Of a stretch of 64,000 nucleotides of DNA, positions 1 through 64,000 are shown piece after piece (position 1 is the first letter of the stretch; the number at the start of each line of letters is the position of its first letter). The translations under genes were made by a program, and so were the position numbers. The stretch is from Rhodanobacter humi. GTDB lineage: Bacteria > Pseudomonadota > Gammaproteobacteria > Xanthomonadales > Rhodanobacteraceae. The stretch lies in contig NZ_JBGBPY010000001.1 of assembly GCF_041107455.1 (NCBI RefSeq), forward strand, positions 3,782,001-3,846,000, given 5' to 3'. The notes under the pieces are model-generated. The model did not search any database. It was not told the DNA's origin and saw only the letters and a program-made list of their open reading frames with translations.

Positions 1-438
1 GGTGCGATCACCAGCGTGTTCGACTTCGGCAGCATCACCGGGCGACTCGACGGCACCATCGACGACCTGCGCCTGGCGAACTGGAACCCGGTCGCGTTCA
101 AGGCCTCGCTGCTCGCCGGCAGTGGCGGGCGGATCAGTCAGCGCGCGGTGAACAATCTCACCGCGGTGGGCGGTGGCGGCATGGCCGGCGGCCTGCAGGG
201 CGCGATGCTGAAATTGTTCAAGACCTTCGGCTACAAGCGCATCGGCCTCAGCTGCACGCTGCGCGGCGCGATCTGCCAGATGGGCGGGCTGGAGAGCGAC
301 GATGACGGTTACACTATCGTCGAAGGCAGCGGCCTGCCGCACCTCGAGGTGATCGGTCACCAGGCCCGGGTCGACTGGCCCACCTTGGTGCGTCGCCTGC
401 GCGAAGCCATCAACGGCCACGCGCCGGTGGTTCGCTGA
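1..438 (+). CDS. YdbH-like AsmA-type envelope protein, C-terminal end (5' truncated by window)
   Basis: The open frame runs in from the left edge (GGT GCG ATC in frame 1) and stops at 436-438, so only the last 145 residues are visible. The visible part has the glycine-rich beta-strand pattern of the C-terminal region of YdbH/dicarboxylate-transport-domain proteins (F-D-F-G-S-I-T-G-R-L-D-G followed by D-L-R-L-A-N-W-N-P-V-A-F). This AsmA-related family is thought to bridge inner and outer membrane and move phospholipids. The next gene encodes a YdbL-type lipoprotein, as in the enterobacterial ydbH-ynbE-ydbL cluster, which supports the call. The family role is established knowledge; the assignment rests on context plus a short C-terminus, so it is moderate. 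Confidence 0.55.
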   Translation, partial: GAITSVFDFGSITGRLDGTIDDLRLANWNPVAFKASLLAGSGGRISQRAVNNLTAVGGGGMAGGLQGAMLKLFKTFGYKRIGLSCTLRGAICQMGGLESDDDGYTIVEGSGLPHLEVIGHQARVDWPTLVRRLREAINGHAPVVR

Positions 439-473
439 AGCCGTTGCGAGCGTCCCGTTCAAAGGAGTGGCAC

Positions 474-1085
474 ATGCGCAAGCTCACCTGCACCATTCTC
501 GCCATGCTGGCCGTCGCACTGGTGGGATGCGTCACGATCAACGTCTATTTCCCCGAGGCGGCGGCGCAGAAGGCCGCCGACCAGTTCATCGGCACCGTGC
601 TCGACGGCAGCGGGCAGAAGGCGCCGGCGGCGGACAAGAACGCCCCGGCGCAGGACAACCCGCCACCCGCGCATCAGCCCTCGGCGATGCTGCTGGACCT
701 GCTGGTGCCGGCCGCCCAGGCCGCCGATGTGCCGAACCTGCGCGTGCAGACGCCGGCGGTGCAGGCGATCCACGAGCGGATGCGCACGCGCTTCGAGGGC
801 TCGCTGAAGGCCTTGCTGGACAGCGGCGCGGTGGGTTTCACTCGCGACGGCATGGTCGCCATGCGCGATGCGGCCAAGGTGCCGCTGGCCGAACGCGCCC
901 AGGCCAACGCCACCGTGGCCGACGAGAACCGCGATCGCGCCGCGCTGTACCGCGAGATCGCCAACGCCAACAACCATCCGGAGTGGGAGGCGCAGATCCG
1001 CGCCACCTTCGCGCAGACCTGGATCGAACATGCGCATGCCGGCTGGTACTGCCAGGATGCCGCCGGCGCGTGGCAGCGCAAGTAA
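474..1085 (+). CDS. YdbL-family (DUF1318) lipoprotein
   Basis: 203-residue protein starting at ATG 474, chosen because AAAGGAG lies at 461-467 and a lipoprotein signal follows at once: basic start, hydrophobic core, lipobox L-V-G-C with Cys at about residue 19. After a Pro/Ala-rich linker (about 50-75) the C-terminal 110 residues show the YdbL pattern: R-M-R-T-R-F-E-G-S-L, then A-D-E-N-R-D-R-A-A-L-Y, and the ending G-A-W-Q-R-K that resembles the family's terminal G-Q-W-L-R-K. YdbL works with YdbH in the envelope; the exact role is poorly known. It follows the YdbH-like gene by 35 bp, so the two are probably co-transcribed. The N-terminal lipidation is a feature more typical of YnbE, so this may combine both small partners. 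Confidence 0.65.
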   Translation: MRKLTCTILAMLAVALVGCVTINVYFPEAAAQKAADQFIGTVLDGSGQKAPAADKNAPAQDNPPPAHQPSAMLLDLLVPAAQAADVPNLRVQTPAVQAIHERMRTRFEGSLKALLDSGAVGFTRDGMVAMRDAAKVPLAERAQANATVADENRDRAALYREIANANNHPEWEAQIRATFAQTWIEHAHAGWYCQDAAGAWQRK

Positions 1086-1096
1086 ACGTTTGGCTT

Positions 1097-1120
1097 CCCT
1101 CTCCCGCTTGCGGGAGAGGG
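1097..1120. repeat. GC-rich hairpin repeat after ydbL-like gene
   Basis: Perfect inverted repeat with 11-bp arms (CCCTCTCCCGC at 1097-1107 and its complement at 1110-1120) and a two-base spacer, 12 bp past the stop codon. There is no T tract. Such hairpins often mark 3' ends in Xanthomonadales genomes and could act as a REP-like mRNA stabiliser or a weak terminator. Confidence 0.6.
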
Positions 1121-1213
1121 GGCGGGGGAGAGGGCAGTGCTTGCGGCAGCGCTGCACCGTGCAATCGGCGATAATGACCGGTCTGCCCCCGCCGTGTTGA
1201 AGCCCCGCAGACC

Positions 1214-2557
1214 ATGTCCCGATCCAACTCCCGTCCCCGCGCGCCTGCACCCGAGCTCGAGGCCGACATCACCGACCTGAGCCACGACGGCCGTGGCGTC
1301 GCCCGCATCGACGGCAAGGCGGTGTTCGTCGCCGGTGCGCTCGAAGGCGAACGCGTGCGCCTGCGCATCCGCCAGCGCCATCGCCACTTCGACGAGGCGG
1401 AAACGGTCGAAGTGCTCAGCGCCTCGCCGCATCGCGTGCCGCCCAAGTGCGCGCACTTCGGCCAGTGCGGCGGCTGCTCGCTGCAACACCTGGACGCCGC
1501 GGCCCAGATTGCCGCCAAGCAGCGCGTGCTGGCCGACAACTTCGCGCGCATCGGCAAGGTGGAACCGGCGCGGTGGCTGCCGCCGCTCACCGACGAGCCC
1601 TGGGGCTACCGCCGCAAGGGCCGATTGTCGGTGCGCTCGGTGGCGAAGAAGGGTCGCGTGCTGGTGGGTTTCCGTGAGGAGGCCAATCCGCGCTACGTGG
1701 CCGACATCCGCCATTGCGACGTGGTGCATCCCGCGCTGGGCGAAAAGATCGAACTGCTCGGCGACCTGGTGAGCGGCATGGACGCCGCTTCCGAAATCCC
1801 GCAGATCGAGTTCGCCGCCGGCGACGACGCCGTGGCGCTGGTGTTCCGCCACATGCAGCCGCTGAGCGAGCGCGACCGCGCGGCACTGGTCGCGTTCGGC
1901 CAGCAGCACGGTTTCACGATCTACCTGCAGCCGGGTGGCGTGAGCAGCGTGCATCCGCTGTGGCCGGAAGCACCGCGGCTGGCGTTCACGCTGTCGCCGG
2001 GCGGCGGCGCGGCCGATGTGGAACTGGAATTCCAGCCGCTGGATTTCGTGCAGGTCAACGCCGGCATGAACCGGAAGATGATGGCGCACGCGATGGAGCT
2101 GCTGGATCCGCAAGCCGGCGACCGCGTGCTCGACCTGTTCTGCGGGCTGGGCAACTTCACCCTGCCGATCGCGCGCCGCGTGGCCGAGGTGGCGGGCGTC
2201 GAAGGCGAACACGGGTTGGTGGCGCGCGCCGCCGAGAACGCCGCACGCAACGGCATCGCCAACGCCGGCTTCCACGTCGCCAACCTGTTCGAGGACCAGC
2301 GCGGCGCCGACTGGGCGCGCCAGCCCTGGGACAAGCTGCTGCTCGACCCGCCCCGCGCCGGCGCCGACCAGGTGCTGGCCTACCTGCCGCACCAGGCGAC
2401 GAACCGCATCGTCTACGTCTCCTGCCACCCCGCCTCGCTGGCACGCGATGCCGGCATTCTCGTGAACCAGCATGGTTTCCGGCTCAGCGCGGCGGGTGTG
2501 ATGGACATGTTCCCCCACACCGCGCACGTCGAATCCATCGCGCTGTTCGAGCGGTGA
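1214..2557 (+). CDS. rlmD: 23S rRNA (uracil-1939-C5)-methyltransferase RlmD
   Basis: 447 residues. A TRAM RNA-binding domain (about 10-65) is followed by the four [4Fe-4S] cysteines Cys79, Cys85, Cys88 and Cys168 (C-A-H-F-G-Q-C-G-G-C and R-H-C-D). Next comes a Rossmann methyltransferase domain with V-L-D-L-F-C-G-L-G-N-F (about 305-315) and D-P-P-R-A-G (about 378). The catalytic nucleophile is Cys404 in V-S-C-H-P. This set of motifs is diagnostic of the RumA/RlmD branch of uracil-C5 methyltransferases, which methylate U1939 of 23S rRNA with SAM. Length fits the family. It stands alone, between two hairpin repeats. Confidence 0.95.
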   Translation: MSRSNSRPRAPAPELEADITDLSHDGRGVARIDGKAVFVAGALEGERVRLRIRQRHRHFDEAETVEVLSASPHRVPPKCAHFGQCGGCSLQHLDAAAQIAAKQRVLADNFARIGKVEPARWLPPLTDEPWGYRRKGRLSVRSVAKKGRVLVGFREEANPRYVADIRHCDVVHPALGEKIELLGDLVSGMDAASEIPQIEFAAGDDAVALVFRHMQPLSERDRAALVAFGQQHGFTIYLQPGGVSSVHPLWPEAPRLAFTLSPGGGAADVELEFQPLDFVQVNAGMNRKMMAHAMELLDPQAGDRVLDLFCGLGNFTLPIARRVAEVAGVEGEHGLVARAAENAARNGIANAGFHVANLFEDQRGADWARQPWDKLLLDPPRAGADQVLAYLPHQATNRIVYVSCHPASLARDAGILVNQHGFRLSAAGVMDMFPHTAHVESIALFER

Positions 2558-2582
2558 TGCCTGCATGTGGCATCTGCCACGA

Positions 2583-2610
2583 CGTCATTCCGGCTTTCGC
2601 CGGAATGACG
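2583..2610. repeat. REP-like hairpin downstream of rlmD
   Basis: Perfect 12-bp inverted repeat (CGTCATTCCGGC at 2583-2594, complement at 2599-2610) with a TTTC loop. This sequence type is a common dispersed repeat in proteobacterial intergenic regions. It lies in the 110-bp gap between rlmD and the CYTH gene and may act as a transcript 3' end. Confidence 0.6.
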
Positions 2611-2667
2611 AGATCGGGCGTTAAATACCGCCGTTACCTATGCCCGTTTTCGAGATAAGAGACAGCC

Positions 2668-3192
2668 ATGCCCATCGAAATCGAACGCAAATTCCTGTTG
2701 CGCGATGACAGCTGGCGCGACGTGGTCGAGCACAGCGAGCACCTCGTGCAGGGCTATCTGGTCGGTGCGGCGGCATTGGCGGCCGGGCATGCACGCGCTT
2801 CGGTGCGGGTGCGCCGGGCGGACGACGAGGCGTGGCTCAACATCAAGGCTGCGCGGTTGGGTATCGAGCGCGCCGAGTACGACTACGCGATCCCGCCGGC
2901 GGATGCCGACACGTTGCTGGCCACGCTGTGCGACGGCGTGCTGGGCAAGCGGCGCCATCACGTCACGGTCGACGGCACGCTGTTCGAGATCGATGAGTTT
3001 CTGGGCGACAATGCCGGCCTCGTGGTGGCCGAGGTGGAGTTGCCGCGGGCGGACGCGCCATTCCCGCGGCCGCCGTGGCTGGGCCGCGAGGTGAGCGCAC
3101 TTTCGCGTTACTACAACGTCAACCTGATCGCGCACCCGTATGCCCGCTGGACGCAGGCCGAGCGCGACGCCAACGATGGAGCGGACGCCTGA
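2668..3192 (+). CDS. CYTH-domain protein (triphosphate tunnel metalloenzyme family)
   Basis: 174 residues, beginning with the CYTH signature E-I-E-R-K-F-L at residues 4-10 (the ExExK motif that binds metal and triphosphate). Further charged strands typical of the eight-stranded tunnel fold follow (V-R-V-R-R-A, L-N-I-K-A, E-Y-D-Y-A-I-P, F-E-I-D-E-F, V-V-A-E-V-E-L). Bacterial family members are mostly inorganic triphosphatases; the older label class IV adenylate cyclase applies to few of them. Its stop overlaps the nagZ start (TGATG at 3190-3194), so it leads a four-gene, translationally coupled operon. The link between triphosphate hydrolysis and wall and purine recycling is inferred from context only. 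Confidence 0.85.
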   Translation: MPIEIERKFLLRDDSWRDVVEHSEHLVQGYLVGAAALAAGHARASVRVRRADDEAWLNIKAARLGIERAEYDYAIPPADADTLLATLCDGVLGKRRHHVTVDGTLFEIDEFLGDNAGLVVAEVELPRADAPFPRPPWLGREVSALSRYYNVNLIAHPYARWTQAERDANDGADA

Positions 3193-4208
3193 TGCTGCTG
3201 ATCGGTCTGGCCGGACTCGAAATCGCCGAGCGCGAACGCGCCTGGCTCGTCGCGCCCGGCGTGGCGGGCGTGATCCTGTTCGCGCGCAACTACGCCGACC
3301 GTGCGCAGCTGATCGCGTTGTGCGAGTCCATCCGCGAGATCGGCGGCGAGCAGCTGCTGATCGCGGTGGACCAGGAAGGCGGCCCGGTGCAGCGCTTCCG
3401 CACGGGCTTTACCCGCCTGCCGGCGCTGGCGCGGATCGGCGAGGTCCACGACCGCGACCCGTCCGAGGCGGTGCGCCTCGCCGAAGAACATGCCTGGGTG
3501 ATGGCCAGCGAGCTGCGCGCCTGCGGCGTGGATTTCAGCTTCGCGCCGGTGGCAGACCTGGCGCGTGGCAACGCGGCGATCGGTATGCGCGCCTTCCACG
3601 CCGATCCTGCTGTCACTGCGGAACTCGCCGCGGCCTACGTGCGCGGCATGCACCTGGCCGGGATGGCCGCGGTGCTCAAGCACTTCCCCGGCCACGGCTC
3701 GGTGGCCGCCGACACCCACAAGGCGCAGGCGATCGATCCGCGTCCGCTGGACGCGATCAGCCGCGACGACCTGCGCCCGTTCGCCGAATGCATCGCGGCG
3801 CGGGTGGAGGCGGTGATGATGGCGCACGTGGTCTATCCCGCCGTCGACGCGCATCCGGCCGGCTATTCGCGCGCGTGGATCGGCGAGATCCTGCGTGGCG
3901 AACTGGGTTTCGCCGGCGCGGCGATCAGCGACGACATCAGCATGGCTGCCGCGGGTGTGGCCGGCGGCGTGGCCGAGCGCGTGCTCGGCCACCTGGATGC
4001 CGGCTGCGACCTGGTGCTGGCCTGCTTCCCCGACGTGGTGGACCAGGCCATCGCCGCCGTCGCCGGCCGCGCGCCGGCCCATCCCGAGCGGTTGCTCCCG
4101 CTGCGCGGCGCGATCGGCGCCAGCTGGGACAGCCTCACCGACAACCCCCAGCGCGACCGCTTCGTCGCGCGCATCACGGCGCTGGACGCCGCACCGGATA
4201 ACGCATGA
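3192..4208 (+). CDS. nagZ: beta-N-acetylhexosaminidase NagZ (cell-wall recycling)
   Basis: 338 residues, starting at ATG 3192 inside the stop of the CYTH gene. It is a GH3 enzyme that removes GlcNAc from GlcNAc-anhydroMurNAc-peptides in the cytoplasm. Diagnostic motifs are K-H-F-P-G-H-G (163-169), with the catalytic Asp174/His176 pair in A-D-T-H, and S-D-D (246-248), where Asp247 is the expected nucleophile. D-Q-E-G-G near residue 59 lies in the substrate pocket. There is no signal peptide, as expected for a cytoplasmic recycling enzyme. NagZ products shape AmpR-type beta-lactamase signalling in related bacteria; no ampC is present here. Confidence 0.95.
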   Translation: MLLIGLAGLEIAERERAWLVAPGVAGVILFARNYADRAQLIALCESIREIGGEQLLIAVDQEGGPVQRFRTGFTRLPALARIGEVHDRDPSEAVRLAEEHAWVMASELRACGVDFSFAPVADLARGNAAIGMRAFHADPAVTAELAAAYVRGMHLAGMAAVLKHFPGHGSVAADTHKAQAIDPRPLDAISRDDLRPFAECIAARVEAVMMAHVVYPAVDAHPAGYSRAWIGEILRGELGFAGAAISDDISMAAAGVAGGVAERVLGHLDAGCDLVLACFPDVVDQAIAAVAGRAPAHPERLLPLRGAIGASWDSLTDNPQRDRFVARITALDAAPDNA

Positions 4209-4765
4209 ACACGACGACTCCCTCCCTCCACGACGCGCTGGCGCACGCCGACGTGCTGTTCGAGCGCGCCGAACTGGAAACCGTGATCGCCGACCTCGGC
4301 CGACGGATCGATGCCGCGCTGGACGGCGAGCGCGCGGTGTTCCTCACCGTGATGAACGGCGCGCTGATGTTCGCCGGCCAGCTCGCGCTTTCGATCCGCA
4401 CCGACCTCGAATTCGACTACGTGCACGCCACCCGCTACCGCGGCGCCACCTCCGGCAGCGAGCTGCACTGGCTGCGCGAGCCGGCGGCGGACCTCGCCGG
4501 TCGCACCGTGCTGCTGGTGGACGACATCCTCGACGAGGGCCACACGCTGAAGGCCGTGCGCGACGACTGCCTGCGCCGCGGTGCGAAGCGCGTGCTGATC
4601 GCCAGCCTGTGCAGCAAGAAGCACGACCGCCTGGTCGCCGGCATCGCCGCCGACTTCAACGGCGTCGAGCTACCCGACCGCTACGTGTTCGGCTACGGCA
4701 TGGATTACCACGAGCAAGGCCGCAACCTGCCGGCCATCTATGCCTTGAAGGAGACCGGCGCATGA
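4205..4765 (+). CDS. hpt: hypoxanthine-guanine phosphoribosyltransferase
   Basis: 186 residues; the ATG overlaps the nagZ stop by four bases (ATGA, 4205-4208). It is a purine salvage enzyme that joins hypoxanthine or guanine to PRPP. The PRPP-binding loop V-L-L-V-D-D-I-L-D-E-G-H-T-L spans residues 102-115, preceded by an E-F-D-Y-V strand and followed by C-S-K-K-H. It lies between nagZ and a methylthioinosine phosphorylase that releases hypoxanthine, so it probably captures that enzyme's product. Confidence 0.92.
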   Translation: MNTTTPSLHDALAHADVLFERAELETVIADLGRRIDAALDGERAVFLTVMNGALMFAGQLALSIRTDLEFDYVHATRYRGATSGSELHWLREPAADLAGRTVLLVDDILDEGHTLKAVRDDCLRRGAKRVLIASLCSKKHDRLVAGIAADFNGVELPDRYVFGYGMDYHEQGRNLPAIYALKETGA

Positions 4766-5517
4766 GCACGCCGCACGTCATCGACCTCGCCGTCATCGGC
4801 GGCAGCGGGCTGTACAAGTTTCCCGGGTTGGAAAACGCCAGCCGGCATGCGGTGGAGACGCCGTACGGCGCCGCCTCGGGCGAGGTGCTGGTCGGCGATT
4901 TCGCGGGCCGGCGCGTGGCCTTCCTGGCCCGCCACGGCGAAAGCCACAGCCTGCCGCCGCATCGGGTGAACTACCGCGCCAATCTGTGGGCGCTGCACGG
5001 CCTGGGTGCGCGCACGGTGATCGGCGTCAACGCGGTGGGCGGCATCCGCACCGACATGGGGCCGCGCGCCATCGTGGTGCCCGACCAGCTGATCGATTAC
5101 ACCCACGGTCGCTACACCAGCTTCTGCGACGTCGAAGGCGCCGAGGTGAAGCACATCGACTTCAGTGAGCCGTACACCGCCGCGTTGCGCCACCGTTTGC
5201 TGCAGGGCGCGCGCAAGGCCGGCATCGCGGTGATCGACGGCGGCTGCTACGGCGCCACCCAGGGGCCGCGGCTGGAGACCCGCGCCGAGATTGCGCGCAT
5301 GAAGCGCGACGGCTGCGACCTGGTCGGCATGACCGGCATGCCCGAGGCCGCGCTGGCGCGCGAACTGGGGCTGGACTATGCCTGCCTCGCCCTGGTGGCG
5401 AACTATGCCGCCGGCTGCGGCGACGAGGACGAGATCAGCATCGAGGAGATCTTCGCCCATCTCGCCGCGGCCACCGCCGAGGTGCCGCGCCTGCTGGAGG
5501 CGATGCTGCGCGCGTGA
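4762..5517 (+). CDS. S-methyl-5'-thioinosine phosphorylase (MTAP/PNP family)
   Basis: 251 residues with a four-base ATGA overlap with hpt. The fold family is shown by G-G-S-G-L (residues 12-16), R-H-G, H-R-V-N-Y-R-A-N, G-V-N-A-V-G-G-I, and M-T-G-M-P-E (190-195). Asn214 in A-N-Y-A-A-G stands where adenosine-specific MTA phosphorylases carry Asp, which favours a 6-oxopurine substrate such as methylthioinosine. The Pseudomonas enzyme of this type feeds hypoxanthine to Hpt and methylthioribose-1-phosphate to methionine salvage. The direct coupling to hpt supports this reading. Specificity is inferred from the residue pattern and operon. Confidence 0.85.
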   Translation: MSTPHVIDLAVIGGSGLYKFPGLENASRHAVETPYGAASGEVLVGDFAGRRVAFLARHGESHSLPPHRVNYRANLWALHGLGARTVIGVNAVGGIRTDMGPRAIVVPDQLIDYTHGRYTSFCDVEGAEVKHIDFSEPYTAALRHRLLQGARKAGIAVIDGGCYGATQGPRLETRAEIARMKRDGCDLVGMTGMPEAALARELGLDYACLALVANYAAGCGDEDEISIEEIFAHLAAATAEVPRLLEAMLRA

Positions 5518-5596
5518 TCGCGCGTTATCGCATTACTGCATGACGCATCCCTGTGGGCTGGAATGGGGCCCCGGGCAGAAAATCGGCAGGCACATA

Positions 5597-5626
5597 TTGC
5601 GCTTTGCCCGCAAACATGTTGATACT
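5597..5626 (+). promoter_or_regulatory. candidate promoter of the cold-shock gene
   Basis: A -35-like TTGCGC (5597-5602) and a -10-like GATACT (5621-5626) are separated by 18 bp in the most AT-rich part of the gap. Transcription would start near 5633 and give a leader of about 75 nt, in keeping with the long 5' leaders of cold-shock mRNAs. The match is imperfect. Confidence 0.4.
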
Positions 5627-5709
5627 TTCCGGGCACCAGGACGGTGAGCCAGGGGGATGGTTCGAGCTCGGTCGGGTGCATCCTGTCCATGCTTACAGAG
5701 GTTCCAGCA

Positions 5710-5916
5710 ATGCGTTTCGGTACGGTCAAGTGGTTCAACGATGCCAAGGGCTTCGGCTTCATCGCGCCCGAGGACGGTGGGGAGGACGTGTTCGTCCATT
5801 TCTCGGCCATCAACTCCAAGGGCTTCCGCAGCCTGCAGGAAGGCCAGCGCGTGAAGTTCGAAGTCACCACGGGCCCGAAAGGTGCCCAGGCTTCGGGCGT
5901 CGAGATTGCGGCCTGA
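5710..5916 (+). CDS. cspA: CspA-family cold-shock protein
   Basis: 68 residues; start at ATG 5710, chosen because the protein then begins [10 protein letters not shown], the invariant start of Csp proteins, with AGAGG about 8 nt upstream. RNP1 (K-G-F-G-F-I, 13-18) and RNP2 (V-F-V-H-F, 27-31) are intact, so it should bind single-stranded RNA/DNA as an OB-fold chaperone. It is monocistronic: own promoter candidate upstream, strong terminator 44 bp downstream. Confidence 0.95.
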
Positions 5917-5959
5917 GTTCCACCGGCCGGCGCTTGCGCCGGCCATGCAGTGAAACCAA

Positions 5960-5986
5960 GCCCCGCGCCCCGGCGCGGGGCTTTTT
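5960..5986 (+). terminator. intrinsic terminator of the cold-shock gene
   Basis: 10-bp perfect stem (GCCCCGCGCC at 5960-5969, complement at 5972-5981) with a two-base spacer, followed by TTTTT (5982-5986). The hairpin arrays start directly afterwards, so they are not expected to be on the cspA transcript unless there is read-through. Confidence 0.9.
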
Positions 5987-5990
5987 GCTT

Positions 5991-6250
5991 TGAGCAGTGC
6001 GTCCATGGCTGGCTGCTTGTGTGGTTCTCGCGATCATGGACGATTGCAAAAATGGTTTTGAGTAGTGCGGCCATGGCTGGCCACCCGTTTGACCTTCGCC
6101 ATCACGGACGATGGCAAAGACTTTGAGCAGTGCGGCCCTTGATGGCTGTCCGTGTGATTCTCGCGATCAGGGACGATGGCAAAAACATTGAAGAGTGCAG
6201 CCATGGATGGCTGCCCGTGTGATCCCCGCAATCATGGACGATTGCAAAAA
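5991..6250 (+). repeat. four-unit tandem array of paired hairpins with ANGGA-type loops (family 1)
   Basis: Four repeat units with a period of 65-68 bp. Each has hairpin A, a 13-nt linker and hairpin B, then usually an A-rich tail. B stems and loops: 6030-6047 (GCGATC, loop ATGGAC), 6098-6115 (GCCATC, loop ACGGAC), 6163-6180 (GCGATC, loop AGGGAC), 6228-6245 (GCAATC, loop ATGGAC). A hairpins: 5999-6016 and 6067-6084 (loop ATGGCT), 6132-6149 (degenerate loop CTTGAT), 6197-6214 (GCAGCC, loop ATGGAT). Stems differ between units yet stay paired (GCCATC/GATGGC, GCAATC/GATTGC). The B loops keep A-N-G-G-A. The last hairpin ends 18 nt before the start of the next gene. A related three-unit array occurs at 55310. 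Confidence 0.9.
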
Positions 6251-6263
6251 CAAAGGAGCAGAC

Positions 6264-7289
6264 ATGGCCGATCGCCGCCAATTCCTCAAGACCTCGCTGC
6301 TGGGCGCCTCGGCGCTGGCGATGAGCAAGCCGATCGCTGCCGCGGAGTCGGCCGGCACCGCCCGCCAGCCCGCCACCGTGCGCGTGGCTTCCACCTGGGA
6401 TTTCGGCATCGCCGCGAACCAGGCGGCGTGGGCGATCCTGGGCCAAGGCGGCCATTCGCTGGACGCGGTGGAAGCCGGTGTGCGCGTGCCGGAAGCCGAT
6501 CTCAGGAACCACAGCGTGGGCAAGGGCGGCTACCCCGACCGCGACGGCAAGGTGACGCTGGACGCCAGCATCATGGATGCCGAAGGCAACTGCGGCGCGG
6601 TCGCGGCGATGGAGCACGTCACCCACGCGATCTCGGTGGCACGCCGCGTGATGGAGCGTACCCCGCACGTGCTGCTGGCCGGCGACGGCGCATTGCAGTT
6701 CGCGCTGGAGCAGGGCTTCGAGAAGGAGAACCTGCTGACGCCGGAGGCCGAAAAAGCCTGGCACGAGTGGCTGAAAACCGCGCGCTACCGGCCGACCGCC
6801 AACAGCGAAGTGCGCGATTACGGCAAGGGCTTCCCCGGCGACAAGGACAACCACGACACCATCGGCATGCTGGCGCTGGATGCACACGGCAAGCTCGCCG
6901 GCGCCTGCACCACCAGCGGCATGGCGTGGAAGCTGCACGGCCGCGTGGGCGATTCACCGATCATCGGCGCCGGCCTGTACGTGGACGGCGAAGTGGGCGG
7001 CGCCACGTCCACCGGCGTGGGCGAGGAAGTGATCCGCAACGCCGGCAGCTTCCTCGTGGTGGAACTGATGCGCCAGGGCCGCACGCCGACCGAGGCCTGC
7101 CGCGAGGCGGTGCTGCGCATCGTGCGCAAGAAACCGAAGACAGCGAAGGAGATCCAGGTGGGCTTCCTCGCCATGAACCAGGATGGCGAAGTGGGCGCCT
7201 GGGCGATCCAGCCCGGCTTCGCCTACGCGGTGTGCGACGCGAAGGACCAGCGCGCGCTGGTTCCCGCGAAGAGCGTCTTCCCCGCATGA
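6264..7289 (+). CDS. N4-(beta-N-acetylglucosaminyl)-L-asparaginase / isoaspartyl peptidase-like Ntn hydrolase, Tat-exported
   Basis: 341 residues; AAAGGAG (6252-6258) sets the ATG at 6264. The N-terminus carries a twin-arginine-like signal (R-R-Q-F-L-K at 4-9, then a hydrophobic stretch to A-A-A near 30). The rest is a type-2 asparaginase/glycosylasparaginase: W-A-I-L-G-Q-G-G-H-S-L-D-A-V-E-A-G early on, and H-D-T-I-G-M, in which Thr199 would be the autocatalytic nucleophile. The HDTIG form is more typical of glycosylasparaginases than of plant-type isoaspartyl peptidases. The substrate is not determined. It overlaps cutC by ATGA. Its leader is the four-unit hairpin array, suggesting post-transcriptional control. 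Confidence 0.85.
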   Translation: MADRRQFLKTSLLGASALAMSKPIAAAESAGTARQPATVRVASTWDFGIAANQAAWAILGQGGHSLDAVEAGVRVPEADLRNHSVGKGGYPDRDGKVTLDASIMDAEGNCGAVAAMEHVTHAISVARRVMERTPHVLLAGDGALQFALEQGFEKENLLTPEAEKAWHEWLKTARYRPTANSEVRDYGKGFPGDKDNHDTIGMLALDAHGKLAGACTTSGMAWKLHGRVGDSPIIGAGLYVDGEVGGATSTGVGEEVIRNAGSFLVVELMRQGRTPTEACREAVLRIVRKKPKTAKEIQVGFLAMNQDGEVGAWAIQPGFAYAVCDAKDQRALVPAKSVFPA

Positions 7290-8020
7290 GCGCCCGCCTG
7301 CTGGAAGTGGCGGCGAACTCGGTGGCCTCCGCGCTGGCCGCGCAGGCCGGCGGGGCGGGGCGGGTGGAACTTTGCAGCGCGCTGGAGCTGGGCGGCCTCA
7401 CGCCCTCGTACGCCATCATCGCGATGGCGCGCGAACGGCTGCGCATTCCGCTGTACGTGCTGATCCGCCCGCGCCCCGGCGACTTCCTCTACGACGACGA
7501 GGAATGCGAGGCGATGCGCCGCGACGTCGAGACCTGCGTGGCGCTGGGCTGCGACGGCGTGGTGCTGGGCGTGCTCGACGCGGACGGCGATGTGGACATG
7601 GAACGCTGCTACGGCCTGCTCGCCGCGGCCGGCCACCTCGGCGTCACCTTCCATCGTGCCTTCGATCTCGTGCGCGATCCGCGGCGCTCGCTGGACGACG
7701 TGATCGCGCTGGGCTGCGAGCGCGTGCTCACCTCGGGTGGCCAGGCCAGCGCGCTGGAAGGCGCCCCGCTGATCCGCGAGCTGATCGCGCAGGCGGGAGA
7801 CCGCATCGCGATCATGCCTGGCGCGGGCGTCACGGCCGCCAATCTGGCCACGCTGGCCGCCGCCACCGGCGCCCGCGAGTTCCACGCCTCCGCCAAGCGG
7901 CAACTCGCCTCGGGCATGCGTCACCGGCCGCCATTGCTCGCCGACATGCAGGGCGGCGAACTGCGCAGCGACATCGAGCAGGTGCGCGCCCTAGTGCGGG
8001 CCTTGCCACCCATCGGCTAG
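7286..8020 (+). CDS. cutC: CutC family protein
   Basis: 244 residues, starting in the ATGA overlap with the preceding gene (7286-7289). It is a TIM-barrel CutC protein: R-V-E-L-C-S-A-L-E-L-G-G-L-T-P-S near 28-43, I-R-P-R-P-G-D-F-L-Y near 65-75, G-V-T-F-H-R-A-F-D near 118-126, and L-T-S-G-G-Q-A near 150. The copper-homeostasis name comes from E. coli genetics; the biochemical role is still uncertain. The pairing with a glycosylasparaginase-like hydrolase suggests a catabolic operon rather than a copper function. Confidence 0.85.
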   Translation: MSARLLEVAANSVASALAAQAGGAGRVELCSALELGGLTPSYAIIAMARERLRIPLYVLIRPRPGDFLYDDEECEAMRRDVETCVALGCDGVVLGVLDADGDVDMERCYGLLAAAGHLGVTFHRAFDLVRDPRRSLDDVIALGCERVLTSGGQASALEGAPLIRELIAQAGDRIAIMPGAGVTAANLATLAAATGAREFHASAKRQLASGMRHRPPLLADMQGGELRSDIEQVRALVRALPPIG

Positions 8021-8054
8021 GGCTGTGCATCGGCCTTTCCCTTCTCCCTCCGGG

Positions 8055-8240
8055 AGACGCGGAGAGGCGCCATGGATGGCGCCGTTCTGGGGAGCGAGGA
8101 AGGTGGCGCGAAGCGCCGGATGAGGGTTCGGGCGAAGTGCAGCGTTCAATCAAGTCCGAACCCTCACCCCAACCCCTCTTCCTCGCTCCTCAAGGCAGGG
8201 CCATCCATGGCCCTTCCCCGCGTCCGGCAGGAGGGGGCTC
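8055..8240. repeat. inverted pair of family-2 repeats with ATGGAT-loop hairpins
   Basis: Two copies of one element face each other in the gap between cutC and fabV. The plus-strand copy has a 6-bp stem GGCGCC at 8066-8071/8078-8083 with loop ATGGAT, followed by GGGGAGCGAGGAAG and, further on, TGAGGGTTCGG. The minus-strand copy reads, on that strand, GGGCC, loop ATGGAT, GGCCC (8198-8213), then GGAGCGAGGAAG and TGAGGGTTCGG. Stems differ but remain paired; loop and flanks are conserved. A third copy sits at 46741. No gene is visible in 8021-8318 and no clear fabV promoter was recognised. Confidence 0.75.
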
Positions 8241-8318
8241 ATTGCTCCCTACCGCAGCGCATGTTCCCCCACCTTCGCTAAGATGCCGCTTTGCAATTCC
8301 CTTGCGGAGCGAGTCCCA

Positions 8319-9521
8319 GTGATCATCAAACCCAAAGTGCGCGGCTTCATCTGTGTCACGGCCCATCCGGTTGGTTGCGAGCTCAACGTGGCCGAGCAGA
8401 TCGCCACCAGCAGGGCCGCGATCCACGACGACGGCAAGGGCCCGAAGCGCGTGCTGGTGATCGGCGCCTCCACCGGCTACGGCCTGGCTTCGCGCATCAC
8501 CGCCGCGTTCGGCTACGGCGCGGCCACGCTGGGCGTGTTCTTCGAGAAGCCCAGCAGCGAGGACAAGCCCGGCACCGCCGGCTGGTACAACTCCGCCGCG
8601 TTCGACAAGGCGGCCAAGCAGGCCGGTCTGTACAGCAAGTCGATCAACGGCGACGCATTCGCCAACGAAACCCGCGCCTGCGCGATCGAGATCATCAAGA
8701 ACGAGATGGGCGGCCCGATCGACCTGGTGGTCTATTCGCTGGCCTCGCCTGTGCGCAAGCTGCCGGATACCGGCGAAGTGGTGCGCTCGGCGCTCAAGAC
8801 CATCGGCCAGCCGTTCACCAACACCTCGGTCGACACCAACAAGGACACCGTGATCGAGGCCACCATCGAGCCGGCCACCGAACAGGAGATCAAGGACACC
8901 GTCACCGTGATGGGCGGCGAGGACTGGGCGCTGTGGATCGACGCGCTCGCCGCCGCCGGCGTGCTGGCGAAGGATGCCAGGACCATCGCCTACAGCTACA
9001 TCGGCACCGAGATCACCTGGCCGATGTACTGGCACGGCACGCTGGGCCAAGCCAAGCAGCACCTCGACAACACCGCCAAGGCGCTGCGCGAGCGCCATGC
9101 TGGCCTCGACGCCCGCGTCGGTGTGATGAAGTCGGTGGTCACCCAGGCTAGTGCGGCGATCCCGGTGATCCCGCTCTACGTCTCCATCGCCTTCAAGATC
9201 ATGAAGGAGAAGGGCATCCACGAAGGTTGCATCGAGCAGATCAACCGCCTGTTCCAAGACCGCCTCTACCGCGCCGACGGCGCCGCCCTGCCCACCGACG
9301 CCGAGGGCCGCGTGCGCCTGGACGACTGGGAGCTGCGCGAGGACGTGCAGGACGCCTGCAAGGCGCTGTGGCCCACCGTCACCACCGAGAACCTCAAGCA
9401 GATCACCGACTACGCCGGCTACAAGCACGAGTTCCTGAAACTCTTCGGCTTCGATCGCAGCGATGTGAGCTACGATGCCGAGGTGGCGACGGACCGGCGC
9501 TTCGATTGCGTGGAGATGTGA
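8319..9521 (+). CDS. fabV: trans-2-enoyl-ACP/CoA reductase FabV
   Basis: 400 residues from GTG 8319, chosen because FabV proteins begin M-I-I-K-P-K-(I/V)-R-G-F-I-C and GCGGAG lies about 9 nt upstream. It catalyses the last, NADH-dependent step of fatty-acid elongation and is resistant to triclosan in known cases. Visible features are T-A-H-P-V-G-C-E near residue 11-18, the nucleotide-binding [11 protein letters not shown] from residue 45, and the active-site region A-Y-S-Y-I-G-T-E (around Tyr225/Tyr227) with the family's Y-x8-K arrangement. Full length. It is the usual enoyl reductase in Xanthomonas-type bacteria. Confidence 0.95.
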
Positions 9522-9522
9522 A

Positions 9523-9563
9523 GTCCGGTGGCGTGCGGTCTCATGGCCGCACGTGAACCGGAC
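9523..9563 (+). terminator. two-tier hairpin after fabV (probable terminator)
   Basis: Outer arms GTCCGGT (9523-9529) and ACCGGAC (9557-9563) enclose inner arms GTGCGG (9533-9538) and CCGCAC (9547-9552). It begins directly after the fabV stop. There is no T tract, so termination is likely but not certain. Confidence 0.55.
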
Positions 9564-9586
9564 GTGGTTCGGTCGCGCGCATCGCA

Positions 9587-9616
9587 TTGATGCCGCGCGC
9601 CGCGACCCCATATACT
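9587..9616 (+). promoter_or_regulatory. sigma70-type promoter of ssrA
   Basis: -35 TTGATG (9587-9592), 18-bp spacer, -10 TATACT (9611-9616). This places the start near 9623, leaving about 17 nt of 5' leader to be trimmed before the mature tmRNA end at 9640. Confidence 0.65.
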
Positions 9617-9639
9617 TGCTCGGCCATACCGTTTTCCCC

Positions 9640-9993
9640 GGGGGTGTACTGGCTTCGACGGGGGCAGTGAGATGGCTTGGTGCATGCCGAGGGGGCAGCT
9701 TTCCTCGTTAATCCAGCAGCAAACTCATAGTTGCCAACGACGACAACTACGCTCTGGCCGCTTAAGGCCTAGCCCCGAACCCACTTGTGCTCATGCTCGT
9801 CGGTGTAGGGTCATTATCATGAGATCGCCGAACGCTGCCGCCTGGCGGTGCTAGGTCAAATCAATCAGGCTGGTTCCGCGGTGCGCTTTGCCCACCGTGC
9901 TTGTCGCGGAACGAGATCGAACGGCGAGCTAAGCATGTAGATCCGGGCATCAAGCGCCTTCGGACGGGGGTTCGACTCCCCCCACCTCCACCA
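9640..9993 (+). ncRNA. ssrA: transfer-messenger RNA (tmRNA)
   Basis: 354 nt. The tRNA-like acceptor pairs GGGGGTG (9640-9646) with CACCTCC (9983-9989), followed by A and an encoded CCA (9991-9993). The T-arm GGGGGTTCGACTCCCCC is intact. The resume codon begins the tag reading frame at 9733 (GCC) and ends at TAA 9763-9765, giving the tag A-N-D-D-N-Y-A-L-A-A, which ends in the Leu-Ala-Ala degradation signal. It rescues stalled ribosomes with SmpB, which is encoded 45 kb away at 54736-55230. A GNRA-loop terminator follows at 10029. Confidence 0.97.
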
Positions 9994-10028
9994 ATCAAGC
10001 GTCACGGGATACCCCTGTATCTCCCTCA

Positions 10029-10052
10029 AACCCCGGGAAACCGGGGTTTTTT
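10029..10052 (+). terminator. intrinsic terminator of ssrA
   Basis: 8-bp stem AACCCCGG (10029-10036), GAAA tetraloop, complement (10041-10048), then a T run continuing to 10052. Confidence 0.9.
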
Positions 10053-10151
10053 GTTGCCCGCTTGACCGGGCGTGCGCAACTCAGGCATCCCCGACGTGGC
10101 TGCAAATGAAGGTGGTAAATTGCCCATGTGGTTGAACGAGGGTTCCCTTCG

Positions 10152-10754
10152 ATGAATCCGGAAATCAAGAATGAAGTCCCTCCGGGGCTGAGGGATGGTG
10201 CCCTGGATTGGTGGGAGAAGGAGCGCCGCCGCGAGGGGCGCTGGCTTGCGTTCTGCTGGCTAGCCGGCATCGTCCTGACTGGGTTGAGCTTGCTGGCCCT
10301 ACACCCGTTTCTATCCACCGATCACTTCATCGCTCTCGTATTTCTGAGCCTGATGGTGGCGGTTATTACCGGAGGTGCGGTTTGGGCGTTTTCCCAAATC
10401 GTGCGCGGATGGCCCGTAGATAGCGCACGAGCACTCGCGAAGCGTATTCGCGACGATCAGTACCAATGTCGCCGCCTGACGCGCCTGCTGATCGCCTTCT
10501 ACCATCATGGCGCCATCCCTGCTTGTGAAATAGAGGCCGCATGGCAGGCGCTCATCTACGCCAGAGATCCCCGCAATGGTTCACGCCACGTCCGGACGCA
10601 TGAGGATGGTTTACGGATCGAGCGGGCCGAAGCACTGTATCGCGCATGGAAGGCCGAGTACGACCGAAAGGCGCCCGAGCGAGCAATCGCGGAAGCACAG
10701 GCAGAAATGGAATGCGCGGTAGCGAGCGCCAACTGGCGCGCTCAGCAGGATTAG
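10152..10754 (+). CDS. hypothetical protein with two membrane segments
   Basis: 200 residues from ATG 10152 (GAGGG about 9 nt upstream); a GTG at 10128 is a possible earlier start. I do not recognise the family. The first 25 residues are charged (W-W-E-K-E-R-R-R-E-G-R-W), followed by two hydrophobic segments (about 33-54 and 62-82). A charged cytoplasmic tail of about 115 residues is rich in Arg, Glu and Ala and probably helical. It stands alone next to the tmRNA gene, a frequent integration site for islands. Codon usage is less GC-extreme than in its neighbours. Transfer is possible but unproven. Confidence 0.6.
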   Translation: MNPEIKNEVPPGLRDGALDWWEKERRREGRWLAFCWLAGIVLTGLSLLALHPFLSTDHFIALVFLSLMVAVITGGAVWAFSQIVRGWPVDSARALAKRIRDDQYQCRRLTRLLIAFYHHGAIPACEIEAAWQALIYARDPRNGSRHVRTHEDGLRIERAEALYRAWKAEYDRKAPERAIAEAQAEMECAVASANWRAQQD

Positions 10755-11274
10755 AACCTGTCTCGGAAGGTACATCCGCAAATGCATCCCAGCGGTCGAC
10801 TATCGGGTCAAGGAGTGAGCGGGGCTGCGGCAGGCATGCGGCCGAAACTTTTCCGGGACGGGGCGCGGGTGGGGCATCGATTGTTCGACGCGCGTTTGCC
10901 CGATGCGCACAACTCTGAAACCGAACGGCTGTGGTGATCGATGGTGACCGGGCCGGGATAGGACGCGCGGTGCGAGCACGGACGGCTGCCGACCATGTAA
11001 GGCCGAGGGTGTTTGGAGCATGGACGTATGTCGAGTCTGGAAGCGGGTACGTTTGCGGGTACGGCAGCGAGTCGTGAAAGCACAAGCCTTGCGGTTGTTG
11101 GGCTAAGCGGCATTGTTCGGTAGACCCCACTGTCCAAGAAGGCCGGCAAGCCACAAGAAATCAAGGCTTCCGGCCTTTTTCTTGTCCGATGCTGTCGGGA
11201 GCATCCGCTGCAATCCGGTTTCTGCCGTGAGGATCACGGAACTCTTTCGATCGGTCCGGTTCCTTGCCCAGGTC
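10755..11274. other. 520-bp stretch without a recognisable gene
   Basis: No open frame here has a plausible start, ribosome site and family resemblance on either strand. The only structured element is the hairpin at 11139-11180. The stretch lies between the orphan gene beside ssrA and the 3' end of the formyltransferase gene; it may be a decayed insertion, but no inverted ends or integrase remnant were recognised. Confidence 0.5.
11139..11180. terminator. hairpin with flanking T runs, likely bidirectional terminator
   Basis: AAGGCCGG followed by AAGCC (11139-11152) pairs with GGCTT and CCGGCCTT (11165-11177) with a one-base bulge on the left arm; a T run follows to 11180. On the minus strand the stem is followed by TTCTT. 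It would end transcripts of the minus-strand polysaccharide genes that finish at 11275. Confidence 0.7.
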
Positions 11275-12048
11275 CTATTTGACCGACCTGGAAAAGCGGT
11301 ACCTGAGGTACTGGCCGAGGGTGGGGTGATACCAGAGCCGGGACGGGCCGACGCCGGCGCGGCTGGTGAGGCTGCCGTCGACCACGTCGTGCAGGGCTTG
11401 CTTCATCAGCGGGATCCCGGCGGCAAGCTGGTGCAGCGGATAGGTGTTGAAGCCGTCGCTGTCCTCGACATCGATCCGCTGCTGGTACAGCACGCCACCG
11501 GTATCGACGCCAGCGTCGACCAGGTGGACCGTGACGCCGCAGTGTTCGGCGTCGCCGTGGACCAGCGCCCAGTAGCCGCCGTGGACGCCGCGGTAGCGCG
11601 GCGTGATGCCGGCATGGGTGTTGAGGAAGGGACGCCGGGTGCAGTCGATCACCTTGCGCGAAACGATCCGCGTACCGTTCACGACCACGGCATCGGGGTC
11701 GAGCTTTTTCAGCAGGCGGCGCACCGCTGCCGTGTTGACGCTGTCCACCCGATGGGTGATGTCTGCCGGCGGCAAGGCGGCCTGCAAGCCGTACCGAAGG
11801 GTCAGCTCGTCGCTGCGGCGGCGCTGGAGCCGCGCCAGCAGTCGATTGAACGCGATGAAGGCAAGCTGGCCGATGACGGTGAACCAGCCCAACTGGCGCA
11901 CCCTGTACCGGATCATGGCCCGGGCCGACGGTTTGCGCTCCACCACGACGGCGAGGACTTCCACCTCGCTCGCCAGCGCGTTGTACATGAACCAGGACGA
12001 CGGCCCGTCGCCGCACAGCATGACGATGCGCGGAGTCCGTCGGCTCAT
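11275..12048 (-). CDS. formyltransferase-family protein (methionyl-tRNA formyltransferase-like fold), sugar or surface-glycan modification
   Basis: 257 residues; the start overlaps the preceding deacetylase stop by four bases (12045-12048). The formyltransferase catalytic triad is visible: Asn124 (V-V-V-N-G-T), His145 (N-T-H-A-G-I-T-P-R-Y-R-G) and Asp182 (V-D-A-G-V-D-T-G). It lacks the C-terminal tRNA-binding domain of Fmt and the N-terminus is divergent, so it is not the housekeeping Fmt. Such stand-alone enzymes transfer a formyl group from N10-formyl-THF to amino sugars. Coupling to a deacetylase, which would expose the amine, and the neighbouring EPS genes support that role (inference). 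Confidence 0.75.
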   Translation of the reverse strand: MSRRTPRIVMLCGDGPSSWFMYNALASEVEVLAVVVERKPSARAMIRYRVRQLGWFTVIGQLAFIAFNRLLARLQRRRSDELTLRYGLQAALPPADITHRVDSVNTAAVRRLLKKLDPDAVVVNGTRIVSRKVIDCTRRPFLNTHAGITPRYRGVHGGYWALVHGDAEHCGVTVHLVDAGVDTGGVLYQQRIDVEDSDGFNTYPLHQLAAGIPLMKQALHDVVDGSLTSRAGVGPSRLWYHPTLGQYLRYRFSRSVK

Positions 12049-13016
12049 CGCGCGGCCACGGCGTCGGCGAGTTCGGTCATGCCCAGCGAGCGCATGCCTT
12101 CCTGCTGTCGCAGGCGCTCGAACTCCTCGATCACGCGTGCCAGGAAGCCCATGTTCTGGTCGGTATCGACGCCGAAATTGTGCGGGTGCCACCACAAGTG
12201 GAAGACCTCGTGGCGCCGGGCCGCGTGGCGCATGGCGCGCGTGATCCGGCGCAGCCGCAAGCCATCCAGCCAGGCCAGTCGCGGTTCGTGGGGGCGCAGA
12301 AAGCGACTGGCCGGAATATTGAGCGGCGGTTTGCCGGCGCAGTGTTCCAGCGTGTACGTGTGATGTCCGCTGAGATTGACGTAGCTGTCGAACAGGCGAC
12401 CCATGCGGCGCATCGCGTTCTGCCCGACATGATCGGTGGCGGCATAGAGCCAGCCATCCTCGTTGCCGCGATAGGTGGTGATGCCGTGTTCGGCCAGCAC
12501 GTCCAGGTAGTCGGGATTCCACTGGTTGCGGGGAAACACCAGGCTGCGCAGCACGATCCCCCGTGCCGCAGCGATGCGCACGGCCGCGGCGAGATCGGCA
12601 CGGAACGCCGCCACCGTCTGGCCGGCTTCGCGGCAGTAGTAATGCGAGAACGTGTGGCTGGCCACTTCCTGCCCCGGCGTCGCGGCGATCAGTTCGACCA
12701 GCTCGGGCGCGAAGTGATAACGCGGATCGATGTCGGCCGACTGTTCCAGATAACGGTAGGGGCACAGCGAGCCGTTCGCGTAGCCGGGCCTCACGGAGGG
12801 AGCCGCCGCCAGCGCGGCGTCGCGGTCACGGCAGAACAGCAGACCCACCGTCGCCCAGGTGGCGTGGATGCGATGCTGCTCGAACAGCTCCAGCATGCGC
12901 GGGATGGCCTGCCTGGCGCCGTCCAGGCGCTCGCGAAAAGCATCGAGGCGGCGCGTGTCGCGCACGCCCCAATACAGTTCGAAGTCGATGGATATGGTGA
13001 ATGCGCCGGTGTTCAT
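12045..13016 (-). CDS. polysaccharide deacetylase-family protein (NodB-like)
   Basis: 323 residues from ATG 13016, chosen because GGAG (13024-13027) precedes it and the fold starts directly with T-I-S-I-D-F-E-L-Y-W. The NodB barrel pattern continues with H-A-T-W-A-T-V-G, the metal-site region E-V-A-S-H-T-F-S-H-Y-Y, R-S-L-V-F-P-R-N-Q-W, and H-L-W-W-H-P-H-N-F near the end. It would remove acetyl groups from an N-acetylated sugar or lipid-linked glycan. No signal peptide is visible, pointing to a cytoplasmic or inner-membrane substrate. It is translationally coupled to the formyltransferase; together they could replace acetyl by formyl on an amino sugar. Confidence 0.8.
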   Translation of the reverse strand: MNTGAFTISIDFELYWGVRDTRRLDAFRERLDGARQAIPRMLELFEQHRIHATWATVGLLFCRDRDAALAAAPSVRPGYANGSLCPYRYLEQSADIDPRYHFAPELVELIAATPGQEVASHTFSHYYCREAGQTVAAFRADLAAAVRIAAARGIVLRSLVFPRNQWNPDYLDVLAEHGITTYRGNEDGWLYAATDHVGQNAMRRMGRLFDSYVNLSGHHTYTLEHCAGKPPLNIPASRFLRPHEPRLAWLDGLRLRRITRAMRHAARRHEVFHLWWHPHNFGVDTDQNMGFLARVIEEFERLRQQEGMRSLGMTELADAVAAR

Positions 13017-13145
13017 TCCATCTCCAGCCCGCTTCACGCCAGTCAAAGCGTATCAGCTCCACGGGAGCGTGCAGTCGTCGACTGCGCTCCGTAATCCCTT
13101 GGTCGCCAGCAGTCCATGCTGGCAACGGCGGGCATGAAGTCCCGC

Positions 13146-14423
<1,278 letters not shown>

Positions 14424-14796
14424 GCGGTCATCCCGGGATGTTCTGGACGGGCGTCTTGCAGGGCATGCTGTGTGTGTCGGTGTTTCGACGGAACGTCATG
14501 CATGCGCTTGCGCTTGTGTGGATGCAGCGCCGACCCTGCAAAGGTATATCGAGCATGGGTCGCGCATGTTCTCGCGCGACGAGGCAGAGTCATCTCGAGT
14601 TAATGTGCAGTGTCGTTGTATGACACTCCACTTGTTCGAACCTGCAGTCTTGAAGCTGCAGTGTGCGCCACGGCAGACGCTCATTCCGCATGCTTGCGGT
14701 GGCAGTCGCGCGCTTCGACGATTCAAGCCACGGCGTCGGCGCCTGGCGTCGAGACAAAATCCGACCGGCAGTCATTTTGCGGCCGGAGTTCTGGGA
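14424..14796. promoter_or_regulatory. non-coding region upstream of the dehydrogenase gene, with dyads
   Basis: No gene found. Notable is a 6-bp inverted repeat AGTGTC (14609-14614)/GACACT (14622-14627) in a locally AT-richer segment. It is close to the expected promoter of the minus-strand dehydrogenase gene and could bind a regulator, but no consensus was recognised. Confidence 0.4.
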
Positions 14797-14919
14797 TCAA
14801 TGGAGGATATCCATGTGAAACATCACCCAGCCAGCCAATGCACTGATCGTCAGGCAAACGATGAGCCAGAACCCCCGGGAGTTCTTCTCCCAGAACGGCT
14901 TTTTCTCGTTGTTTTCCAT
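14797..14919 (-). CDS. small single-pass membrane protein (40 aa), hypothetical
   Basis: Forty residues: a charged N-terminus (M-E-N-N-E-K-K-P-F-W-E-K-N-S-R-G), then a hydrophobic segment F-W-L-I-V-C-L-T-I-S-A-L-A-G-W-V-M-F (17-34) and the tail H-M-D-I-L-H. Third codon positions are mostly G/C, as in real genes of this genome, whereas the surrounding DNA looks non-coding. The ribosome site is weak (GGAT near an alternative ATG four codons upstream). I do not recognise a family. It may be a small regulator or structural peptide linked to the flanking EPS genes. Confidence 0.45.
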   Translation of the reverse strand: MENNEKKPFWEKNSRGFWLIVCLTISALAGWVMFHMDILH

Positions 14920-15679
14920 GCTTGTTTGCATCCGTAGCGGTCGGCTGGGCAGGCGGTCGGGACTCTCTACCCAAGCCAGTATCATGCCAAATGGGAGCGG
15001 TCGCATGATTGGAGGCGACGCGCCGCGGCTCAAGGCGCGAATCTGGAATGGGCGCCGCAAATCCAGGCTTGGTCGACCGCTTGGTGCGAGCGTCATCCCG
15101 CGCATGTCGCGGCATGCCTGACGCCAAGGACACGGTGGGTACTCGCCGTACATCGCGGGTGCCGGGCGCGTAGCGGCGCAGCGAGTCAGTCAAGGACAAA
15201 AATTGTCAGCGACACGTCATGGCACCGAGTCGCGGAAGCATCATCGAGCGCCGCCTGTGGCGCGGCGCTCGAAGGCAAGCATGCGGAGAGATTTGTCCGC
15301 AAACTTGAATGCCGGCGGACCCAAGGACAGGCACGGTGGCGGAGCCGTCTGCACGGATTTTGCCGCGGACATATCGGGTTTGAAGCTTTGGGTTGGAGAT
15401 CAATGAAGCGGTCATGTGTACGGTTTATAAATGCGGTTATGGATTGTGATGATTCTTTCACGCCATCTGTGGCATGACATTCAATCCATTTTGTCTCGCG
15501 GTTGATTTTGTCCGCGATTATCAAACTGTCTGGTTCAGTTGGTCATTGATCGAAAGGCGAGTCTTTCGCCTTGCGGGACGGTTTCGTGCGTCCGGAAAAG
15601 CACGAATTCAGGGGTCAGGCATGCCGCCAGTCAGCGGTTTCGAACATTGCAGCACGAATCCTACGAGGACCTTTGGATT
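14920..15679 (+). promoter_or_regulatory. long regulatory region upstream of the EPS export lipoprotein gene
   Basis: 760 bp without a convincing gene. It holds a perfect 11-bp hairpin (TCGAGCGCCGC at 15244-15254, complement at 15262-15272), a GACAA/TTGTC dyad near 15196-15208, and distant 8-bp arms ATGGATTG (15439-15446)/CAATCCAT (15482-15489). The last 280 bp are clearly AT-richer than the genome, consistent with the main promoter. The arrangement suggests a complex EPS promoter with regulator sites and perhaps a structured leader; no specific regulator site was identified. Confidence 0.5.
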
Positions 15680-16786
15680 ATGAAAAAGACGTGTGCTTTT
15701 GCCGTTCTTGGGTTTGCGCTGCTTGCCAGCGGCTGCGTGTGGTCGCCGGGCCAGGAAATGTCCGGGAAGGGCCTGGTTCGCGGTACGCCAAGCGACAGCA
15801 GCCAGGTCCAGCTGGTGACGATTACCCCGCAACTGCTGGCGGAGAATCCCACGCCGCTGTTGACCGCGACGGTGCCGCAGGAACTGCTGTCCTATCAGCC
15901 GACCCCTTACCGCATCGGTCCGGGGGATTCGCTTTACATCACGGTATGGGATCACCCGGAGTTGACGTCGCCGGCCGGCACGCAACAGCAGACGGCAGCC
16001 AACGGGCGTCTGGTGCGGTCGGACGGCACCTTGTTCTATCCCTACGTGGGCGGCATCAAGGTTGCTGGAATGACAATCGAGCAGGTGCGTCAGACCATTG
16101 CGGAGAAGCTCGCGAAATTCGTTGAGCGGCCGCAGGTGGACGTCAGCATCGTCGGCTACAACAGCCAGCATGTGCTGCTCCAGGGCGCCTTCATGAAGAC
16201 CGACCCGCTGTCGATCACCTCGGTTCCGCTGACCTTGGCGCAGGCGCTTGGCACGGCGACCATCAATGCCGACCAGGCCAACATGTCCGACCTGGTGCTG
16301 AGTCGCGACGGACAGAACTATCACCTGGATCTTGCCGCGTTGTACGACAGCCGGGGACTGGCGAAGGACATCTATCTGAAGCCGGGCGATCGCCTGATGC
16401 TTCCCTACAACGACTCCGAGGAAGTGTACGTGATGGGCGAGGTGATGCGTCCCCAGGCGGTCACCTTCAGGACGCTTTCCTCGATCTCGCTGACCCAGGC
16501 GCTGGGTCGCGTCGGCGGCTTGAATCCGATCACTTCCAACGGCAGGGCCGTCTACGTGATACGTGGCGCGAACAATCTGAAAAATACCCCGGCCAAGGTC
16601 TTCCAGCTGGATGCGCGTTCGCCGGCCGCATTCGCGCTGGGAGACGATTTCAGGTTGAAGCCGGGCGACGTGGTATTCGTGGGTGCGGCGGGCATTACCC
16701 GCTGGAACCGTTTCCTGAGCCAGTTGCTGCCTGCGGCGACCCTGGTCAGCAGTGCGGCCGCCGCGAATTACAGCGCGAACCACTGA
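15680..16786 (+). CDS. Wza/GumB-like polysaccharide export lipoprotein
   Basis: 368 residues from ATG 15680, chosen because a lipoprotein signal follows (M-K-K-T..., lipobox L-A-S-G-C, Cys19). The poly-export domain runs about 75-165 (Y-R-I-G-P-G-D-S-L-Y-I-T-V-W-D-H-P-E, then G-R-L-V-R-S-D-G-T-L-F-Y-P-Y-V-G). Two SLBB-like segments follow (about 170-245 and 250-335), with Y-L-K-P-G-D-R-L and R-L-K-P-G-D-V-V-F-V, and a hydrophobic C-terminal stretch. It should form the outer-membrane channel that exports the polysaccharide assembled by the Wzx/Wzy genes in this region, with the BY-kinase as inner-membrane partner. Single gene with its own long leader. Confidence 0.92.
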   Translation: MKKTCAFAVLGFALLASGCVWSPGQEMSGKGLVRGTPSDSSQVQLVTITPQLLAENPTPLLTATVPQELLSYQPTPYRIGPGDSLYITVWDHPELTSPAGTQQQTAANGRLVRSDGTLFYPYVGGIKVAGMTIEQVRQTIAEKLAKFVERPQVDVSIVGYNSQHVLLQGAFMKTDPLSITSVPLTLAQALGTATINADQANMSDLVLSRDGQNYHLDLAALYDSRGLAKDIYLKPGDRLMLPYNDSEEVYVMGEVMRPQAVTFRTLSSISLTQALGRVGGLNPITSNGRAVYVIRGANNLKNTPAKVFQLDARSPAAFALGDDFRLKPGDVVFVGAAGITRWNRFLSQLLPAATLVSSAAAANYSANH

Positions 16787-17430
16787 TGCAGTCCTGAATT
16801 CGCGGCCCTGAATTCCGATCCGCGATCGGCATGGACCAGCCCGGATCCATGCCATCAACGCGATGCCCGCGTTGATGGCATGGGTCCGAGTGGCGCAGAA
16901 CGCCGCGGCGACTGCCGGCATCGCGGTGGCGATGGTCCGCAGTTCAGTGGGCGTATTTCACCCACGTTGCAAGTCGACGCGCTCGCTGCCCGATATGACG
17001 CGCAAGCATATTCGCCTGTTTCACGATGTTCCGGAGACTGTCTTGTCCGCATGATGGACTTTTGCATTTGTGTTGCCTGGTTCATGCATGCGCGGAATGC
17101 ATGAAACATTATCCAAACATTCGATTCATGTGGCGCTCATATAAATGCGCAGTGGCTGAATAAGGCATTGGCGTTGTACCGGAATCGACATCCAAAAGTG
17201 ATAGGTTCAAAAGCCTGGCGTTAGCTCCATGTGCTCTCGTCGGGCAATCACCGTCGCATCATTGATTGGATCAAGGTCGATCCAGGCAGGAGGAAATATC
17301 GGTCTGGTGGATCCACGGTTCGTGGGCACAGGTCAGCAAGGTTTTTGCCGCCCGTCGGCTGAATCCCCCACAATTGAACTCGTTCGGACCTTGGGGGACC
17401 CGCTCGAGCAAGCTAGGAGGCGGAGGTCCC
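16787..17430. other. non-coding region between export gene and wecA, with two strong inverted repeats
   Basis: No gene seen. Besides the hairpin at 16847-16883, there is a 9-bp inverted repeat TTCATGCAT (17081-17089)/ATGCATGAA (17097-17105) with a 7-bp spacer. The DNA from about 17040 to 17220 is AT-rich and would hold the promoter of the wecA-like gene. Two purine-rich GGAGG motifs lie just before its start. Confidence 0.5.
16847..16883 (+). terminator. 15-bp perfect hairpin after the export gene
   Basis: CCATGCCATCAACGC (16847-16861) and its complement (16869-16883) with loop GATGCCC, about 60 bp past the stop codon. It lacks a T tract, so it is a probable 3'-end structure rather than a textbook intrinsic terminator. 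Confidence 0.55.
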
Positions 17431-18636
17431 ATGCAGGAACTGCGGTTGCTCCTCGATGTTCTGGTTGCTGCATGCACGTCGGCAGCAGGCATCGTCGCCA
17501 TGCGCCGGCTCGCTCTGGCGCTGGGTCTGGTTGATCGCCCCGACCAGCGCAAACAGCATCTAGGCGAAGTGCCACTGGTGGGCGGCCTGGCGATCTTCAC
17601 GGGGATGCTCGCGGGGGCGGCCTGCTACGGCGTTTTCGACGGATTCGAGCGGAGCCTGCTCGGAACCGCCGCCGTGCTTGCCCTGCTCGGCGCGCTGGAC
17701 GATCGCTTCGGCCTCAGCGTGCGCGATCGCCTGCTGATCCAGACCATCGCGATACTGACTGTGATCGCGAGCACCGGTGTCTACATCCACACGCTTGGAC
17801 ACATCTTCGGCCATGACGTGGTACTTGGCTGGCTTGGCGTGCCGATGACGGTGCTTGCGGTCATCGGCCTGGTGAATGCGTTCAACATGATGGACGGCAT
17901 CGATGGCCTCGCCGGCAGCCTGACCCTGGTCAGCATCGCCGCCGTCATCCTGTTCGCGTCACCCACGCCCTTGCGCGGGGTCATCATGCTGCTGGCCCTG
18001 CTGGCCGCGGCCATGTTGCCCTATCTGGTCGTCAACCTCGGCTTCGTGGGCGGCAAGGTTTTCCTGGGCGATGCGGGAAGCACGCTGATCGGCTACCTGC
18101 TGGCCTGGGTACTCATCCGCCTGAGCCAGATGCCCGAAACGCATCTGTCGCCCGTCGACGTGCTGTGGTGCGTGGCGCTGCCGGTGCTCGACACGCTCGC
18201 GGTGATGTATCGACGCATGCGCGCGGGGCAGTCGCCGTTCAAGCCGGACCGCGGGCATATCCACCACATCCTGCAGGGGGCCGGCCTGGGGCCTCGGGCC
18301 ACTCTGGCCGTGCTGGTGGTGCTCGCCGTCGGCCTCGCGTCCATCGGCGCGATCGTCAGCGGCGTGGCTCATTCGGCGGGGGTGAACCTCGCGGCGTTTT
18401 GCCTGATCCTCGGCGTATACATGACGACGGTCATGCGCCTGTGGTTGCGACAGGAAGCGCGCCGGCAGACCGGACTCGACCCGCAGCGCGACATCGGTGC
18501 GAAGGCCGTTTCATCGGGTGCGGGCCGATCAGTCGTCCCGGCCGATCTTGTGGCCCAGAGAGGGGAGAACAGGGGCAGGGCGAGCGATCACAAGACCGGG
18601 GCATACCGCGCGGCGGAACAACCCGATCGCCGTTGA
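17431..18636 (+). CDS. wecA: WecA-type undecaprenyl-phosphate glycosyl-1-phosphate transferase
   Basis: 401 residues from ATG 17431 (GGAGG motifs at 17416-17426). It is a polytopic membrane protein of the MraY/WecA family. Motifs are D-R-P-D-Q-R-K-Q-H and P-L-V-G-G-L near the start, L-G-A-L-D-D-R-F-G, N-A-F-N-M-M-D-G-I-D-G-L near residue 155, G-D-A-G-S, and the cytoplasmic H-I-H-H-I-L loop, which belongs to WecA-like rather than MraY enzymes. It would load the first sugar phosphate onto undecaprenyl phosphate, starting EPS or O-antigen repeat synthesis. The C-terminal 50 residues are charged and not conserved in the family. Confidence 0.88.
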   Translation: MQELRLLLDVLVAACTSAAGIVAMRRLALALGLVDRPDQRKQHLGEVPLVGGLAIFTGMLAGAACYGVFDGFERSLLGTAAVLALLGALDDRFGLSVRDRLLIQTIAILTVIASTGVYIHTLGHIFGHDVVLGWLGVPMTVLAVIGLVNAFNMMDGIDGLAGSLTLVSIAAVILFASPTPLRGVIMLLALLAAAMLPYLVVNLGFVGGKVFLGDAGSTLIGYLLAWVLIRLSQMPETHLSPVDVLWCVALPVLDTLAVMYRRMRAGQSPFKPDRGHIHHILQGAGLGPRATLAVLVVLAVGLASIGAIVSGVAHSAGVNLAAFCLILGVYMTTVMRLWLRQEARRQTGLDPQRDIGAKAVSSGAGRSVVPADLVAQRGENRGRASDHKTGAYRAAEQPDRR

Positions 18637-18717
18637 CCGCGCGCGCCAGCCGTCGCCGCGAATCTGCGTGAATTCAAGGGCCGCTTGCGGGGCGGCGTGC
18701 GGTTGGCGCGATGCCGG

Positions 18718-20157
18718 TCACTTCAGTCCCACGAGCTGGATCGTCGCACCCGCCGCAACGCGCTTGATGCCGTCATCGATGTCGTTGGCGTATTCGATGG
18801 AACGGTTCACCACGAGATTGCCCCTGGTGATGCGCATCTGCTCGCTCGTGCTGAGGAAGGACATGGCGGCGGCGCCCGGTGCCGCGTGCGCGCTGCGGCT
18901 GATCCTGTTGCCGGAGATGATCACGGACTCCGTGCGCCGGGTGTGGTCTGGGGTGTTGCCCTCGGCGAAGTTGATGCAGGAACCGTGGATGTCGACGAAC
19001 ACGTTGCCCGCGCACACCACCCGGTCGGCGCCCAGCACGCCGATCGCGCCCATCTGCGGTCGTATGCCGATGAAGGTGTTGCCCGTGATCACCGTGTCGA
19101 TGGCGTTCTCGCTGGTCCCGTAGGCGAAGGATCCCAGCCTGATCGCGTCGCCGCCCGGGCCGGAGCCCGGCGGCGAGCGCTGGAAGGTGCAGCCGCTGAT
19201 CTGCGTGCCGCTCAATCCGTTGACCGCGATGTCGACGCGGATCGAATTGAGGAAGTGGCAGTTGAGCACGGAGAGGTTGTCGGCGACGTCCGCGGCGGTC
19301 TTGGGCCGCGTCGCGGAATCGATGCCCCAGTAGCAGTTCGTGAACTGGCAGTCCGACACGACCCAGTCGTGGATGTTGCTTCCCGTCTGGTGGCCGTTGA
19401 AGAACGTGATGCCGGCCGTGTTCACGGTATCGATGTCGATGAACTTGCAGTGGCTGATGGTCACGTTGCGATACACGCTCCAGTTGTGGTCGGGCTCGAA
19501 ATCGATGCCGCCCACCGAGTGGGAGAGTTTCGCGTTGCCGATGTTCCGGAAGATGCAGTTCGCGACCGTCAGATGGTCGCAGTCGATGATGGACAGGCCG
19601 TTGCGGTTGTCCTTGACCGCGCCGTCGAACACGCAGTCGCGCACGGCGATGCGCTTGTTGTGGCGTTCGGTGCCGTGGAGCGTCCCCGATCCGACATACA
19701 TGCCGTCGCCCCGAAAGCCGTGGAACATCACCCGCTCGACCGTCAGGTCCGAAGTGGCGTTGACGGCCAGCAGGTACCAGAACTGCTGGTAGCCGAACTC
19801 GGCCACGCGCCCGTTGAGCTTGAGGTCGTGCAGATGGATGTTCCGCATGTTGTCCGCGACATCGGGCGTGCCGCCGTCGCGCACGTGGGTGACGAGCATG
19901 AACTCGCAGGCGAGCGTGTCGTCGTGCGCCCTCAGCTCGCTGGCCTGCCCGTCGCCATACAGCTCGATGTCCGACCTGAGGTTGAGCTGTTTCACGGGAT
20001 AGGTCCCGGCGGGCACGTATACCCGGTTCCCGGCCTGGTCGATCGCCGCCTGGATGCCGCCGGTGCAATCGTAGGAGCTGGTGCCGGCGCGGATGGCGGC
20101 GTGTTCCGCCGCGGGCAGGAAGTCCAGGACATTCGTCAGTTGCGGTGAGGATCGCAT
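18718..20157 (-). CDS. right-handed parallel beta-helix protein (pectate-lyase-like fold)
   Basis: 479 residues; GGAGA about 7 nt upstream of ATG 20157. The N-terminus shows the short pectate-lyase superfamily pattern (G-I-Q-A-A-I-D-Q-A, R-V-Y-V-P-A-G-T-Y-P). Many short beta-coil repeats with N-x-I/V-x-x-C-x-F spacing follow (for example D-C-V-F-D-G-A, A-N-C-I-F-R-N, S-D-C-Q-F-T-N, L-N-C-H-F-L-N). No signal peptide is seen. Proteins of this fold in EPS clusters act as polysaccharide lyases, hydrolases or epimerases; the reaction cannot be told from sequence. It is the last gene of the minus-strand EPS block, with a 149-bp gap to the previous gene, and converges on wecA. Confidence 0.8.
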   Translation of the reverse strand: MRSSPQLTNVLDFLPAAEHAAIRAGTSSYDCTGGIQAAIDQAGNRVYVPAGTYPVKQLNLRSDIELYGDGQASELRAHDDTLACEFMLVTHVRDGGTPDVADNMRNIHLHDLKLNGRVAEFGYQQFWYLLAVNATSDLTVERVMFHGFRGDGMYVGSGTLHGTERHNKRIAVRDCVFDGAVKDNRNGLSIIDCDHLTVANCIFRNIGNAKLSHSVGGIDFEPDHNWSVYRNVTISHCKFIDIDTVNTAGITFFNGHQTGSNIHDWVVSDCQFTNCYWGIDSATRPKTAADVADNLSVLNCHFLNSIRVDIAVNGLSGTQISGCTFQRSPPGSGPGGDAIRLGSFAYGTSENAIDTVITGNTFIGIRPQMGAIGVLGADRVVCAGNVFVDIHGSCINFAEGNTPDHTRRTESVIISGNRISRSAHAAPGAAAMSFLSTSEQMRITRGNLVVNRSIEYANDIDDGIKRVAAGATIQLVGLK

Positions 20158-20306
20158 GGCAAGGTCTCCGATCGTGCGTGGCTCCGGGAACGGCTGTCGC
20201 GGTTCCTGCGAAGCCCGTCAATGATTCCTTCGCGGGCGGATGCGGTTCTCCGAACGGCGCATGGGTCATGTCATGGCAGGATGCGCATGACGCGGGGAAT
20301 GGACGT

Positions 20307-21467
20307 CTAAAGGAGCGGCTCGGTGAACGCCGCCGGCGCTTCGCACAGTTCCGCGTAGACCTCCAGGGTGCGCTGGATGACGATGTGTTCGTCGAATTGG
20401 GATCGCGCCTTGAGGCGAGCCGCCACGCCCAGCCGGCGCGCGAGTTCCGGGTCGTCCTGCAGTCGCCGGATGGCCTGCGCCAGTGCCTTGCTGTCGCCCC
20501 TGGGAACCAGCAGGCCGTCGACGCCATCGGACACCACCTCGCGGCAGCCTGGGACGTCGGTGGTGATCAGCGGCAGGCCGCAGGCCGCCGCTTCGACCAG
20601 CGTCCGCGGCAAGCCTTCCCGGTGGCTCGGCAGCACCACCACGTCGACCGAACCGAGCAGGCCGGCCATGTCGTCGACGTGGCCGAGCCAGCTGACCAGT
20701 CCTTCCGCGACCCATTCCCGTATCGTCGCTTCCGGCACGGTGGCGGGATTGCCGGGATCCGGCGTGCCGGCGAGCAGGGCGTGGACGGTGCGGCCCTGAA
20801 GGCGAAGCTGGCGCAGCGCGGCGACGAACTCGGCCAGGCCCTTGTCCCAGAGCAGCCGGCTGGCCAGCAGCACGCGCATGCGGCCATCGCCGGGGGGCCG
20901 CGCGCGCATTCCCGCGGCGAACTGCGCGCAGTTCACTCCGGAACCGCGGATCAGGCGGATGTGCTCCGGGTCGACGAGTCCGGCCTGCCGGAACAGCGCC
21001 ACGTCGTCCGCGTTCTGCAGGATCAGCCGTGCGCCGCTGCCGCCCAGCGCGAGGCGCAACAGGCCGCGCACCACCGGCCGCAGCAGCCGCGCCTTCAGCT
21101 GCGGGCTGGTGAACACGTAACCCATGCCGGCCACGGCGTTCACCCGGGCGGGCACGCCGGCCAGTCGCGCCGCCAGCGAGCCGTACACGGCGCACTTGAT
21201 GGTGAAGCCGTGCACCAGCGCCGGCTGTTCGCGCCGCAGCAGGCGGACGAGATGCCACAGCAGTGCCGCTTCCCGCAGCGGATTCAGGCTGCGCCGCGCC
21301 ATCGGCGCGGATTCCCAGCGCAGGCCGAGGGCGCGCAGCTTGTCGCCATAAGGGCCGGCCGGGGAGATCAGCAGGACCTCGTAGCCTTGCCGTTGCAAGG
21401 CCAGCGCCAGCGCGCGGCGGAAGTTGTAGAGGTACCAATCCGTGTTGGCGAACAGCACGGCTTTCAT
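20307..21467 (-). CDS. glycosyltransferase family 4 (group 1)
   Basis: 386 residues; AGGAG precedes ATG 21467. GT-B fold: the N-terminal domain begins with M-K-A-V-L-F-A-N-T-D-W-Y-L-Y-N-F-R and contains G-F-T-I-K-C-A-V-Y-G. The C-terminal nucleotide-sugar domain has V-L-L-A-S-R-L-L-W-D-K-G, L-G-H-V-D-D-M, and the retaining E-x7-E site around S-H-R-E-G-L-P-R-T-L-V-E-A-A-A-C-G-L-P. The N-terminal pattern recalls GT4 enzymes acting after WecA-type initiators. It is the last of four glycosyltransferases in the EPS operon. The sugar is not predictable. Confidence 0.9.
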   Translation of the reverse strand: MKAVLFANTDWYLYNFRRALALALQRQGYEVLLISPAGPYGDKLRALGLRWESAPMARRSLNPLREAALLWHLVRLLRREQPALVHGFTIKCAVYGSLAARLAGVPARVNAVAGMGYVFTSPQLKARLLRPVVRGLLRLALGGSGARLILQNADDVALFRQAGLVDPEHIRLIRGSGVNCAQFAAGMRARPPGDGRMRVLLASRLLWDKGLAEFVAALRQLRLQGRTVHALLAGTPDPGNPATVPEATIREWVAEGLVSWLGHVDDMAGLLGSVDVVVLPSHREGLPRTLVEAAACGLPLITTDVPGCREVVSDGVDGLLVPRGDSKALAQAIRRLQDDPELARRLGVAARLKARSQFDEHIVIQRTLEVYAELCEAPAAFTEPLL

Positions 21468-21525
21468 GCGGCGGTCTCCTGCAAAACGGCGAGCGGGCCG
21501 CCGGTGCGACATGCGGGCGGCAGCG

Positions 21526-23493
21526 TCATGCGGATGCCCTCCGGTTTTCATCCAGCCAGGCCTGGAACATCAGCACGCTCCACAGCGGGTGCTGCCAGTT
21601 GCGTCGGCCGTCCAGGTGCTCCTGCCACTTCCGCCGGATCGGCGCCGGGTGGAAATAGCCTTCCCGGAGCAGGCGGCGCTCATCGAGCAGGGTTTCCGCC
21701 CAGTCGCGCAGCGGGCCGCGCAGCCAGCTGTCCAGCGGGATGCCGAAGCCCATCTTGGGGCGCTCGATCAATTCCCGGGGCACATGCCGATACAGCACCT
21801 GGCGCAACAGCCACTTGCCTTCGCCGTCGCGGATCTTCCGGTGCAGCGGCACGCGCCACGCCAGTTCCACCACGCGATGGTCGAGCATCGGCACGCGGGT
21901 CTCCAGGCTGTTGGCCATGGCGGCCCGGTCGACCTTCACCAGGATGTCGTCGGGCAGGTAGCTCTGCGCATCCATCGCCATCATCCATTGCGCCAGGTTC
22001 CCGGTGTCCGGCCACGCATCGGAGTCGGTCAACAGGGTCGCGGGCTCGCGGGCGCCGATCACGACGCTGTCCGGGTGCTTCCACTGGCTGGCGAGGTGGA
22101 GGAAGAAGGCGTGGCCGCTGGCCAGCGGCAGCACCTCGGCCAGCTTCTGCGCCTTGTCGCCGGGCGTGGCCAGGTGCCAGCGCTTCGGCAGCAGCGGCTT
22201 GGCGCGTTCGAACCATCGGTTCCATGCGTCCGGCGACAAGGAGCGCAGGACGCCGGCACCGGCAAGCCGCGCGAACTGCGGCAGGCGATGCATCCGCTCC
22301 CAGGTCGTGCGGGCCCCGAGATAGCGGTTGTAGCCGCCGAACAACTCGTCGCCGCCGTCGCCGCTCAGCGCCACCGTCACTTCGCGGCGGGTCAGTTGGC
22401 TGACCAGGAAGGTGGGAATCTGCGAGCTGTCGCTGAAGGGTTCGCAGAAGATCGACGGCAGCTTCGGGATGACGGCGAGGGCATCCTCGGGGCGCACGTA
22501 GAGTTCGGTGTGCTCGGTGCCGAGATGCCTGGCCACGGCCTTGGCGTGCGCGGCCTCGTCGTAGCCGGTCTCGCCGAAGCCCATGGTGAAGGTCTTGACC
22601 GGGCGGCGGCTGCGCGCCTGCATCAAGGCCACGATCGTGCTGCTGTCGATGCCGCCGCTGAGGAACGCGCCCAGCGGCACGTCCGACAGCATCTGCGCGC
22701 CGACGCTGGCGCCCAGCTGCCGCTCCAGCGCATCGATGGCTTCGGCGTCCGAACCGGCTAGCGGGTTGCCGAGGCCGGCGCTGACCGCGTCGTTGTAGCG
22801 CCAGTACGCCACGGCTTGCGCGCTGCGCGGCGCATCGGCGCCGATGCGCAGCAGGTGCCCGGGGCGCAGCTTGAGCACGTCGCGATAGATGGAGTACGGC
22901 GCGGGAACGCAATCGTGGCGCAGCAGCAGCGCCAGCGCGTCGCGATCGACTTCCGCGCGGAAGGCCGCATGCGCCTGCAAGGCCTTGAGCTCCGAGCCGA
23001 ACAGCAAGGTGTCGCCCTGCCACGCGTAGTACAGCGGCTTCTCGCCCATGCGGTCGCGCGCCAGCGTGAGCGAGCGCTGCCGGCGGTCCCACAGCGCGAA
23101 CGCGAACATGCCCACGCAGGCGCGCAGGGTCCGCTCCACGCCCCAGGCGACGAAGCACGCGAGCAGGGTCTCGGTGTCCGAATGTCCGCGCCACGCCGGT
23201 GCCGCGCCTGCCGCAAGGAGCTGCTGGCGCAGGTCGAGGTGGTTGTAGATCTCGCCGTTGAACACCAGGACGTAGCGCCCGCAGGCCGAGGGCATGGGCT
23301 GGTGGCCGGCCGGCGAGAGGTCGAGGATGGACAGGCGCCGCTGCGCCAGCGCGATGCCGGCGGATTCGTCGCACCACGCGCCACTGTCGTCGGGGCCGCG
23401 ATGGACCAGCCGGGCCGACATGGCCTGCACCTGTCCCAGCAGCGCGTCGCGCGCACCGCCGCGCCGTTGCCAGAATCCGGCCACGCCGCACAT
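21526..23493 (-). CDS. asnB: glutamine-dependent amidotransferase, asparagine synthase (AsnB) type, of EPS cluster
   Basis: 655 residues, ATG 23493 overlapping the previous stop (TGATG). Cys2 of M-C-G-V-A-G-F is the class II glutaminase nucleophile; R-H-R-G-P-D-D-style loops follow (H-R-G-P-D-D). The synthetase domain has the PP-loop S-G-G-I-D-S-S (about 277-284) and S-G-D-G-G-D-E-L-F-G-G-Y. Enzymes of this kind in polysaccharide clusters amidate uronic-acid carboxyls (as proposed for WbpS) rather than make asparagine. The sugar enzymes in the same operon produce an aminouronate, a fitting substrate. The specific role is inference. Confidence 0.88.
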   Translation of the reverse strand: MCGVAGFWQRRGGARDALLGQVQAMSARLVHRGPDDSGAWCDESAGIALAQRRLSILDLSPAGHQPMPSACGRYVLVFNGEIYNHLDLRQQLLAAGAAPAWRGHSDTETLLACFVAWGVERTLRACVGMFAFALWDRRQRSLTLARDRMGEKPLYYAWQGDTLLFGSELKALQAHAAFRAEVDRDALALLLRHDCVPAPYSIYRDVLKLRPGHLLRIGADAPRSAQAVAYWRYNDAVSAGLGNPLAGSDAEAIDALERQLGASVGAQMLSDVPLGAFLSGGIDSSTIVALMQARSRRPVKTFTMGFGETGYDEAAHAKAVARHLGTEHTELYVRPEDALAVIPKLPSIFCEPFSDSSQIPTFLVSQLTRREVTVALSGDGGDELFGGYNRYLGARTTWERMHRLPQFARLAGAGVLRSLSPDAWNRWFERAKPLLPKRWHLATPGDKAQKLAEVLPLASGHAFFLHLASQWKHPDSVVIGAREPATLLTDSDAWPDTGNLAQWMMAMDAQSYLPDDILVKVDRAAMANSLETRVPMLDHRVVELAWRVPLHRKIRDGEGKWLLRQVLYRHVPRELIERPKMGFGIPLDSWLRGPLRDWAETLLDERRLLREGYFHPAPIRRKWQEHLDGRRNWQHPLWSVLMFQAWLDENRRASA

Positions 23494-24578
23494 CAGTGCC
23501 GCCCCGCGCCGTGCAGCACGTCCGCGAGCCGCGAGGCCTGCACGCCCACGTTGTATTCGTGCTCGACGCGTGCGCGGCCCGCCAGGCCCATGCGCGTGCG
23601 CAGGGCGCGGTTCCGGATCAGCTGTTCGAGGCCGTCCCGCCACGCGGCCATCCCGTCAGCGAGGAAGCCGTTCTCGCCGTGTTGCACGATGTCGAGGTTC
23701 GCGCCCACCGTCGAGGCGACCACCGGCAGGCCGCAGGCCATGTACTGGATGATCTTGTAGCCGCACTTGCCGCGTTCCCACGGGCCGTCGCGCAAGGGCA
23801 TGATGCCGATGTCCATGCGGGCCAGCGTGGCGGCCTCGCTGTCCTCGGACCATGCCGCCACCTCCGGCACCACGCTGCCGAACTCGCCGGCGACCTCGGT
23901 GCGCGGCCCGACCAGCAGCAGGCGCGCGTCGTGCCGGGCGCAGACCTGTTCCAGCACTTCGCGGTTGTCGAGCAGGTACTCCTCGGTGGCCGGCGATCCG
24001 ATCCAGCCGATCACCGGCGCTTCGGTGTCCGCGTGGTCCACCACCGCGTAACGCTGCTCGTCCACCACGGTCGGGATGATCTCGATCCGGGCCGCGCCGG
24101 CCCGTTCGGCGCGTGCGGCGAGGTAGCGGTTGCCGGCGATCACGCAGGCGGCCCCGCGCATCACGCGGTCGATCTTGCGGCCCAGCAGGCGCCGCACCAG
24201 CGGCCTGGACGACAGGTCGTACTTGTGGAACAGCGCATCGTCGTAGTCCACGACGTAAGGCCTGGCGGAGCGCGCAAGCAGCGACTCCATCCAGTACGGC
24301 AGGTAGGGGAACAGTTCGCCCTCGATCCAGGCGAGGTCGTGCGCGTCGCGGCGCAGGGTCTGCACCACGCGCCGGGCGCAGGATTGCCACGCGATGCAGC
24401 GGGCGGCCGCGGAGTGATTGCCGTACAGGTTCTCGAGATAGGCATCGGGGAACAGCGCATGCACCTCGACGTCGATCCCGCGGTCCCGCAACAGGGGCAG
24501 GTACTGCAGGCTGCGCAGCCGGGTGCTCGGGCCCAGCCTGGAATACCTGGAAAAAAGCAGCACCTTGAGACGCTTCAT
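23493..24578 (-). CDS. glycosyltransferase (GT4-like)
   Basis: 361 residues, coupled by short overlaps to both neighbours (24575-24578 upstream, 23493 downstream). The N-terminus K-V-L-L-F-S-R-Y-S-R-L-G-P-S-T-R-L-R-S is typical of a group that recognises extended acceptors. The C-terminal domain has G-W-I-G-S-P-A-T-E-E-Y-L, L-L-V-G-P, and a retaining motif K-I-I-Q-Y-M-A-C-G-L-P-V-V-A-S. It adds one sugar of the repeat unit at the cytoplasmic membrane face; the sugar is unknown. Confidence 0.88.
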   Translation of the reverse strand: MKRLKVLLFSRYSRLGPSTRLRSLQYLPLLRDRGIDVEVHALFPDAYLENLYGNHSAAARCIAWQSCARRVVQTLRRDAHDLAWIEGELFPYLPYWMESLLARSARPYVVDYDDALFHKYDLSSRPLVRRLLGRKIDRVMRGAACVIAGNRYLAARAERAGAARIEIIPTVVDEQRYAVVDHADTEAPVIGWIGSPATEEYLLDNREVLEQVCARHDARLLLVGPRTEVAGEFGSVVPEVAAWSEDSEAATLARMDIGIMPLRDGPWERGKCGYKIIQYMACGLPVVASTVGANLDIVQHGENGFLADGMAAWRDGLEQLIRNRALRTRMGLAGRARVEHEYNVGVQASRLADVLHGAGRH

Positions 24579-25894
24579 CCTGGTGCCTTCCTGAGGCAGT
24601 CCGGGTACTCGATGAACAGCGCCACCAGCGGAATGACGTACATCCACTGGAAGGCGAACGCCTCGATGTAGGGGTTCGTGTTGGTCGCGAGCAGGGCGCA
24701 GACCAGGCCGCTGAACAGGAACTTGTGCCGCGACGGCAGTCGGCGTCGGTATGCCAGCCGGAGCGCCGCGAGGATGTAGAGCGCGAACGGCAGCGCGTAG
24801 ATCACCGTGCCGAGTATGCCCACCCGGTACAGCGTGGCCAGCCACACCAGCTCGTAGCGCCAGGGATGAATGGGGTCGCTGATGTATTTGACGCCGACGC
24901 CGTGACCCGAGCCCAGGCCGCCGTTGTCCAGTATGCCGGCGAGCAATGAATGGCCCATCTGCACCCGCGCCTCGCCACCACCCGAGGCGAGCTTGTTCGT
25001 GACCACGTCCAGCACCGCGCCCAGGCTGATCTGCGTGTAGGCCTGCAGCAGGAACAGCGCCGCCGCCGTCGCGATCAGCACCGGCAGGCCGTAGCGGATG
25101 ACGCCGGTGAACATCGAGCCGTGCGGGTGCTCGGTCGTGCGCGACGTCAGCATCAGGCCCAGCAGCCAGCCCATCGGCACCGCGAGAATCAGCGCGGAAC
25201 GGCCGGAGGTGAGCGCGCAGACCAGCAGCGCCGCCAGCAGGACCAGTCGCAGCAGCCGGCTGCGGATCAGCTCGGGTGAACTGAAAAAGCCGCCGCACAG
25301 GAAAATCAGCGAACCGTATACGTGCATCGTGGCGCCGGAAAATCCCTCGTTCTGGTTGATGTTGGCGCCCTGGAAGAAGAAGGCCACGGCCGCCGCGCCA
25401 TGCCTGAAGTACAGGTAGAAGAACAGCGCGACGCTGGCGGCGCACAGCAGGCTGAGCAGGACGAACCAGCCGATCAGCCGCTCGGTTCCCAGCCATCGCA
25501 GCAAGGCCTCGGCGATGATCGTCCACAGCAGGGGCGACACGATGTAGATCGCCAGCACCTGGGCGAGCGCGACCAGCGACGCGCCGTGCATGCCGCCCAC
25601 GATCATGTAGGTGGTCGTCACGATCACCGTGCAGACGTACATGCCCAGCAGGTTCCTGAAGCCCGCGCCGATGCGCAGTCCCGGCAGCGCCAGCAGGAAG
25701 GCCAGGCCCATCGCCGCCGCGGTGGGGATCTGCAGGGAGTTCGGTATCACCACGGACAGGAACAGCAGCAGGAACGCCGTGCCGAGGAACATGTGGCCCA
25801 CGGTGAAGCGGTACTTGCCCGCGTCCAGCAGTGCCGGCGGCGGCAGCAGCAGGTCCGCCGGTGCGGTCGACGACGGATCGTGGCCGTGCGTCAT
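24575..25894 (-). CDS. Wzy-like polysaccharide polymerase (O-antigen ligase/polymerase family)
   Basis: 439 residues, about ten to twelve hydrophobic segments. The large periplasmic-type loop between them contains Q-M-G-H-S-L-L-A-G-I-L-D-N-G-G-L-G-S-G-H-G, and the preceding region has L-T-S-G-R-S-A-L-I-L-A, both typical of the O-antigen ligase/polymerase (Wzy/WaaL) superfamily. In a cluster with Wzx, Wza and a BY-kinase it is most likely the block polymerase Wzy; the alternative is WaaL ligase. Start and stop overlap both neighbours by ATGA. Confidence 0.8.
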   Translation of the reverse strand: MTHGHDPSSTAPADLLLPPPALLDAGKYRFTVGHMFLGTAFLLLFLSVVIPNSLQIPTAAAMGLAFLLALPGLRIGAGFRNLLGMYVCTVIVTTTYMIVGGMHGASLVALAQVLAIYIVSPLLWTIIAEALLRWLGTERLIGWFVLLSLLCAASVALFFYLYFRHGAAAVAFFFQGANINQNEGFSGATMHVYGSLIFLCGGFFSSPELIRSRLLRLVLLAALLVCALTSGRSALILAVPMGWLLGLMLTSRTTEHPHGSMFTGVIRYGLPVLIATAAALFLLQAYTQISLGAVLDVVTNKLASGGGEARVQMGHSLLAGILDNGGLGSGHGVGVKYISDPIHPWRYELVWLATLYRVGILGTVIYALPFALYILAALRLAYRRRLPSRHKFLFSGLVCALLATNTNPYIEAFAFQWMYVIPLVALFIEYPDCLRKAPG

Positions 25895-27168
25895 GGCTGC
25901 ACCATGTCGGTGATCCAGCGGTCGAGCATGCCAGCCTGCGCCAGCTTGCTGTAGGGGCCGATGTCGCGCTGCGCGTCGGCGGCGCCGGGCGCGAGCGCGG
26001 CCCGCAGGGCGTCGCCGGCCGCCGCGCCATCGCCGGTCAGCAGGCTGCGTCCCGCACCCGTCTCGGCGAGGATGGCGGTGGCCGCGTTGCGCACGCCGGA
26101 AACGCAGACGATGTCCGCCCCCGCGGCCAGGTATTCGAACAGCTTGCCGGTGGCGCAGCTGGCGCGCGAACCGGTCAGCAGCAGCAGCTTGTCGCAGCGC
26201 TGCATCAGTTGCAGCGCCAGCGTGCGCTCGACCGGGCCGAGCACGCTGACGGAAAACCGGGCGCGTTCGAGCGTGGCCCGTTCCTGTTGCGTCAGCTCGC
26301 CGACGAACATCACGTGCTTGTTCGCCATCGTCGCGGGCGATGCGTTCAGCGCATCGACGAGGAAATCGAGGCTGCGCGACGCCGAGCCATCGCTGGCGCC
26401 GATGCGCCCGAAATGCCCGATCAGCAGCGCGCCGGCCGGAACCCACCGGGCGAGGATGGCGGCGACACGCGGATCGTCGGTCGTGGCGTTGCCGGGGGCG
26501 GCGAAGTCGGCCGGATCGTAGCCGTTGGGCAGGGTCGCCGCCGCCTTGCGCGGATAGCGCCGCTGGAAATCGGCGACCAGCGGGGGGCTCACCGAGGTGA
26601 CCAGGTTGGCGGCGGCCACCACGCGCCGCTCGATCAGCTGGCGCATCCAGGTCCGCAACCGGCCGGGCTGGCCCAGCGGCTCGAACACCAGCCCGTCGCG
26701 GAAGTCCTGCAGGCAGCCGATGCGGCGCCGGCTGGCCAGGCTCGCGGCGGCGACCAGGGAGTCGATCGGCGAATACGTGCCGATCGCCACGCAGCGTTCG
26801 CCCGCGGCCAGTTTCTCGGTGCACAACCGGTCGGCCGCAGCGAGCGCGCGCACCAACCACGGTTGCCCGCGTCCCGCGCCCCCGGCGAACAGGAACGGCA
26901 GCGGGCGCAGGAATGCCGCGGCCATGGTCAGCAGCGATGCCGCGGCGGAAGACTCGCTGCCCACGCAGTGGCCGGGCAACGGCAGGACGGTGATCCCCGG
27001 CGTCGGCGGCAAGGTGGCCGCGGGCGCGCCCGGTGCCGGCTCGCGGGCGAACACGTAGATCCGGTATTTCGCCGGGTCCAGGTACTTCAGCAGGCCCTTG
27101 AAGCGCTGCGCGGCGATGTTGCCGGACAGGTGGTGCGCGGCGAAGACGAACAGGTTGATCTTCGTCAT
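25891..27168 (-). CDS. glycosyltransferase (GT-B fold)
   Basis: 425 residues. N-terminal K-I-N-L-F-V-F-A-A-H-H-L-S-G-N and a short H-L-S-G acceptor-site loop; the middle has L-P-N-G-Y-D-P-A-D-F, common in GT4-like enzymes acting on nucleotide sugars. The C-terminal part has L-L-I-G-H-F-G-R-I-G-A and K-L-F-E-Y-L-A-A-G-A-D-I-V, the variant of the E-x7-E region. It overlaps the polymerase gene by four bases. The sugar is unknown. Confidence 0.85.
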   Translation of the reverse strand: MTKINLFVFAAHHLSGNIAAQRFKGLLKYLDPAKYRIYVFAREPAPGAPAATLPPTPGITVLPLPGHCVGSESSAAASLLTMAAAFLRPLPFLFAGGAGRGQPWLVRALAAADRLCTEKLAAGERCVAIGTYSPIDSLVAAASLASRRRIGCLQDFRDGLVFEPLGQPGRLRTWMRQLIERRVVAAANLVTSVSPPLVADFQRRYPRKAAATLPNGYDPADFAAPGNATTDDPRVAAILARWVPAGALLIGHFGRIGASDGSASRSLDFLVDALNASPATMANKHVMFVGELTQQERATLERARFSVSVLGPVERTLALQLMQRCDKLLLLTGSRASCATGKLFEYLAAGADIVCVSGVRNAATAILAETGAGRSLLTGDGAAAGDALRAALAPGAADAQRDIGPYSKLAQAGMLDRWITDMVQP

Positions 27169-27214
27169 CGCCGCAGCCTCGGGTGGTGCGCGGTGGCGCG
27201 TGGCATGGTCTGGT

Positions 27215-28672
27215 TCATGGCAGGGCGCCGGGCTCCTCGTCGGGTTCCGGGTAGCTGCGCCGGGACTTCAACGCCCCGCGCAACGCGCGGTGCATGCCGC
27301 TCCATTCGTGGCGGAAGCACCAGACGACGACCGGCAACAGCGCCAGCCAGACCACGCTGAAATGGACGGGGGCATGCGGGCCGTACACCAGCGTGGCGAT
27401 GGAAAGGCCCACGCCGGCCGTGACGAACGCGTACAACCGGGCGCGCGGAAACGGCCGCCAGACGTGGGCCGAGGCCTCGGTGCGCGCCACGAAGAACACC
27501 AGGAACGCGATCGCGTTCGCCACCACGGCCCCGGCGGCGCCATGGCCGGGCACCAGCCACACGCTGAGGGCGACATTGACGACCAGCCCCGCGATGGTCG
27601 ACCACAGCGACAGCATCGACCGGCGCGTGATCCCGATGCCGACGCAGGTCACTTCGGAAAGCGTGTACAGCAGCGGCTCGCCGATGCAGCACAGCATCAG
27701 GTACTTCACCTGGACGTAGTGCGCGGGCAGCACGAAGTCGATCAGCCACGACAGGGCGCCGCTCACGACCCAGATCGCGCAGACCACGGCCAGCGCCTGC
27801 TGGGCGACGTGGTCGACCCGCCGCATGTCCGCGCCGTGGGCCACCCACTTGTAGACCATCGGCGCCCACAGCACGGAGAAGATCGTCTGGAACACCACGC
27901 CCACGCCGGCGAAACTCATGGAGACCGAGTAGATCGCCAGCTCCGGCAGGGTCGACAGCGAACGCAGGGCCAGCGTGCTGGTGGCATCCAGCCCCCAGTA
28001 GGCCACGCCGGCGAAGATCAGCGGCACGCCGTAGTCGAGCAGGCCGCGGATCTGCGGGCGGGAAACCGGGGCGCGCAGGGCCGGGACCCATTCGCGCCAG
28101 GTGTTCCAGCTGTAGATGAGCAGCACGGACAGCAGGGAAGCCAGATAGGCCACTTCCAGCTCCCCGAACGTCCGCGAGAAGGCCGGCAACGCCAGCATCG
28201 CGACGGCCAGCAGCAGGATCACCTTGGGCAGGATCTGGCTGGCGGAGAACGCCAGGCCGCGGTCCTGCATGCGCAGGATGAGCGAGAGGAAGCGGGAGAT
28301 GAAACTCGCGACCACGCAGGCCACCAGCATCCAGTAGTACGCGACGTGCCCGAGGCCGAACAGCCAGTCGGCAAGGTGCCGGTCGATCGGCAGCGTGAGC
28401 AGCATCGCCAGCAGCAGCAGCGCGAACCCCGGCGTGAAGCAGGCTTTCAGCAGCGCGCCGCGATCGCTCCACTCGTGGTACTCCCGCACGTAGGCGCGGT
28501 CGAGTCCCAGGTTGAACAGCAGCACGCCGAACGACACCGCGATCTGCACGATGTTCAACCGACCCACGTCGGCAGGCGGGAAGACCCAGGCGATCACCGG
28601 CACCGTCACCAGTCCGAGCCCGGCGGTGACGATGGGGCCAAGGGCAAATGCGAGCACGGTTCGTATGTTCAC
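27215..28672 (-). CDS. Wzx-type polysaccharide flippase
   Basis: 485 residues starting at a GTG (28672); the ribosome site is weak, so the start is less certain. Twelve to fourteen hydrophobic helices of the MATE/oligosaccharide-flippase superfamily. The first helix region F-A-L-G-P-I-V-T-A-G-L-G-L, then N-I-V-Q-I-A-V-S-F-G, and R-A-Y-V-R-E-Y-H-E-W are typical of Wzx proteins. It would flip undecaprenyl-linked repeat units to the periplasm for polymerisation by the Wzy-like protein. The charged tail ends P-E-P-D-E-E-P-G-A-L-P. Confidence 0.85.
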   Translation of the reverse strand: MNIRTVLAFALGPIVTAGLGLVTVPVIAWVFPPADVGRLNIVQIAVSFGVLLFNLGLDRAYVREYHEWSDRGALLKACFTPGFALLLLAMLLTLPIDRHLADWLFGLGHVAYYWMLVACVVASFISRFLSLILRMQDRGLAFSASQILPKVILLLAVAMLALPAFSRTFGELEVAYLASLLSVLLIYSWNTWREWVPALRAPVSRPQIRGLLDYGVPLIFAGVAYWGLDATSTLALRSLSTLPELAIYSVSMSFAGVGVVFQTIFSVLWAPMVYKWVAHGADMRRVDHVAQQALAVVCAIWVVSGALSWLIDFVLPAHYVQVKYLMLCCIGEPLLYTLSEVTCVGIGITRRSMLSLWSTIAGLVVNVALSVWLVPGHGAAGAVVANAIAFLVFFVARTEASAHVWRPFPRARLYAFVTAGVGLSIATLVYGPHAPVHFSVVWLALLPVVVWCFRHEWSGMHRALRGALKSRRSYPEPDEEPGALP

Positions 28673-28705
28673 CCGTCGACCTGTCTGGTTGGATTCTTGC
28701 CATGT

Positions 28706-30010
28706 TCACCGTCGTGTTGCCTGCCGGAGCGGGTAGGTCGCCCGGGATGGAGGTCGCGCCGGCTCCCGGTCGCCGGCTGCGCCGATGGCGACGACGCTGG
28801 CGACGAAGTCGCGGTAATTCCGGGCGGCGTCGAAGCCGGATTCGATCGCCTGCCGCGCGTGCACACGCAGGCTGTCCCGTCCGTCCGCGAAGGCGACCCG
28901 CTCCACCGCGTCGGCGATGTCCCGGGCATCGGGGTGCGCGCCCAGCAGGGCGCCGCAGCGGTCGGAGACCAGGCTGGCGATGCCGCCCACGTCGGGGGCG
29001 ACGGCCGGCACGCCCGCGCTCATGGCTTCCATGATGGACACCGGCACGCCCTCGGATTCGCTGGCATTGACCAGCACATCCACCGGTACGCTGCGGTAGT
29101 ACGCCTTGACGGCATGGTTGGGCAGCTCGCCGGCGAAGGTGCACGTGACGTTCGCCAGGCCCGACAGCTTCAGCCGCGCCAGCGCCCGGATCTCCTCCAG
29201 CAACGGGCCGGTGCCGATGTGCGTCCAGCCCACGCAGACGTCCGGATGGCGACGGGCCAGCAGTTCCAGGGCGTCGACGATCCGGTCCAGCCGCTTCACC
29301 GGAAGGCAGAAGGAAACCGACACCACGTGCAGGCATCCGGCCGGGCTCGGGCGCGCGAGCGTGGCGGCCAGCGGCACGCCCAGCGGACAGATGCGGATGT
29401 TTTCCGGCGGCGCGTCGTAGGTCTGCCGCAGATAGTCCCGCGCCTCGCGCGAGAGCGCGAAGATCGCGTCCCAGTCGGCGACGAACTGCCGCTTGAGCGG
29501 CATGTAGCCATGCCGGCGGCGCGCCTCGTACAGGTCGTAGCCATGCACGCGCGAGACGACCTTGCGCACCGCGCCGGCCTTCCGGGCGAGCAGGGCGGCG
29601 CAGGCCTGGGTCTCGTTCCAGTAGCTATAGGCCACGTCGATGCGGCCGTGGATGCCGGCGTATCGCTGCAGTTGCGCGGCCTGTTCGAGCACCTTGGACA
29701 CGTGCAGCAGGGCGCGCGTGACGGTGCGCGGTTTCAGTTTCCGCGCGCGCCGCAGATAACCCAGCTCGCGCCGGAAGATCGCGGAGCCCAGCGCCCGCAG
29801 CACGAACCACAGCCGCCAGGCTCTCGCGGAGCGCGCCATGTCGAGGCCGACCGCGATGCTCGCGGGCACCGGGCGCGGCGTGCCCGCGGCCAGCGCCGGC
29901 AACACGGTGACGTCGACGCCGGCGTGCGCGGCCCAGTAGCCGATCTCGTCCTCGATGAACTGCTCGCCGGGGAGGTAGGGATAGGCGTTGGTCAGGATCG
30001 CGATCTTCAT
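28706..30010 (-). CDS. glycosyltransferase family 4
   Basis: 434 residues, ATG 30010 overlapping the upstream stop. Starts K-I-A-I-L-T-N-A-Y-P-Y-L-P-G-E-Q-F-I-E-D-E-I, a signature of EPS transferases that carry a PGEQF loop. The acceptor domain contains S-R-V-H-G-Y-D-L-Y. The donor domain has S-V-S-F-C-L-P-V-K-R-L-D-R-I, and the E-x7-E region N-A-S-E-S-E-G-V-P-V-S-I-M-E-A-M-S-A-G-V-P. The C-terminal 25 residues are Arg/Pro-rich and probably disordered. Confidence 0.9.
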   Translation of the reverse strand: MKIAILTNAYPYLPGEQFIEDEIGYWAAHAGVDVTVLPALAAGTPRPVPASIAVGLDMARSARAWRLWFVLRALGSAIFRRELGYLRRARKLKPRTVTRALLHVSKVLEQAAQLQRYAGIHGRIDVAYSYWNETQACAALLARKAGAVRKVVSRVHGYDLYEARRRHGYMPLKRQFVADWDAIFALSREARDYLRQTYDAPPENIRICPLGVPLAATLARPSPAGCLHVVSVSFCLPVKRLDRIVDALELLARRHPDVCVGWTHIGTGPLLEEIRALARLKLSGLANVTCTFAGELPNHAVKAYYRSVPVDVLVNASESEGVPVSIMEAMSAGVPAVAPDVGGIASLVSDRCGALLGAHPDARDIADAVERVAFADGRDSLRVHARQAIESGFDAARNYRDFVASVVAIGAAGDREPARPPSRATYPLRQATRR

Positions 30011-31110
30011 GGTTGCGCCGTCATGTCCGCGACGACGAGGTCGCTCACGCTGTCCTGGTAGACGGCATGCTCCACCTCGAACGGCACGCTGATCTTGAAG
30101 CAGCCCACCGTGGCGAAGCTCGCCGTGAGCACTCGCCGCCAGTTCGCGGTCACCTCCGCCATGGTCAGCATCGGCGCGCGCGCGGTGGCCAGCGCGTTGT
30201 ACTCCTCCCAGTAGAGGTGGTCGTGGAAAACGCTGTATTCGGCGCTGATGACGGCGATCGTCATGTCGACGGCGTCGCTCAGCCCCAGCGCGGACACGCG
30301 GATCTCGGGCACGTCCTCGCGCACCACGTAGTACACGCGGGTCAGCGGCACCGACGCCGGCTCCACGCGGCGGTACAGCCGGTCGGGCGACATCTTGCGC
30401 CGCACGTTGGCGGAATTCAGGTGGTTCTTGATGTTGAAATGGGCGCGGTCGATCCATCCGCGCCCGGCGAGGATCTCGCTTTTCATCGCGTTGCCGATGC
30501 AGTTGTAGCCGTAGATCTTCGGCCACGCCATGTTGCCGTTGACGCGCGCGGTGTCGGACATGATGACGATGTCGTCGCTGACGAAGCCGACGTCCTCGTT
30601 GCGCCGCAGGGCGAGCATGGCCGACGATTTGCCGGCGCCGCCGGTGCCGGCGAGCAGGCAGGCGCTGCCGGCTATCGTCACGGACGCGGCATGGATCGGC
30701 ACCACGTCCTTGAAGAAGTAGACCGACGGCACCAGCACGAACTCGTGCAGCATCTGCTCGAACGTCTCGGCCCCGCGCGGGTACTCCATCGACATCAGCT
30801 TGTGCACGGTGCGCCGGATGCCGCGCCGCGGCTTGATGACGGCCTCCACTTCCAGGCGGCCGTCGCCGGCGCGCTCCCAGCAGACGTCGATCCGCGGGAA
30901 CGAGGTCTGCATGCCGTGCGCGAAGGTCTTGTGCGCCGTGGGGTTGATCGAGGACGGCATGTGCGCGCTGACGGCGTGGCCGATGCGGATGTTCACCTCG
31001 GGCTCGCGGTCGCCGGCATCTGTGTACAGCTCCAGGCTTTTCGCGAGCATCGGCTCCAGGCTCGCGTCGCCGGAAAACGCGTAGCACTTGCCGAAGATGA
31101 TCTTCTTCAC
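30007..31110 (-). CDS. HPr-kinase-like P-loop protein in EPS operon
   Basis: 367 residues from GTG 31110. The C-terminal two thirds resemble the catalytic fold of HPr kinase/PEP carboxykinase: a P-loop G-T-G-G-A-G-K-S-S at 155-163 preceded by V-P-I-H-A-A-S-V, and a D-D pair (F-V-S-D-D-I-V-I at 176-183) where HprK binds metal. The N-terminal ~130 residues do not match HprK's regulatory domain. Such genes recur in polysaccharide clusters, but their substrate is unknown; a phosphotransfer role on a sugar, lipid or EPS protein is speculation. Its stop overlaps the next glycosyltransferase. Confidence 0.75.
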   Translation of the reverse strand: MKKIIFGKCYAFSGDASLEPMLAKSLELYTDAGDREPEVNIRIGHAVSAHMPSSINPTAHKTFAHGMQTSFPRIDVCWERAGDGRLEVEAVIKPRRGIRRTVHKLMSMEYPRGAETFEQMLHEFVLVPSVYFFKDVVPIHAASVTIAGSACLLAGTGGAGKSSAMLALRRNEDVGFVSDDIVIMSDTARVNGNMAWPKIYGYNCIGNAMKSEILAGRGWIDRAHFNIKNHLNSANVRRKMSPDRLYRRVEPASVPLTRVYYVVREDVPEIRVSALGLSDAVDMTIAVISAEYSVFHDHLYWEEYNALATARAPMLTMAEVTANWRRVLTASFATVGCFKISVPFEVEHAVYQDSVSDLVVADMTAQP

Positions 31111-31179
31111 GCGCGCAGTCCCCGCATTGGCCGCGGCCGCGGGCGGATCACGTCGACCTTGTCGCCATGCCGACGCATG

Positions 31180-31671
31180 TCATCGCTCCTTGATGACACG
31201 CGCGGGGACGCCGGCGATCACCTGGTTGTCCGGCACCGAGCGCGTGACCACGGAATTCGCGCCGACGATCACGTTGTTGCCCAGCGTGACGCCCTCCCGG
31301 ATGTAGACGTTGTCGCCGATCCAGCAGTCGTCGCCGATGACGATGTCGCGCTCCAGATGGATGATCGGGCCCGCCTCGTTGTTGGTCGGCTTGTCCAGCG
31401 AGTGCGTGATCGCCTTGATCGACACGTTGTAGCCGATGGCGCAGCTGCGGCCGATGACGACCTTGGAATGCGGGCCGCAGGACAGATGCGCCCGATTGAG
31501 ATAGCTCTGCTCGCCGATCAGGAAGTGCTGCTTGGGGCCGATCAGCTTCGACTCCAGGCCGACCGTGGCACGCGGCGAGATGCCGCTGTACTCGCGCAAC
31601 CGGCGGGCGTGGCTCCTGCGCTGCGCCCAGTTGACGGAACCGCTTATCAGCCTGGCGAGGAGATCGAGCAT
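31180..31671 (-). CDS. hexapeptide-repeat acyltransferase
   Basis: 163 residues; the start lies inside the end of the aminotransferase gene (25-bp overlap). Left-handed beta-helix hexapeptide repeats are clear (I-G-E-Q-S-Y, V-V-I-G-R-S-C-A-I, I-V-I-G-D-D-C-W-I-G-D-N-V-Y-I, V-T-L-G-N-N-V-I-V-G-A-N), and it ends V-I-A-G-V-P-A-R-V-I-K, typical of sugar O-acetyltransferases. It probably O-acetylates a sugar of the repeat unit. Confidence 0.85.
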   Translation of the reverse strand: MLDLLARLISGSVNWAQRRSHARRLREYSGISPRATVGLESKLIGPKQHFLIGEQSYLNRAHLSCGPHSKVVIGRSCAIGYNVSIKAITHSLDKPTNNEAGPIIHLERDIVIGDDCWIGDNVYIREGVTLGNNVIVGANSVVTRSVPDNQVIAGVPARVIKER

Positions 31672-32789
31672 GTTTGGACCTGTTGCATGGATGCCGCGAC
31701 GAGTTCTTCCACGATCAGGCGGGTCTGCGACTCCGTCAGATACGGGTGCATGGGCAGGCTGAGTACCTGCCTGGCCGCCTCGTCGCCTACCGGCAGGCGT
31801 GCGCCCGCATCCGCCACCGCCGGTTGCCGGTTGATCGGGATCGGGTAGTGCACCACGGTGGGGATGCCCGCTTCCTTCAGTCGCGCCTGCAGCGCTTCGC
31901 GACCGTCGACGCGGATGGTGTATTGGGCATGGACGCTGGTGTTGTGCGGCTCGACGTGGGGCGGGGCGGCGATGCCGGCCTGTGCGAGCAGCGTGGCGTA
32001 GCGGCTTGCGACCCGCTGCCGCAGCTGGATCTCGTCCTCGAATATCTCCAGCTTGGCCAGCAGGATCGCTGCCTGCAGCGTGTCCAGCCGGCTGTTCACG
32101 CCGACGCGGACGTGGTGATAGCGGCGATCCTGGCCGTGGCGCGCGATCTGCCGCATCACCACGGCAAGCCGGTCGTCGTCGGTGAAGATCGCGCCGCCAT
32201 CGCCGTAGCAGCCCAGCGGCTTGCTGGGGAAGAAACTGGTGCAGGCGACCGTGCTCAGGCTGCATGAACGCCGCCCCTTGTAGCGCGCGCCGAAACTCTG
32301 CGCGGCATCCTCGATCACCGGGATGCCGTGCCGGTCGGCGATCGCGTTGATGGCGTCGAAATCCGCGCACTGCCCGTACAGCGAAACCGGAATGATCGCG
32401 CGCGTCCGCGGGGTGATCGCCGCTTCGAGTCCGGCCGGGTCGAGGTTGTAGGTGCGCGGATCGATGTCCACGTACACCGGCCTGGCGCCCAGCAGCGCCA
32501 CCGTCTCCGCGGTGGCGATGTAGGTGAAGCCGGGCATGATGACTTCATCGCCGGCGCCGATGCCCAGCGCCATCTGCGCGATCTGCAGCGCGTCCGTGCC
32601 GTTCGCGCAGCCGATGCAATGCCTGGCGCCGACGAAGGCGGCGAGCTTCGCTTCCAGTTCGGCCACTTCCGGCCCGAGGATGTACTGGCCGTGCGCCAGC
32701 ACGCGCGCGATCCCCGCGTCGAGGCGATCCCTGATGCGCGCCTGCTGCGCCTTGAGATCGACGAAAGCTATCATCCCCTGGCCTGTCAT
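31647..32789 (-). CDS. DegT/DnrJ-family sugar aminotransferase (WbpE-like)
   Basis: 380 residues; ATG 32789 is preferred over 32774 because GGAGG lies 7 nt upstream and the start overlaps the acetyltransferase stop (ATGA). The PLP lysine is Lys190 in F-F-P-S-K-P-L-G; other family marks are N-G-T-D-A-L (63-68), P-G-F-T-Y-I-A-T, and E-D-A-A-Q-S-F-G. The F-F-P-S-K form is shared with WbpE, which transaminates the 3-keto group of UDP-GlcNAc-uronic acid. It lies between WbpD-like and acyltransferase genes, consistent with UDP-diacetamido-uronate synthesis. Confidence 0.9.
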
Positions 32790-33379
32790 CCCTTGGCCTC
32801 CTGCCGGCACAGCACGCGGCCATCCAGCACGTAACGGGTGCCGGTGTGCGCGCAGACGGCCTCGCCGTGGCCCTCCGGAGGCAGGTTCAGCCGTTCGCCG
32901 AATTCGCTCATCCAGCCGATCTGCCGCGCCGGCACGCCCACCACCAGGGCATGGGCCGGCACGTCGCGGTTCACCACGGCGCCGGCGCCGACGAAGGCGA
33001 ACTCGCCGATGGTGACGCCGCAGACGATGGTGCAGTTCGCGCCCAGCGTGGCGCCCCGCCTGACCACGGTGTCGCGGTATTCGTCCTTGCGCTCGATCAG
33101 CGAGCGCGGGTTGTAGACATTGGTGAACACCATGCTGGGGCCGCAGAAGACGCCTTCCTCCAGCGTCACGTTGTCGTACACCGACACGTTGTTCTGGATC
33201 TTGCAGCGGTCCCCGATGACGACCCGGTTGCCGACGTACACGTTCTGGCCGAGCGAGACTTCCTTGCCGATGCGGGCGCCGCCGCAGACGTGCACGAAAT
33301 GCCAGATGCGGGAGCCGGCGCCGATGCGGGCGCCCTCGTCGACGATGGCGGAAGGGTGCTGGTAGTGGTCCGTGTCCAT
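32786..33379 (-). CDS. WbpD-like UDP-amino-sugar N-acetyltransferase
   Basis: 197 residues. Left-handed beta-helix from about residue 10 to 155 ([37 protein letters not shown]) with the conserved F-T-N-V-Y-N-P-R-S loop found in WbpD. It would acetylate the 3-amino group made by the adjacent aminotransferase. The final 30 residues look like a short accessory strand region. 12 bp separate it from the WbpB-like gene upstream. Confidence 0.9.
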
Positions 33380-33391
33380 GCTGTTCGCTCT

Positions 33392-34462
<1,071 letters not shown>

Positions 34463-34529
34463 TCAGGTTCCGTGGTGCGTGCGGCAAGCCGTGGCCGGAG
34501 CCTTCCAGTTGCTGCCGCGGGCCGTTCGC

Positions 34530-36728
34530 TCACCCGGTGTCCTTGCCGACGCCGTAGTAGGCGTAGGAGTAGTAGCCGCTGCTGCGCTTCTCCACGGCGT
34601 TGAAGATCGCTCCCCTGAGGGGGATGTTGTTCTGCTCGAAGCGTTGCCTGGCCAGCGCGATCTCGCGTGCCTGGTTGAGGCCGAAGCGCACCACCATCAA
34701 GGCGGTGCCGACGTGGTGGCCGATGATGGCGGCATCGGTCACCGCCAGGATGGGCGGAGTGTCGATGATCACCAGGTCGAACGCCTTCCGCACGTGGTCG
34801 ATCAGCGTGGAGAAGCGCGAATTCATCAGCAGTTCGGAGGGATTCGGCGGAATCTTGCCGCGGCTGATGAAGTGAAGGTTCCCGGACGAGGCGATCGGGC
34901 GCACCACCGCATCAAGGTCGGCCTGGCCCGCGATCAGCTCGGAAAGGCCGGTCTCGGCCGGACAACCCATGATCTTGTGCAGCGTGCCCATGCGCATGTC
35001 GCCGTCGATCAGCAGCACGCGCTGGCTGCCTTGCGCGACGAGCGTGGCGAGGTTGGCGGAGACGAAGGTCTTGCCGACATCCGGACTGGAGCCGGTGATC
35101 ATCAACACGTTGTTCTTCGCCTCCAGGCGGGCGAAGTGCAGGCTGGTGCGCAGGCTCCGCAAGGCTTCGGTGGCCATGTCCGCCGGCGCATCCATGACCA
35201 GCAGTCGCTGCTTGCCGTAGCCGCGGATGCGCTTGTCGTGCAAGGCCTGCTCGCGCAGGCTGACCGGGATGGAGGCGTACACGGGCAGGCCCAGGTTCTC
35301 GATGACGGCGGGGTCCTCGATGCCGCGGTTGAGCGCCTGGCGGATGAAGACGCAGAGCAGGGCCACGAAGCCGCCGAGGAACGCGCTGCCGAGCACCACG
35401 ATGGTCTTCTTCGGCCAGATCGGCTGCGTGATGTCCACCGCCGCCTTGTCGATGATCCGCACGTTGCCCACCGTGCCCGCGCGGGCGATGTCCAGTTGTT
35501 GGGCCTGGTTGAGCAGGCCGGTGTAGGTGTCGTTGCTCACCTGCACGTCGCGGGTCAGTTTCAGCAGTTCCTGCTGGGTGTTCGGCAGGTTGCCGACCTG
35601 CTTGTCGATCGCACCCTTCTTCGCTTCCAACTGGCCGATCTGCTGCATCAGGGCCTTGTAGGCTGGGTGCGCCGGCGTGTACTGGCGCTGCATGTCGGCC
35701 TGCTGCAGGCGCAACTGCTGGATGTTGGTCTGGATGGCGACTTCCTGGTTCAGCAGCGCCTGGGTCTGCATGCTGATGTCGACCGAATGCGCCTTGAGCT
35801 GGTACGCATTGAGCGCCGCCGTGGCCTGTTCCAGCTGGCTGCGCACCTTGGGCAACTGCTCGCGGACGAACTGCAGGCTGTTCGCCGCTTCCGCGGAATT
35901 GCGCTCCACGTCCTGGCGCACGTAGAGCTCACCGACGTCTCCCAGCACCGCCGCCGCCAGCACCGGGTTGGTGTTGTCGTAGGTCATGTCGAGGATGCCG
36001 GAATCCTTGGCCTGCTCGTTGACCTTGATCGCCTTGCGCAACTGGTTGGTCACGGTCAGCCGGCGGTGGCGGACGACGCGGAAGCGGGTACCCGGATTGG
36101 CCGTCAGCGCCTGGACCTGCATGGTCACGCCATGGCCGCTGGCCGATTCCCCGGCCTTGCCGGTGACCAGGATGTTGTCGTCGTCGTCCACCAGCACATA
36201 GCCGCCGTGCTCGCCCGCGATCAGGGTCAGCGGCTTGTCCAGCAGGCCGTCGGGCACGTCCAGCTGGAAGATGTCCAGCTTCGCGCCGCCCCAGTCGTAG
36301 CCGATCATCCCGAACCAGGGGGCGGCCAACTGGCCGCGGTTATGCGAGGCGTAGAGGTGGGCGATGAAGTTGCCGAACACCGGAAAGCGTTCCGGGCTGC
36401 TTTCGATCGTGAGCTTGAGCTTGTCGACCACCGCGCCGACCACCATGCGCGAAGTGATCAACGCGGACTGGGTGGATGCCTCGGGGTCCGACGCCCCCAG
36501 TGTCTGGCTGAGCGCGCTCAAGCCGGGCAGGTCCGGGACTTTCTGTTCCACCTGTGCCGTCGAAGTGGCCTGATAGACGGGTGTGGCCGTTATGGCATAG
36601 ATGATGCCAAGCACGATAAAAAGCGCGGTAATGCGGACGATAAACCATTTGTGATCGCGAAGCGTGCCCAGCAGTTCGCCGAGGTCTATCTCGTTGTCGC
36701 GTTGCAATGGGGCCAGGGTGCCGGTCAT
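34530..36728 (-). CDS. Wzc-type polysaccharide co-polymerase / BY-tyrosine kinase
   Basis: 732 residues from ATG 36728; an in-frame ATG at 36758 has no better ribosome site, so the start is uncertain. N-terminal Wzz domain with a membrane helix (about 28-50) and a long periplasmic coiled region up to a second helix (about 440). The cytoplasmic kinase domain has Walker A G-S-S-P-D-V-G-K-T (546-554), Walker A' V-L-L-I-D-G-D-M (571-578) and Walker B L-V-I-I-D-T-P-P (652-659). The C-terminus carries the autophosphorylated tyrosine cluster G-Y-Y-S-Y-A-Y-Y. It controls EPS chain length and export together with the phosphatase encoded 33 bp upstream. Confidence 0.93.
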   Translation of the reverse strand: MTGTLAPLQRDNEIDLGELLGTLRDHKWFIVRITALFIVLGIIYAITATPVYQATSTAQVEQKVPDLPGLSALSQTLGASDPEASTQSALITSRMVVGAVVDKLKLTIESSPERFPVFGNFIAHLYASHNRGQLAAPWFGMIGYDWGGAKLDIFQLDVPDGLLDKPLTLIAGEHGGYVLVDDDDNILVTGKAGESASGHGVTMQVQALTANPGTRFRVVRHRRLTVTNQLRKAIKVNEQAKDSGILDMTYDNTNPVLAAAVLGDVGELYVRQDVERNSAEAANSLQFVREQLPKVRSQLEQATAALNAYQLKAHSVDISMQTQALLNQEVAIQTNIQQLRLQQADMQRQYTPAHPAYKALMQQIGQLEAKKGAIDKQVGNLPNTQQELLKLTRDVQVSNDTYTGLLNQAQQLDIARAGTVGNVRIIDKAAVDITQPIWPKKTIVVLGSAFLGGFVALLCVFIRQALNRGIEDPAVIENLGLPVYASIPVSLREQALHDKRIRGYGKQRLLVMDAPADMATEALRSLRTSLHFARLEAKNNVLMITGSSPDVGKTFVSANLATLVAQGSQRVLLIDGDMRMGTLHKIMGCPAETGLSELIAGQADLDAVVRPIASSGNLHFISRGKIPPNPSELLMNSRFSTLIDHVRKAFDLVIIDTPPILAVTDAAIIGHHVGTALMVVRFGLNQAREIALARQRFEQNNIPLRGAIFNAVEKRSSGYYSYAYYGVGKDTG

Positions 36729-36761
36729 ATGGATTACCGTCTCATGACGTGAAAACATGAA

Positions 36762-37196
36762 TCACAGATAAAGTTGCCAACTGTCGACCCCTTTCGTGAT
36801 CATCTCGTGTACATATTCGAAGGCGGTGCGTTGTTGGCGGTAAGGGTCGGGAATGTCATCTCCATTCAGCCATTTGTCGAGCAGATAGACCTTGCCGCGG
36901 GTTTCGGGTGCAAGCTGCATCATCGCTTCGACCTGGCTCTTCTCCATGCCAAGCACCAGGTCGGCTTCGCGCAGCATCAAGGGCGTCAGTTGGCGGGCAC
37001 GGTGCATCGTGCCGTCAATGCCGCTTTCAGCAAGCAGCTGCAGGGCGGTCGAATCCATGGGCCGTCCAGCCGGCGCGCACAATCCCGCACTGCTGAATGA
37101 AACGCGACGCGATGTCGAGTGCTGTCGAAACAGGTACTCGGCCGTGGGACTGCGGCAGACATTGCCCATGCAGACGATCAGTATCCGCTCGAACAC
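36762..37196 (-). CDS. wzb: Wzb-type low-molecular-weight protein tyrosine phosphatase
   Basis: 144 residues starting at GTG 37196 (weak ribosome site). Catalytic P-loop C-M-G-N-V-C-R-S-P with nucleophile Cys9 and Arg15; the general acid is Asp117 in I-P-D-P-Y. Length and motifs fit bacterial LMW phosphatases that dephosphorylate the BY-kinase tail. First gene of the long minus-strand EPS operon. Confidence 0.92.
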   Translation of the reverse strand: MFERILIVCMGNVCRSPTAEYLFRQHSTSRRVSFSSAGLCAPAGRPMDSTALQLLAESGIDGTMHRARQLTPLMLREADLVLGMEKSQVEAMMQLAPETRGKVYLLDKWLNGDDIPDPYRQQRTAFEYVHEMITKGVDSWQLYL

Positions 37197-37919
37197 AGCG
37201 ACGTCATACTCCCGAATCCCGAATCGGCGTCGATCCCGGGATGCTAGAAATGGCGGTCATGGCCTCCTGTCACGATCAGGAAAACCCGCGGTTGGCGAGT
37301 TTCGTGGCCCTGTTTTGAGATATGAAACGCGTGCCTCACAAAGAGGCTCAATGGTGATCGGCCAGCAGGCGTTATACCTGCCGATTATTTCATTTCCAGC
37401 ATTGCACGAAGATGCCGATGTTTCGAATGCAAGCCGTGGATGGTTTGTCGATCAAGTGATCGAAATGAGCCCCGATGATTGCACGTCCGGATTGCCTGTC
37501 AGTGAACAACAGCCAAATGCTTCCCCGGTCGCCGCAAGTCGCTCATGGGCAGTGGATGCAACGTGAAATTTCACGGCGTCTTGTCCCGATCGGGTGGATA
37601 TTGCCCGGTTCCCGTTTGCGCGGATGGTGCGAACTGTCGATTGCGCGTGCACCTGATCGCCTGCGCGACCAACGCGTGCCCGATGCCTGCGCCGGATGCG
37701 CCTCGTCGAAGCGTGGCAAGGCCCGACGCCGCCGCTCCGTCGCATCGCCTGCTTCGGTCCGCGTGCCGGACGAAGCCGGTCGCGAGGCATCGGTGGCGCC
37801 CGCGCGCGCATCGCTGATGCCGGTTCGGTGAACAGGCACCGGCGCTCGCTGCAGACCGTGCGGCGAGCGTCGACCGCGCTTGCGGCATGCCTGCTTGCGC
37901 CGCTTTCGACGGAGCTTCC
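37197..37919. promoter_or_regulatory. intergenic region upstream of the EPS operon, with a perfect palindrome
   Basis: 723 bp with no convincing gene. The 350 bp next to the phosphatase start are AT-rich and should hold the operon promoter. A 14-bp perfect palindrome CGTGAAATTTCACG occupies 37562-37575, and a short hairpin GCCTC/GAGGC lies at 37333-37347. The half next to the phosphoesterase gene is GC-rich and shows nothing recognisable. The palindrome is operator-like but matches no site I know. Confidence 0.45.
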
Positions 37920-39653
37920 TCAGTTCGCCCGCAGCAAGGTCCACTGCTGGTTGGCGCCCCCGTGGCACGGGTACTGGATGAGCGGGGTGCGCCGCGCGGT
38001 CGACGCGTTGGCGACATCGAGGCACAGGCCGCTGTTCCGGTTGACCAGCTCGCTGCCGCTGCCCGCGGGCTGCGGCTGCCATTGCTGTTCGGCTCCCCCC
38101 GTGCAGCTTGCCTGGACCACGGCCGCGCGAGCCGAGGTCGAGGCGTTCACGGCGGCCATGCATAGTCCGCTCAGCACGTTCGTCATCGTCCACGAGCCGT
38201 CGGCATTCGGCGCGAGCCGCCATTTCTGGTTGTCGTGGCCGGTCCTCGGATACTGGATCAGCTGCGTGTCGCTGGTGGTGGAGCTTTCGGGATCGTCCAC
38301 GACCAGGCCGGAATTGACGCTACTGGCCCAGTACGCCACGCCGACGGGCGGATTGATGGTGAGATGGATGGGGCTGTTGTGGCTGAGTGCGCCGGCGACG
38401 CCGGTCACGGTGACTGTTGCGCTGCCGATGGCGGCCGTCGGCGTTGCCGACAGCGTGAGCACGGAGCTGGCGCTGCCGTCGTTCGCGGGCACCAGCGATG
38501 CGGGGGAGAACGTCGCGGTCACGCCGTTGGGGAGCCCGCTGATGGAGAGATCGACCGTCGCGTCGAAGCCGTTGAAGCCGGTGGCGGTGACCGCGACGCC
38601 GGCTTGCGAGCCCTGGCTCATGCCGAGCGATGCCGGCGACGTGCTGATGCCGAAATCGAGCGCGGCCGGGCTCCAGACGTCGGTGATCGGCGTGGCGGCC
38701 GAGGCATTGCCCAGTGCGGCGAGGCCGTACATGTCTTCCAGCGTCCGCAGCACGCTGTAGTGATCGATCGGCTCCGCATAGGTCCCCGGCTCGATGTTCG
38801 CGCCGGCAAACAGCGTGATGATGCGGTTGCCCAGGCTCAGGTCGTCGTCTTCGTCCCAGGTCAGGATCAGCAGGCTGTTGTGGGTCTTTGCCCAGGCGAT
38901 GTAGCTGCCGATGTGCGAACTCAGCCAGCTGTCGCCGGTCGCGACGGGGCAGTCGTGCATGTCGTCGCACAGGTTGGGGATCACGAACGACACGGTCGGC
39001 AACTGGGCGAAGTCGCCCGGGAACGCGGTGTAGGGCAGGTTCGTCGACGGCGGAATGTTGCTGAAGTTCGCCCACGGGTCGTGTCGCCTTGCGTAGCCGG
39101 AAGCCCCGTACGCACAGCCGGTGTACCCGACTGACGGCATGGTCTCCGAATAGCTGGCAAAGCTGTAGCCGGCGCCCATCAGCTGATGGCCGAGATTGTC
39201 CGTGTCGAACGTGTGCGGACAGCTGTCGTCGGTGATGCCCTGGGTGGAGCCGGAAAATAGGGCCAGGTAGTTCGGCTGGCTCGGGTGTGTCACCGCATGG
39301 GACTGCGCGAAGTATGCACTGTCGGCGAGCAGCGAGTTGATGTAGGGCGCGTCCTTGGTGTTGCCCACGATGCTGTCGATGCTGGCGTTCTCCATGACGA
39401 CGATCACCACGTGGTCATAGCGGGGGATCACGCCGCTGCCCGCGGCCGCGGCTGACAGCGAACGGAATTTCCCCTTGTCGTTCGGTGTCGTGGCCGAGGC
39501 TTGTCGGGATGTGCCGGCCATCCCGTGCACCGTTGCCGCGTCCTGCTGCCCGATCGGACTTGCTGCGGATGCGCGGACATTGCCGATGGCGCTGGAGGCG
39601 ATGAGGGCGAACAACGCGCTGAACAGGAATCGTGTCAGGCGACATGCTTTCAT
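37920..39653 (-). CDS. secreted phosphoesterase (phospholipase C/acid phosphatase family) with C-terminal ricin-type lectin domain
   Basis: 577 residues with a cleavable signal peptide (1-30, A-S-A). The catalytic domain of the PF04185 phosphoesterase type (about 75-340) includes H-V-V-I-V-V-M-E-N-A-S, the substrate loop A-V-T-H-P-S-Q-P-N-Y-L-A-L, and the metal region L-T-W-D-E-D-D. Here M-E-N carries the conserved Glu and Asn. An Ig-like segment follows (about 340-430), then a beta-trefoil lectin (about 430-577) with three Q-x-W marks (Q-K-W, Q-Q-W, Q-Q-W). It probably hydrolyses an extracellular phosphoester while bound to a carbohydrate, perhaps the EPS made next door (inference). Confidence 0.85.
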   Translation of the reverse strand: MKACRLTRFLFSALFALIASSAIGNVRASAASPIGQQDAATVHGMAGTSRQASATTPNDKGKFRSLSAAAAGSGVIPRYDHVVIVVMENASIDSIVGNTKDAPYINSLLADSAYFAQSHAVTHPSQPNYLALFSGSTQGITDDSCPHTFDTDNLGHQLMGAGYSFASYSETMPSVGYTGCAYGASGYARRHDPWANFSNIPPSTNLPYTAFPGDFAQLPTVSFVIPNLCDDMHDCPVATGDSWLSSHIGSYIAWAKTHNSLLILTWDEDDDLSLGNRIITLFAGANIEPGTYAEPIDHYSVLRTLEDMYGLAALGNASAATPITDVWSPAALDFGISTSPASLGMSQGSQAGVAVTATGFNGFDATVDLSISGLPNGVTATFSPASLVPANDGSASSVLTLSATPTAAIGSATVTVTGVAGALSHNSPIHLTINPPVGVAYWASSVNSGLVVDDPESSTTSDTQLIQYPRTGHDNQKWRLAPNADGSWTMTNVLSGLCMAAVNASTSARAAVVQASCTGGAEQQWQPQPAGSGSELVNRNSGLCLDVANASTARRTPLIQYPCHGGANQQWTLLRAN

Positions 39654-40096
39654 GGCTATGGCCTTCTCGTGACTGGGCGGATTCGGAGCGCCAGCTTGTC
39701 CGTCAATTCGAGAACTGCCATGTCGTGCGACCAGGCCTGGAATCGCGGCTCATGGCGCATCGGAAGCTGGGCTGGCGTGCATGCGCCGGGCGCATCCTGG
39801 AGCGATGTCCGAACCGGATCACCGTCCTGTTTCAGTATGGCGCCGTCGGCTGCGATGGCAGGAATCGGATGCGGCAAAATGTGATGCAAACCGGAAGGAA
39901 CGATGAAGATCGGCCCGCGCCCTTCACGGCGGATTGCGGTGCTCGGCAGGCGATGGATGCATCGGGGTTGTGTCGCGCTCTCGCACGGCTCGCCACGTTT
40001 TCGCAAGTTTTCAGCGACTGAACTTGCGTCGGGATTCATTCGGCCGTAACACGTCCGATCACATGCTCAGCACTCCAACCAACGCGGGAGGTCGTC
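39654..40096. other. 443-bp stretch without a confident gene
   Basis: A minus-strand open frame (39656-40039, 127 codons) ends 2 bp before the phosphoesterase start, but its codon usage is unlike real genes here and it has no ribosome site. A short Arg-rich plus-strand frame from 39903 is also unconvincing. The stretch probably contains the phosphoesterase promoter and leader on the minus strand and the promoter of the small plus-strand gene. Confidence 0.45.
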
Positions 40097-40318
40097 ATGG
40101 GAATTCTCGATACTCTGGGTGAAGTCGCCGGTGCCGTGGCTGCGGTCGAAGGCGCCGAGAAGCTCGATCCGAATGCAGGGCTGCTGACCAAGGGGCTCGC
40201 GGCCGTGGCCGGCTTCAAGGGCGCGGGCGCGCTGGAGTCGGCGCTGGGCAAGAAGAAGGAGGGCGAGGCCGAATCGAACGACGCGGATGCCGCGCCGGCC
40301 GACGACAGCCAGTCCTGA
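40097..40318 (+). CDS. small acidic hypothetical protein (73 aa)
   Basis: Begins M-G-I-L-D-T-L-G-E-V-A-G-A-V-A-A-V-E, with GGGAGG (40085-40090) about 6 nt upstream. It has an amphipathic, Ala/Gly-rich first half, no true membrane helix, and an acidic, disordered tail (E-A-E-S-N-D-A-D-A-A-P-A-D-D). I do not recognise a family. It is monocistronic, with a strong bidirectional terminator 14 bp downstream. Confidence 0.7.
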   Translation: MGILDTLGEVAGAVAAVEGAEKLDPNAGLLTKGLAAVAGFKGAGALESALGKKKEGEAESNDADAAPADDSQS

Positions 40319-40332
40319 GTTTCATCGTCGCC

Positions 40333-40371
40333 AAGCAAGAGGGCCACCCATCGGGTGGCCCTCTTGCTTGT
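40333..40371. terminator. 18-bp perfect hairpin, bidirectional terminator
   Basis: Arms 40333-40350 and 40354-40371 are exact complements with a three-base loop. It lies between convergent genes (the 73-aa gene and the large propeller gene ending at 40394), so it can serve both strands. Confidence 0.85.
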
Positions 40372-40393
40372 GGCATGTCGCGGTGCGGATGCG

Positions 40394-43300
40394 CTACGGC
40401 ATGTCGTCGTCGCCGTCGGGTTGCGTCGGCGTGGCCGCCGCCAGCGTCACCGCGGGCAAATGCGCCGCCTGCAACTGGCGGTCGAGCTGCGGCAGGTCGG
40501 TGCCGCGGATCGATTGCCACTGCGCCAGCGCCTTGCCGAGGTTGGCGTCGTATTCGGCCAGCGCCTGCTGTTGGCCGTCGGTGGGTGCGCTGTCGGCGCC
40601 TTCGACGTCGGTGGCGATGGCGGTGAGCGCGTCGCTCATCGCGTGCAGGTTAGCGGCGTACTCGCCGCTGCCGCTGACCAGCGGCTTGGTCTTCGCATCC
40701 AGCGCGTCGACCGCGGCCAGCAGGGGCTTGTGCGCGTCGTCGCCGGCCAGCTTCGCGTGCAGTGCATCCAGCTGCTTGCGTAGCGACTGCACCTCGCCGT
40801 AATTACTCCAGACCTGCTGCAGGGTGTCGCCGATGCGGCGCGAGAAGGCGAGGCCGGCGGCGAGGTCGGCGGTGGCCACGTGCTCGCGCGGATCCATCGT
40901 CACGGTGAGCGGGGCGCGGTAATCCTTGCCGTCCGCGTGCAGCACCACCTGGTAGTTGCCGGGCAGCACCAGCGGGCCTTCCGGCGTGAGCGGGGTGTCG
41001 CTGTCCCAGGTGGCGGCGATGCTGTAGCCGTATTCGATCGCATGCGGGCGCGGGTAGCGCAGGTTCCACACGAAGCGGTGCATGCCGGCGTCGGTGGAGA
41101 GCTGTTGCGGCGAGCCCAGCCAGCCCTTCTCGAAGTAACGGTCGGCGGCTAGCGGTTCGGGTTTCTCGTCGCTGGCATAGCGGCGCACCAGCTGGCCCTT
41201 GCTGTCGTAGATGCTGAGCGTCACCGGGCCGTGCGCGGCGTGCGCGAGGCGGTAGTCGATGATGGCGCCGGTGGGCGGGTTGGTGCCCAGCGGCGTGCCG
41301 GGCGGCAGCGGGGTGTCCTTGTTCTCGTTCGCGCGCACGCGGATCGCCGGCGCCGGCGCGTACAGCTGCACGGCGGCCGTGGTGCCGGCCTGGCGCAGCG
41401 GGCTCACGTCGTCGAGGATCCAGATCGCGCGCCCCTGGGTGGCGGCGACGAGGTCGTCGCCGTGCACCAGCAGGTCGCGCACCCAGGCGGTGGGCAGGTT
41501 GCGCTGCAGCGACGCCCAGTGCGCGCCGTCATCGGTCGACACGTACACACCGCGGTCGGTGCCGGCGTAGAGCAGCCCGGCCTGCTGCGGGTCGGCACGC
41601 AGCACGTCGACGAAATCGTGGGCGGGCAGGCCGGCGGCGATGTCGGTCCAGTGCGCGCCGTAGTCACGGGTGCGCCACGCATGCGGCGTGAAGTCGGCCT
41701 GGCGATGGTTGTCCACCGTGACGTAGGCGGTGCCGGGCTGCAGCGCCGAGACATCGATGGAGCTGACCTTGCCCCAGGACGGCAGGCCCTTGGGCGTGAC
41801 GTCGTGCCAGCTCTTGCCGCCGTCGCGGGTGAGCTGGACCAGGCCGTCGTCGGTGCCGATCCAGATCTCGTCGTTGTCGCGCGGCGAGGGCGCGATGGTG
41901 AAGATCACGCCATAGCCGCAGTCGCGCGCCTCTTGCGGCGTGGGCTTGCCCTTGCAGTTCTGCGCGCCGTCCCGCTTGCCGTTCAACTCGGGGCTGATCA
42001 CGCTCCAGTGCTGGCCCTGGTCGGTGCTGCGGAACAGTACCTGCGCACCCATGTACAGCGCATACGGCGGCTTGGCCGAGAACGCGATCGGGGTGATCCA
42101 GGTGTAGTGGTACTTGAAGTCGGTGGCGCGCTGGCCGTAGCTGTTCACCGGCCACGGCGTGACGTTCTGCACCACGCCGGTGCTGCGGTTCCAGCGCGAC
42201 ACGCGACCGCCGAGGCCGGAGCCGAACACGATACCGGGGTCGCCCGGGTAGGGCAGGTCGTAGTCACGCTCGTCGCCGCCCACCGGGTTCCAGTCGCGGA
42301 ACGAGATCGAGCCGTAGTCGCTGCGGCTGGCGATGCCCACGGTGCCGGAGTCCTGCTGGCCGGCGTAGATCCAGTACGGGAACTGGTTGTCGGCGCCCAG
42401 ATGGTAGAGCTGGGCGGTGGGCTGGTTGTACCAACTGCTCCAGCTCCGGCCGCCGTTGACGGTGACCACCGCGCCCTGGTCGCTGGCGGTGATCATGTGC
42501 TGCGTGTTGGTCGGGTCGATCCACAGGTAGTGGTAGTCGTCGCCGCCGGGCGCGCCCTTGAAGACGCGCCAGCTCTTGCCGCCGTCGTCGGAACGGCGGA
42601 TCGACTGGCCCGCCGAGTACACGCGGTCGGGATCGGTGGGGTCGACGGTGATGCGGCTGAAGTAATCGTTCGGCAGCCAGTCGGCGTGGCTCTGCGCCTG
42701 CCATGTGGCGCCGCCGTCGTCGGAGCGGTAGAGGCCGCTCTGCTCCGGATGCGCGGCGTCGTTCACCACGGCATAGACGCGGTTGCCGCGCGCGGTGGCG
42801 AGGCCGATACGCGCGAGCTCGCCGCTGGGCCAGCCCTGGCCGGCCAGGCGCTGCCAGGTGACGCCGCCGTCGCTGGATTTGTACAGGCCGCTGCCCGGCC
42901 CCGCGTTGGGTTGGTAGTAGGACAGCCACGGCCAGTTGCGCACCTGCCACGCCGCCGCATAGACCACGTTCGGGTGCGCCGGATCGGCGGCCATGTCCAC
43001 GATGCCGGTGTTGTCGTCGACGAACAGCGTCTGCTTCCAGGTCTTGCCACCGTCGGTGGAACGGAACACGCCGCGCTCGTGGTTCGGCCCGAAGTAGTGG
43101 CCGAGCGCGCCGACCAGCACGGTGTCCGGATGCTGCGGGTCGACCAGGATCTTGCCGATGTGCTTGCTGTCGTCCAGCCCCAGGTGCTTCCACGTCTTGC
43201 CGGCGTCGTCGGAGCGGTACACGCCGTTGCCTGCGGCGACGTCGTAGCGCGCGGCCACTTGGCCGCTGCCGGCGTAGATCACGTCCGGGTTCGACGGCGC

Positions 43301-43603
43301 CACGGCGAGCGCGCCGATCGCGGCAGTCGGCACCCGATCCATCAGCGCATGCCAGGTACGGCCCGCGTCGGTGGTCTTCCACACGCCGCCGCCCGCGGTG
43401 CCGATGTAGAACGTGTCGGGCTGCGAGGGCACGCCCTCGGCCATTGTTGCCCAGCCACCGCGGAACGGGCCCACCAATCGCCATTCCAGCGCGCCGGCGG
43501 CAGGGGCCGGCGGCGGTGTGTCGGCTGCCGCGAACGAGGGGACTGCAGGCGACAGCAGGCAGGCGAACACGAGCAGCGGACCCACGGCACGACGCAGCGA
43601 CAT
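40394..43603 (-). CDS. large secreted Asp-box/VPS10-like beta-propeller protein (copy 1)
   Basis: 1069 residues from ATG 43603 with a signal peptide (about 1-26). The first 720 residues hold many sialidase-type Asp boxes (S/T-x-D-G/A-G-x-x-W), for example T-T-D-A-G-R-T-W, S-D-D-A-G-K-T-W, S-T-D-G-G-K-T-W, S-S-D-G-G-V-T-W, S-D-D-G-G-A-T-W. These imply one or two multi-bladed propellers of the sortilin/photosystem-stability-factor type. The final 330 residues include a beta-sandwich segment (Y-D-S-K-G-Q-L-V-R-R) and a helical end. No catalytic residues for a sialidase are evident. The function is unknown; a paralogue lies at 51519-54644. Confidence 0.85.
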   Translation of the reverse strand: MSLRRAVGPLLVFACLLSPAVPSFAAADTPPPAPAAGALEWRLVGPFRGGWATMAEGVPSQPDTFYIGTAGGGVWKTTDAGRTWHALMDRVPTAAIGALAVAPSNPDVIYAGSGQVAARYDVAAGNGVYRSDDAGKTWKHLGLDDSKHIGKILVDPQHPDTVLVGALGHYFGPNHERGVFRSTDGGKTWKQTLFVDDNTGIVDMAADPAHPNVVYAAAWQVRNWPWLSYYQPNAGPGSGLYKSSDGGVTWQRLAGQGWPSGELARIGLATARGNRVYAVVNDAAHPEQSGLYRSDDGGATWQAQSHADWLPNDYFSRITVDPTDPDRVYSAGQSIRRSDDGGKSWRVFKGAPGGDDYHYLWIDPTNTQHMITASDQGAVVTVNGGRSWSSWYNQPTAQLYHLGADNQFPYWIYAGQQDSGTVGIASRSDYGSISFRDWNPVGGDERDYDLPYPGDPGIVFGSGLGGRVSRWNRSTGVVQNVTPWPVNSYGQRATDFKYHYTWITPIAFSAKPPYALYMGAQVLFRSTDQGQHWSVISPELNGKRDGAQNCKGKPTPQEARDCGYGVIFTIAPSPRDNDEIWIGTDDGLVQLTRDGGKSWHDVTPKGLPSWGKVSSIDVSALQPGTAYVTVDNHRQADFTPHAWRTRDYGAHWTDIAAGLPAHDFVDVLRADPQQAGLLYAGTDRGVYVSTDDGAHWASLQRNLPTAWVRDLLVHGDDLVAATQGRAIWILDDVSPLRQAGTTAAVQLYAPAPAIRVRANENKDTPLPPGTPLGTNPPTGAIIDYRLAHAAHGPVTLSIYDSKGQLVRRYASDEKPEPLAADRYFEKGWLGSPQQLSTDAGMHRFVWNLRYPRPHAIEYGYSIAATWDSDTPLTPEGPLVLPGNYQVVLHADGKDYRAPLTVTMDPREHVATADLAAGLAFSRRIGDTLQQVWSNYGEVQSLRKQLDALHAKLAGDDAHKPLLAAVDALDAKTKPLVSGSGEYAANLHAMSDALTAIATDVEGADSAPTDGQQQALAEYDANLGKALAQWQSIRGTDLPQLDRQLQAAHLPAVTLAAATPTQPDGDDDMP

Positions 43604-43717
43604 GGCAAGACCTCGAAGCGGGACAGGCGCCGAAGATACTGCCGGCGCCACGCGATTGCAGGTGCCGGGAGGCATGCGCTGCGCGCGCGAAATCTTGCGT
43701 TGCGCGATGCGGCTCGC

Positions 43718-44995
43718 TCAGCCGGTCGCCGCGTGCTGCGCGCATGCCGCCGCACGCGTCTGCAGAAGCTCGCGTTCGCGCGCGTTGCGGGTGAGCGCGG
43801 CGGCGCGCTCGAACTCCGCGCGGGCTTCGTCGTGGCGTTCGAGTTTTTCCAGCAGGTCGCCGCGCACGGCGGGCAGCAGGTGATAGTTCGCCAGCAGGGG
43901 CTCGTCGCGCAGCGCGTCGACGAGCACGAGGCCAGCCGCCGGGCCGTTGGCCATCGCCACCGCCACCGCGCGGTTGAGTTCCACCACCGGCGAGGGTGCG
44001 ACGGCAGCGAGCGTGGCGTACAGCGCGGCAATGCGGTTCCAGTCGGTCTGTTCCGCGACGGCTGCGCGGGCGTGGCAGGCGGCGATCGCGGCCTGCAAGG
44101 TGTAGGGCTCCGTCCCGCCGCCCAGCTGCTGTGCGCGTTCCAGCGCCGCGAGGCCGCGCTGGATCAGCAAGCGATCCCAGCGCGCGCGGTTCTGTTCCAG
44201 CAACCGGATCGGCTCGCCGCCTGGCCCGCTGCGCGCGTGCGTGCGTGAGGCCTGCAGCTCCATCAGCGCGAGCAGGCCGAACACCGGCGCCTGCCGCGGC
44301 ATCAGCCCGGCGAGGATGCGGCCCAGCCGCAGCGCTTCCTCGCACAGCGCGGGGCGCATCCAGTCGTCGCCGGCGGTGGCGGTGTAGCCTTCGTTGAACA
44401 CCAGGTAGATCACGCCGAGCACGGCGTCCAGTCGCTCGGCCAGCTCCTCGCCGCGCGGCACCTCGAACGGCACCTGCTTCTCGGCAAGCGTGCGCTTGGC
44501 GCGCACGATGCGCTGCGCGATGGTGGGTTCCGGCTGCAGGAAGGCGCGGGCGATCTCGACGGTACTGAGGCCGCCGAGCAGGCGCAGGGTGAGCGCCACC
44601 CGCGATTCGGCGGGCAGTGCGGGATGGCAGGCGGTGAAGATCAGCCGCAGCAGGTCGTCGCCGATGTCGTCGTCAAGCATGGCGTCGAAACGGGGCATGG
44701 CATCGGCTTGTTCGGCCTCCAGCTCGCGGGCGATTTCCTCGTGCTTGCGCTCCATCAGCTGGTGGCGACGCAGGCGGTCGATCGCGCGGTGTTTCGCGGT
44801 GGTCATCAGCCAGGCGCCGGGATTGTCCGGCACGCCGGTCTGCGGCCACTGTTCCAGCGCGGTCACCAGCGCGTCCTGCGCCAGTTCCTCGGCCAGGCCC
44901 ACGTCGCGCAACATGCGCGCGAGCCCGGCGATGATCCGTGCCGATTCGATCCGCCAGATGGCTTCGATGCTGCGATGGGTGTCGGTCGCCGTCAT
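43718..44995 (-). CDS. ECF sigma factor with long C-terminal helical domain (ECF42-like)
   Basis: 425 residues, about twice the usual ECF length. Region 2 (about 12-80) includes D-A-L-V-T-A-L-E-Q-W and P-G-A-W-L-M-T-T-A-K-H-R-A-I-D; region 4 (about 120-180) has L-G-G-L-S-T-V-E-I-A-R-A-F and A-Q-R-I-V-R-A-K. The rest is a helical, TPR-like extension (L-N-R-A-V-A-V-A-M, E-F-E-R-A-A-A-L-T) characteristic of the ECF42 group. No anti-sigma gene is adjacent; the family is instead linked with DGPF (YCII-related) genes, found just upstream at 46136. It is thought to sense signals through the C-terminal extension. Confidence 0.88.
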   Translation of the reverse strand: MTATDTHRSIEAIWRIESARIIAGLARMLRDVGLAEELAQDALVTALEQWPQTGVPDNPGAWLMTTAKHRAIDRLRRHQLMERKHEEIARELEAEQADAMPRFDAMLDDDIGDDLLRLIFTACHPALPAESRVALTLRLLGGLSTVEIARAFLQPEPTIAQRIVRAKRTLAEKQVPFEVPRGEELAERLDAVLGVIYLVFNEGYTATAGDDWMRPALCEEALRLGRILAGLMPRQAPVFGLLALMELQASRTHARSGPGGEPIRLLEQNRARWDRLLIQRGLAALERAQQLGGGTEPYTLQAAIAACHARAAVAEQTDWNRIAALYATLAAVAPSPVVELNRAVAVAMANGPAAGLVLVDALRDEPLLANYHLLPAVRGDLLEKLERHDEARAEFERAAALTRNARERELLQTRAAACAQHAATG

Positions 44996-45080
44996 GGCGA
45001 CCGATCAGACCATCATCATTCCGTGGCGGCAAGGGGAGCAGCCAGGGGCAGGTATTCACGGGCGATGTCGCGTCGTCGGC

Positions 45081-45659
45081 CTAGCCGGTCTTCAAGGATC
45101 CGGTGGCCTTGTAGGTCGTGAGAATGACGCCGGACGGCAGGGCTTTCGAGCCGACGAGCTCGAACGAGCGTGGCGGGGTGCCCTCCGCAAAGAAGCGCTT
45201 GCCGGTGCCCAGCAACACCGGATAGACGACCAGCAGGACTTCGTCCACCAGCCCGTGTTCGAGCAGCACCGAGGTCAGCGTGGAACTGCCCCAGAGGATC
45301 AGGTCCGGGCCGTCCTGCGACTTGATGCGGCGCACGTCCGCGACAAGGTCCGGCCCCAGGCCTGCGAACGGCCCCCAGGCGAGACCTTCCGGCCGGTGGG
45401 TGGCGACATGTTTGGTCGCCGCATTGAGGGCGTCCGCCATCGGACTGCTCGGCGCCTTGGGCCAGAAGCCCGACCACAGGTCGTAGGTGCGGCGGCCGAG
45501 CAGCAGATCGAAGTTTCCGCCGTGTGCGGCGAAGAGTTCATCGCGGCCCGCGGGTGTGCGGTAGGGCGCGGTCCAGTCGACGTAGGGGAAACCGTCTTCG
45601 CCGGAGGCCTGGATCACGCCGTCCAGCGAGATGTGTTCCATGATCCTGAGCTTTCGCAT
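45081..45659 (-). CDS. dihydrofolate-reductase-family protein (RibD C-terminal-like)
   Basis: 192 residues from ATG 45659, chosen because GGAG lies 6 nt upstream (another ATG four codons earlier). It resembles the RibD_C/YyaP branch: M-E-H-I-S-L-D-G-V-I-Q near the start, L-L-L-G-R-R-T-Y-D-L-W-S-G-F-W in the middle, and D-L-I-L-W-G-S-S-T-L and P-V-L-L-G-T-G-K-R-F-F near the end. Probable NADPH-dependent reductase with unknown substrate. It lies between the sigma gene and the VOC gene, in the usual ECF42 neighbourhood. Confidence 0.82.
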   Translation of the reverse strand: MRKLRIMEHISLDGVIQASGEDGFPYVDWTAPYRTPAGRDELFAAHGGNFDLLLGRRTYDLWSGFWPKAPSSPMADALNAATKHVATHRPEGLAWGPFAGLGPDLVADVRRIKSQDGPDLILWGSSTLTSVLLEHGLVDEVLLVVYPVLLGTGKRFFAEGTPPRSFELVGSKALPSGVILTTYKATGSLKTG

Positions 45660-45689
45660 TGCAGTCTCCATGCTTCGGGAAAGGCGGCG

Positions 45690-46106
45690 TCACTGCGCGG
45701 GCGGGCAGTTGACCATCCACGGCACGCCATAACGATCCACCAGCATGCCGAAGCGCGCGGACCAGAAGGTCTCGCCGATCGGCATCTGCACCGAGCCGCC
45801 TTCCGCCAGCGCGTGGAAGATGCGCTCCGCTTCCGCCGGCGCATCGAGCTGGATCGCGACCGAGCAGCTCTTGATCGGCTCGTAGGGGCCCATCGACGAC
45901 ATCGCGTCCGAGGCCATCAACACCGCGTCGCCGACCTCCAGCCGGATGTGCATGACCTTGTCGCGCATCTCGGGCGGCATCGGCATCTCCGGCGGTGCCT
46001 CGCCGAAGCGCGAGAGCCGGGTGACCTTGCCGCCGAGGCAGCGGGCGTAGAAATCGAAGGCTTCTTCGGCATTGCCGTCGAAGAGGAGGTAGGCGACGAG
46101 TTGCAT
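45690..46106 (-). CDS. VOC-family (PhnB/glyoxalase-like) protein
   Basis: 138 residues. One paired beta-alpha-beta-beta-beta module: starts M-Q-L-V-A-Y-L-L-F-D-G-N-A-E-E-A-F-D-F-Y and ends R-Y-G-V-P-W-M-V-N, as in PhnB-like members often mis-named 3-demethylubiquinone methyltransferase. Cytoplasmic, function unknown. Co-oriented with the DGPF gene 29 bp upstream and the reductase 30 bp downstream, consistent with one ECF-regulated operon. Confidence 0.85.
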   Translation of the reverse strand: MQLVAYLLFDGNAEEAFDFYARCLGGKVTRLSRFGEAPPEMPMPPEMRDKVMHIRLEVGDAVLMASDAMSSMGPYEPIKSCSVAIQLDAPAEAERIFHALAEGGSVQMPIGETFWSARFGMLVDRYGVPWMVNCPPAQ

Positions 46107-46135
46107 GGCGGCTCTCCGCTGGATGGTGGAAGGTA

Positions 46136-46555
46136 TCAGTGGTTGTTGCCGAGCTGCGCGCGCAGTCGTTCTCCGCGCTCGCGCAGTTCGGGGGTGAGCG
46201 TGTCACCGAAATCCTCGGCCTCGTACAGCGGGCGGATCTCCACCTCGGTGCCACCGTCGAACGGCGCGCGCTTCAACCATTCGATCGCCTCGGCCAGCGA
46301 CTTCACCTGCCACAGCCAGAAGCCGGCGACCAGTTCCTTGCTCTCGGCGAACGGGCCGTCGATCACCGTGCGCTGCTTGCCGTCGAAGCGCACGCGCGCA
46401 CCGCTGGCGCTGGGCTTCAGCCCGTCGCCGGCCAGCATCACGCCCGCCTTCACCAGTTCCTCGTTGTACTTGCCCATTGCCTCGAACAGCCCGGTGTCCG
46501 GCAGCACGCCGGCTTCGCTGTCCTTGTCCGCTTTCACGATCACCATGCATCGCAT
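46136..46555 (-). CDS. DGPF/YCII-related protein
   Basis: 139 residues from ATG 46555 with GGAG 8 nt upstream. Carries the family signature D-G-P-F-A-E-S-K-E, preceded by V-K-A-D-K-D-S-E-A-G and followed by G-F-W-L-W-Q-V-K-S-L-A-E-A. Small ferredoxin-like fold; role unknown. DGPF genes are the typical partners of ECF42 sigma factors and may be their output or sensor. It heads the four-gene minus-strand set. Confidence 0.88.
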   Translation of the reverse strand: MRCMVIVKADKDSEAGVLPDTGLFEAMGKYNEELVKAGVMLAGDGLKPSASGARVRFDGKQRTVIDGPFAESKELVAGFWLWQVKSLAEAIEWLKRAPFDGGTEVEIRPLYEAEDFGDTLTPELRERGERLRAQLGNNH

Positions 46556-46875
46556 CGTCGTTTCTCCGGTGGGTCGAGCTTGCCCCGTTGGCGCTCTCAC
46601 AGGCACGACGAACGGCGGTCCGCGGAATCGACACCCGTCGCACGGATTTTTTTCGCGATCAGGGTTCCCGATTGGCGACGATGCTCAGCCAGAAATTCCG
46701 TTCGCGCCGAGCGTAGCTTGCGATAGCAAGCGCGCGCGGGGAGCGGCCATGGATGGCCGCGTTCTGGGGAGCGAGGAAGTCGAAGCGCCCGGCAGTACCC
46801 CTTCGACTTCGGCCCTACGGGCCTACGCTCAGGGTGAACGGCGCAGGTGGCGGTTGGGCCATGTCATTGATCGGG
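46556..46875. repeat. intergenic repeats including a family-2 ATGGAT-loop hairpin
   Basis: No gene in this 320-bp gap. A hairpin GCTTGC/GCAAGC with loop GATA lies at 46716-46731. The third copy of the family-2 element follows: stem GCGGCC (46743-46748), loop ATGGAT, complement (46755-46760), then the conserved GGGGAGCGAGGAAG. A further dispersed-type sequence (CTTCGACTTCGGCCCTACGG) covers about 46800-46820. The gap lies upstream of the DGPF gene and downstream of the receptor gene. Confidence 0.7.
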
Positions 46876-49062
46876 TCAGAGCTTGAGCTGGACGCCGGTG
46901 TACCAGGAGCGCCCGTAGGCGGGTTCCAGGCCGGTCTGCCACACGCGGTCGTAGTAGCGGCGGTCGGCGAGGTTGCTGATGCCGGCCAGCAGTTTCACGT
47001 GAGGATTGAGCTGCCAGTCGCCGGCCACGTCGACCACCGTGTAAGCCGAGATGCGCGCGGGAAGATACGTCGCGCCGCTGCCGAAGGATTGATCGGAGTC
47101 CTGCCAGTACTGCGCCGCCGCGGAGACCGCGGTGAGGCTGAGCTTCACGCGCTGCTCCACGCGCCAGGTGAGGCCGGCCTTGGCGAGGTAGCGCGGCGCG
47201 TAGGCCGGCACCTTGCCGACCTGGCCGGGAATCGTGCTGGCGGTGAACCTCGCGGCTAGCAGGCTCACGCTGGCGAAGGCTTCCAGGTGTTCGCCGCGCG
47301 CGGCCAGCGCGGTGGGCGCGAGGAAGTCGTAGTCGAGCTCGCCCTCGAAACCGCGGCTGCGAGTGTCGCCGGTGTTCACCTCGATCACGTCGGTGGCGTT
47401 GATGTGCTGCGCCTCGATGCGATTCTTGAAGTCGATCCAGAACACGCTGGCGTCGTAGTACAGGCCGGTGAGCGGCACGCCGTGCACGCCGGCTTCCCAC
47501 GACAGCGATTTCGACGGGTCGGGCGCGTGGCCGGGCACGATGTTGGCGAACGGCGAAGCCATGTCGAAATAGCGCAGCGGCCGCCAGCCCTGCGACACGT
47601 TGAAATAGGTCTCGTTGCCGTGGCCGAAATCGTTGCCGATGCCCAGTCCGAACAGCGGCACGGTGCGCGCGTCGGCCTCGTGGATCAGCGGGCGGCTGAG
47701 GAAGGGCGGGCGCACCGTCTCGTCCACCGCCACGCGTTCGCGCTCCAGCCGCACCGAGGGCACGATGTGGATTTCGTGCGGCAGGCGGAACACGTTCTCG
47801 GCGAATACCGAAGCGTAGTCCGAGCTGCGCGCCTGGCGCAGGCGCGGCGTGCCGCTGCGGTCGAAACGGTCGACGTAGAGATCGGGGCTGCTCCATTGCC
47901 GGAACGGATCGTTGCCGTGGAACAGCACCGTGCCCGCGGTGAACGCGTTGCCGTGGCCCCAGGCCTTGCGCACGCGCAGGTCCAGGCCCTGGGTGCGGAA
48001 CTGCTCGTCCTGCAGCGTGGTGCTGGCCGGCGGCAGCTGCGGCGCCAACGCGCCGTTCGCGGCGCGGCTGGCGAGGTCCTGGTACGCGAACCACAGCTTG
48101 CCGGTGAGCCGCCAGCCGTCGCCGAACTCGCTCGTGTGGCCCAGCACCAGCTGGTCGCGGTCCACCCAGTCGCGGTTCCACGGCGTGGGCGTGGCGCGCG
48201 GATCGGACTGCCACTGCGGATAGCTCAAACGGCCGGCGTCGCCGGAATCGGCGGCGATCGCATGCAGGTCCAGCCACCAGACGTTCTTGTCGCCGGGGCG
48301 GTATTCCAGATAGAGGTCGCCCTGGCGCATCTGCGACTGCGCGTTCGGCCGCGTGCCGTCGCTGCGCACGTAGGCGGCGTCGGCACGGAAGGTCCACGCA
48401 CCGTGGCTGCCTTCGAGCACGTTGTAGGTGGAATACAGACCGTGATTGCCCACTACCTGCTCGGTGCTGGCCGAGAACGGCGTGCCGGGTTGCGGCCGCT
48501 GCGTGACCAGGTTGATGACGGGTGCCGGTTCCGGCCCGTACAGCAGGCTGGAGCCGCCGCGGATCAGCTGCACTTCCGACAGGCTTTGCGCCAGCGGCAT
48601 CGCGTACAGCGTGGGGAAGCCGATCCAGTCGCTTTCCAGCGGAATGCCGTCCTGCATCACCAGCACGTATTCCGATTCCTGCGGATTGCCGAGGCCGCGA
48701 TAGCTGAGGTTGAACTGGGTGGGCGTGGGCTGCTGCGAGACCAGCACACCGGGCGCACGCGCCAGCAATTGCTGCAGGTTGTTGCCGATCACCGCGGGCT
48801 GCAGGTCGAGGTGGATGACCGTGGTCTTCTTCGTCACGGTGATCTTCGTGCCGGCCACTTCCGCCATCTGGTGCTTGAGCTTGGCCGCCACGTACCGGCG
48901 CCAGTCGTAGGCGCGCACGTCGATGCGCGGCAGGTTGGTGATCGACTGCGGCGCGGGCGCGGCAGTGCCCGTCGGCACGGCGACTTGCCGGGCGGCCGCC
49001 GTGAAGGCGGCCAGCGCGAGGGCGGCGGCAAGGGCGAGGGGCAGGGCGGCGCGACGTGGCAT
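46876..49062 (-). CDS. TonB-dependent outer-membrane receptor (FecA-like siderophore/citrate class)
   Basis: 728 residues from ATG 49062, with a signal peptide (1-25). The plug domain follows at about 65-195 (I-G-N-N-L-Q-Q-L-L-A-R-A-P-G-V, then S-E-V-Q-L-I-R-G-G-S-S-L-L-Y-G-P), then a 22-strand barrel ending in the aromatic-containing sequence W-Y-T-G-V-Q-L-K-L. Between signal and plug is a region with V-T-V-T-K-K-T-T-V-I. It imports a large ligand, probably ferric; the ligand is not predictable. It is divergent from the exported methyltransferase gene, 148 bp apart. No clear Fur box was recognised. Confidence 0.88.
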   Translation of the reverse strand: MPRRAALPLALAAALALAAFTAAARQVAVPTGTAAPAPQSITNLPRIDVRAYDWRRYVAAKLKHQMAEVAGTKITVTKKTTVIHLDLQPAVIGNNLQQLLARAPGVLVSQQPTPTQFNLSYRGLGNPQESEYVLVMQDGIPLESDWIGFPTLYAMPLAQSLSEVQLIRGGSSLLYGPEPAPVINLVTQRPQPGTPFSASTEQVVGNHGLYSTYNVLEGSHGAWTFRADAAYVRSDGTRPNAQSQMRQGDLYLEYRPGDKNVWWLDLHAIAADSGDAGRLSYPQWQSDPRATPTPWNRDWVDRDQLVLGHTSEFGDGWRLTGKLWFAYQDLASRAANGALAPQLPPASTTLQDEQFRTQGLDLRVRKAWGHGNAFTAGTVLFHGNDPFRQWSSPDLYVDRFDRSGTPRLRQARSSDYASVFAENVFRLPHEIHIVPSVRLERERVAVDETVRPPFLSRPLIHEADARTVPLFGLGIGNDFGHGNETYFNVSQGWRPLRYFDMASPFANIVPGHAPDPSKSLSWEAGVHGVPLTGLYYDASVFWIDFKNRIEAQHINATDVIEVNTGDTRSRGFEGELDYDFLAPTALAARGEHLEAFASVSLLAARFTASTIPGQVGKVPAYAPRYLAKAGLTWRVEQRVKLSLTAVSAAAQYWQDSDQSFGSGATYLPARISAYTVVDVAGDWQLNPHVKLLAGISNLADRRYYDRVWQTGLEPAYGRSWYTGVQLKL

Positions 49063-49210
49063 CGTGGGCGGGGCGCAGTGGGGGAGTGCGTGCTTATCGC
49101 GCATTCCCGGTCGCATCGCCATAGGCCAGACGCTTGGCCATGACGCGATCTCGACACGGCGGCGCGTGTGCGGGAGTAGGCTGGGCGTTCCGCATCGGGA
49201 GGGCCGCGTC

Positions 49211-50017
49211 ATGTCGCGTCGAATCCGCATGTTGCTGATCGTGCTGGCTGCAGCGCTGCTGCCCGGCCTGGTCCAGGCATCGCCCGCCACTGCGCCCTCG
49301 GGCGACACGGCTGCCTTGCAGAAGGCCGTGGACGGCAGTTGGCGCTCCGCCGCGAACAAGGCGCGCGACCGCTACCGCCATCCGGTCGAGACGCTGCAGT
49401 TCTTCGGCATCCGGCCGGACATGACCGTGGTCGAGCTGGCGCCTGGCGGCGGCTGGTACACCGAGATCCTCGCGCCGTTCCTGCGCGAGCACGGCCATCT
49501 GGTCGAGGCACCGTCGCCGTCGCCTGCCTTCATGCAGCGCATGCAGGCGGATCCGGCGGTGTTCGGCCACTTCGCGCAGGTGCTGCCGTTCAAGCCGCCG
49601 GCGCCGGTCGCGCTCGGCGCGCCGGGTTCGGCCGACATGGTGCTCAGCTTCCGCAACACCCACGATTGGCTCAACCGCAGTCCCGAGGCCTTGGCCGCGG
49701 TGTTCAAGGCCGCCTATGACGTGTTGAGGCCCGGCGGCGTGTTCGGCATCACCGAGCACCGCGCCAAGCCGTTCGCCGATGCGCAGGAAAGCAGCAAGGC
49801 CTTGCATCGCCTGCCCGAGGACTACCTGATCGCGCTGGGTCTCAAGAGCGGCTTCCGCCTCGGCGGCGTATCGGAGGTCAACGCGAACCCGAAGGACGCC
49901 GAGGACGTCAACGTGCATCGCCTGCCGCCCGATCTCGCCGGCCCGGCCAGCGAACACGCGGCGATGCAGGCGATCGGTGAGTCGGACCGCATGACGCTGC
50001 GCTTCGTGAAGCCATGA
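49211..50017 (+). CDS. exported class I methyltransferase-like protein
   Basis: 268 residues from ATG 49211 with a signal peptide (about 1-23, ending V-Q-A-S). The remaining part has a SAM-methyltransferase core: motif I is V-V-E-L-A-P-G-G-G-W-Y-T-E-I-L, and L-R-P-G-G-V-F-G-I-T-E-H marks strand 4/5. A periplasmic methyltransferase is unexpected because SAM is cytoplasmic; the family exists in Xanthomonadales and Caulobacter but the function is unproven. It overlaps the propeller gene by four bases. Confidence 0.82.
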   Translation: MSRRIRMLLIVLAAALLPGLVQASPATAPSGDTAALQKAVDGSWRSAANKARDRYRHPVETLQFFGIRPDMTVVELAPGGGWYTEILAPFLREHGHLVEAPSPSPAFMQRMQADPAVFGHFAQVLPFKPPAPVALGAPGSADMVLSFRNTHDWLNRSPEALAAVFKAAYDVLRPGGVFGITEHRAKPFADAQESSKALHRLPEDYLIALGLKSGFRLGGVSEVNANPKDAEDVNVHRLPPDLAGPASEHAAMQAIGESDRMTLRFVKP

Positions 50018-51441
50018 AGAGGATGGCGCCCACCGTCGTGGTTTCCCTGCTGCTTGGCTTGGGCATGAGCACGGCAGCGGTCGCGCAGAGCCTGCCGGCG
50101 CAGGACTGGCCCATGTTCGGCGGCAACGTGCAAAGCACCAGCGCCAACGACCAGCCCACCGGCATCACGGCCGCCAACGTCGCCACCCTGGTGCGCAAGC
50201 AGGTCGAGCTGGACGGCACCGTGGACGCCAGCCCGATCTACTTGCATGGCGTCGCCATCCGCGGCGCCCGCCACGATGCGATCTTCGTCACCACCACCTA
50301 CGGCAAGACGCTGGCGCTCGACGCGCACGGCGGCGCGCTGCTGTGGGAATACACGCCGACCGGTTACCCGCAATGGGCGGGGACGCGGCAGATCACCAAT
50401 GTCACGCCGGTGGCCGATCCCGATCGGCAATTCATCTACGCCGCGTCGCCCGACGGCACTATCCAGAAGCTGGCCGTCGACGATGGTCACGTCGTCTGGC
50501 GCACCGCCATCACCCGGCTGCCGCTGCGCGAGAAGATGGATTCGCCGCTGAAGTTCTTCCATGGCCGCGTGATCGCCGTGACGGCGGGCTATATCGGCGA
50601 CCGGCCGCCCTACCAGGGCCATGTCGCCATGCTGGACGGCCATTCCGGCAAGCTGCTCGACGTGTGGAACTCGCTGTGCAGCGATCGCACCGGATTGCTG
50701 GAGCCGAGTTCGTGCCCGCAAAGCGATTCCGCGATCTGGGGACGCGCGGGCGCGGTGATCGATCCCGCCGACGGCGACATCTTCGTCGCCACCGGCAACG
50801 CCGACTGGAACGGCAAGACCGACTGGGGTGACTCGCTGATCGAACTCGATGCCGGCGCCACGCGCATGCTGGGCAATTACGCGCCGGCCAACGCCGATGA
50901 ACTGAACGACAAGGATCTCGACCTGGGCTCGACTTCGCCCGTGTTGCTGGGCGGCGACCTGGTCGCCCAGGGCGGCAAGGATGGCAAGATCCGCCTGCTC
51001 AGTCGCAAGGCCATCGCCGGCCTCACTCCCCATCAAGGTCACGAGTTGCAGATCGTTGCCACGCCCAGCGGCACCGACCTGTTCACGCAGCCGGCGGTGT
51101 GGCAGCACGACGGCCAGACCTGGATGTTCGCCGCCGACAATGGCGGCACCGCGGCCTGGCAAGTGGAAAACGGCCAGCTCCGGGACCAATGGAAAAACCA
51201 CAGCAGCGGCACCAGCCCGTTCGAGGCGGACGGCCTGCTGTTCGTCTACGCGCGCGAGGGCGGGCTGAACGTGTACGACGCGGTTTCGGGCAAGCGGGTC
51301 GCCACGTTGCCGTGCGGCCCGGGGCATTGGAACAGCCCCATCGTGCTGCAGGGCGAGATCATCCTCCCCGAGGGCAACGCCAACGAGCATGCCACCCGCG
51401 GCGTGCTGGACATCTGGAGCCTGCCCACCCGGGCTCCATGA
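50014..51441 (+). CDS. secreted PQQ-like beta-propeller protein
   Basis: 475 residues; ATGA overlap with the methyltransferase gene (50014-50017). Signal peptide 1-25. Repeated propeller motifs: D-W-P-M-F-G-G-N at the start, L-A-L-D-A-H-G-G-A-L-L-W-E-Y, K-L-A-V-D-D-G-H-V-V-W-R, M-L-D-G-H-S-G-K-L-L-D-V-W, V-Y-D-A-V-S-G-K-R-V-A. A Cys pair (S-L-C-S-D and S-S-C-P-Q) may form a disulfide. It resembles PQQ enzymes in fold only; the vicinal disulfide and metal ligands of true quinoprotein dehydrogenases are not evident. Function unknown. Confidence 0.8.
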   Translation: MKRMAPTVVVSLLLGLGMSTAAVAQSLPAQDWPMFGGNVQSTSANDQPTGITAANVATLVRKQVELDGTVDASPIYLHGVAIRGARHDAIFVTTTYGKTLALDAHGGALLWEYTPTGYPQWAGTRQITNVTPVADPDRQFIYAASPDGTIQKLAVDDGHVVWRTAITRLPLREKMDSPLKFFHGRVIAVTAGYIGDRPPYQGHVAMLDGHSGKLLDVWNSLCSDRTGLLEPSSCPQSDSAIWGRAGAVIDPADGDIFVATGNADWNGKTDWGDSLIELDAGATRMLGNYAPANADELNDKDLDLGSTSPVLLGGDLVAQGGKDGKIRLLSRKAIAGLTPHQGHELQIVATPSGTDLFTQPAVWQHDGQTWMFAADNGGTAAWQVENGQLRDQWKNHSSGTSPFEADGLLFVYAREGGLNVYDAVSGKRVATLPCGPGHWNSPIVLQGEIILPEGNANEHATRGVLDIWSLPTRAP

Positions 51442-51518
51442 CTTCCGGCCCTTGAGCCTCCCGCAACACCGTGCACAAAGTGCCGCCTTGCCTCGCCCAT
51501 CCCCAGGGGAAACCGATC

Positions 51519-54500
51519 ATGCGTCTGTCACGCCGCCTTGCCGTGCTTGCCCTCGGAGTTCTCGCCGCGTGGGCGGCCCAGGCGGCCGTGGCGCCTTCGT
51601 CCTACCAGGCGCTGCAGTGGCGGCTGATCGGCCCGTTCCGCGGCGGCCGCGTGCTGGCGGTGGCCGGCATCCCGGGCGACGCGCGGCATTTCTATTTCGG
51701 CGCGGTGGACGGCGGCGTGTGGGCCACGCAGGATGCGGGGCGCACCTGGCAACCGATCTTCGACGGCGAACCGGTGGGCTCGATCGGCGCGCTGGCGCTG
51801 GCGCCCTCGAACCCGCAGGTGATCTACGTGGGCAGCGGCGAGGCCGACATGCGCTCGGACATCGCCCACGGCAACGGCATGTACAAGAGTGCGGACGGCG
51901 GCCGGCACTGGGCGCACGTAGGGCTGGCGGACAGCTACCAGATCGGCAGGATCCTGGTCGATCCGCACAACCCGGACGTGGTCTACGTGGCGGCGCTCGG
52001 CCATGCCTACGGACCGAACGCCGAGCGCGGCGTGTTCCGCAGCCGCGATGGCGGCAAGAGCTGGGACAAAGTGCTGTCCCGGAACGACGACACGGGCGCG
52101 ATCGATCTCGCGTTCAAGCCCGGCGATCCGGACACGATCTACGCCGCGCTGTGGCAGACCCGCCGGCCGCCGTGGAGCGTGTACCCGCCCTCGAGCGGGC
52201 CGGGCAGCGGCCTGTTCGTGTCGCACGACGGCGGCACACACTGGAGCCAGGTGCAGGGCAACGGGTTTCCCGCGCATCCGGGCCGCATCGGCCTGGCGAC
52301 TTCGCCGGCGAAACCGGATCGCGTCTACGCGCTGGTCGACGCCGCGGGCGGCGAGGGCGGCCTGTATCGCTCCGACGATGGCGGTGTGCACTGGAACCAC
52401 GTCACCGGCGACCAGCGGCTGTGGCAGCGCGGCTGGTACTTCGGCGGCATCACGGCCGATCCGAAGGACGCCGACCGCGTTTACGTGATGAACACCATCG
52501 TGTTGCGCTCGGACGATGGCGGCAAGCAATTCATCGCGCTGAAGGGCGATCCCACCGGCGATGATTTCCACAGCCTGTGGATCGACCCCACCGACTCCGA
52601 CCGGCAGATCCTCGGCGTGGACCAGGGCACCCTGGTCACGCAGAACGGCGGCAAGACCTGGAGCAGTTGGTACAACCAGCCCACCGCGCAGATCTACCAC
52701 GTCAGCACCGACAACCGCTTCCCGTACTGGGTGTACGGCGCGCAGCAGGATTCCGGCGCGGTGGCGTTGCCCAGCCGCGGCGGCGGCGACGGCATCACCA
52801 TGGAGCAGTTCCACGAGATCACCCCCGGCGGCGAGAGCGGCATGATCGCGCCGGATCCGGACGATCCCGACATCGTCTACGGTGGCACGGTGGACAAGCT
52901 CGACACGCGCACCGAGCAAGTGCGCAGCGTCGATCCCACGCTGGCCTATCCGCTGGCGCATTACCGCGGCGCGTGGACGCTGCCGCTGACCTTCTCCAAG
53001 CGCGGCACCAGGACGCTGTACTTCGCCAACCAGCGCCTGTTCCGCACCACCGACGGTGGCGACCACTGGGCGCCGATCAGCCCCGATCTCACCCGTGCGG
53101 ACGCCGGCATTCCGTCCAGTCTCGACGCGCCCACCGCGGCCGACGACGACCACGTGAGCAAGCGCCGCGGCGTGATCTACAGCATCGCGCCGTCGCCGCT
53201 GGAGGCGAAGACGCTTTGGGTGGGCACCGACGACGGCCTGGTCTGGCGCAGCACGGACGACGGCGCGCACTGGCAGGACATCACGCCGAAGGTGCTCACG
53301 CCGTGGTCCAAGGTAGTCGGCATCGAACCCTCGCACTTCGACCCGAACGTGGCCTACCTCGCGATCGACCGCCATCGCCTCGACGACGACACGCCCTACA
53401 TCTATCGCACCGCTGATGGCGGCAAGAGCTGGGCGCGCATCGATGGCGGCATCCCGCGCGACAGCTTCGTCAACGTGGTGCGCGAGGATCCGCAGCATCG
53501 CGGTCTGCTGTATGCGGGCACCGAGCGCGGCATGTATGTCTCCTTTGACGACGGTGCGCAGTGGCAATCGTTGCAGCAGAACCTTCCGATGACTTCCGTG
53601 CGCGACATCGACGTGCACGGCGACGACCTGGTGATCGCCACCCATGGCCGCGGCTTCTGGATCATGGACGACGTCACCGCACTGCGGCAGCTGGCCGACG
53701 TGCGTGCCGACGCCGCCACCCTGTTCAAGCCCGCGGTGGCGATCCGTGTGCGCCCGGCCGGCTTCACCGGCACGCCGTTCCCCAAGGACGAGCCGATGGC
53801 GGCGAACCCGCCCGACGGCGCGATCCTCGATTACCTGCTGCCGACAGGCGTGCGTGGCCCGGTGACGCTGACCGTGCGTAATGCGCAAGGGCAGTTGGTG
53901 CGCAGCTTCAGCAGTGCGGAAAAGTTCGCTAGGCCCGATCCGGCCAAGCTGCCCATCGCGCCGGAATGGGTGCCGGTGCCGATGCAACTGTCCACCGCCC
54001 CCGGCATGCACCGCTTCGTGTGGAACCTGCGCTATCCGCGGCCCGGTACCCGCAAGGCAGACCAGCAGAGGAGAGAAGAGGGCGTGTGGGCGCCGCCTGG
54101 GCAGTACAGCGTGGAGCTCGACGTCGACGGCCACAGCCTGCGGCAGCCGCTGAGCGTGCAGCCCGATCCGCGCGTGCATCTGCCGCCGTCCGCCTACCAG
54201 CGTCAGTTCGCGCTGGCCCGCCAGGTCGAGGATGCCGGTATGCAGGCGATGGAGGCCATCCAGGCCGCCACGGCCTCGCTGAAGTCATTGGAGGCACGGG
54301 AGGCGCATGCCGATGCGGCCACCCGCGCCCGCATCGAGACGTTGGTCGGCAAGATTGCCGACGTCTCCGGCGTGGTCGTCCATCCCGATCCGCGCAACTC
54401 GATGGGTGCGCCGCCGAAGCGCGTCGACAGCCTGCGCGCGCTGTCGATGAACCTGATGAAGCTGGAGCAGGCGGTGGATGGCGCGGACGCCGATCCCGGC

Positions 54501-54644
54501 GCGGATGCGCAGGCCTCCTGGGCGCTGCTGTCGAAGACGCTGGATGCCACGCTGGCCGAATGGCGGAGCTTGCAGACGGGCGAGCTGGCGGCGTTGAACG
54601 CCAGCCTGCCGAAGACGGGGCAGAAACCCGTCGACGCGCATTGA
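51519..54644 (+). CDS. large secreted Asp-box/VPS10-like beta-propeller protein (copy 2)
   Basis: 1041 residues from ATG 51519 (signal peptide 1-23). Architecture matches the copy at 40394-43603: Asp boxes (T-Q-D-A-G-R-T-W, S-A-D-G-G-R-H-W, S-R-D-G-G-K-S-W, S-H-D-G-G-T-H-W, S-D-D-G-G-V-H-W) over about 700 residues. The shared segments W-R-L-I-G-P-F-R-G-G and S-S-W-Y-N-Q-P-T-A-Q follow the same order, with a helical C-terminus. No catalytic motif is obvious. 77 bp separate it from the PQQ-like gene, so co-transcription is possible. Confidence 0.85.
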   Translation: MRLSRRLAVLALGVLAAWAAQAAVAPSSYQALQWRLIGPFRGGRVLAVAGIPGDARHFYFGAVDGGVWATQDAGRTWQPIFDGEPVGSIGALALAPSNPQVIYVGSGEADMRSDIAHGNGMYKSADGGRHWAHVGLADSYQIGRILVDPHNPDVVYVAALGHAYGPNAERGVFRSRDGGKSWDKVLSRNDDTGAIDLAFKPGDPDTIYAALWQTRRPPWSVYPPSSGPGSGLFVSHDGGTHWSQVQGNGFPAHPGRIGLATSPAKPDRVYALVDAAGGEGGLYRSDDGGVHWNHVTGDQRLWQRGWYFGGITADPKDADRVYVMNTIVLRSDDGGKQFIALKGDPTGDDFHSLWIDPTDSDRQILGVDQGTLVTQNGGKTWSSWYNQPTAQIYHVSTDNRFPYWVYGAQQDSGAVALPSRGGGDGITMEQFHEITPGGESGMIAPDPDDPDIVYGGTVDKLDTRTEQVRSVDPTLAYPLAHYRGAWTLPLTFSKRGTRTLYFANQRLFRTTDGGDHWAPISPDLTRADAGIPSSLDAPTAADDDHVSKRRGVIYSIAPSPLEAKTLWVGTDDGLVWRSTDDGAHWQDITPKVLTPWSKVVGIEPSHFDPNVAYLAIDRHRLDDDTPYIYRTADGGKSWARIDGGIPRDSFVNVVREDPQHRGLLYAGTERGMYVSFDDGAQWQSLQQNLPMTSVRDIDVHGDDLVIATHGRGFWIMDDVTALRQLADVRADAATLFKPAVAIRVRPAGFTGTPFPKDEPMAANPPDGAILDYLLPTGVRGPVTLTVRNAQGQLVRSFSSAEKFARPDPAKLPIAPEWVPVPMQLSTAPGMHRFVWNLRYPRPGTRKADQQRREEGVWAPPGQYSVELDVDGHSLRQPLSVQPDPRVHLPPSAYQRQFALARQVEDAGMQAMEAIQAATASLKSLEAREAHADAATRARIETLVGKIADVSGVVVHPDPRNSMGAPPKRVDSLRALSMNLMKLEQAVDGADADPGADAQASWALLSKTLDATLAEWRSLQTGELAALNASLPKTGQKPVDAH

Positions 54645-54650
54645 CGAAAC

Positions 54651-54680
54651 GCACCGGCGGGGCTTGCGCCTCGCTGGTGC
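54651..54680 (+). terminator. hairpin between convergent propeller and smpB genes
   Basis: GCACCGGCGGGGC (54651-54663) pairs with GCCTCGCTGGTGC (54668-54680) through 13 pairs including two G-T wobbles; TTGC loop. There is no clear T run. Confidence 0.55.
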
Positions 54681-54735
54681 ATCGGGGGACGGAACGCCTG
54701 CTACCGGAAGTGCGGACGGCGTTTTCAGGCTTGGC

Positions 54736-55230
54736 TCAAGCCTGGCGATTGTGCGAGCGCATGGTGCGCTGCTTCTCGATCTGCCAGTCGCGCTGCTTCT
54801 CGGTGTCGCGCTTGTCGTGCTCCTGCTTGCCGCGCGCCAGGCCGACCTCCACCTTGACCTTGCCGTTCTTCCAGTACATCGCGGTGGGTACCAGGGTGTA
54901 GCCCTTGCGCTCCACCGCGCCGATCAGCGCGTCGATTTCCTTCCTGTGCAGCAGCAGCTTGCGCGTGCGCCGGTCCTCGGCGATCACGTGGGTGGAGGCG
55001 CTGATCAGCGGTGGGATCGAGGCGCCGACCAGGAAGATCTCGCCCTTGATCACGATCGCGTAGCCGTCGCCGAAGTTGATCCGCCCCGCGCGCAGCGCCT
55101 TCAGCTCCCAGCCCTGCAGCGCCACGCCGGCCTCGTAGCGCTGGTCGATGTGGTACTCGAAGCGCGCGCGCTTGTTCAGCGCGATCGTGCCGGTGCCCTT
55201 GGTGGTGTCCTTGTCCTTGCTCTTGGCCAT
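54736..55230 (-). CDS. smpB: SsrA-binding protein SmpB
   Basis: 164 residues from ATG 55230. Typical elements: I-A-L-N-K-R-A-R-F-E-Y-H-I, G-W-E-L-K-A-L-R-A-G-R (the E-x-K-x-x-R core), N-F-G-D-G-Y-A, the central R-T-R-K-L-L-L-H-R-K-E-I, and a basic tail. It binds tmRNA (gene at 9640 in this window) and mediates trans-translation. It is divergent from ratA, with the hairpin array lying between them. Confidence 0.97.
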   Translation of the reverse strand: MAKSKDKDTTKGTGTIALNKRARFEYHIDQRYEAGVALQGWELKALRAGRINFGDGYAIVIKGEIFLVGASIPPLISASTHVIAEDRRTRKLLLHRKEIDALIGAVERKGYTLVPTAMYWKNGKVKVEVGLARGKQEHDKRDTEKQRDWQIEKQRTMRSHNRQA

Positions 55231-55309
55231 GTCCGCTAAACTTCGGGCGCTGGGCGGCCACGTTGCCTGCGCGCCCAAGTTGAGGGCAGCGCGCGCTTGA
55301 TTTGAAAGT

Positions 55310-55486
55310 GCGCCCACGGATGGGCGCTTGTTGATTCTCGCATTCAAGGATGAATGCAAAAACTCCGAAGTGCGCCATGGATGGGCGCCCGTTTGATCTT
55401 CGCATTCATGGACGGATGCACAAGCCACCGAGTGCGTCCATGGATGGGCGCTTCTTGATCTTTGCATTCATGGACGAATGCACAAG
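55310..55486 (+). repeat. three-unit tandem array of paired ANGGA-loop hairpins (family 1)
   Basis: Three units, period 62 bp, same design as the 5991 array. A hairpins: 55310-55327 (GCGCCC, loop ACGGAT), 55372-55388 (GCGCC with one bulged G, loop ATGGAT), 55434-55451 (GCGTCC, loop ATGGAT). B hairpins: 55340-55357 (GCATTC, loop AAGGAT), 55402-55419 (GCATTC, loop ATGGAC), 55464-55481 (GCATTC, loop ATGGAC). All six loops fit A-N-G-G-A-N. The B stems here are GCATTC/GAATGC, against GCAATC/GATTGC and GCCATC/GATGGC in the other array: compensatory change. The last hairpin ends 18 nt before the ratA start. Confidence 0.9.
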
Positions 55487-55499
55487 TACAGGACCGACC

Positions 55500-55928
55500 G
55501 TGATCGAAATACGCCGCAGCGCGCTGGTGCGCCATTCGCCGGAGCAGATGTTCGCTCTGGTTGACGGAGTGGAAGCATACCCAAAGCGCTTTCCCTGGTG
55601 CTCGTCGGCCACCGTGATCGAGCGCGCGGACAGCGTGCTGGTGGCGCGGCTCGACCTGCATTTCGCGGGCCTGCGGCACAGCTTCACCACGCGCAACACC
55701 GCCGAGCGGCCGCAGCGCATCGATATCCGCCTGGTCGACGGTCCGTTCCGTTCGCTGGACGGCCTGTGGAGCTTCACCGCGCTGGGCGAGGACGGCTGCA
55801 AGGTGGCGCTGGCGCTGGATTTCGACTACGCCGGCATCGGCGGCAGCGTGCTCAAGCTGGGTTTCCAGAGCCTGGCCAACCGCATGGTGGACGATTTCTG
55901 CCGCGCCGCGGACCAGGTGTATGGCTGA
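55500..55928 (+). CDS. ratA: RatA-family protein (COQ10/START-like domain)
   Basis: 142 residues from GTG 55500, with ACAGGA about 7 nt upstream. Starts I-E-I-R-R-S-A-L-V-R-H-S-P-E-Q-M-F-A-L-V-D, the RatA/COQ10 pattern, and continues Y-P-K-R-F-P-W-C-S and F-R-S-L-D-G-L-W-S-F. In E. coli RatA is reported to block 70S association; in other lineages the fold helps ubiquinone function, so the toxin role is uncertain. It overlaps rnfH by eight bases. An in-frame ATG at 55350 lies in the repeat array and is not a credible start. Confidence 0.9.
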   Translation: MIEIRRSALVRHSPEQMFALVDGVEAYPKRFPWCSSATVIERADSVLVARLDLHFAGLRHSFTTRNTAERPQRIDIRLVDGPFRSLDGLWSFTALGEDGCKVALALDFDYAGIGGSVLKLGFQSLANRMVDDFCRAADQVYG

Positions 55929-56205
55929 ACCGACGATCGAGGTGGACGTGGTGCATGCCGGTGCGCGTCGCCTGTGGCGCCGTAGCGTCTCGCTGCCGGC
56001 CGGCAGCACGGCGATGCAGGCGGTCGAAGCCACCGGGTGGCTGGCGGGACTGTCGGCGGAGGTGTCGGAACCGCTGCGGCTGGGCATCCATTCACGCCGG
56101 GTCGAGGCGGACCATGTGCTCCGCGATGGCGACCGGGTGGAAATCTACCGGCCGCTCGCGCTGGACCCGATGGCCGCGCGCCGGCGCCGGGCCGGCAAGG
56201 GCTGA
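55921..56205 (+). CDS. rnfH: RnfH family ubiquitin-like protein
   Basis: 94 residues. Small beta-grasp protein: I-E-V-D-V-V-H-A, A-V-E-A-T-G-W, and the conserved R-V-E-I-Y-R-P-L-A-L-D-P at 77-89. It overlaps ratA by eight bases, the usual ratA-rnfH (ratAB) arrangement. The cellular role is not settled. Confidence 0.92.
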   Translation: MAEPTIEVDVVHAGARRLWRRSVSLPAGSTAMQAVEATGWLAGLSAEVSEPLRLGIHSRRVEADHVLRDGDRVEIYRPLALDPMAARRRRAGKG

Positions 56206-56238
56206 CTTCCGCCGCGATTGGCGATCAACGGCTGGCGA

Positions 56239-56706
56239 TCAGTGGCTGTCGCTGCCGCCGGAATCGCCGCCGGAATCCTTGTCGTCCTTGCCCTTGATGT
56301 CCTTGTCGCCCTTCCCCTCGTCGACCGGGTAGTCGACGTGGTACTTCTTGCTCTCCTTGAGCAGGTTCTTGTTGTTTTCCAGGAACGGGCTGCCCTCGAC
56401 GCGCGCCAGCGTGTCGTTGTCGAAATACAGGCTCATCGTGCCGACCTGCATCGGGCCGCCGCGGTGCGAATAGGTGGAGACGTAGTCCCAGCGGCTCTGG
56501 TCGAACGGCGTGGCCACCGACGGCGTGCCCACCAGCAGCAGTACCTGGCGCTTGGTCAGGCCGGGCTTGAGCTGATCCACCGCCTTCTGGTCGATGGTCT
56601 TGTCGAGCAGGTTGCCCTGGCGCACGTCCGGCGTGTAGACCAGATGGCAGCCGGAAACGGCAAGCGCCAGCAGGGCGACAACCGGCAGGGTGATCAGCTT
56701 TTGCAT
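56239..56706 (-). CDS. bamE: outer-membrane assembly lipoprotein BamE
   Basis: 155 residues. Lipoprotein signal with lipobox A-V-S-G-C (Cys20). The SmpA/OmlA domain includes V-Y-T-P-D-V-R-Q-G-N-L-L, L-K-P-G-L-T-K-R-Q-V-L-L-L-V-G-T-P and D-Y-V-S-T-Y. It is a component of the Bam complex. The C-terminal 45 residues are charged (K-G-D-K-D-I-K-G-K-D-D-K-D, then Gly/Ser-rich) and longer than in E. coli BamE, a lineage-specific disordered tail. It is divergent from fur with an 80-bp shared promoter region. Confidence 0.95.
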   Translation of the reverse strand: MQKLITLPVVALLALAVSGCHLVYTPDVRQGNLLDKTIDQKAVDQLKPGLTKRQVLLLVGTPSVATPFDQSRWDYVSTYSHRGGPMQVGTMSLYFDNDTLARVEGSPFLENNKNLLKESKKYHVDYPVDEGKGDKDIKGKDDKDSGGDSGGSDSH

Positions 56707-56786
56707 GCGTGTCGCGTCCAGATCGTGAAGGTGTCGGATGATACACTACCGGTTCGGCATCACCGCGCCGGTGTGAGGTAGCTGCG

Positions 56787-57209
56787 ATGGAACAGGAAAC
56801 CCAGGAACTGCGCCGGGTCGGCCTCAAGGTGACCCACCCGCGCATGCGCATCCTGCAGATCTTCGACGAGGAGGAGGGCAACCACCTCACTGCCGAGGAC
56901 GTCTACAAGAAGCTGCTCGCCCACCAGGAAGACATCGGCCTGGCGACGGTGTACCGCGTGCTGACCCAGTTCGAGGCCGCGGGCATCGTCATCAAGCACA
57001 ACTTCGAGGGCGGTCAGGCCGTCTACGAACTCGACCGTGGCCGCCACCACGACCACATGATCGATGTGGACAGCGGAAAGGTGATCGAGTTCGTCAGCGA
57101 GGAGATCGAGCGCCTGCAGCACGAGATCGCGGCGCGCCACGGCTACGTGATCGAGGACCACAGCCTGGTGCTGTACGTGCGCCCCAAGCATCGCCCACGC
57201 AAGAGCTGA
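56787..57209 (+). CDS. fur: ferric uptake regulator Fur
   Basis: 140 residues. The winged-helix part contains L-K-V-T-H-P-R-M-R-I-L and D-I-G-L-A-T-V-Y-R-V-L; the metal-binding region has G-R-H-H-D-H-M-I. The protein contains no cysteine at all: the positions of the E. coli C-x-x-C zinc motif are Asp and Ser (I-D-V-D-S-G-K-V-I-E-F), as in several Pseudomonas and Xanthomonas Fur proteins. It is expected to repress iron-uptake genes with Fe2+. It is divergent from bamE and followed by a strong terminator. Confidence 0.95.
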   Translation: MEQETQELRRVGLKVTHPRMRILQIFDEEEGNHLTAEDVYKKLLAHQEDIGLATVYRVLTQFEAAGIVIKHNFEGGQAVYELDRGRHHDHMIDVDSGKVIEFVSEEIERLQHEIAARHGYVIEDHSLVLYVRPKHRPRKS

Positions 57210-57248
57210 ACCCGGAGGCCGGGTCTCATAGGTCGGGTTGCGGGCACA

Positions 57249-57271
57249 AAAAATCGCCTGGAGCGATTTTT
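57249..57271 (+). terminator. intrinsic terminator of fur
   Basis: AAAAATCGC (57249-57257) and GCGATTTTT (57263-57271) form a 9-bp stem with loop CTGGA; the T-rich right arm acts as the U tract. It lies 40 bp past the fur stop. Confidence 0.85.
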
Positions 57272-57321
57272 GACATCGCGTCGGCGCTGGCTGGAAGAGC
57301 GGTATCGGGAATGCCGGGTAC

Positions 57322-57540
57322 AAAAAAATCGCGAGGAAGGACTCCTGTCCACCTCGCGATTGCCTCGGTACCTGACTGGACATCCGGCGAGGGCGAATTG
57401 CTCGCTCGGGCCGTGCGTGTCCAAGGTAACGACCAGATGGCGTCCTGCCATCTCTCCGGAGCCACCGTCCCCACGAGGACTCCGGTACGCCATCTCACGA
57501 TGGCGGCTCCCCCACATCGATGAACTGATCGTAACGAAGC
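57322..57540 (-). ncRNA. candidate structured small RNA or 3' UTR with GGA loops, ending in a terminator
   Basis: Between fur and the histidine kinase gene the minus strand can fold into several stems: GCCATC/GATGGC with loop GTGA (57491-57506), CCGGAG/CTCCGG enclosing GTCC/GGAC, and AGATGGC/GCCATCT with loop AGGAC. The last is a long hairpin, AATCGCGAGG/CCTCGCGATT, with an inner GGAC/GTCC stem and tetraloop AGGA; it is followed on the minus strand by seven T residues (57328-57322), a good intrinsic terminator. Nine GGA triplets occur in about 200 nt. No open frame is present. It may be an sRNA or the 3' UTR of the kinase gene; no convincing promoter was found. Confidence 0.5.
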
Positions 57541-57568
57541 CTTTACGGTCTGTGTATCGGAAAATTTC

Positions 57569-59191
57569 CTAGATGCTCCGATTTGTGACCGGCGATTCGA
57601 TGCTGCTGCGCAGCAATACGCGCAGGTGCACGCCGCGCAGCACCGGGCGCAGCCGGAACAGTCCACCCAGCGAGGTGACCCGGTCGCGCATGCCTTGCAG
57701 GCCGCGACCGCCGCGGGGCAGGCGCTCGGGCAGGCCGATGCCGTTGTCGCGCAGGTCGAGCAGGGCCAGGGCCGTGCCGTGGCGCTCGCCGATGCGCAGG
57801 CGCACACGGAATTCGCTGGCCCGGGCATGCTTGACGGCATTGGTGGCGCTTTCCTGCGCCAACCGGTAGATCGTGGTACGGGTGTCGTCGTCGAGCAGGC
57901 GCGGGTCGCCGCGCAGTTCAGTGTGGTAGCTGATGCCCGCGGCGTTCAGCAGGTCGCGGATCGGGCCCTCGTCCAGTGCGCGCAGCAGGCCGAACTCGTC
58001 CAGCACGGCGGGGCGCAGGTCGTCCAGCAGGCGATGCAGGGCGCGTCGCATGTGGGCGAGGATGCCGTTGATCGAAGTGCCGATGTCCTCCAGCCCGGCC
58101 TGCTGCAGGCGCGCCTGCGCCAGCTTCACGTGGGTCTGGATCGCGGTGATGTTCTGGCCCAGCTCGTCGTGCAGCTCGGCGGCGAGGTGCCGGCGCTGGT
58201 TCTCGTCGGCCTGCAGGTTGCCGCGGGCGGCAGCGCGCAGCTGTCGCGCCAACTGGTCCAGCCGGCGGTTGACCGCGGCCAGGTGGGTGTTCTGCTCGGC
58301 CACCCGCAGCTTGCTGCGGCGCAGGGCGTCGGTGGCCGAGCCCAGCATCAGCGTGCCGGTGCCGGCCACGGCCAGGAACAGGTAGCCGGCCGCCGAGGGC
58401 ACGTGGCCGAGCCGCTGGTCCAGCACGGTCATGCCGAAGCTGGAGACGATCATCGCCAGGCTCGCGCCACGCCAGCCATGGCGGAAGGCGAAGAACAGCA
58501 CCGGTGCCAGCGACAGCGCGCGGGCGAATTGCGGTTCGGAGGTGGCCTGCTCGGACAGCAGCAGCAGGATGGCCATCGCCGGCAGCATCACCTGCAGGCC
58601 GTCCAGCAGCAGGCCTGCCGTCGCGCGGCGGTCGGGCGGGGTGCGCAACAGCAGGACCATCACCGGCACCACCAGCAGCACGCCCAGGTAGCCACCCAGC
58701 AGCTCGTTGCCGAGCACGTGGATCAATGCGTCCTCGGCCGCGGCGGTGTGGATCACGGTGAGCAGACCCACGTCCACGGCGGTGGTGGAGAGCACCACCA
58801 GGATCGCGGCCAGCAGCAGGCGGGCCGTCTCCTGCGGGTTGTGCAGGCTCGCGCCTGCATGCGGGTTGAGCCGGCGCAGCAGCCACAGGCCTGCCGCGGT
58901 CACCAGCGGCTCGGGCAGTTCGCCGAGGAAGTAGCCGCCCCAGCCCATCGGCAGGCCTTCATGGAAGCTCATGCCGGCGGAGGCGACCAGTTCCGCTCCG
59001 ATCAGCCAGCCCCAACTGCGCATGGGCAACAGCAGCAGCGCGCCGAAACGCAGGCCGTAGGGCAACATCCAGTACGGCTGCGCGGTGGGCCACAGCAGCA
59101 GCCACAGCAACAGGTAGAGCACGCCAAGCAACGGGCCGGAGTGCAGCGGACGGAACGGTTTCGGGCGCATCCGCGGATGGTACATGGGCAT
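57569..59191 (-). CDS. sensor histidine kinase, MASE1-like membrane domain, NarX/UhpB type
   Basis: 540 residues (ATG 59191; ATG 59185 also possible). The first 290 residues contain about eight hydrophobic helices resembling a MASE1 sensor. A short coiled linker follows, then the HisKA_3 dimerisation domain with L-A-A-E-L-H-D-E-L-G-Q-N (phospho-His in L-H-D-E) and an HATPase with E-S-A-T-N-A-V-K-H-A and D-N-G-I-G-L-P, G-R-G-L-Q-G-M. It signals to the divergently encoded response regulator. The stimulus is unknown. Confidence 0.92.
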   Translation of the reverse strand: MPMYHPRMRPKPFRPLHSGPLLGVLYLLLWLLLWPTAQPYWMLPYGLRFGALLLLPMRSWGWLIGAELVASAGMSFHEGLPMGWGGYFLGELPEPLVTAAGLWLLRRLNPHAGASLHNPQETARLLLAAILVVLSTTAVDVGLLTVIHTAAAEDALIHVLGNELLGGYLGVLLVVPVMVLLLRTPPDRRATAGLLLDGLQVMLPAMAILLLLSEQATSEPQFARALSLAPVLFFAFRHGWRGASLAMIVSSFGMTVLDQRLGHVPSAAGYLFLAVAGTGTLMLGSATDALRRSKLRVAEQNTHLAAVNRRLDQLARQLRAAARGNLQADENQRRHLAAELHDELGQNITAIQTHVKLAQARLQQAGLEDIGTSINGILAHMRRALHRLLDDLRPAVLDEFGLLRALDEGPIRDLLNAAGISYHTELRGDPRLLDDDTRTTIYRLAQESATNAVKHARASEFRVRLRIGERHGTALALLDLRDNGIGLPERLPRGGRGLQGMRDRVTSLGGLFRLRPVLRGVHLRVLLRSSIESPVTNRSI

Positions 59192-59238
59192 CCGGCAGCG
59201 CTGGCGCGGACCAGCCCTGCTCCGTATACAGTAGGCCC

Positions 59239-59874
59239 ATGTACAGCATTGTCCTGGTCGACGACCACGCCATCGTGCGCGAAGGCTTCAAGCGGCTGAT
59301 CGGGCTGGAACCCGATTTCAGGGTGGTGGCCGAGTGCCGCAGCGCCGACGATGCGGTGGAGGCGGTGGCCCAGCAGCGGCCCGACCTGGTGGCGCTGGAC
59401 TTGTCGCTGCCCGACGGCAGCGGCCTGCCGCTGATCGAACACCTGCGCAGCGTGGCGCCGGACACGCACATCGTGGTGTTGAGCATGCACGACGGCGAAC
59501 CCTACGTGTCCGAGGCGCTGCGTCGCGGCGCCAGCGGCTACGTGACCAAGGGCGTGGCGCCGGAGGAACTGGTGGCGGGCCTGCGCGCGGTAATGCAGGG
59601 CGAGCAGTTCCTGAGTTCCGACCTGCGCCAGCGCCGCGCCGAGCAACCGGAGTCCGCGCTCGATCCGCTGCATCGGCTGACCGCGCGTGAGCATGAGGTC
59701 TTCCTGCTGCTGGCCTGCGGCCGCACGCCGAAGCAGGTGGCGGCCGAACTCGGCATCGGCCAGAAGACCGTCTACATCCACCGTGCCAGCGTGATGGGCA
59801 AGCTCAACGCCGGTTCGGAACTGGAGCTGTACCGCATGGCCAGCGAGCGGGGATTGCTGCCGGCCAGCAGTTAG
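59239..59874 (+). CDS. NarL/FixJ-family response regulator
   Basis: 211 residues. Receiver domain with acidic pair Asp8/Asp9, phosphoacceptor Asp54 (A-L-D-L-S-L-P-D-G) and conserved Lys104 (Y-V-T-K-G). LuxR-type HTH at about 145-205 (L-T-A-R-E-H-E-V-F-L-L-L-A-C-G, then K-T-V-Y-I-H-R-A-S-V-M-G-K-L). It is the partner of the divergent MASE1-type kinase; their starts are 47 bp apart. Its stop overlaps the recN stop by four bases in convergent orientation. Confidence 0.93.
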   Translation: MYSIVLVDDHAIVREGFKRLIGLEPDFRVVAECRSADDAVEAVAQQRPDLVALDLSLPDGSGLPLIEHLRSVAPDTHIVVLSMHDGEPYVSEALRRGASGYVTKGVAPEELVAGLRAVMQGEQFLSSDLRQRRAEQPESALDPLHRLTAREHEVFLLLACGRTPKQVAAELGIGQKTVYIHRASVMGKLNAGSELELYRMASERGLLPASS

Positions 59875-61541
59875 GCCTGAGCCCGTTCCAGCATCTGTTT
59901 CGCGTGGGCGCGGGTCTCGCGGGTGATCTCCACGCCGCCCAGCATGCGCGCCAACTCGTCGCGCCGACCCTCGGCATTCAATGCTTGGATTTGCGTGCGG
60001 GTGTGGCCGTCGTCACTGTGCTTGCTCACATGAAGATGCGCGTGGCCCTGCGCAGCCACCTGCGGCAGGTGGGTGACGCACAGCACCTGGCGCTGGCCGC
60101 CCAGCGCGCGCAGCTTCTGGCCCACCACCTCGGCCACCGCGCCGCCGATGCCGCTGTCCACTTCGTCGAACACCATGGTGCCCACGCTGTCCTTGCCCAG
60201 GGTGGCGACCTCGATGGCGAGGCTGATGCGCGCCAGTTCGCCGCCGGAGGCCACCTTGCGCAGTGCGCGCGGCGGCTGGCCGGGGTTGGCGCTGACCAGC
60301 AGCTCGCAGCGTTCGCGGCCTTGCGGATCGGGTTCGTCGCCTGCGGCTGCTTCCAGCTCCACCTGCAGCACGCCGCCGGCCATGCCCAGCTCGGCCATCA
60401 GCGCGCTGACTTCCTTGCCGAGCTTGTCCGCGGCCTTGCGGCGCGACTTGCCCAGCATGGCGGCGGCCTTGTCGTAGTCGGTCCGTGCGCGCTCGCGCTG
60501 GGTGGCGAGCTTCTCCAGCGCTTCACCGGCGCCTTCCAGTTCGGCCAGTTCGTCACGCAGCGCGGTGAGCTTGTCGTGCAGCTCGGCGACCGGCAGGCGG
60601 TGGCGGCGACCGAGTTCGTGCAGGCGGGCCAGATGGGTGTCGACCTCGGCGAAACGCGCGGGGTCGAGGTCGACGTCCTGCGCGTAGCGGCCCAGCGTGT
60701 CGGCGGCTTCGCCGAGCTGGATCGCGGCGTTGTCCAGCAGTTCCAGCGCGGGATTCAGCGTTTCGTCCAGCGCGGCCAGCTTGCCCAGTTCGGCATGGGC
60801 ACGCCCCAGCGCGCGGCGCAGCGCGAATTCGCTGTCGCCGTCGAGCAGTTCGGCCACGCCGGCGGCGCCCTCAGCGAGCCGGCCGGCGTTGGCGAGCCGC
60901 TTGTGGCTGGCTTCCAGTTCGGCCAGTTCGGCCGGCGGCAGCGCCCATTGTTCGAGTTCTTCCAGTTCGTGGCGCAACAGTTCCAGTCGCTGCTCGCGAT
61001 CCTCGCCGCCGCTGAGGCGGCGGATGCGCGCGCCGAGTTCGCGCCATTGCACGGCCAGTTCGCGGACTTGTGCCGCCAGCGCTTCGTGGCTGGCGTAGGC
61101 GTCGAGCAGGGCGAGCTGGTGGGTGCGGGAGAGCAGGGCCTGGTGCTCGTGCTGGCCGTGGATTTCCACCAGCAGGGTGGCCAGTTCGGCGAGCTGGCCG
61201 GCGCTGGCGGGGCGGCCGTTGATCCAGGCGCGTGAGCTGCCCTCGGCGCGGATCACCCGGCGCAACTGGCAGGCTTCGCCATCGTCCAGTTCTTCCTGCG
61301 CCAGCCAGGCGCGGGCCTCGGGCAGGGCGGCGAGGTCGAACTCGGCGGACAGCTCCGCGCGGTCGCTGCCGGCGCGCACCATGCCGCTGTCGGCGCGCTC
61401 GCCGGTGAGCAACAGCAGGGCGTCCACCAGCAGCGACTTGCCGGCGCCGGTCTCGCCGCTGACCACGGTGAGGCCGGCGCCAAGATCGACTTCGGCTTGT
61501 TCGACGACGGCGAATTGGCGGACGTGGAGCGAAGTGAGCAT
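59871..61541 (-). CDS. recN: DNA repair protein RecN
   Basis: 556 residues. SMC-like ATPase for double-strand break repair: Walker A G-E-T-G-A-G-K-S (29-36), long coiled coil through about 150-400, ABC signature region V-A-S-G-G-E-L-A-R-I-S-L-A, Walker B M-V-F-D-E-V-D-S-G-I-G-G, and H-L-P-Q-V-A-A-Q-G. Full length. It is divergent from hrcA; no LexA box was recognised in the gap, but a 26-bp palindrome lies there. Confidence 0.95.
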   Translation of the reverse strand: MLTSLHVRQFAVVEQAEVDLGAGLTVVSGETGAGKSLLVDALLLLTGERADSGMVRAGSDRAELSAEFDLAALPEARAWLAQEELDDGEACQLRRVIRAEGSSRAWINGRPASAGQLAELATLLVEIHGQHEHQALLSRTHQLALLDAYASHEALAAQVRELAVQWRELGARIRRLSGGEDREQRLELLRHELEELEQWALPPAELAELEASHKRLANAGRLAEGAAGVAELLDGDSEFALRRALGRAHAELGKLAALDETLNPALELLDNAAIQLGEAADTLGRYAQDVDLDPARFAEVDTHLARLHELGRRHRLPVAELHDKLTALRDELAELEGAGEALEKLATQRERARTDYDKAAAMLGKSRRKAADKLGKEVSALMAELGMAGGVLQVELEAAAGDEPDPQGRERCELLVSANPGQPPRALRKVASGGELARISLAIEVATLGKDSVGTMVFDEVDSGIGGAVAEVVGQKLRALGGQRQVLCVTHLPQVAAQGHAHLHVSKHSDDGHTRTQIQALNAEGRRDELARMLGGVEITRETRAHAKQMLERAQA

Positions 61542-61576
61542 GGCGGGCTGGCGGCAGTCCGTGGGTAGGCGGGTGA

Positions 61577-61602
61577 TTGTAGCGGCAGGCCTGCCGCTAC
61601 AA
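61577..61602. promoter_or_regulatory. 26-bp perfect palindrome between recN and hrcA
   Basis: Arms TTGTAGCGGCAGG (61577-61589) and CCTGCCGCTACAA (61590-61602) are exact complements with no spacer. It sits 36 bp upstream of recN and 69 bp upstream of hrcA. It is neither a CIRCE element nor a known LexA box. It may be an operator for either gene or a cruciform or repeat element. Confidence 0.6.
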
Positions 61603-61670
61603 TGAGGAGTCGGCTTGCATCGACGGCCGTTCGACCTTATCTCTCAAGCGTCTCATCCACTGCTACAGCC

Positions 61671-62732
61671 ATGTCCCTTCGCCATGACCACGAACTCGAC
61701 GCGCGCACGCGGCGTCTGCTGCGCAGCCTGATCGCGCAGTACCTGATCGATGGCGAACCGGTGGGCTCGCGCACGCTGTCGCGCTCCTCGGGGCTGGACG
61801 TGAGCCCGGCCACGATCCGCAACATCATGGCCGACCTGGAGGAGGCCGGCCTGGTGGCTTCGCCGCACACCTCGGCGGGGCGCATCCCCACGCCGCGCGG
61901 CCTGCGCCTGTTCGTGGACAGCCTGATCGAACTGCAGCCGCTGCCGCACGAGGAACTGGCCCGCCTGCAGCGCGAGCTGCCGCCGGGACAGGCCACCACG
62001 CGCGACCTGCTGGGCAACGCCTCAACCCTGCTGTCGGCGATGACGCACTTCGCGGGCGTGGTCACGGTGCCGCGGCAGGTGGACTTCCCCTTGCGCCACA
62101 TCGACTTCGTGCCGCTGCCCGATGCGCAGGTGCTGGTGATCCTGGTGTTCTCCGACAACCAGGTGCAGAACCGCGTGGTGCGGCTGGCCAAGCCGCTGGA
62201 CGGCCGCGAGCTGGAGCAGGCGGCGAATTACATCAACACGCATTTCGTGGGGCTGCGCGTGGATGACATCCGTGCGCACCTGCTCGCCGAGCTGCGCGCG
62301 GCGGGCAGCGAGCTGAACCGGCTGGTGGCCAGCGCCACCGAACTGGCCACGGCCTCGTTCGCGCCGCAGGCCGGCGGCGAGGACGTGCTGGTCAGCGGCC
62401 AGACCAACCTGATGGGTTATGCCGAGCTGGCCGACCTGCAGCGCCTGCGCGAACTGTTCGAGGCGTTCCAGCAGAAGAACGAACTGCTGCAGCTGATGGA
62501 GGTGTGCGCACGCGCACCCGGCGTGCGGCTGTTCATCGGCGAGGAATCGGGCTTCGCGGCACTGGACGGCTGCAGCGTGGTCACCGCCAGCTACGGTGCA
62601 CAGGGGCGCGTGCTGGGCGCGGTGGGCGTGATCGGCCCCACGCGCATGGCCTACGAGCGGGTGATCCCGGTGGTGCAGGCCACCGCCGGCCTGCTCAGCG
62701 ATGCCTTGAATCGCGCCGCGACGGCCTCATAA
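61671..62732 (+). CDS. hrcA: heat-inducible transcription repressor HrcA
   Basis: 353 residues from ATG 61671, chosen because the protein then starts at the conserved winged-helix domain (A-R-T-R-R-L-L-R-S-L-I-A-Q-Y-L, G-L-D-V-S-P-A-T-I-R-N-I-M-A-D-L-E, G-R-I-P-T-P-R-G). The GAF-like and insert domains follow, ending with I-G-P-T-R-M-A-Y-E-R-V-I-P-V-V. It represses chaperonin genes by binding CIRCE. No CIRCE is visible upstream of hrcA, grpE or dnaK in this window, so its targets are probably elsewhere (groESL). Confidence 0.95.
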   Translation: MSLRHDHELDARTRRLLRSLIAQYLIDGEPVGSRTLSRSSGLDVSPATIRNIMADLEEAGLVASPHTSAGRIPTPRGLRLFVDSLIELQPLPHEELARLQRELPPGQATTRDLLGNASTLLSAMTHFAGVVTVPRQVDFPLRHIDFVPLPDAQVLVILVFSDNQVQNRVVRLAKPLDGRELEQAANYINTHFVGLRVDDIRAHLLAELRAAGSELNRLVASATELATASFAPQAGGEDVLVSGQTNLMGYAELADLQRLRELFEAFQQKNELLQLMEVCARAPGVRLFIGEESGFAALDGCSVVTASYGAQGRVLGAVGVIGPTRMAYERVIPVVQATAGLLSDALNRAATAS

Positions 62733-62814
62733 CCGCCGCGGGGGGCGGGGATCGCCCGCAATTATTGAATCGGTCGGCCACGGCGCCGGCCATGGACGAG
62801 GCTTGGAGTCATTC

Positions 62815-63348
62815 ATGCAGAACAACGATCCGCACGCGCCGCAGCAGGCACCTGACGTCGACGCCGCCGACGCGGCGGCCAACGCCGACCTGGAGGCGCT
62901 CAAGACCCGCGTGGCCGAGCTGGAGGTCAGCAACACCGAACTGCGCGAGACCGTGCTGCGCGAGAAGGCCGAGATCGAGAACCAGCGCCGCCGCTTGCAC
63001 CGCGACCTGGAGCAGGCCCGTCGCTTCGCCAACGAGAAGCTGCTGAACGAATTGCTGCCGGTGTTCGACGGCCTGGAAAGCGGCTTGGCGGTGGAAACCG
63101 CCGACGTGGCGGCGATGCGCGAAGGCCTTGGCCTCACGCTGAAGTCGCTGCTCAAGGTGGGCGAGAACCACGGCCTGGCACAGGTCGATCCGCTGGGCCA
63201 GCCGCTGGATCCGGAGCGCCACCACGCGGTGAGCATGGTGGAGGCGCCCGGCGCGGCGGCCGGCACCGTGGTCAGCGTGCTGCAGAAGGGCTACGTGCTG
63301 AACGACCGCCTGTTGCGCCCCGCACTGGTCGCCGTGGCGCGCGACTGA
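62815..63348 (+). CDS. grpE: nucleotide exchange factor GrpE
   Basis: 177 residues from ATG 62815 (GGAG at 62805-62808, 6 nt upstream). An acidic N-terminal tail is followed by a long coiled coil (V-A-E-L-E-V-S-N-T-E-L-R-E, E-I-E-N-Q-R-R-R-L-H-R-D) and the beta-domain (D-P-L-G-Q-P-L-D-P-E-R-H-H-A-V, V-L-Q-K-G-Y-V-L-N-D-R-L-L-R-P-A-L-V). It releases ADP from DnaK. 82 bp separate it from hrcA. Confidence 0.96.
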   Translation: MQNNDPHAPQQAPDVDAADAAANADLEALKTRVAELEVSNTELRETVLREKAEIENQRRRLHRDLEQARRFANEKLLNELLPVFDGLESGLAVETADVAAMREGLGLTLKSLLKVGENHGLAQVDPLGQPLDPERHHAVSMVEAPGAAAGTVVSVLQKGYVLNDRLLRPALVAVARD

Positions 63349-63382
63349 ACCGCGTCGTTCGGGAATTCGGCGCGCCACCGGC

Positions 63383-64000
<618 letters not shown>

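Follow-up and report, generated by a model that had tools for sequence, protein, structure and literature searches.

The stretch of DNA analysed here (the window, 64 kb) comes from the Rhodanobacter humi genome, which comprises 4.15 Mb in two contigs, C1 and the 59-kb C2. At the locus of interest, a cold-shock protein gene, a terminator-like hairpin, a tandem repeat (array 1) and an Asparaginase_2 gene follow one another on the same strand (Table 1); the domain match of the last gene bears out the preliminary description, made from the sequence alone, which called it glycosylasparaginase-like. No sigma-70-like promoter was found at positions 5600-6300 of the window. In relatives without the array, so little sequence separates the terminator from the asparaginase gene that read-through from the cold-shock gene into it is probable. 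Array 2, of the same family, lies beside smpB and is followed by a Polyketide_cyc-domain gene, which we take to be RatA-like. The window also holds a tmRNA gene at 9640-9993 (RF00023, 201.8 bits). Elsewhere in the genome, two more stretches resembling the window's cold-shock gene adjoin arrays of the family.

Table 1. Features at the two arrays of the window and cold-shock-like stretches elsewhere (window positions unless contig C1 is named)
Feature	Position	Strand	Basis
Cold-shock protein gene (CSD, PF00313), upstream of array 1	5710..5916	+	gene caller, Pfam
Terminator-like hairpin behind the cold-shock gene, directly 5' of array 1	5958..5983	+	
Array 1, four two-hairpin units	5987..6251	+	TRF, sequence, R1 search
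Unit 1 H1, loop ATGGCT (not ANGGA), one stem mismatch	5999..6016	+	sequence
Unit 1 H2, loop ATGGAC	6030..6047	+	H2 pattern search
Unit 2 H1, loop ATGGCT (not ANGGA), one stem mismatch	6067..6084	+	sequence
Unit 2 H2, loop ACGGAC	6098..6115	+	H2 pattern search
Unit 3 H1, loop CTTGAT (not ANGGA)	6132..6149	+	sequence
Unit 3 H2, loop AGGGAC, one stem mismatch	6163..6180	+	H2 pattern search
Unit 4 H1, loop ATGGAT	6197..6214	+	sequence
Unit 4 H2, loop ATGGAC	6228..6245	+	H2 pattern search
Asparaginase_2 gene (PF01112, glycosylasparaginase-like), starts ~12 nt past array 1	6264..7289	+	gene caller, Pfam
smpB (PF01668), divergent neighbour of array 2	54736..55230	-	Pfam
Array 2, three ~62-bp units, same family as array 1	55306..55485	+	TRF, H2 pattern, R1
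Gene downstream of array 2, Polyketide_cyc (PF03364)	55500..55928	+	Pfam
Cold-shock-like stretch beside arrays at 729039 and 729782	C1:729288-729425		
Cold-shock-like stretch beside array at 2017428	C1:2017182-2017343		

Array 1 consists of four tandem units of about 65 bp, as had been described (TRF: 5987-6250, period 65, 4.0 copies, 76% matches), each with a first hairpin (H1) and a second one (H2), given here on the strand with the GGA loops. The H2 loops are exactly those first listed. The other details of the description held in part. Two 6-bp hairpins with hexaloops had been assigned to every unit, which is too strong, since in units 1 and 2 the H1 stem contains a mismatch. The pairing listed for the H2 stems in support of covariation holds for three of the four (one with a G-U pair); the stem omitted from that list, GCGATC/GATGGC of unit 3, is mismatched. 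The ANGGA motif is intact in five of the eight loops, and the only clean H1 with ANGGA is that of unit 4. An ANGGAX hexaloop placed directly on a stem is thus present in five of eight loops of array 1 and in all six of array 2. The H2 pattern, with one mismatch allowed, has eight matches in the window, seven of them hairpins of arrays 1 and 2; 100 shuffles gave a mean of 0.58 matches and a maximum of 3. With default filters, a window search with the covariance model R1 (see below) recovers two of the four array 1 units and three units at 55310, and a whole-genome search lists all four array 1 units. Folded as RNA, array 1 is not unusually stable (z -0.50).

The consensus of the family comes from an alignment (A2) of 47 of the 48 listed units; one unit without H1 was excluded, and A2 also lacks the minus-strand matches in locus L003 and unit 1 of array 1 (pattern not matched). 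R1 was built from this alignment. The loops in A2 read A-N-G-G-A-Y, base 2 taking all four letters in both hairpins and the other bases being nearly fixed; since H1 lies outside the search pattern, its loop conservation is independent of that pattern. Stem cells are paired in 95.7% of cases, and 28 of them changed on both sides, compared with 6.7 in shuffles (none of 500 as high), a signal that is lost when the partners are slid. The number of pairs showing two-sided change, four, falls within the shuffles (108/500), and these statistics ignore relatedness. Left to itself, RNAalifold proposes only H2 from A2 and no H1. Neither a GTAG nor a CGTC end tag is present in the 47-unit consensus. The unit is a sequence of about 57-65 bp with two short hairpins that present ANGGAY hexaloops on one strand. 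Its two halves are similar in the same direction (TTGA-N5-GC-stem-ANGGAY-stem), a layout that looks like the duplication of a single hairpin module.

The family extends far beyond the window. Allowing up to three mismatches, the H2 pattern occurs at 87 places in the genome and the reversed pattern at none, and R1 detects at least 120 units (a lower bound, with 150 of 2910 first-look candidates scored) in 77 arrays of one to five units each. The sequences are hairpin-forming, present in high copy and intergenic, with three arrays inside called ORFs. Building a covariance model and running it on related genomes had been proposed as a check, and doing so traced the family to 94 of 117 genomes of the same bacterial family. 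Matches outside the family are fewer and weaker: 35 of 151 genomes of the order match R1, 16 of them outside the family (best E 6e-14), and in a sample of the class 12 of 274 genomes match, our own included, the best E among the other 11 being 1.5e-6. The exact H1 pattern had no match in viral contigs, plasmids searched with array 1 gave none, and none of the listed units lies on C2, so we reject carriage by phage or plasmid. In the literature searched, we found no description of a repeat family in Rhodanobacter and its kin or of a family of CsrA-binding repeats, and a text search of RepRanger (PMC12306157) returned no mention of Rhodanobacter, Dyella or Luteibacter; the family is probably undescribed so far.

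The orientation of the arrays was judged relative to genes called with a simple codon-usage caller, whose results over the first 14 kb of the window appeared reasonable; arrays were built from same-strand units, so that mixed-orientation clusters would be split. Between co-directional genes, 23 arrays are sense and 29 antisense (n = 52; binomial p 0.49), the remaining ones being convergent (15), divergent (7) or inside called ORFs (3). The picture is the same for arrays of at least 45 bits (n = 63; 19 sense, 23 antisense) and for those with a start codon no more than 60 nt away (15 sense, 19 antisense). Of 74 arrays, 37 have a stop codon near an end of the element, a raw count without a chance level. 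Units are thus mostly intergenic, often close to a stop codon and in either orientation. The units of array 1 share a single direction, as do those of array 2; elsewhere opposite arrays occur close together, for example at 729039 (+) and 729782 (-).

With orientations so mixed, the family does not form a class of leaders. The preliminary description had proposed a leader or sponge function, which is not supported, given genome-wide copies in both orientations with antisense loops as intact as sense ones; both arrays of the window happen to be sense to the next gene, and a reading from the window alone was therefore misled. Sense hairpins keep ANGGA in 52 of 70 cases and antisense ones in 83 of 98 (p 0.12), in a count that picked hairpins by stem and anchor bases only and hence includes some false ones. 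The GGA strand is not visibly special as RNA. The combination of variable stems and constant loops had been taken as a sign of selection on an RNA ligand: the hairpin is indeed kept, but its loops show no sense-specific conservation. Among the observations named in advance as refuting the proposal were two linked ones, genome-wide copies in random orientation and loops no better conserved than their flanks. The first is what we see; the second is not, the loops being better conserved than the flanks.

Comparison with sister strains shows how stable the element is at its sites. In Rhodanobacter sp. C06, the best-matching named relative by the protein encoded downstream at the asparaginase locus (96% identical), 61 of the 77 array sites could be matched by their flanks, and 57 of these carry a family hairpin that is oriented alike (at least two hairpins in 46 cases), including 21 sense and 21 antisense sites. 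The corresponding figure for strain DHB23 is 38 of 45. In both strains the regions were fetched around R1 matches (for DHB23, part of its 142 listed matches), which favours conserved copies, under-counts empty sites and somewhat overstates conservation. The element is often inherited at its site, and unit number differs from strain to strain at shared sites. At such occupancies fixed inheritance appears a little weaker, with signs of turnover added, which suits the REP-like reading proposed below.

Substitutions were compared in one set for C06 and in a further set restricted to pairs with equal hairpin numbers (22 with C06, 12 of 45 with DHB23). In the first set, where 50 hairpins were compared and five equal-length pairs with identity below 0.72 were left out, changes affect 4 of 150 GGA bases, 25 of 600 stem bases, 89 of 883 other element bases and 157 of 1161 flank bases. 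Within the loop, base 1 changed in 3, base 2 in 12 and base 6 in 6 of the 50 hairpins, so that GGA differs both from loop base 2 (Fisher p 1.6e-5) and from other element bases (p 0.002). Four stem pairs changed on both sides and still pair, all in sense or divergent arrays. Antisense copies have hardly changed in C06 (GGA 0/33, loop base 2 0/11) and are therefore uninformative on constraint. The DHB23 pairs (12 arrays, 36 hairpins) show changes at 9 of 108 GGA bases and at loop base 2 in 17 of 36 hairpins; these include 3/27 and 7/9 in antisense and 5/48 and 8/16 in sense copies, and by-orientation figures in both strains rest on few hairpins. Stems and the loop GGA are thus kept and the second loop base is free. 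In DHB23, loop base 2 even outpaces the other bases of the element (p 5e-4), which points to exchange among its copies.

Imperfect stem pairs offer one hint of a role in RNA. Counted on the GGA strand, GT and AC mismatches stand at 31:22 in sense and 16:41 in antisense copies (p 0.002); converging and diverging ones give 11:5 and 7:1. These figures pool three related genomes, come from hairpins selected without regard to their stems and count orthologous copies more than once. The bias is not clear in R. humi alone (11:10 sense, 9:18 antisense). In both orientations the mismatches lean towards G-U as read on the mRNA, which agrees with a role for the stem-loops in mRNA of either direction, but the same bias could reflect transcription-linked mutation.

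Antisense copies recur in core operons, whose gene names (atpG-atpD, ndk-rlmN, rplT-pheS, rpsO-pnp, leuC) were read by eye from translations and are presumptive. Between atpG and atpD they are found in nine genera, patchily and with changing but paired stems. A repeat-blind search with AtpG found family hairpins in 14 of 30 atpG-atpD loci, from eight genera, and three loci fetched as R1 matches add the ninth (g26). ANGGA lies opposite the mRNA strand in 33 of 38 family hairpins (17 unrelated hairpins were left out), the five hairpins without ANGGA including both of locus L434 and one of four in L429; these copies put UCC, not GGA, on the mRNA. The atpG-atpD copy is absent from other g1 and g20 genomes, and in C06 and DHB23 both this site of R. 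humi and its unit site before leuC are empty. Further antisense operon copies in far genera lie at ndk-rlmN (g14, g19), rplT-pheS (L375) and the end of the gene preceding leuC, and R. humi itself has one at rpsO-pnp. Among 39 of the best places listed for distant genera, from 26 genomes, antisense copies outnumber sense ones by 25 to 7, a ratio biased to strong, orthologous copies.

Taken together, we consider array 1 to be a local tandem expansion of a REP-like, hairpin-selected, dispersed intergenic repeat of Rhodanobacter's bacterial family, with a probability of about 0.72. The folded single strand of the element may be recognised, or may formerly have been spread, by a protein that reads hairpin and loop, which would explain why loop conservation is blind to orientation, and the copies are probably kept alike in part by exchange among them. 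Units that end up in mRNA, in either orientation, might serve as stem-loops between cistrons or at 3' ends, a role ascribed to classical REPs. If the REP-like reading is true, core operons (atpG-atpD in nine genera, ndk-rlmN in two, rpsO-pnp here) contain a family-wide repeat that bears the best-known CsrA loop and has no known mobiliser. Covarying GGA hairpins by themselves would then be no proof of a Csr RNA, and sense and antisense copies of one hairpin in one genome would offer a clean natural test. Several features go against the REP-like reading. The free second and half-free sixth loop bases fit CsrA recognition uncomfortably well for a coincidence, the tandem units of arrays 1 and 2 run in the same direction, whereas units alternate in BIME clusters, the element has no GTAG/CGTC tag, and no Y1/RAYT gene was found in this genome.

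A special case of this reading, possible though doubtful, is a classical REP/REPIN family mobilised by a RAYT (TnpA-REP) transposase that was lost in this lineage. REPs, BIMEs and REPINs are likewise intergenic, high-copy, hairpin-forming palindromes, found singly and in clusters and restricted to certain taxa, and our family, with more than 100 copies, resembles them in this. REP transposases are reported to be able to recognise the loop that a single strand forms on folding (PMC8266576), 78 of 114 family genomes have a Y1 domain match (72 above the cut-off), and the patchy atpG-atpD site, empty in C06 and DHB23 and filled in R. humi and other genera, fits gain and loss. However, no Y1 transposase (PF01797) was found in the R. 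humi genome, and across the family the presence of Y1 does not track the repeat: there are unit-rich genomes without Y1 (G069, G082, G106) and genomes with Y1 but no units (e.g. G016, G033, G036, G091). In DHB23, the two Y1 matches lie more than 50 kb from any listed unit. We therefore reject a RAYT as the present mobiliser. REPs are described as carrying a GTAG or CGTC tag at one end (PMC2817692, PMC3733652), whereas our element has no such head. It also has hexaloops, most described REP loops being shorter, although longer ones exist, and it differs in combining two unlike hairpins, with like loops on one strand, in tandem one-way units.

It is unlikely, in our view, that the loops are maintained through use as CsrA ligands, with sense copies in mRNA or read-through RNA binding CsrA dimers via paired ANGGA hexaloops, as control sites or as a dispersed sponge. 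The motif call of the preliminary description was nevertheless right. The published high-affinity form of CsrA/RsmE sites (PMC4005645) is ANGGAX on a stem with N and X looped out, and the element's loop equals it, base 2 being free and A and GGA nearly fixed in both hairpins. Array 2 has ANGGA in all six loops in both R. humi and C06, while one H1 stem changed on both sides. The genome also encodes two csrA-family proteins. Xanthomonas belongs to the same order as Rhodanobacter, and its RsmU is a precedent for an RNA of this kind. RsmU of X. campestris is described as an RsmA-binding RNA derived from a 3'-UTR and containing GGA motifs; altering these did not abolish RsmA binding, although fewer proteins were apparently bound, and left the effect of overexpression in place (PMC7694677). 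Unlike our family, it is a single locus, no repeat family being mentioned in the available part of that report. Against use as a CsrA ligand stand the lack of orientation bias, antisense loops as intact as sense ones, operon copies that place UCC on the mRNA, the three array 1 loops without ANGGA and the absence of a sigma-70-like promoter at 5600-6300. Binding of CsrA by sense copies is plausible on sequence grounds, likely as chemistry and unproven as function.

Known RNA families with such loops do not account for the element either. CsrB/RsmY/RsmZ sponge RNAs (RF00166 and kin) share the multiple ANGGA-type hairpins, but the RsmZ model gave weak sub-threshold matches on array 1 and three other loci (10.9-18.6 bits vs 44), far below the gathering score, and our element is dispersed in about 77 places in both orientations. 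TwoAYGGAY (RF01731), discussed for Clostridia, has been put forward as a CsrA ligand for comparable reasons (PMC4333381); it has no above-threshold match in the window and none up to E 10 on array 1 and five further loci. With nothing convincing at gathering thresholds or at E up to 10, we reject these Rfam families.

It is decidedly unlikely that bivalent CsrA sites gave rise to the repeat family or evolved out of it, in which case sense copies would form a genome-wide distributed ligand and the UCC loops of antisense copies could kiss the GGA loops of sense ones. One of the two csrA-family genes is chromosomal (C1:701608-701763) and the other lies on the plasmid-sized 59-kb contig (C2:44918-45073, minus strand; L032, L200). 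A plasmid-borne Csr regulator has been reported from Pseudomonas (PMC9928087).

At the asparaginase locus itself, R1 units precede the gene in 4 of 34 related loci (L033, L034, L036 and L038, of strains C06, PCA2, DHB23 and 7MK24), the upstream sequence of two loci (L054, L085) being too short to judge, so the array is not conserved together with the gene. In several of the 17 relatives inspected, the terminator is followed almost directly by the asparaginase gene, with no array between. To see array 1 as a specific cis-regulatory leader of this gene is very improbable: it is sense and ends just before the start codon, but R1 finds units at few of the related loci, other loci, read in part, lack the array, unit number varies among the relatives that carry it, and the same family is found at 76 other sites in both directions. 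Compared across these sequences, array 1 looks like a late insert between the cold-shock gene terminator and the asparaginase gene. Under the REP-like reading, it would have entered between that terminator and the asparaginase ribosome site, in sense orientation by chance, in which case as many as five CsrA-type loops could appear on a read-through transcript.

In one case, the element may even have become part of a protein. An antisense unit at C1:2313107-2313176 lies inside the final ~97 bases of a called gene, the one ahead of the leuC-like gene; because it overlaps the end of that gene, it would encode the C-terminal end of the protein. A unit at this gene end recurs in several genera (L377, L378 and L401, and L385 by geometry only).
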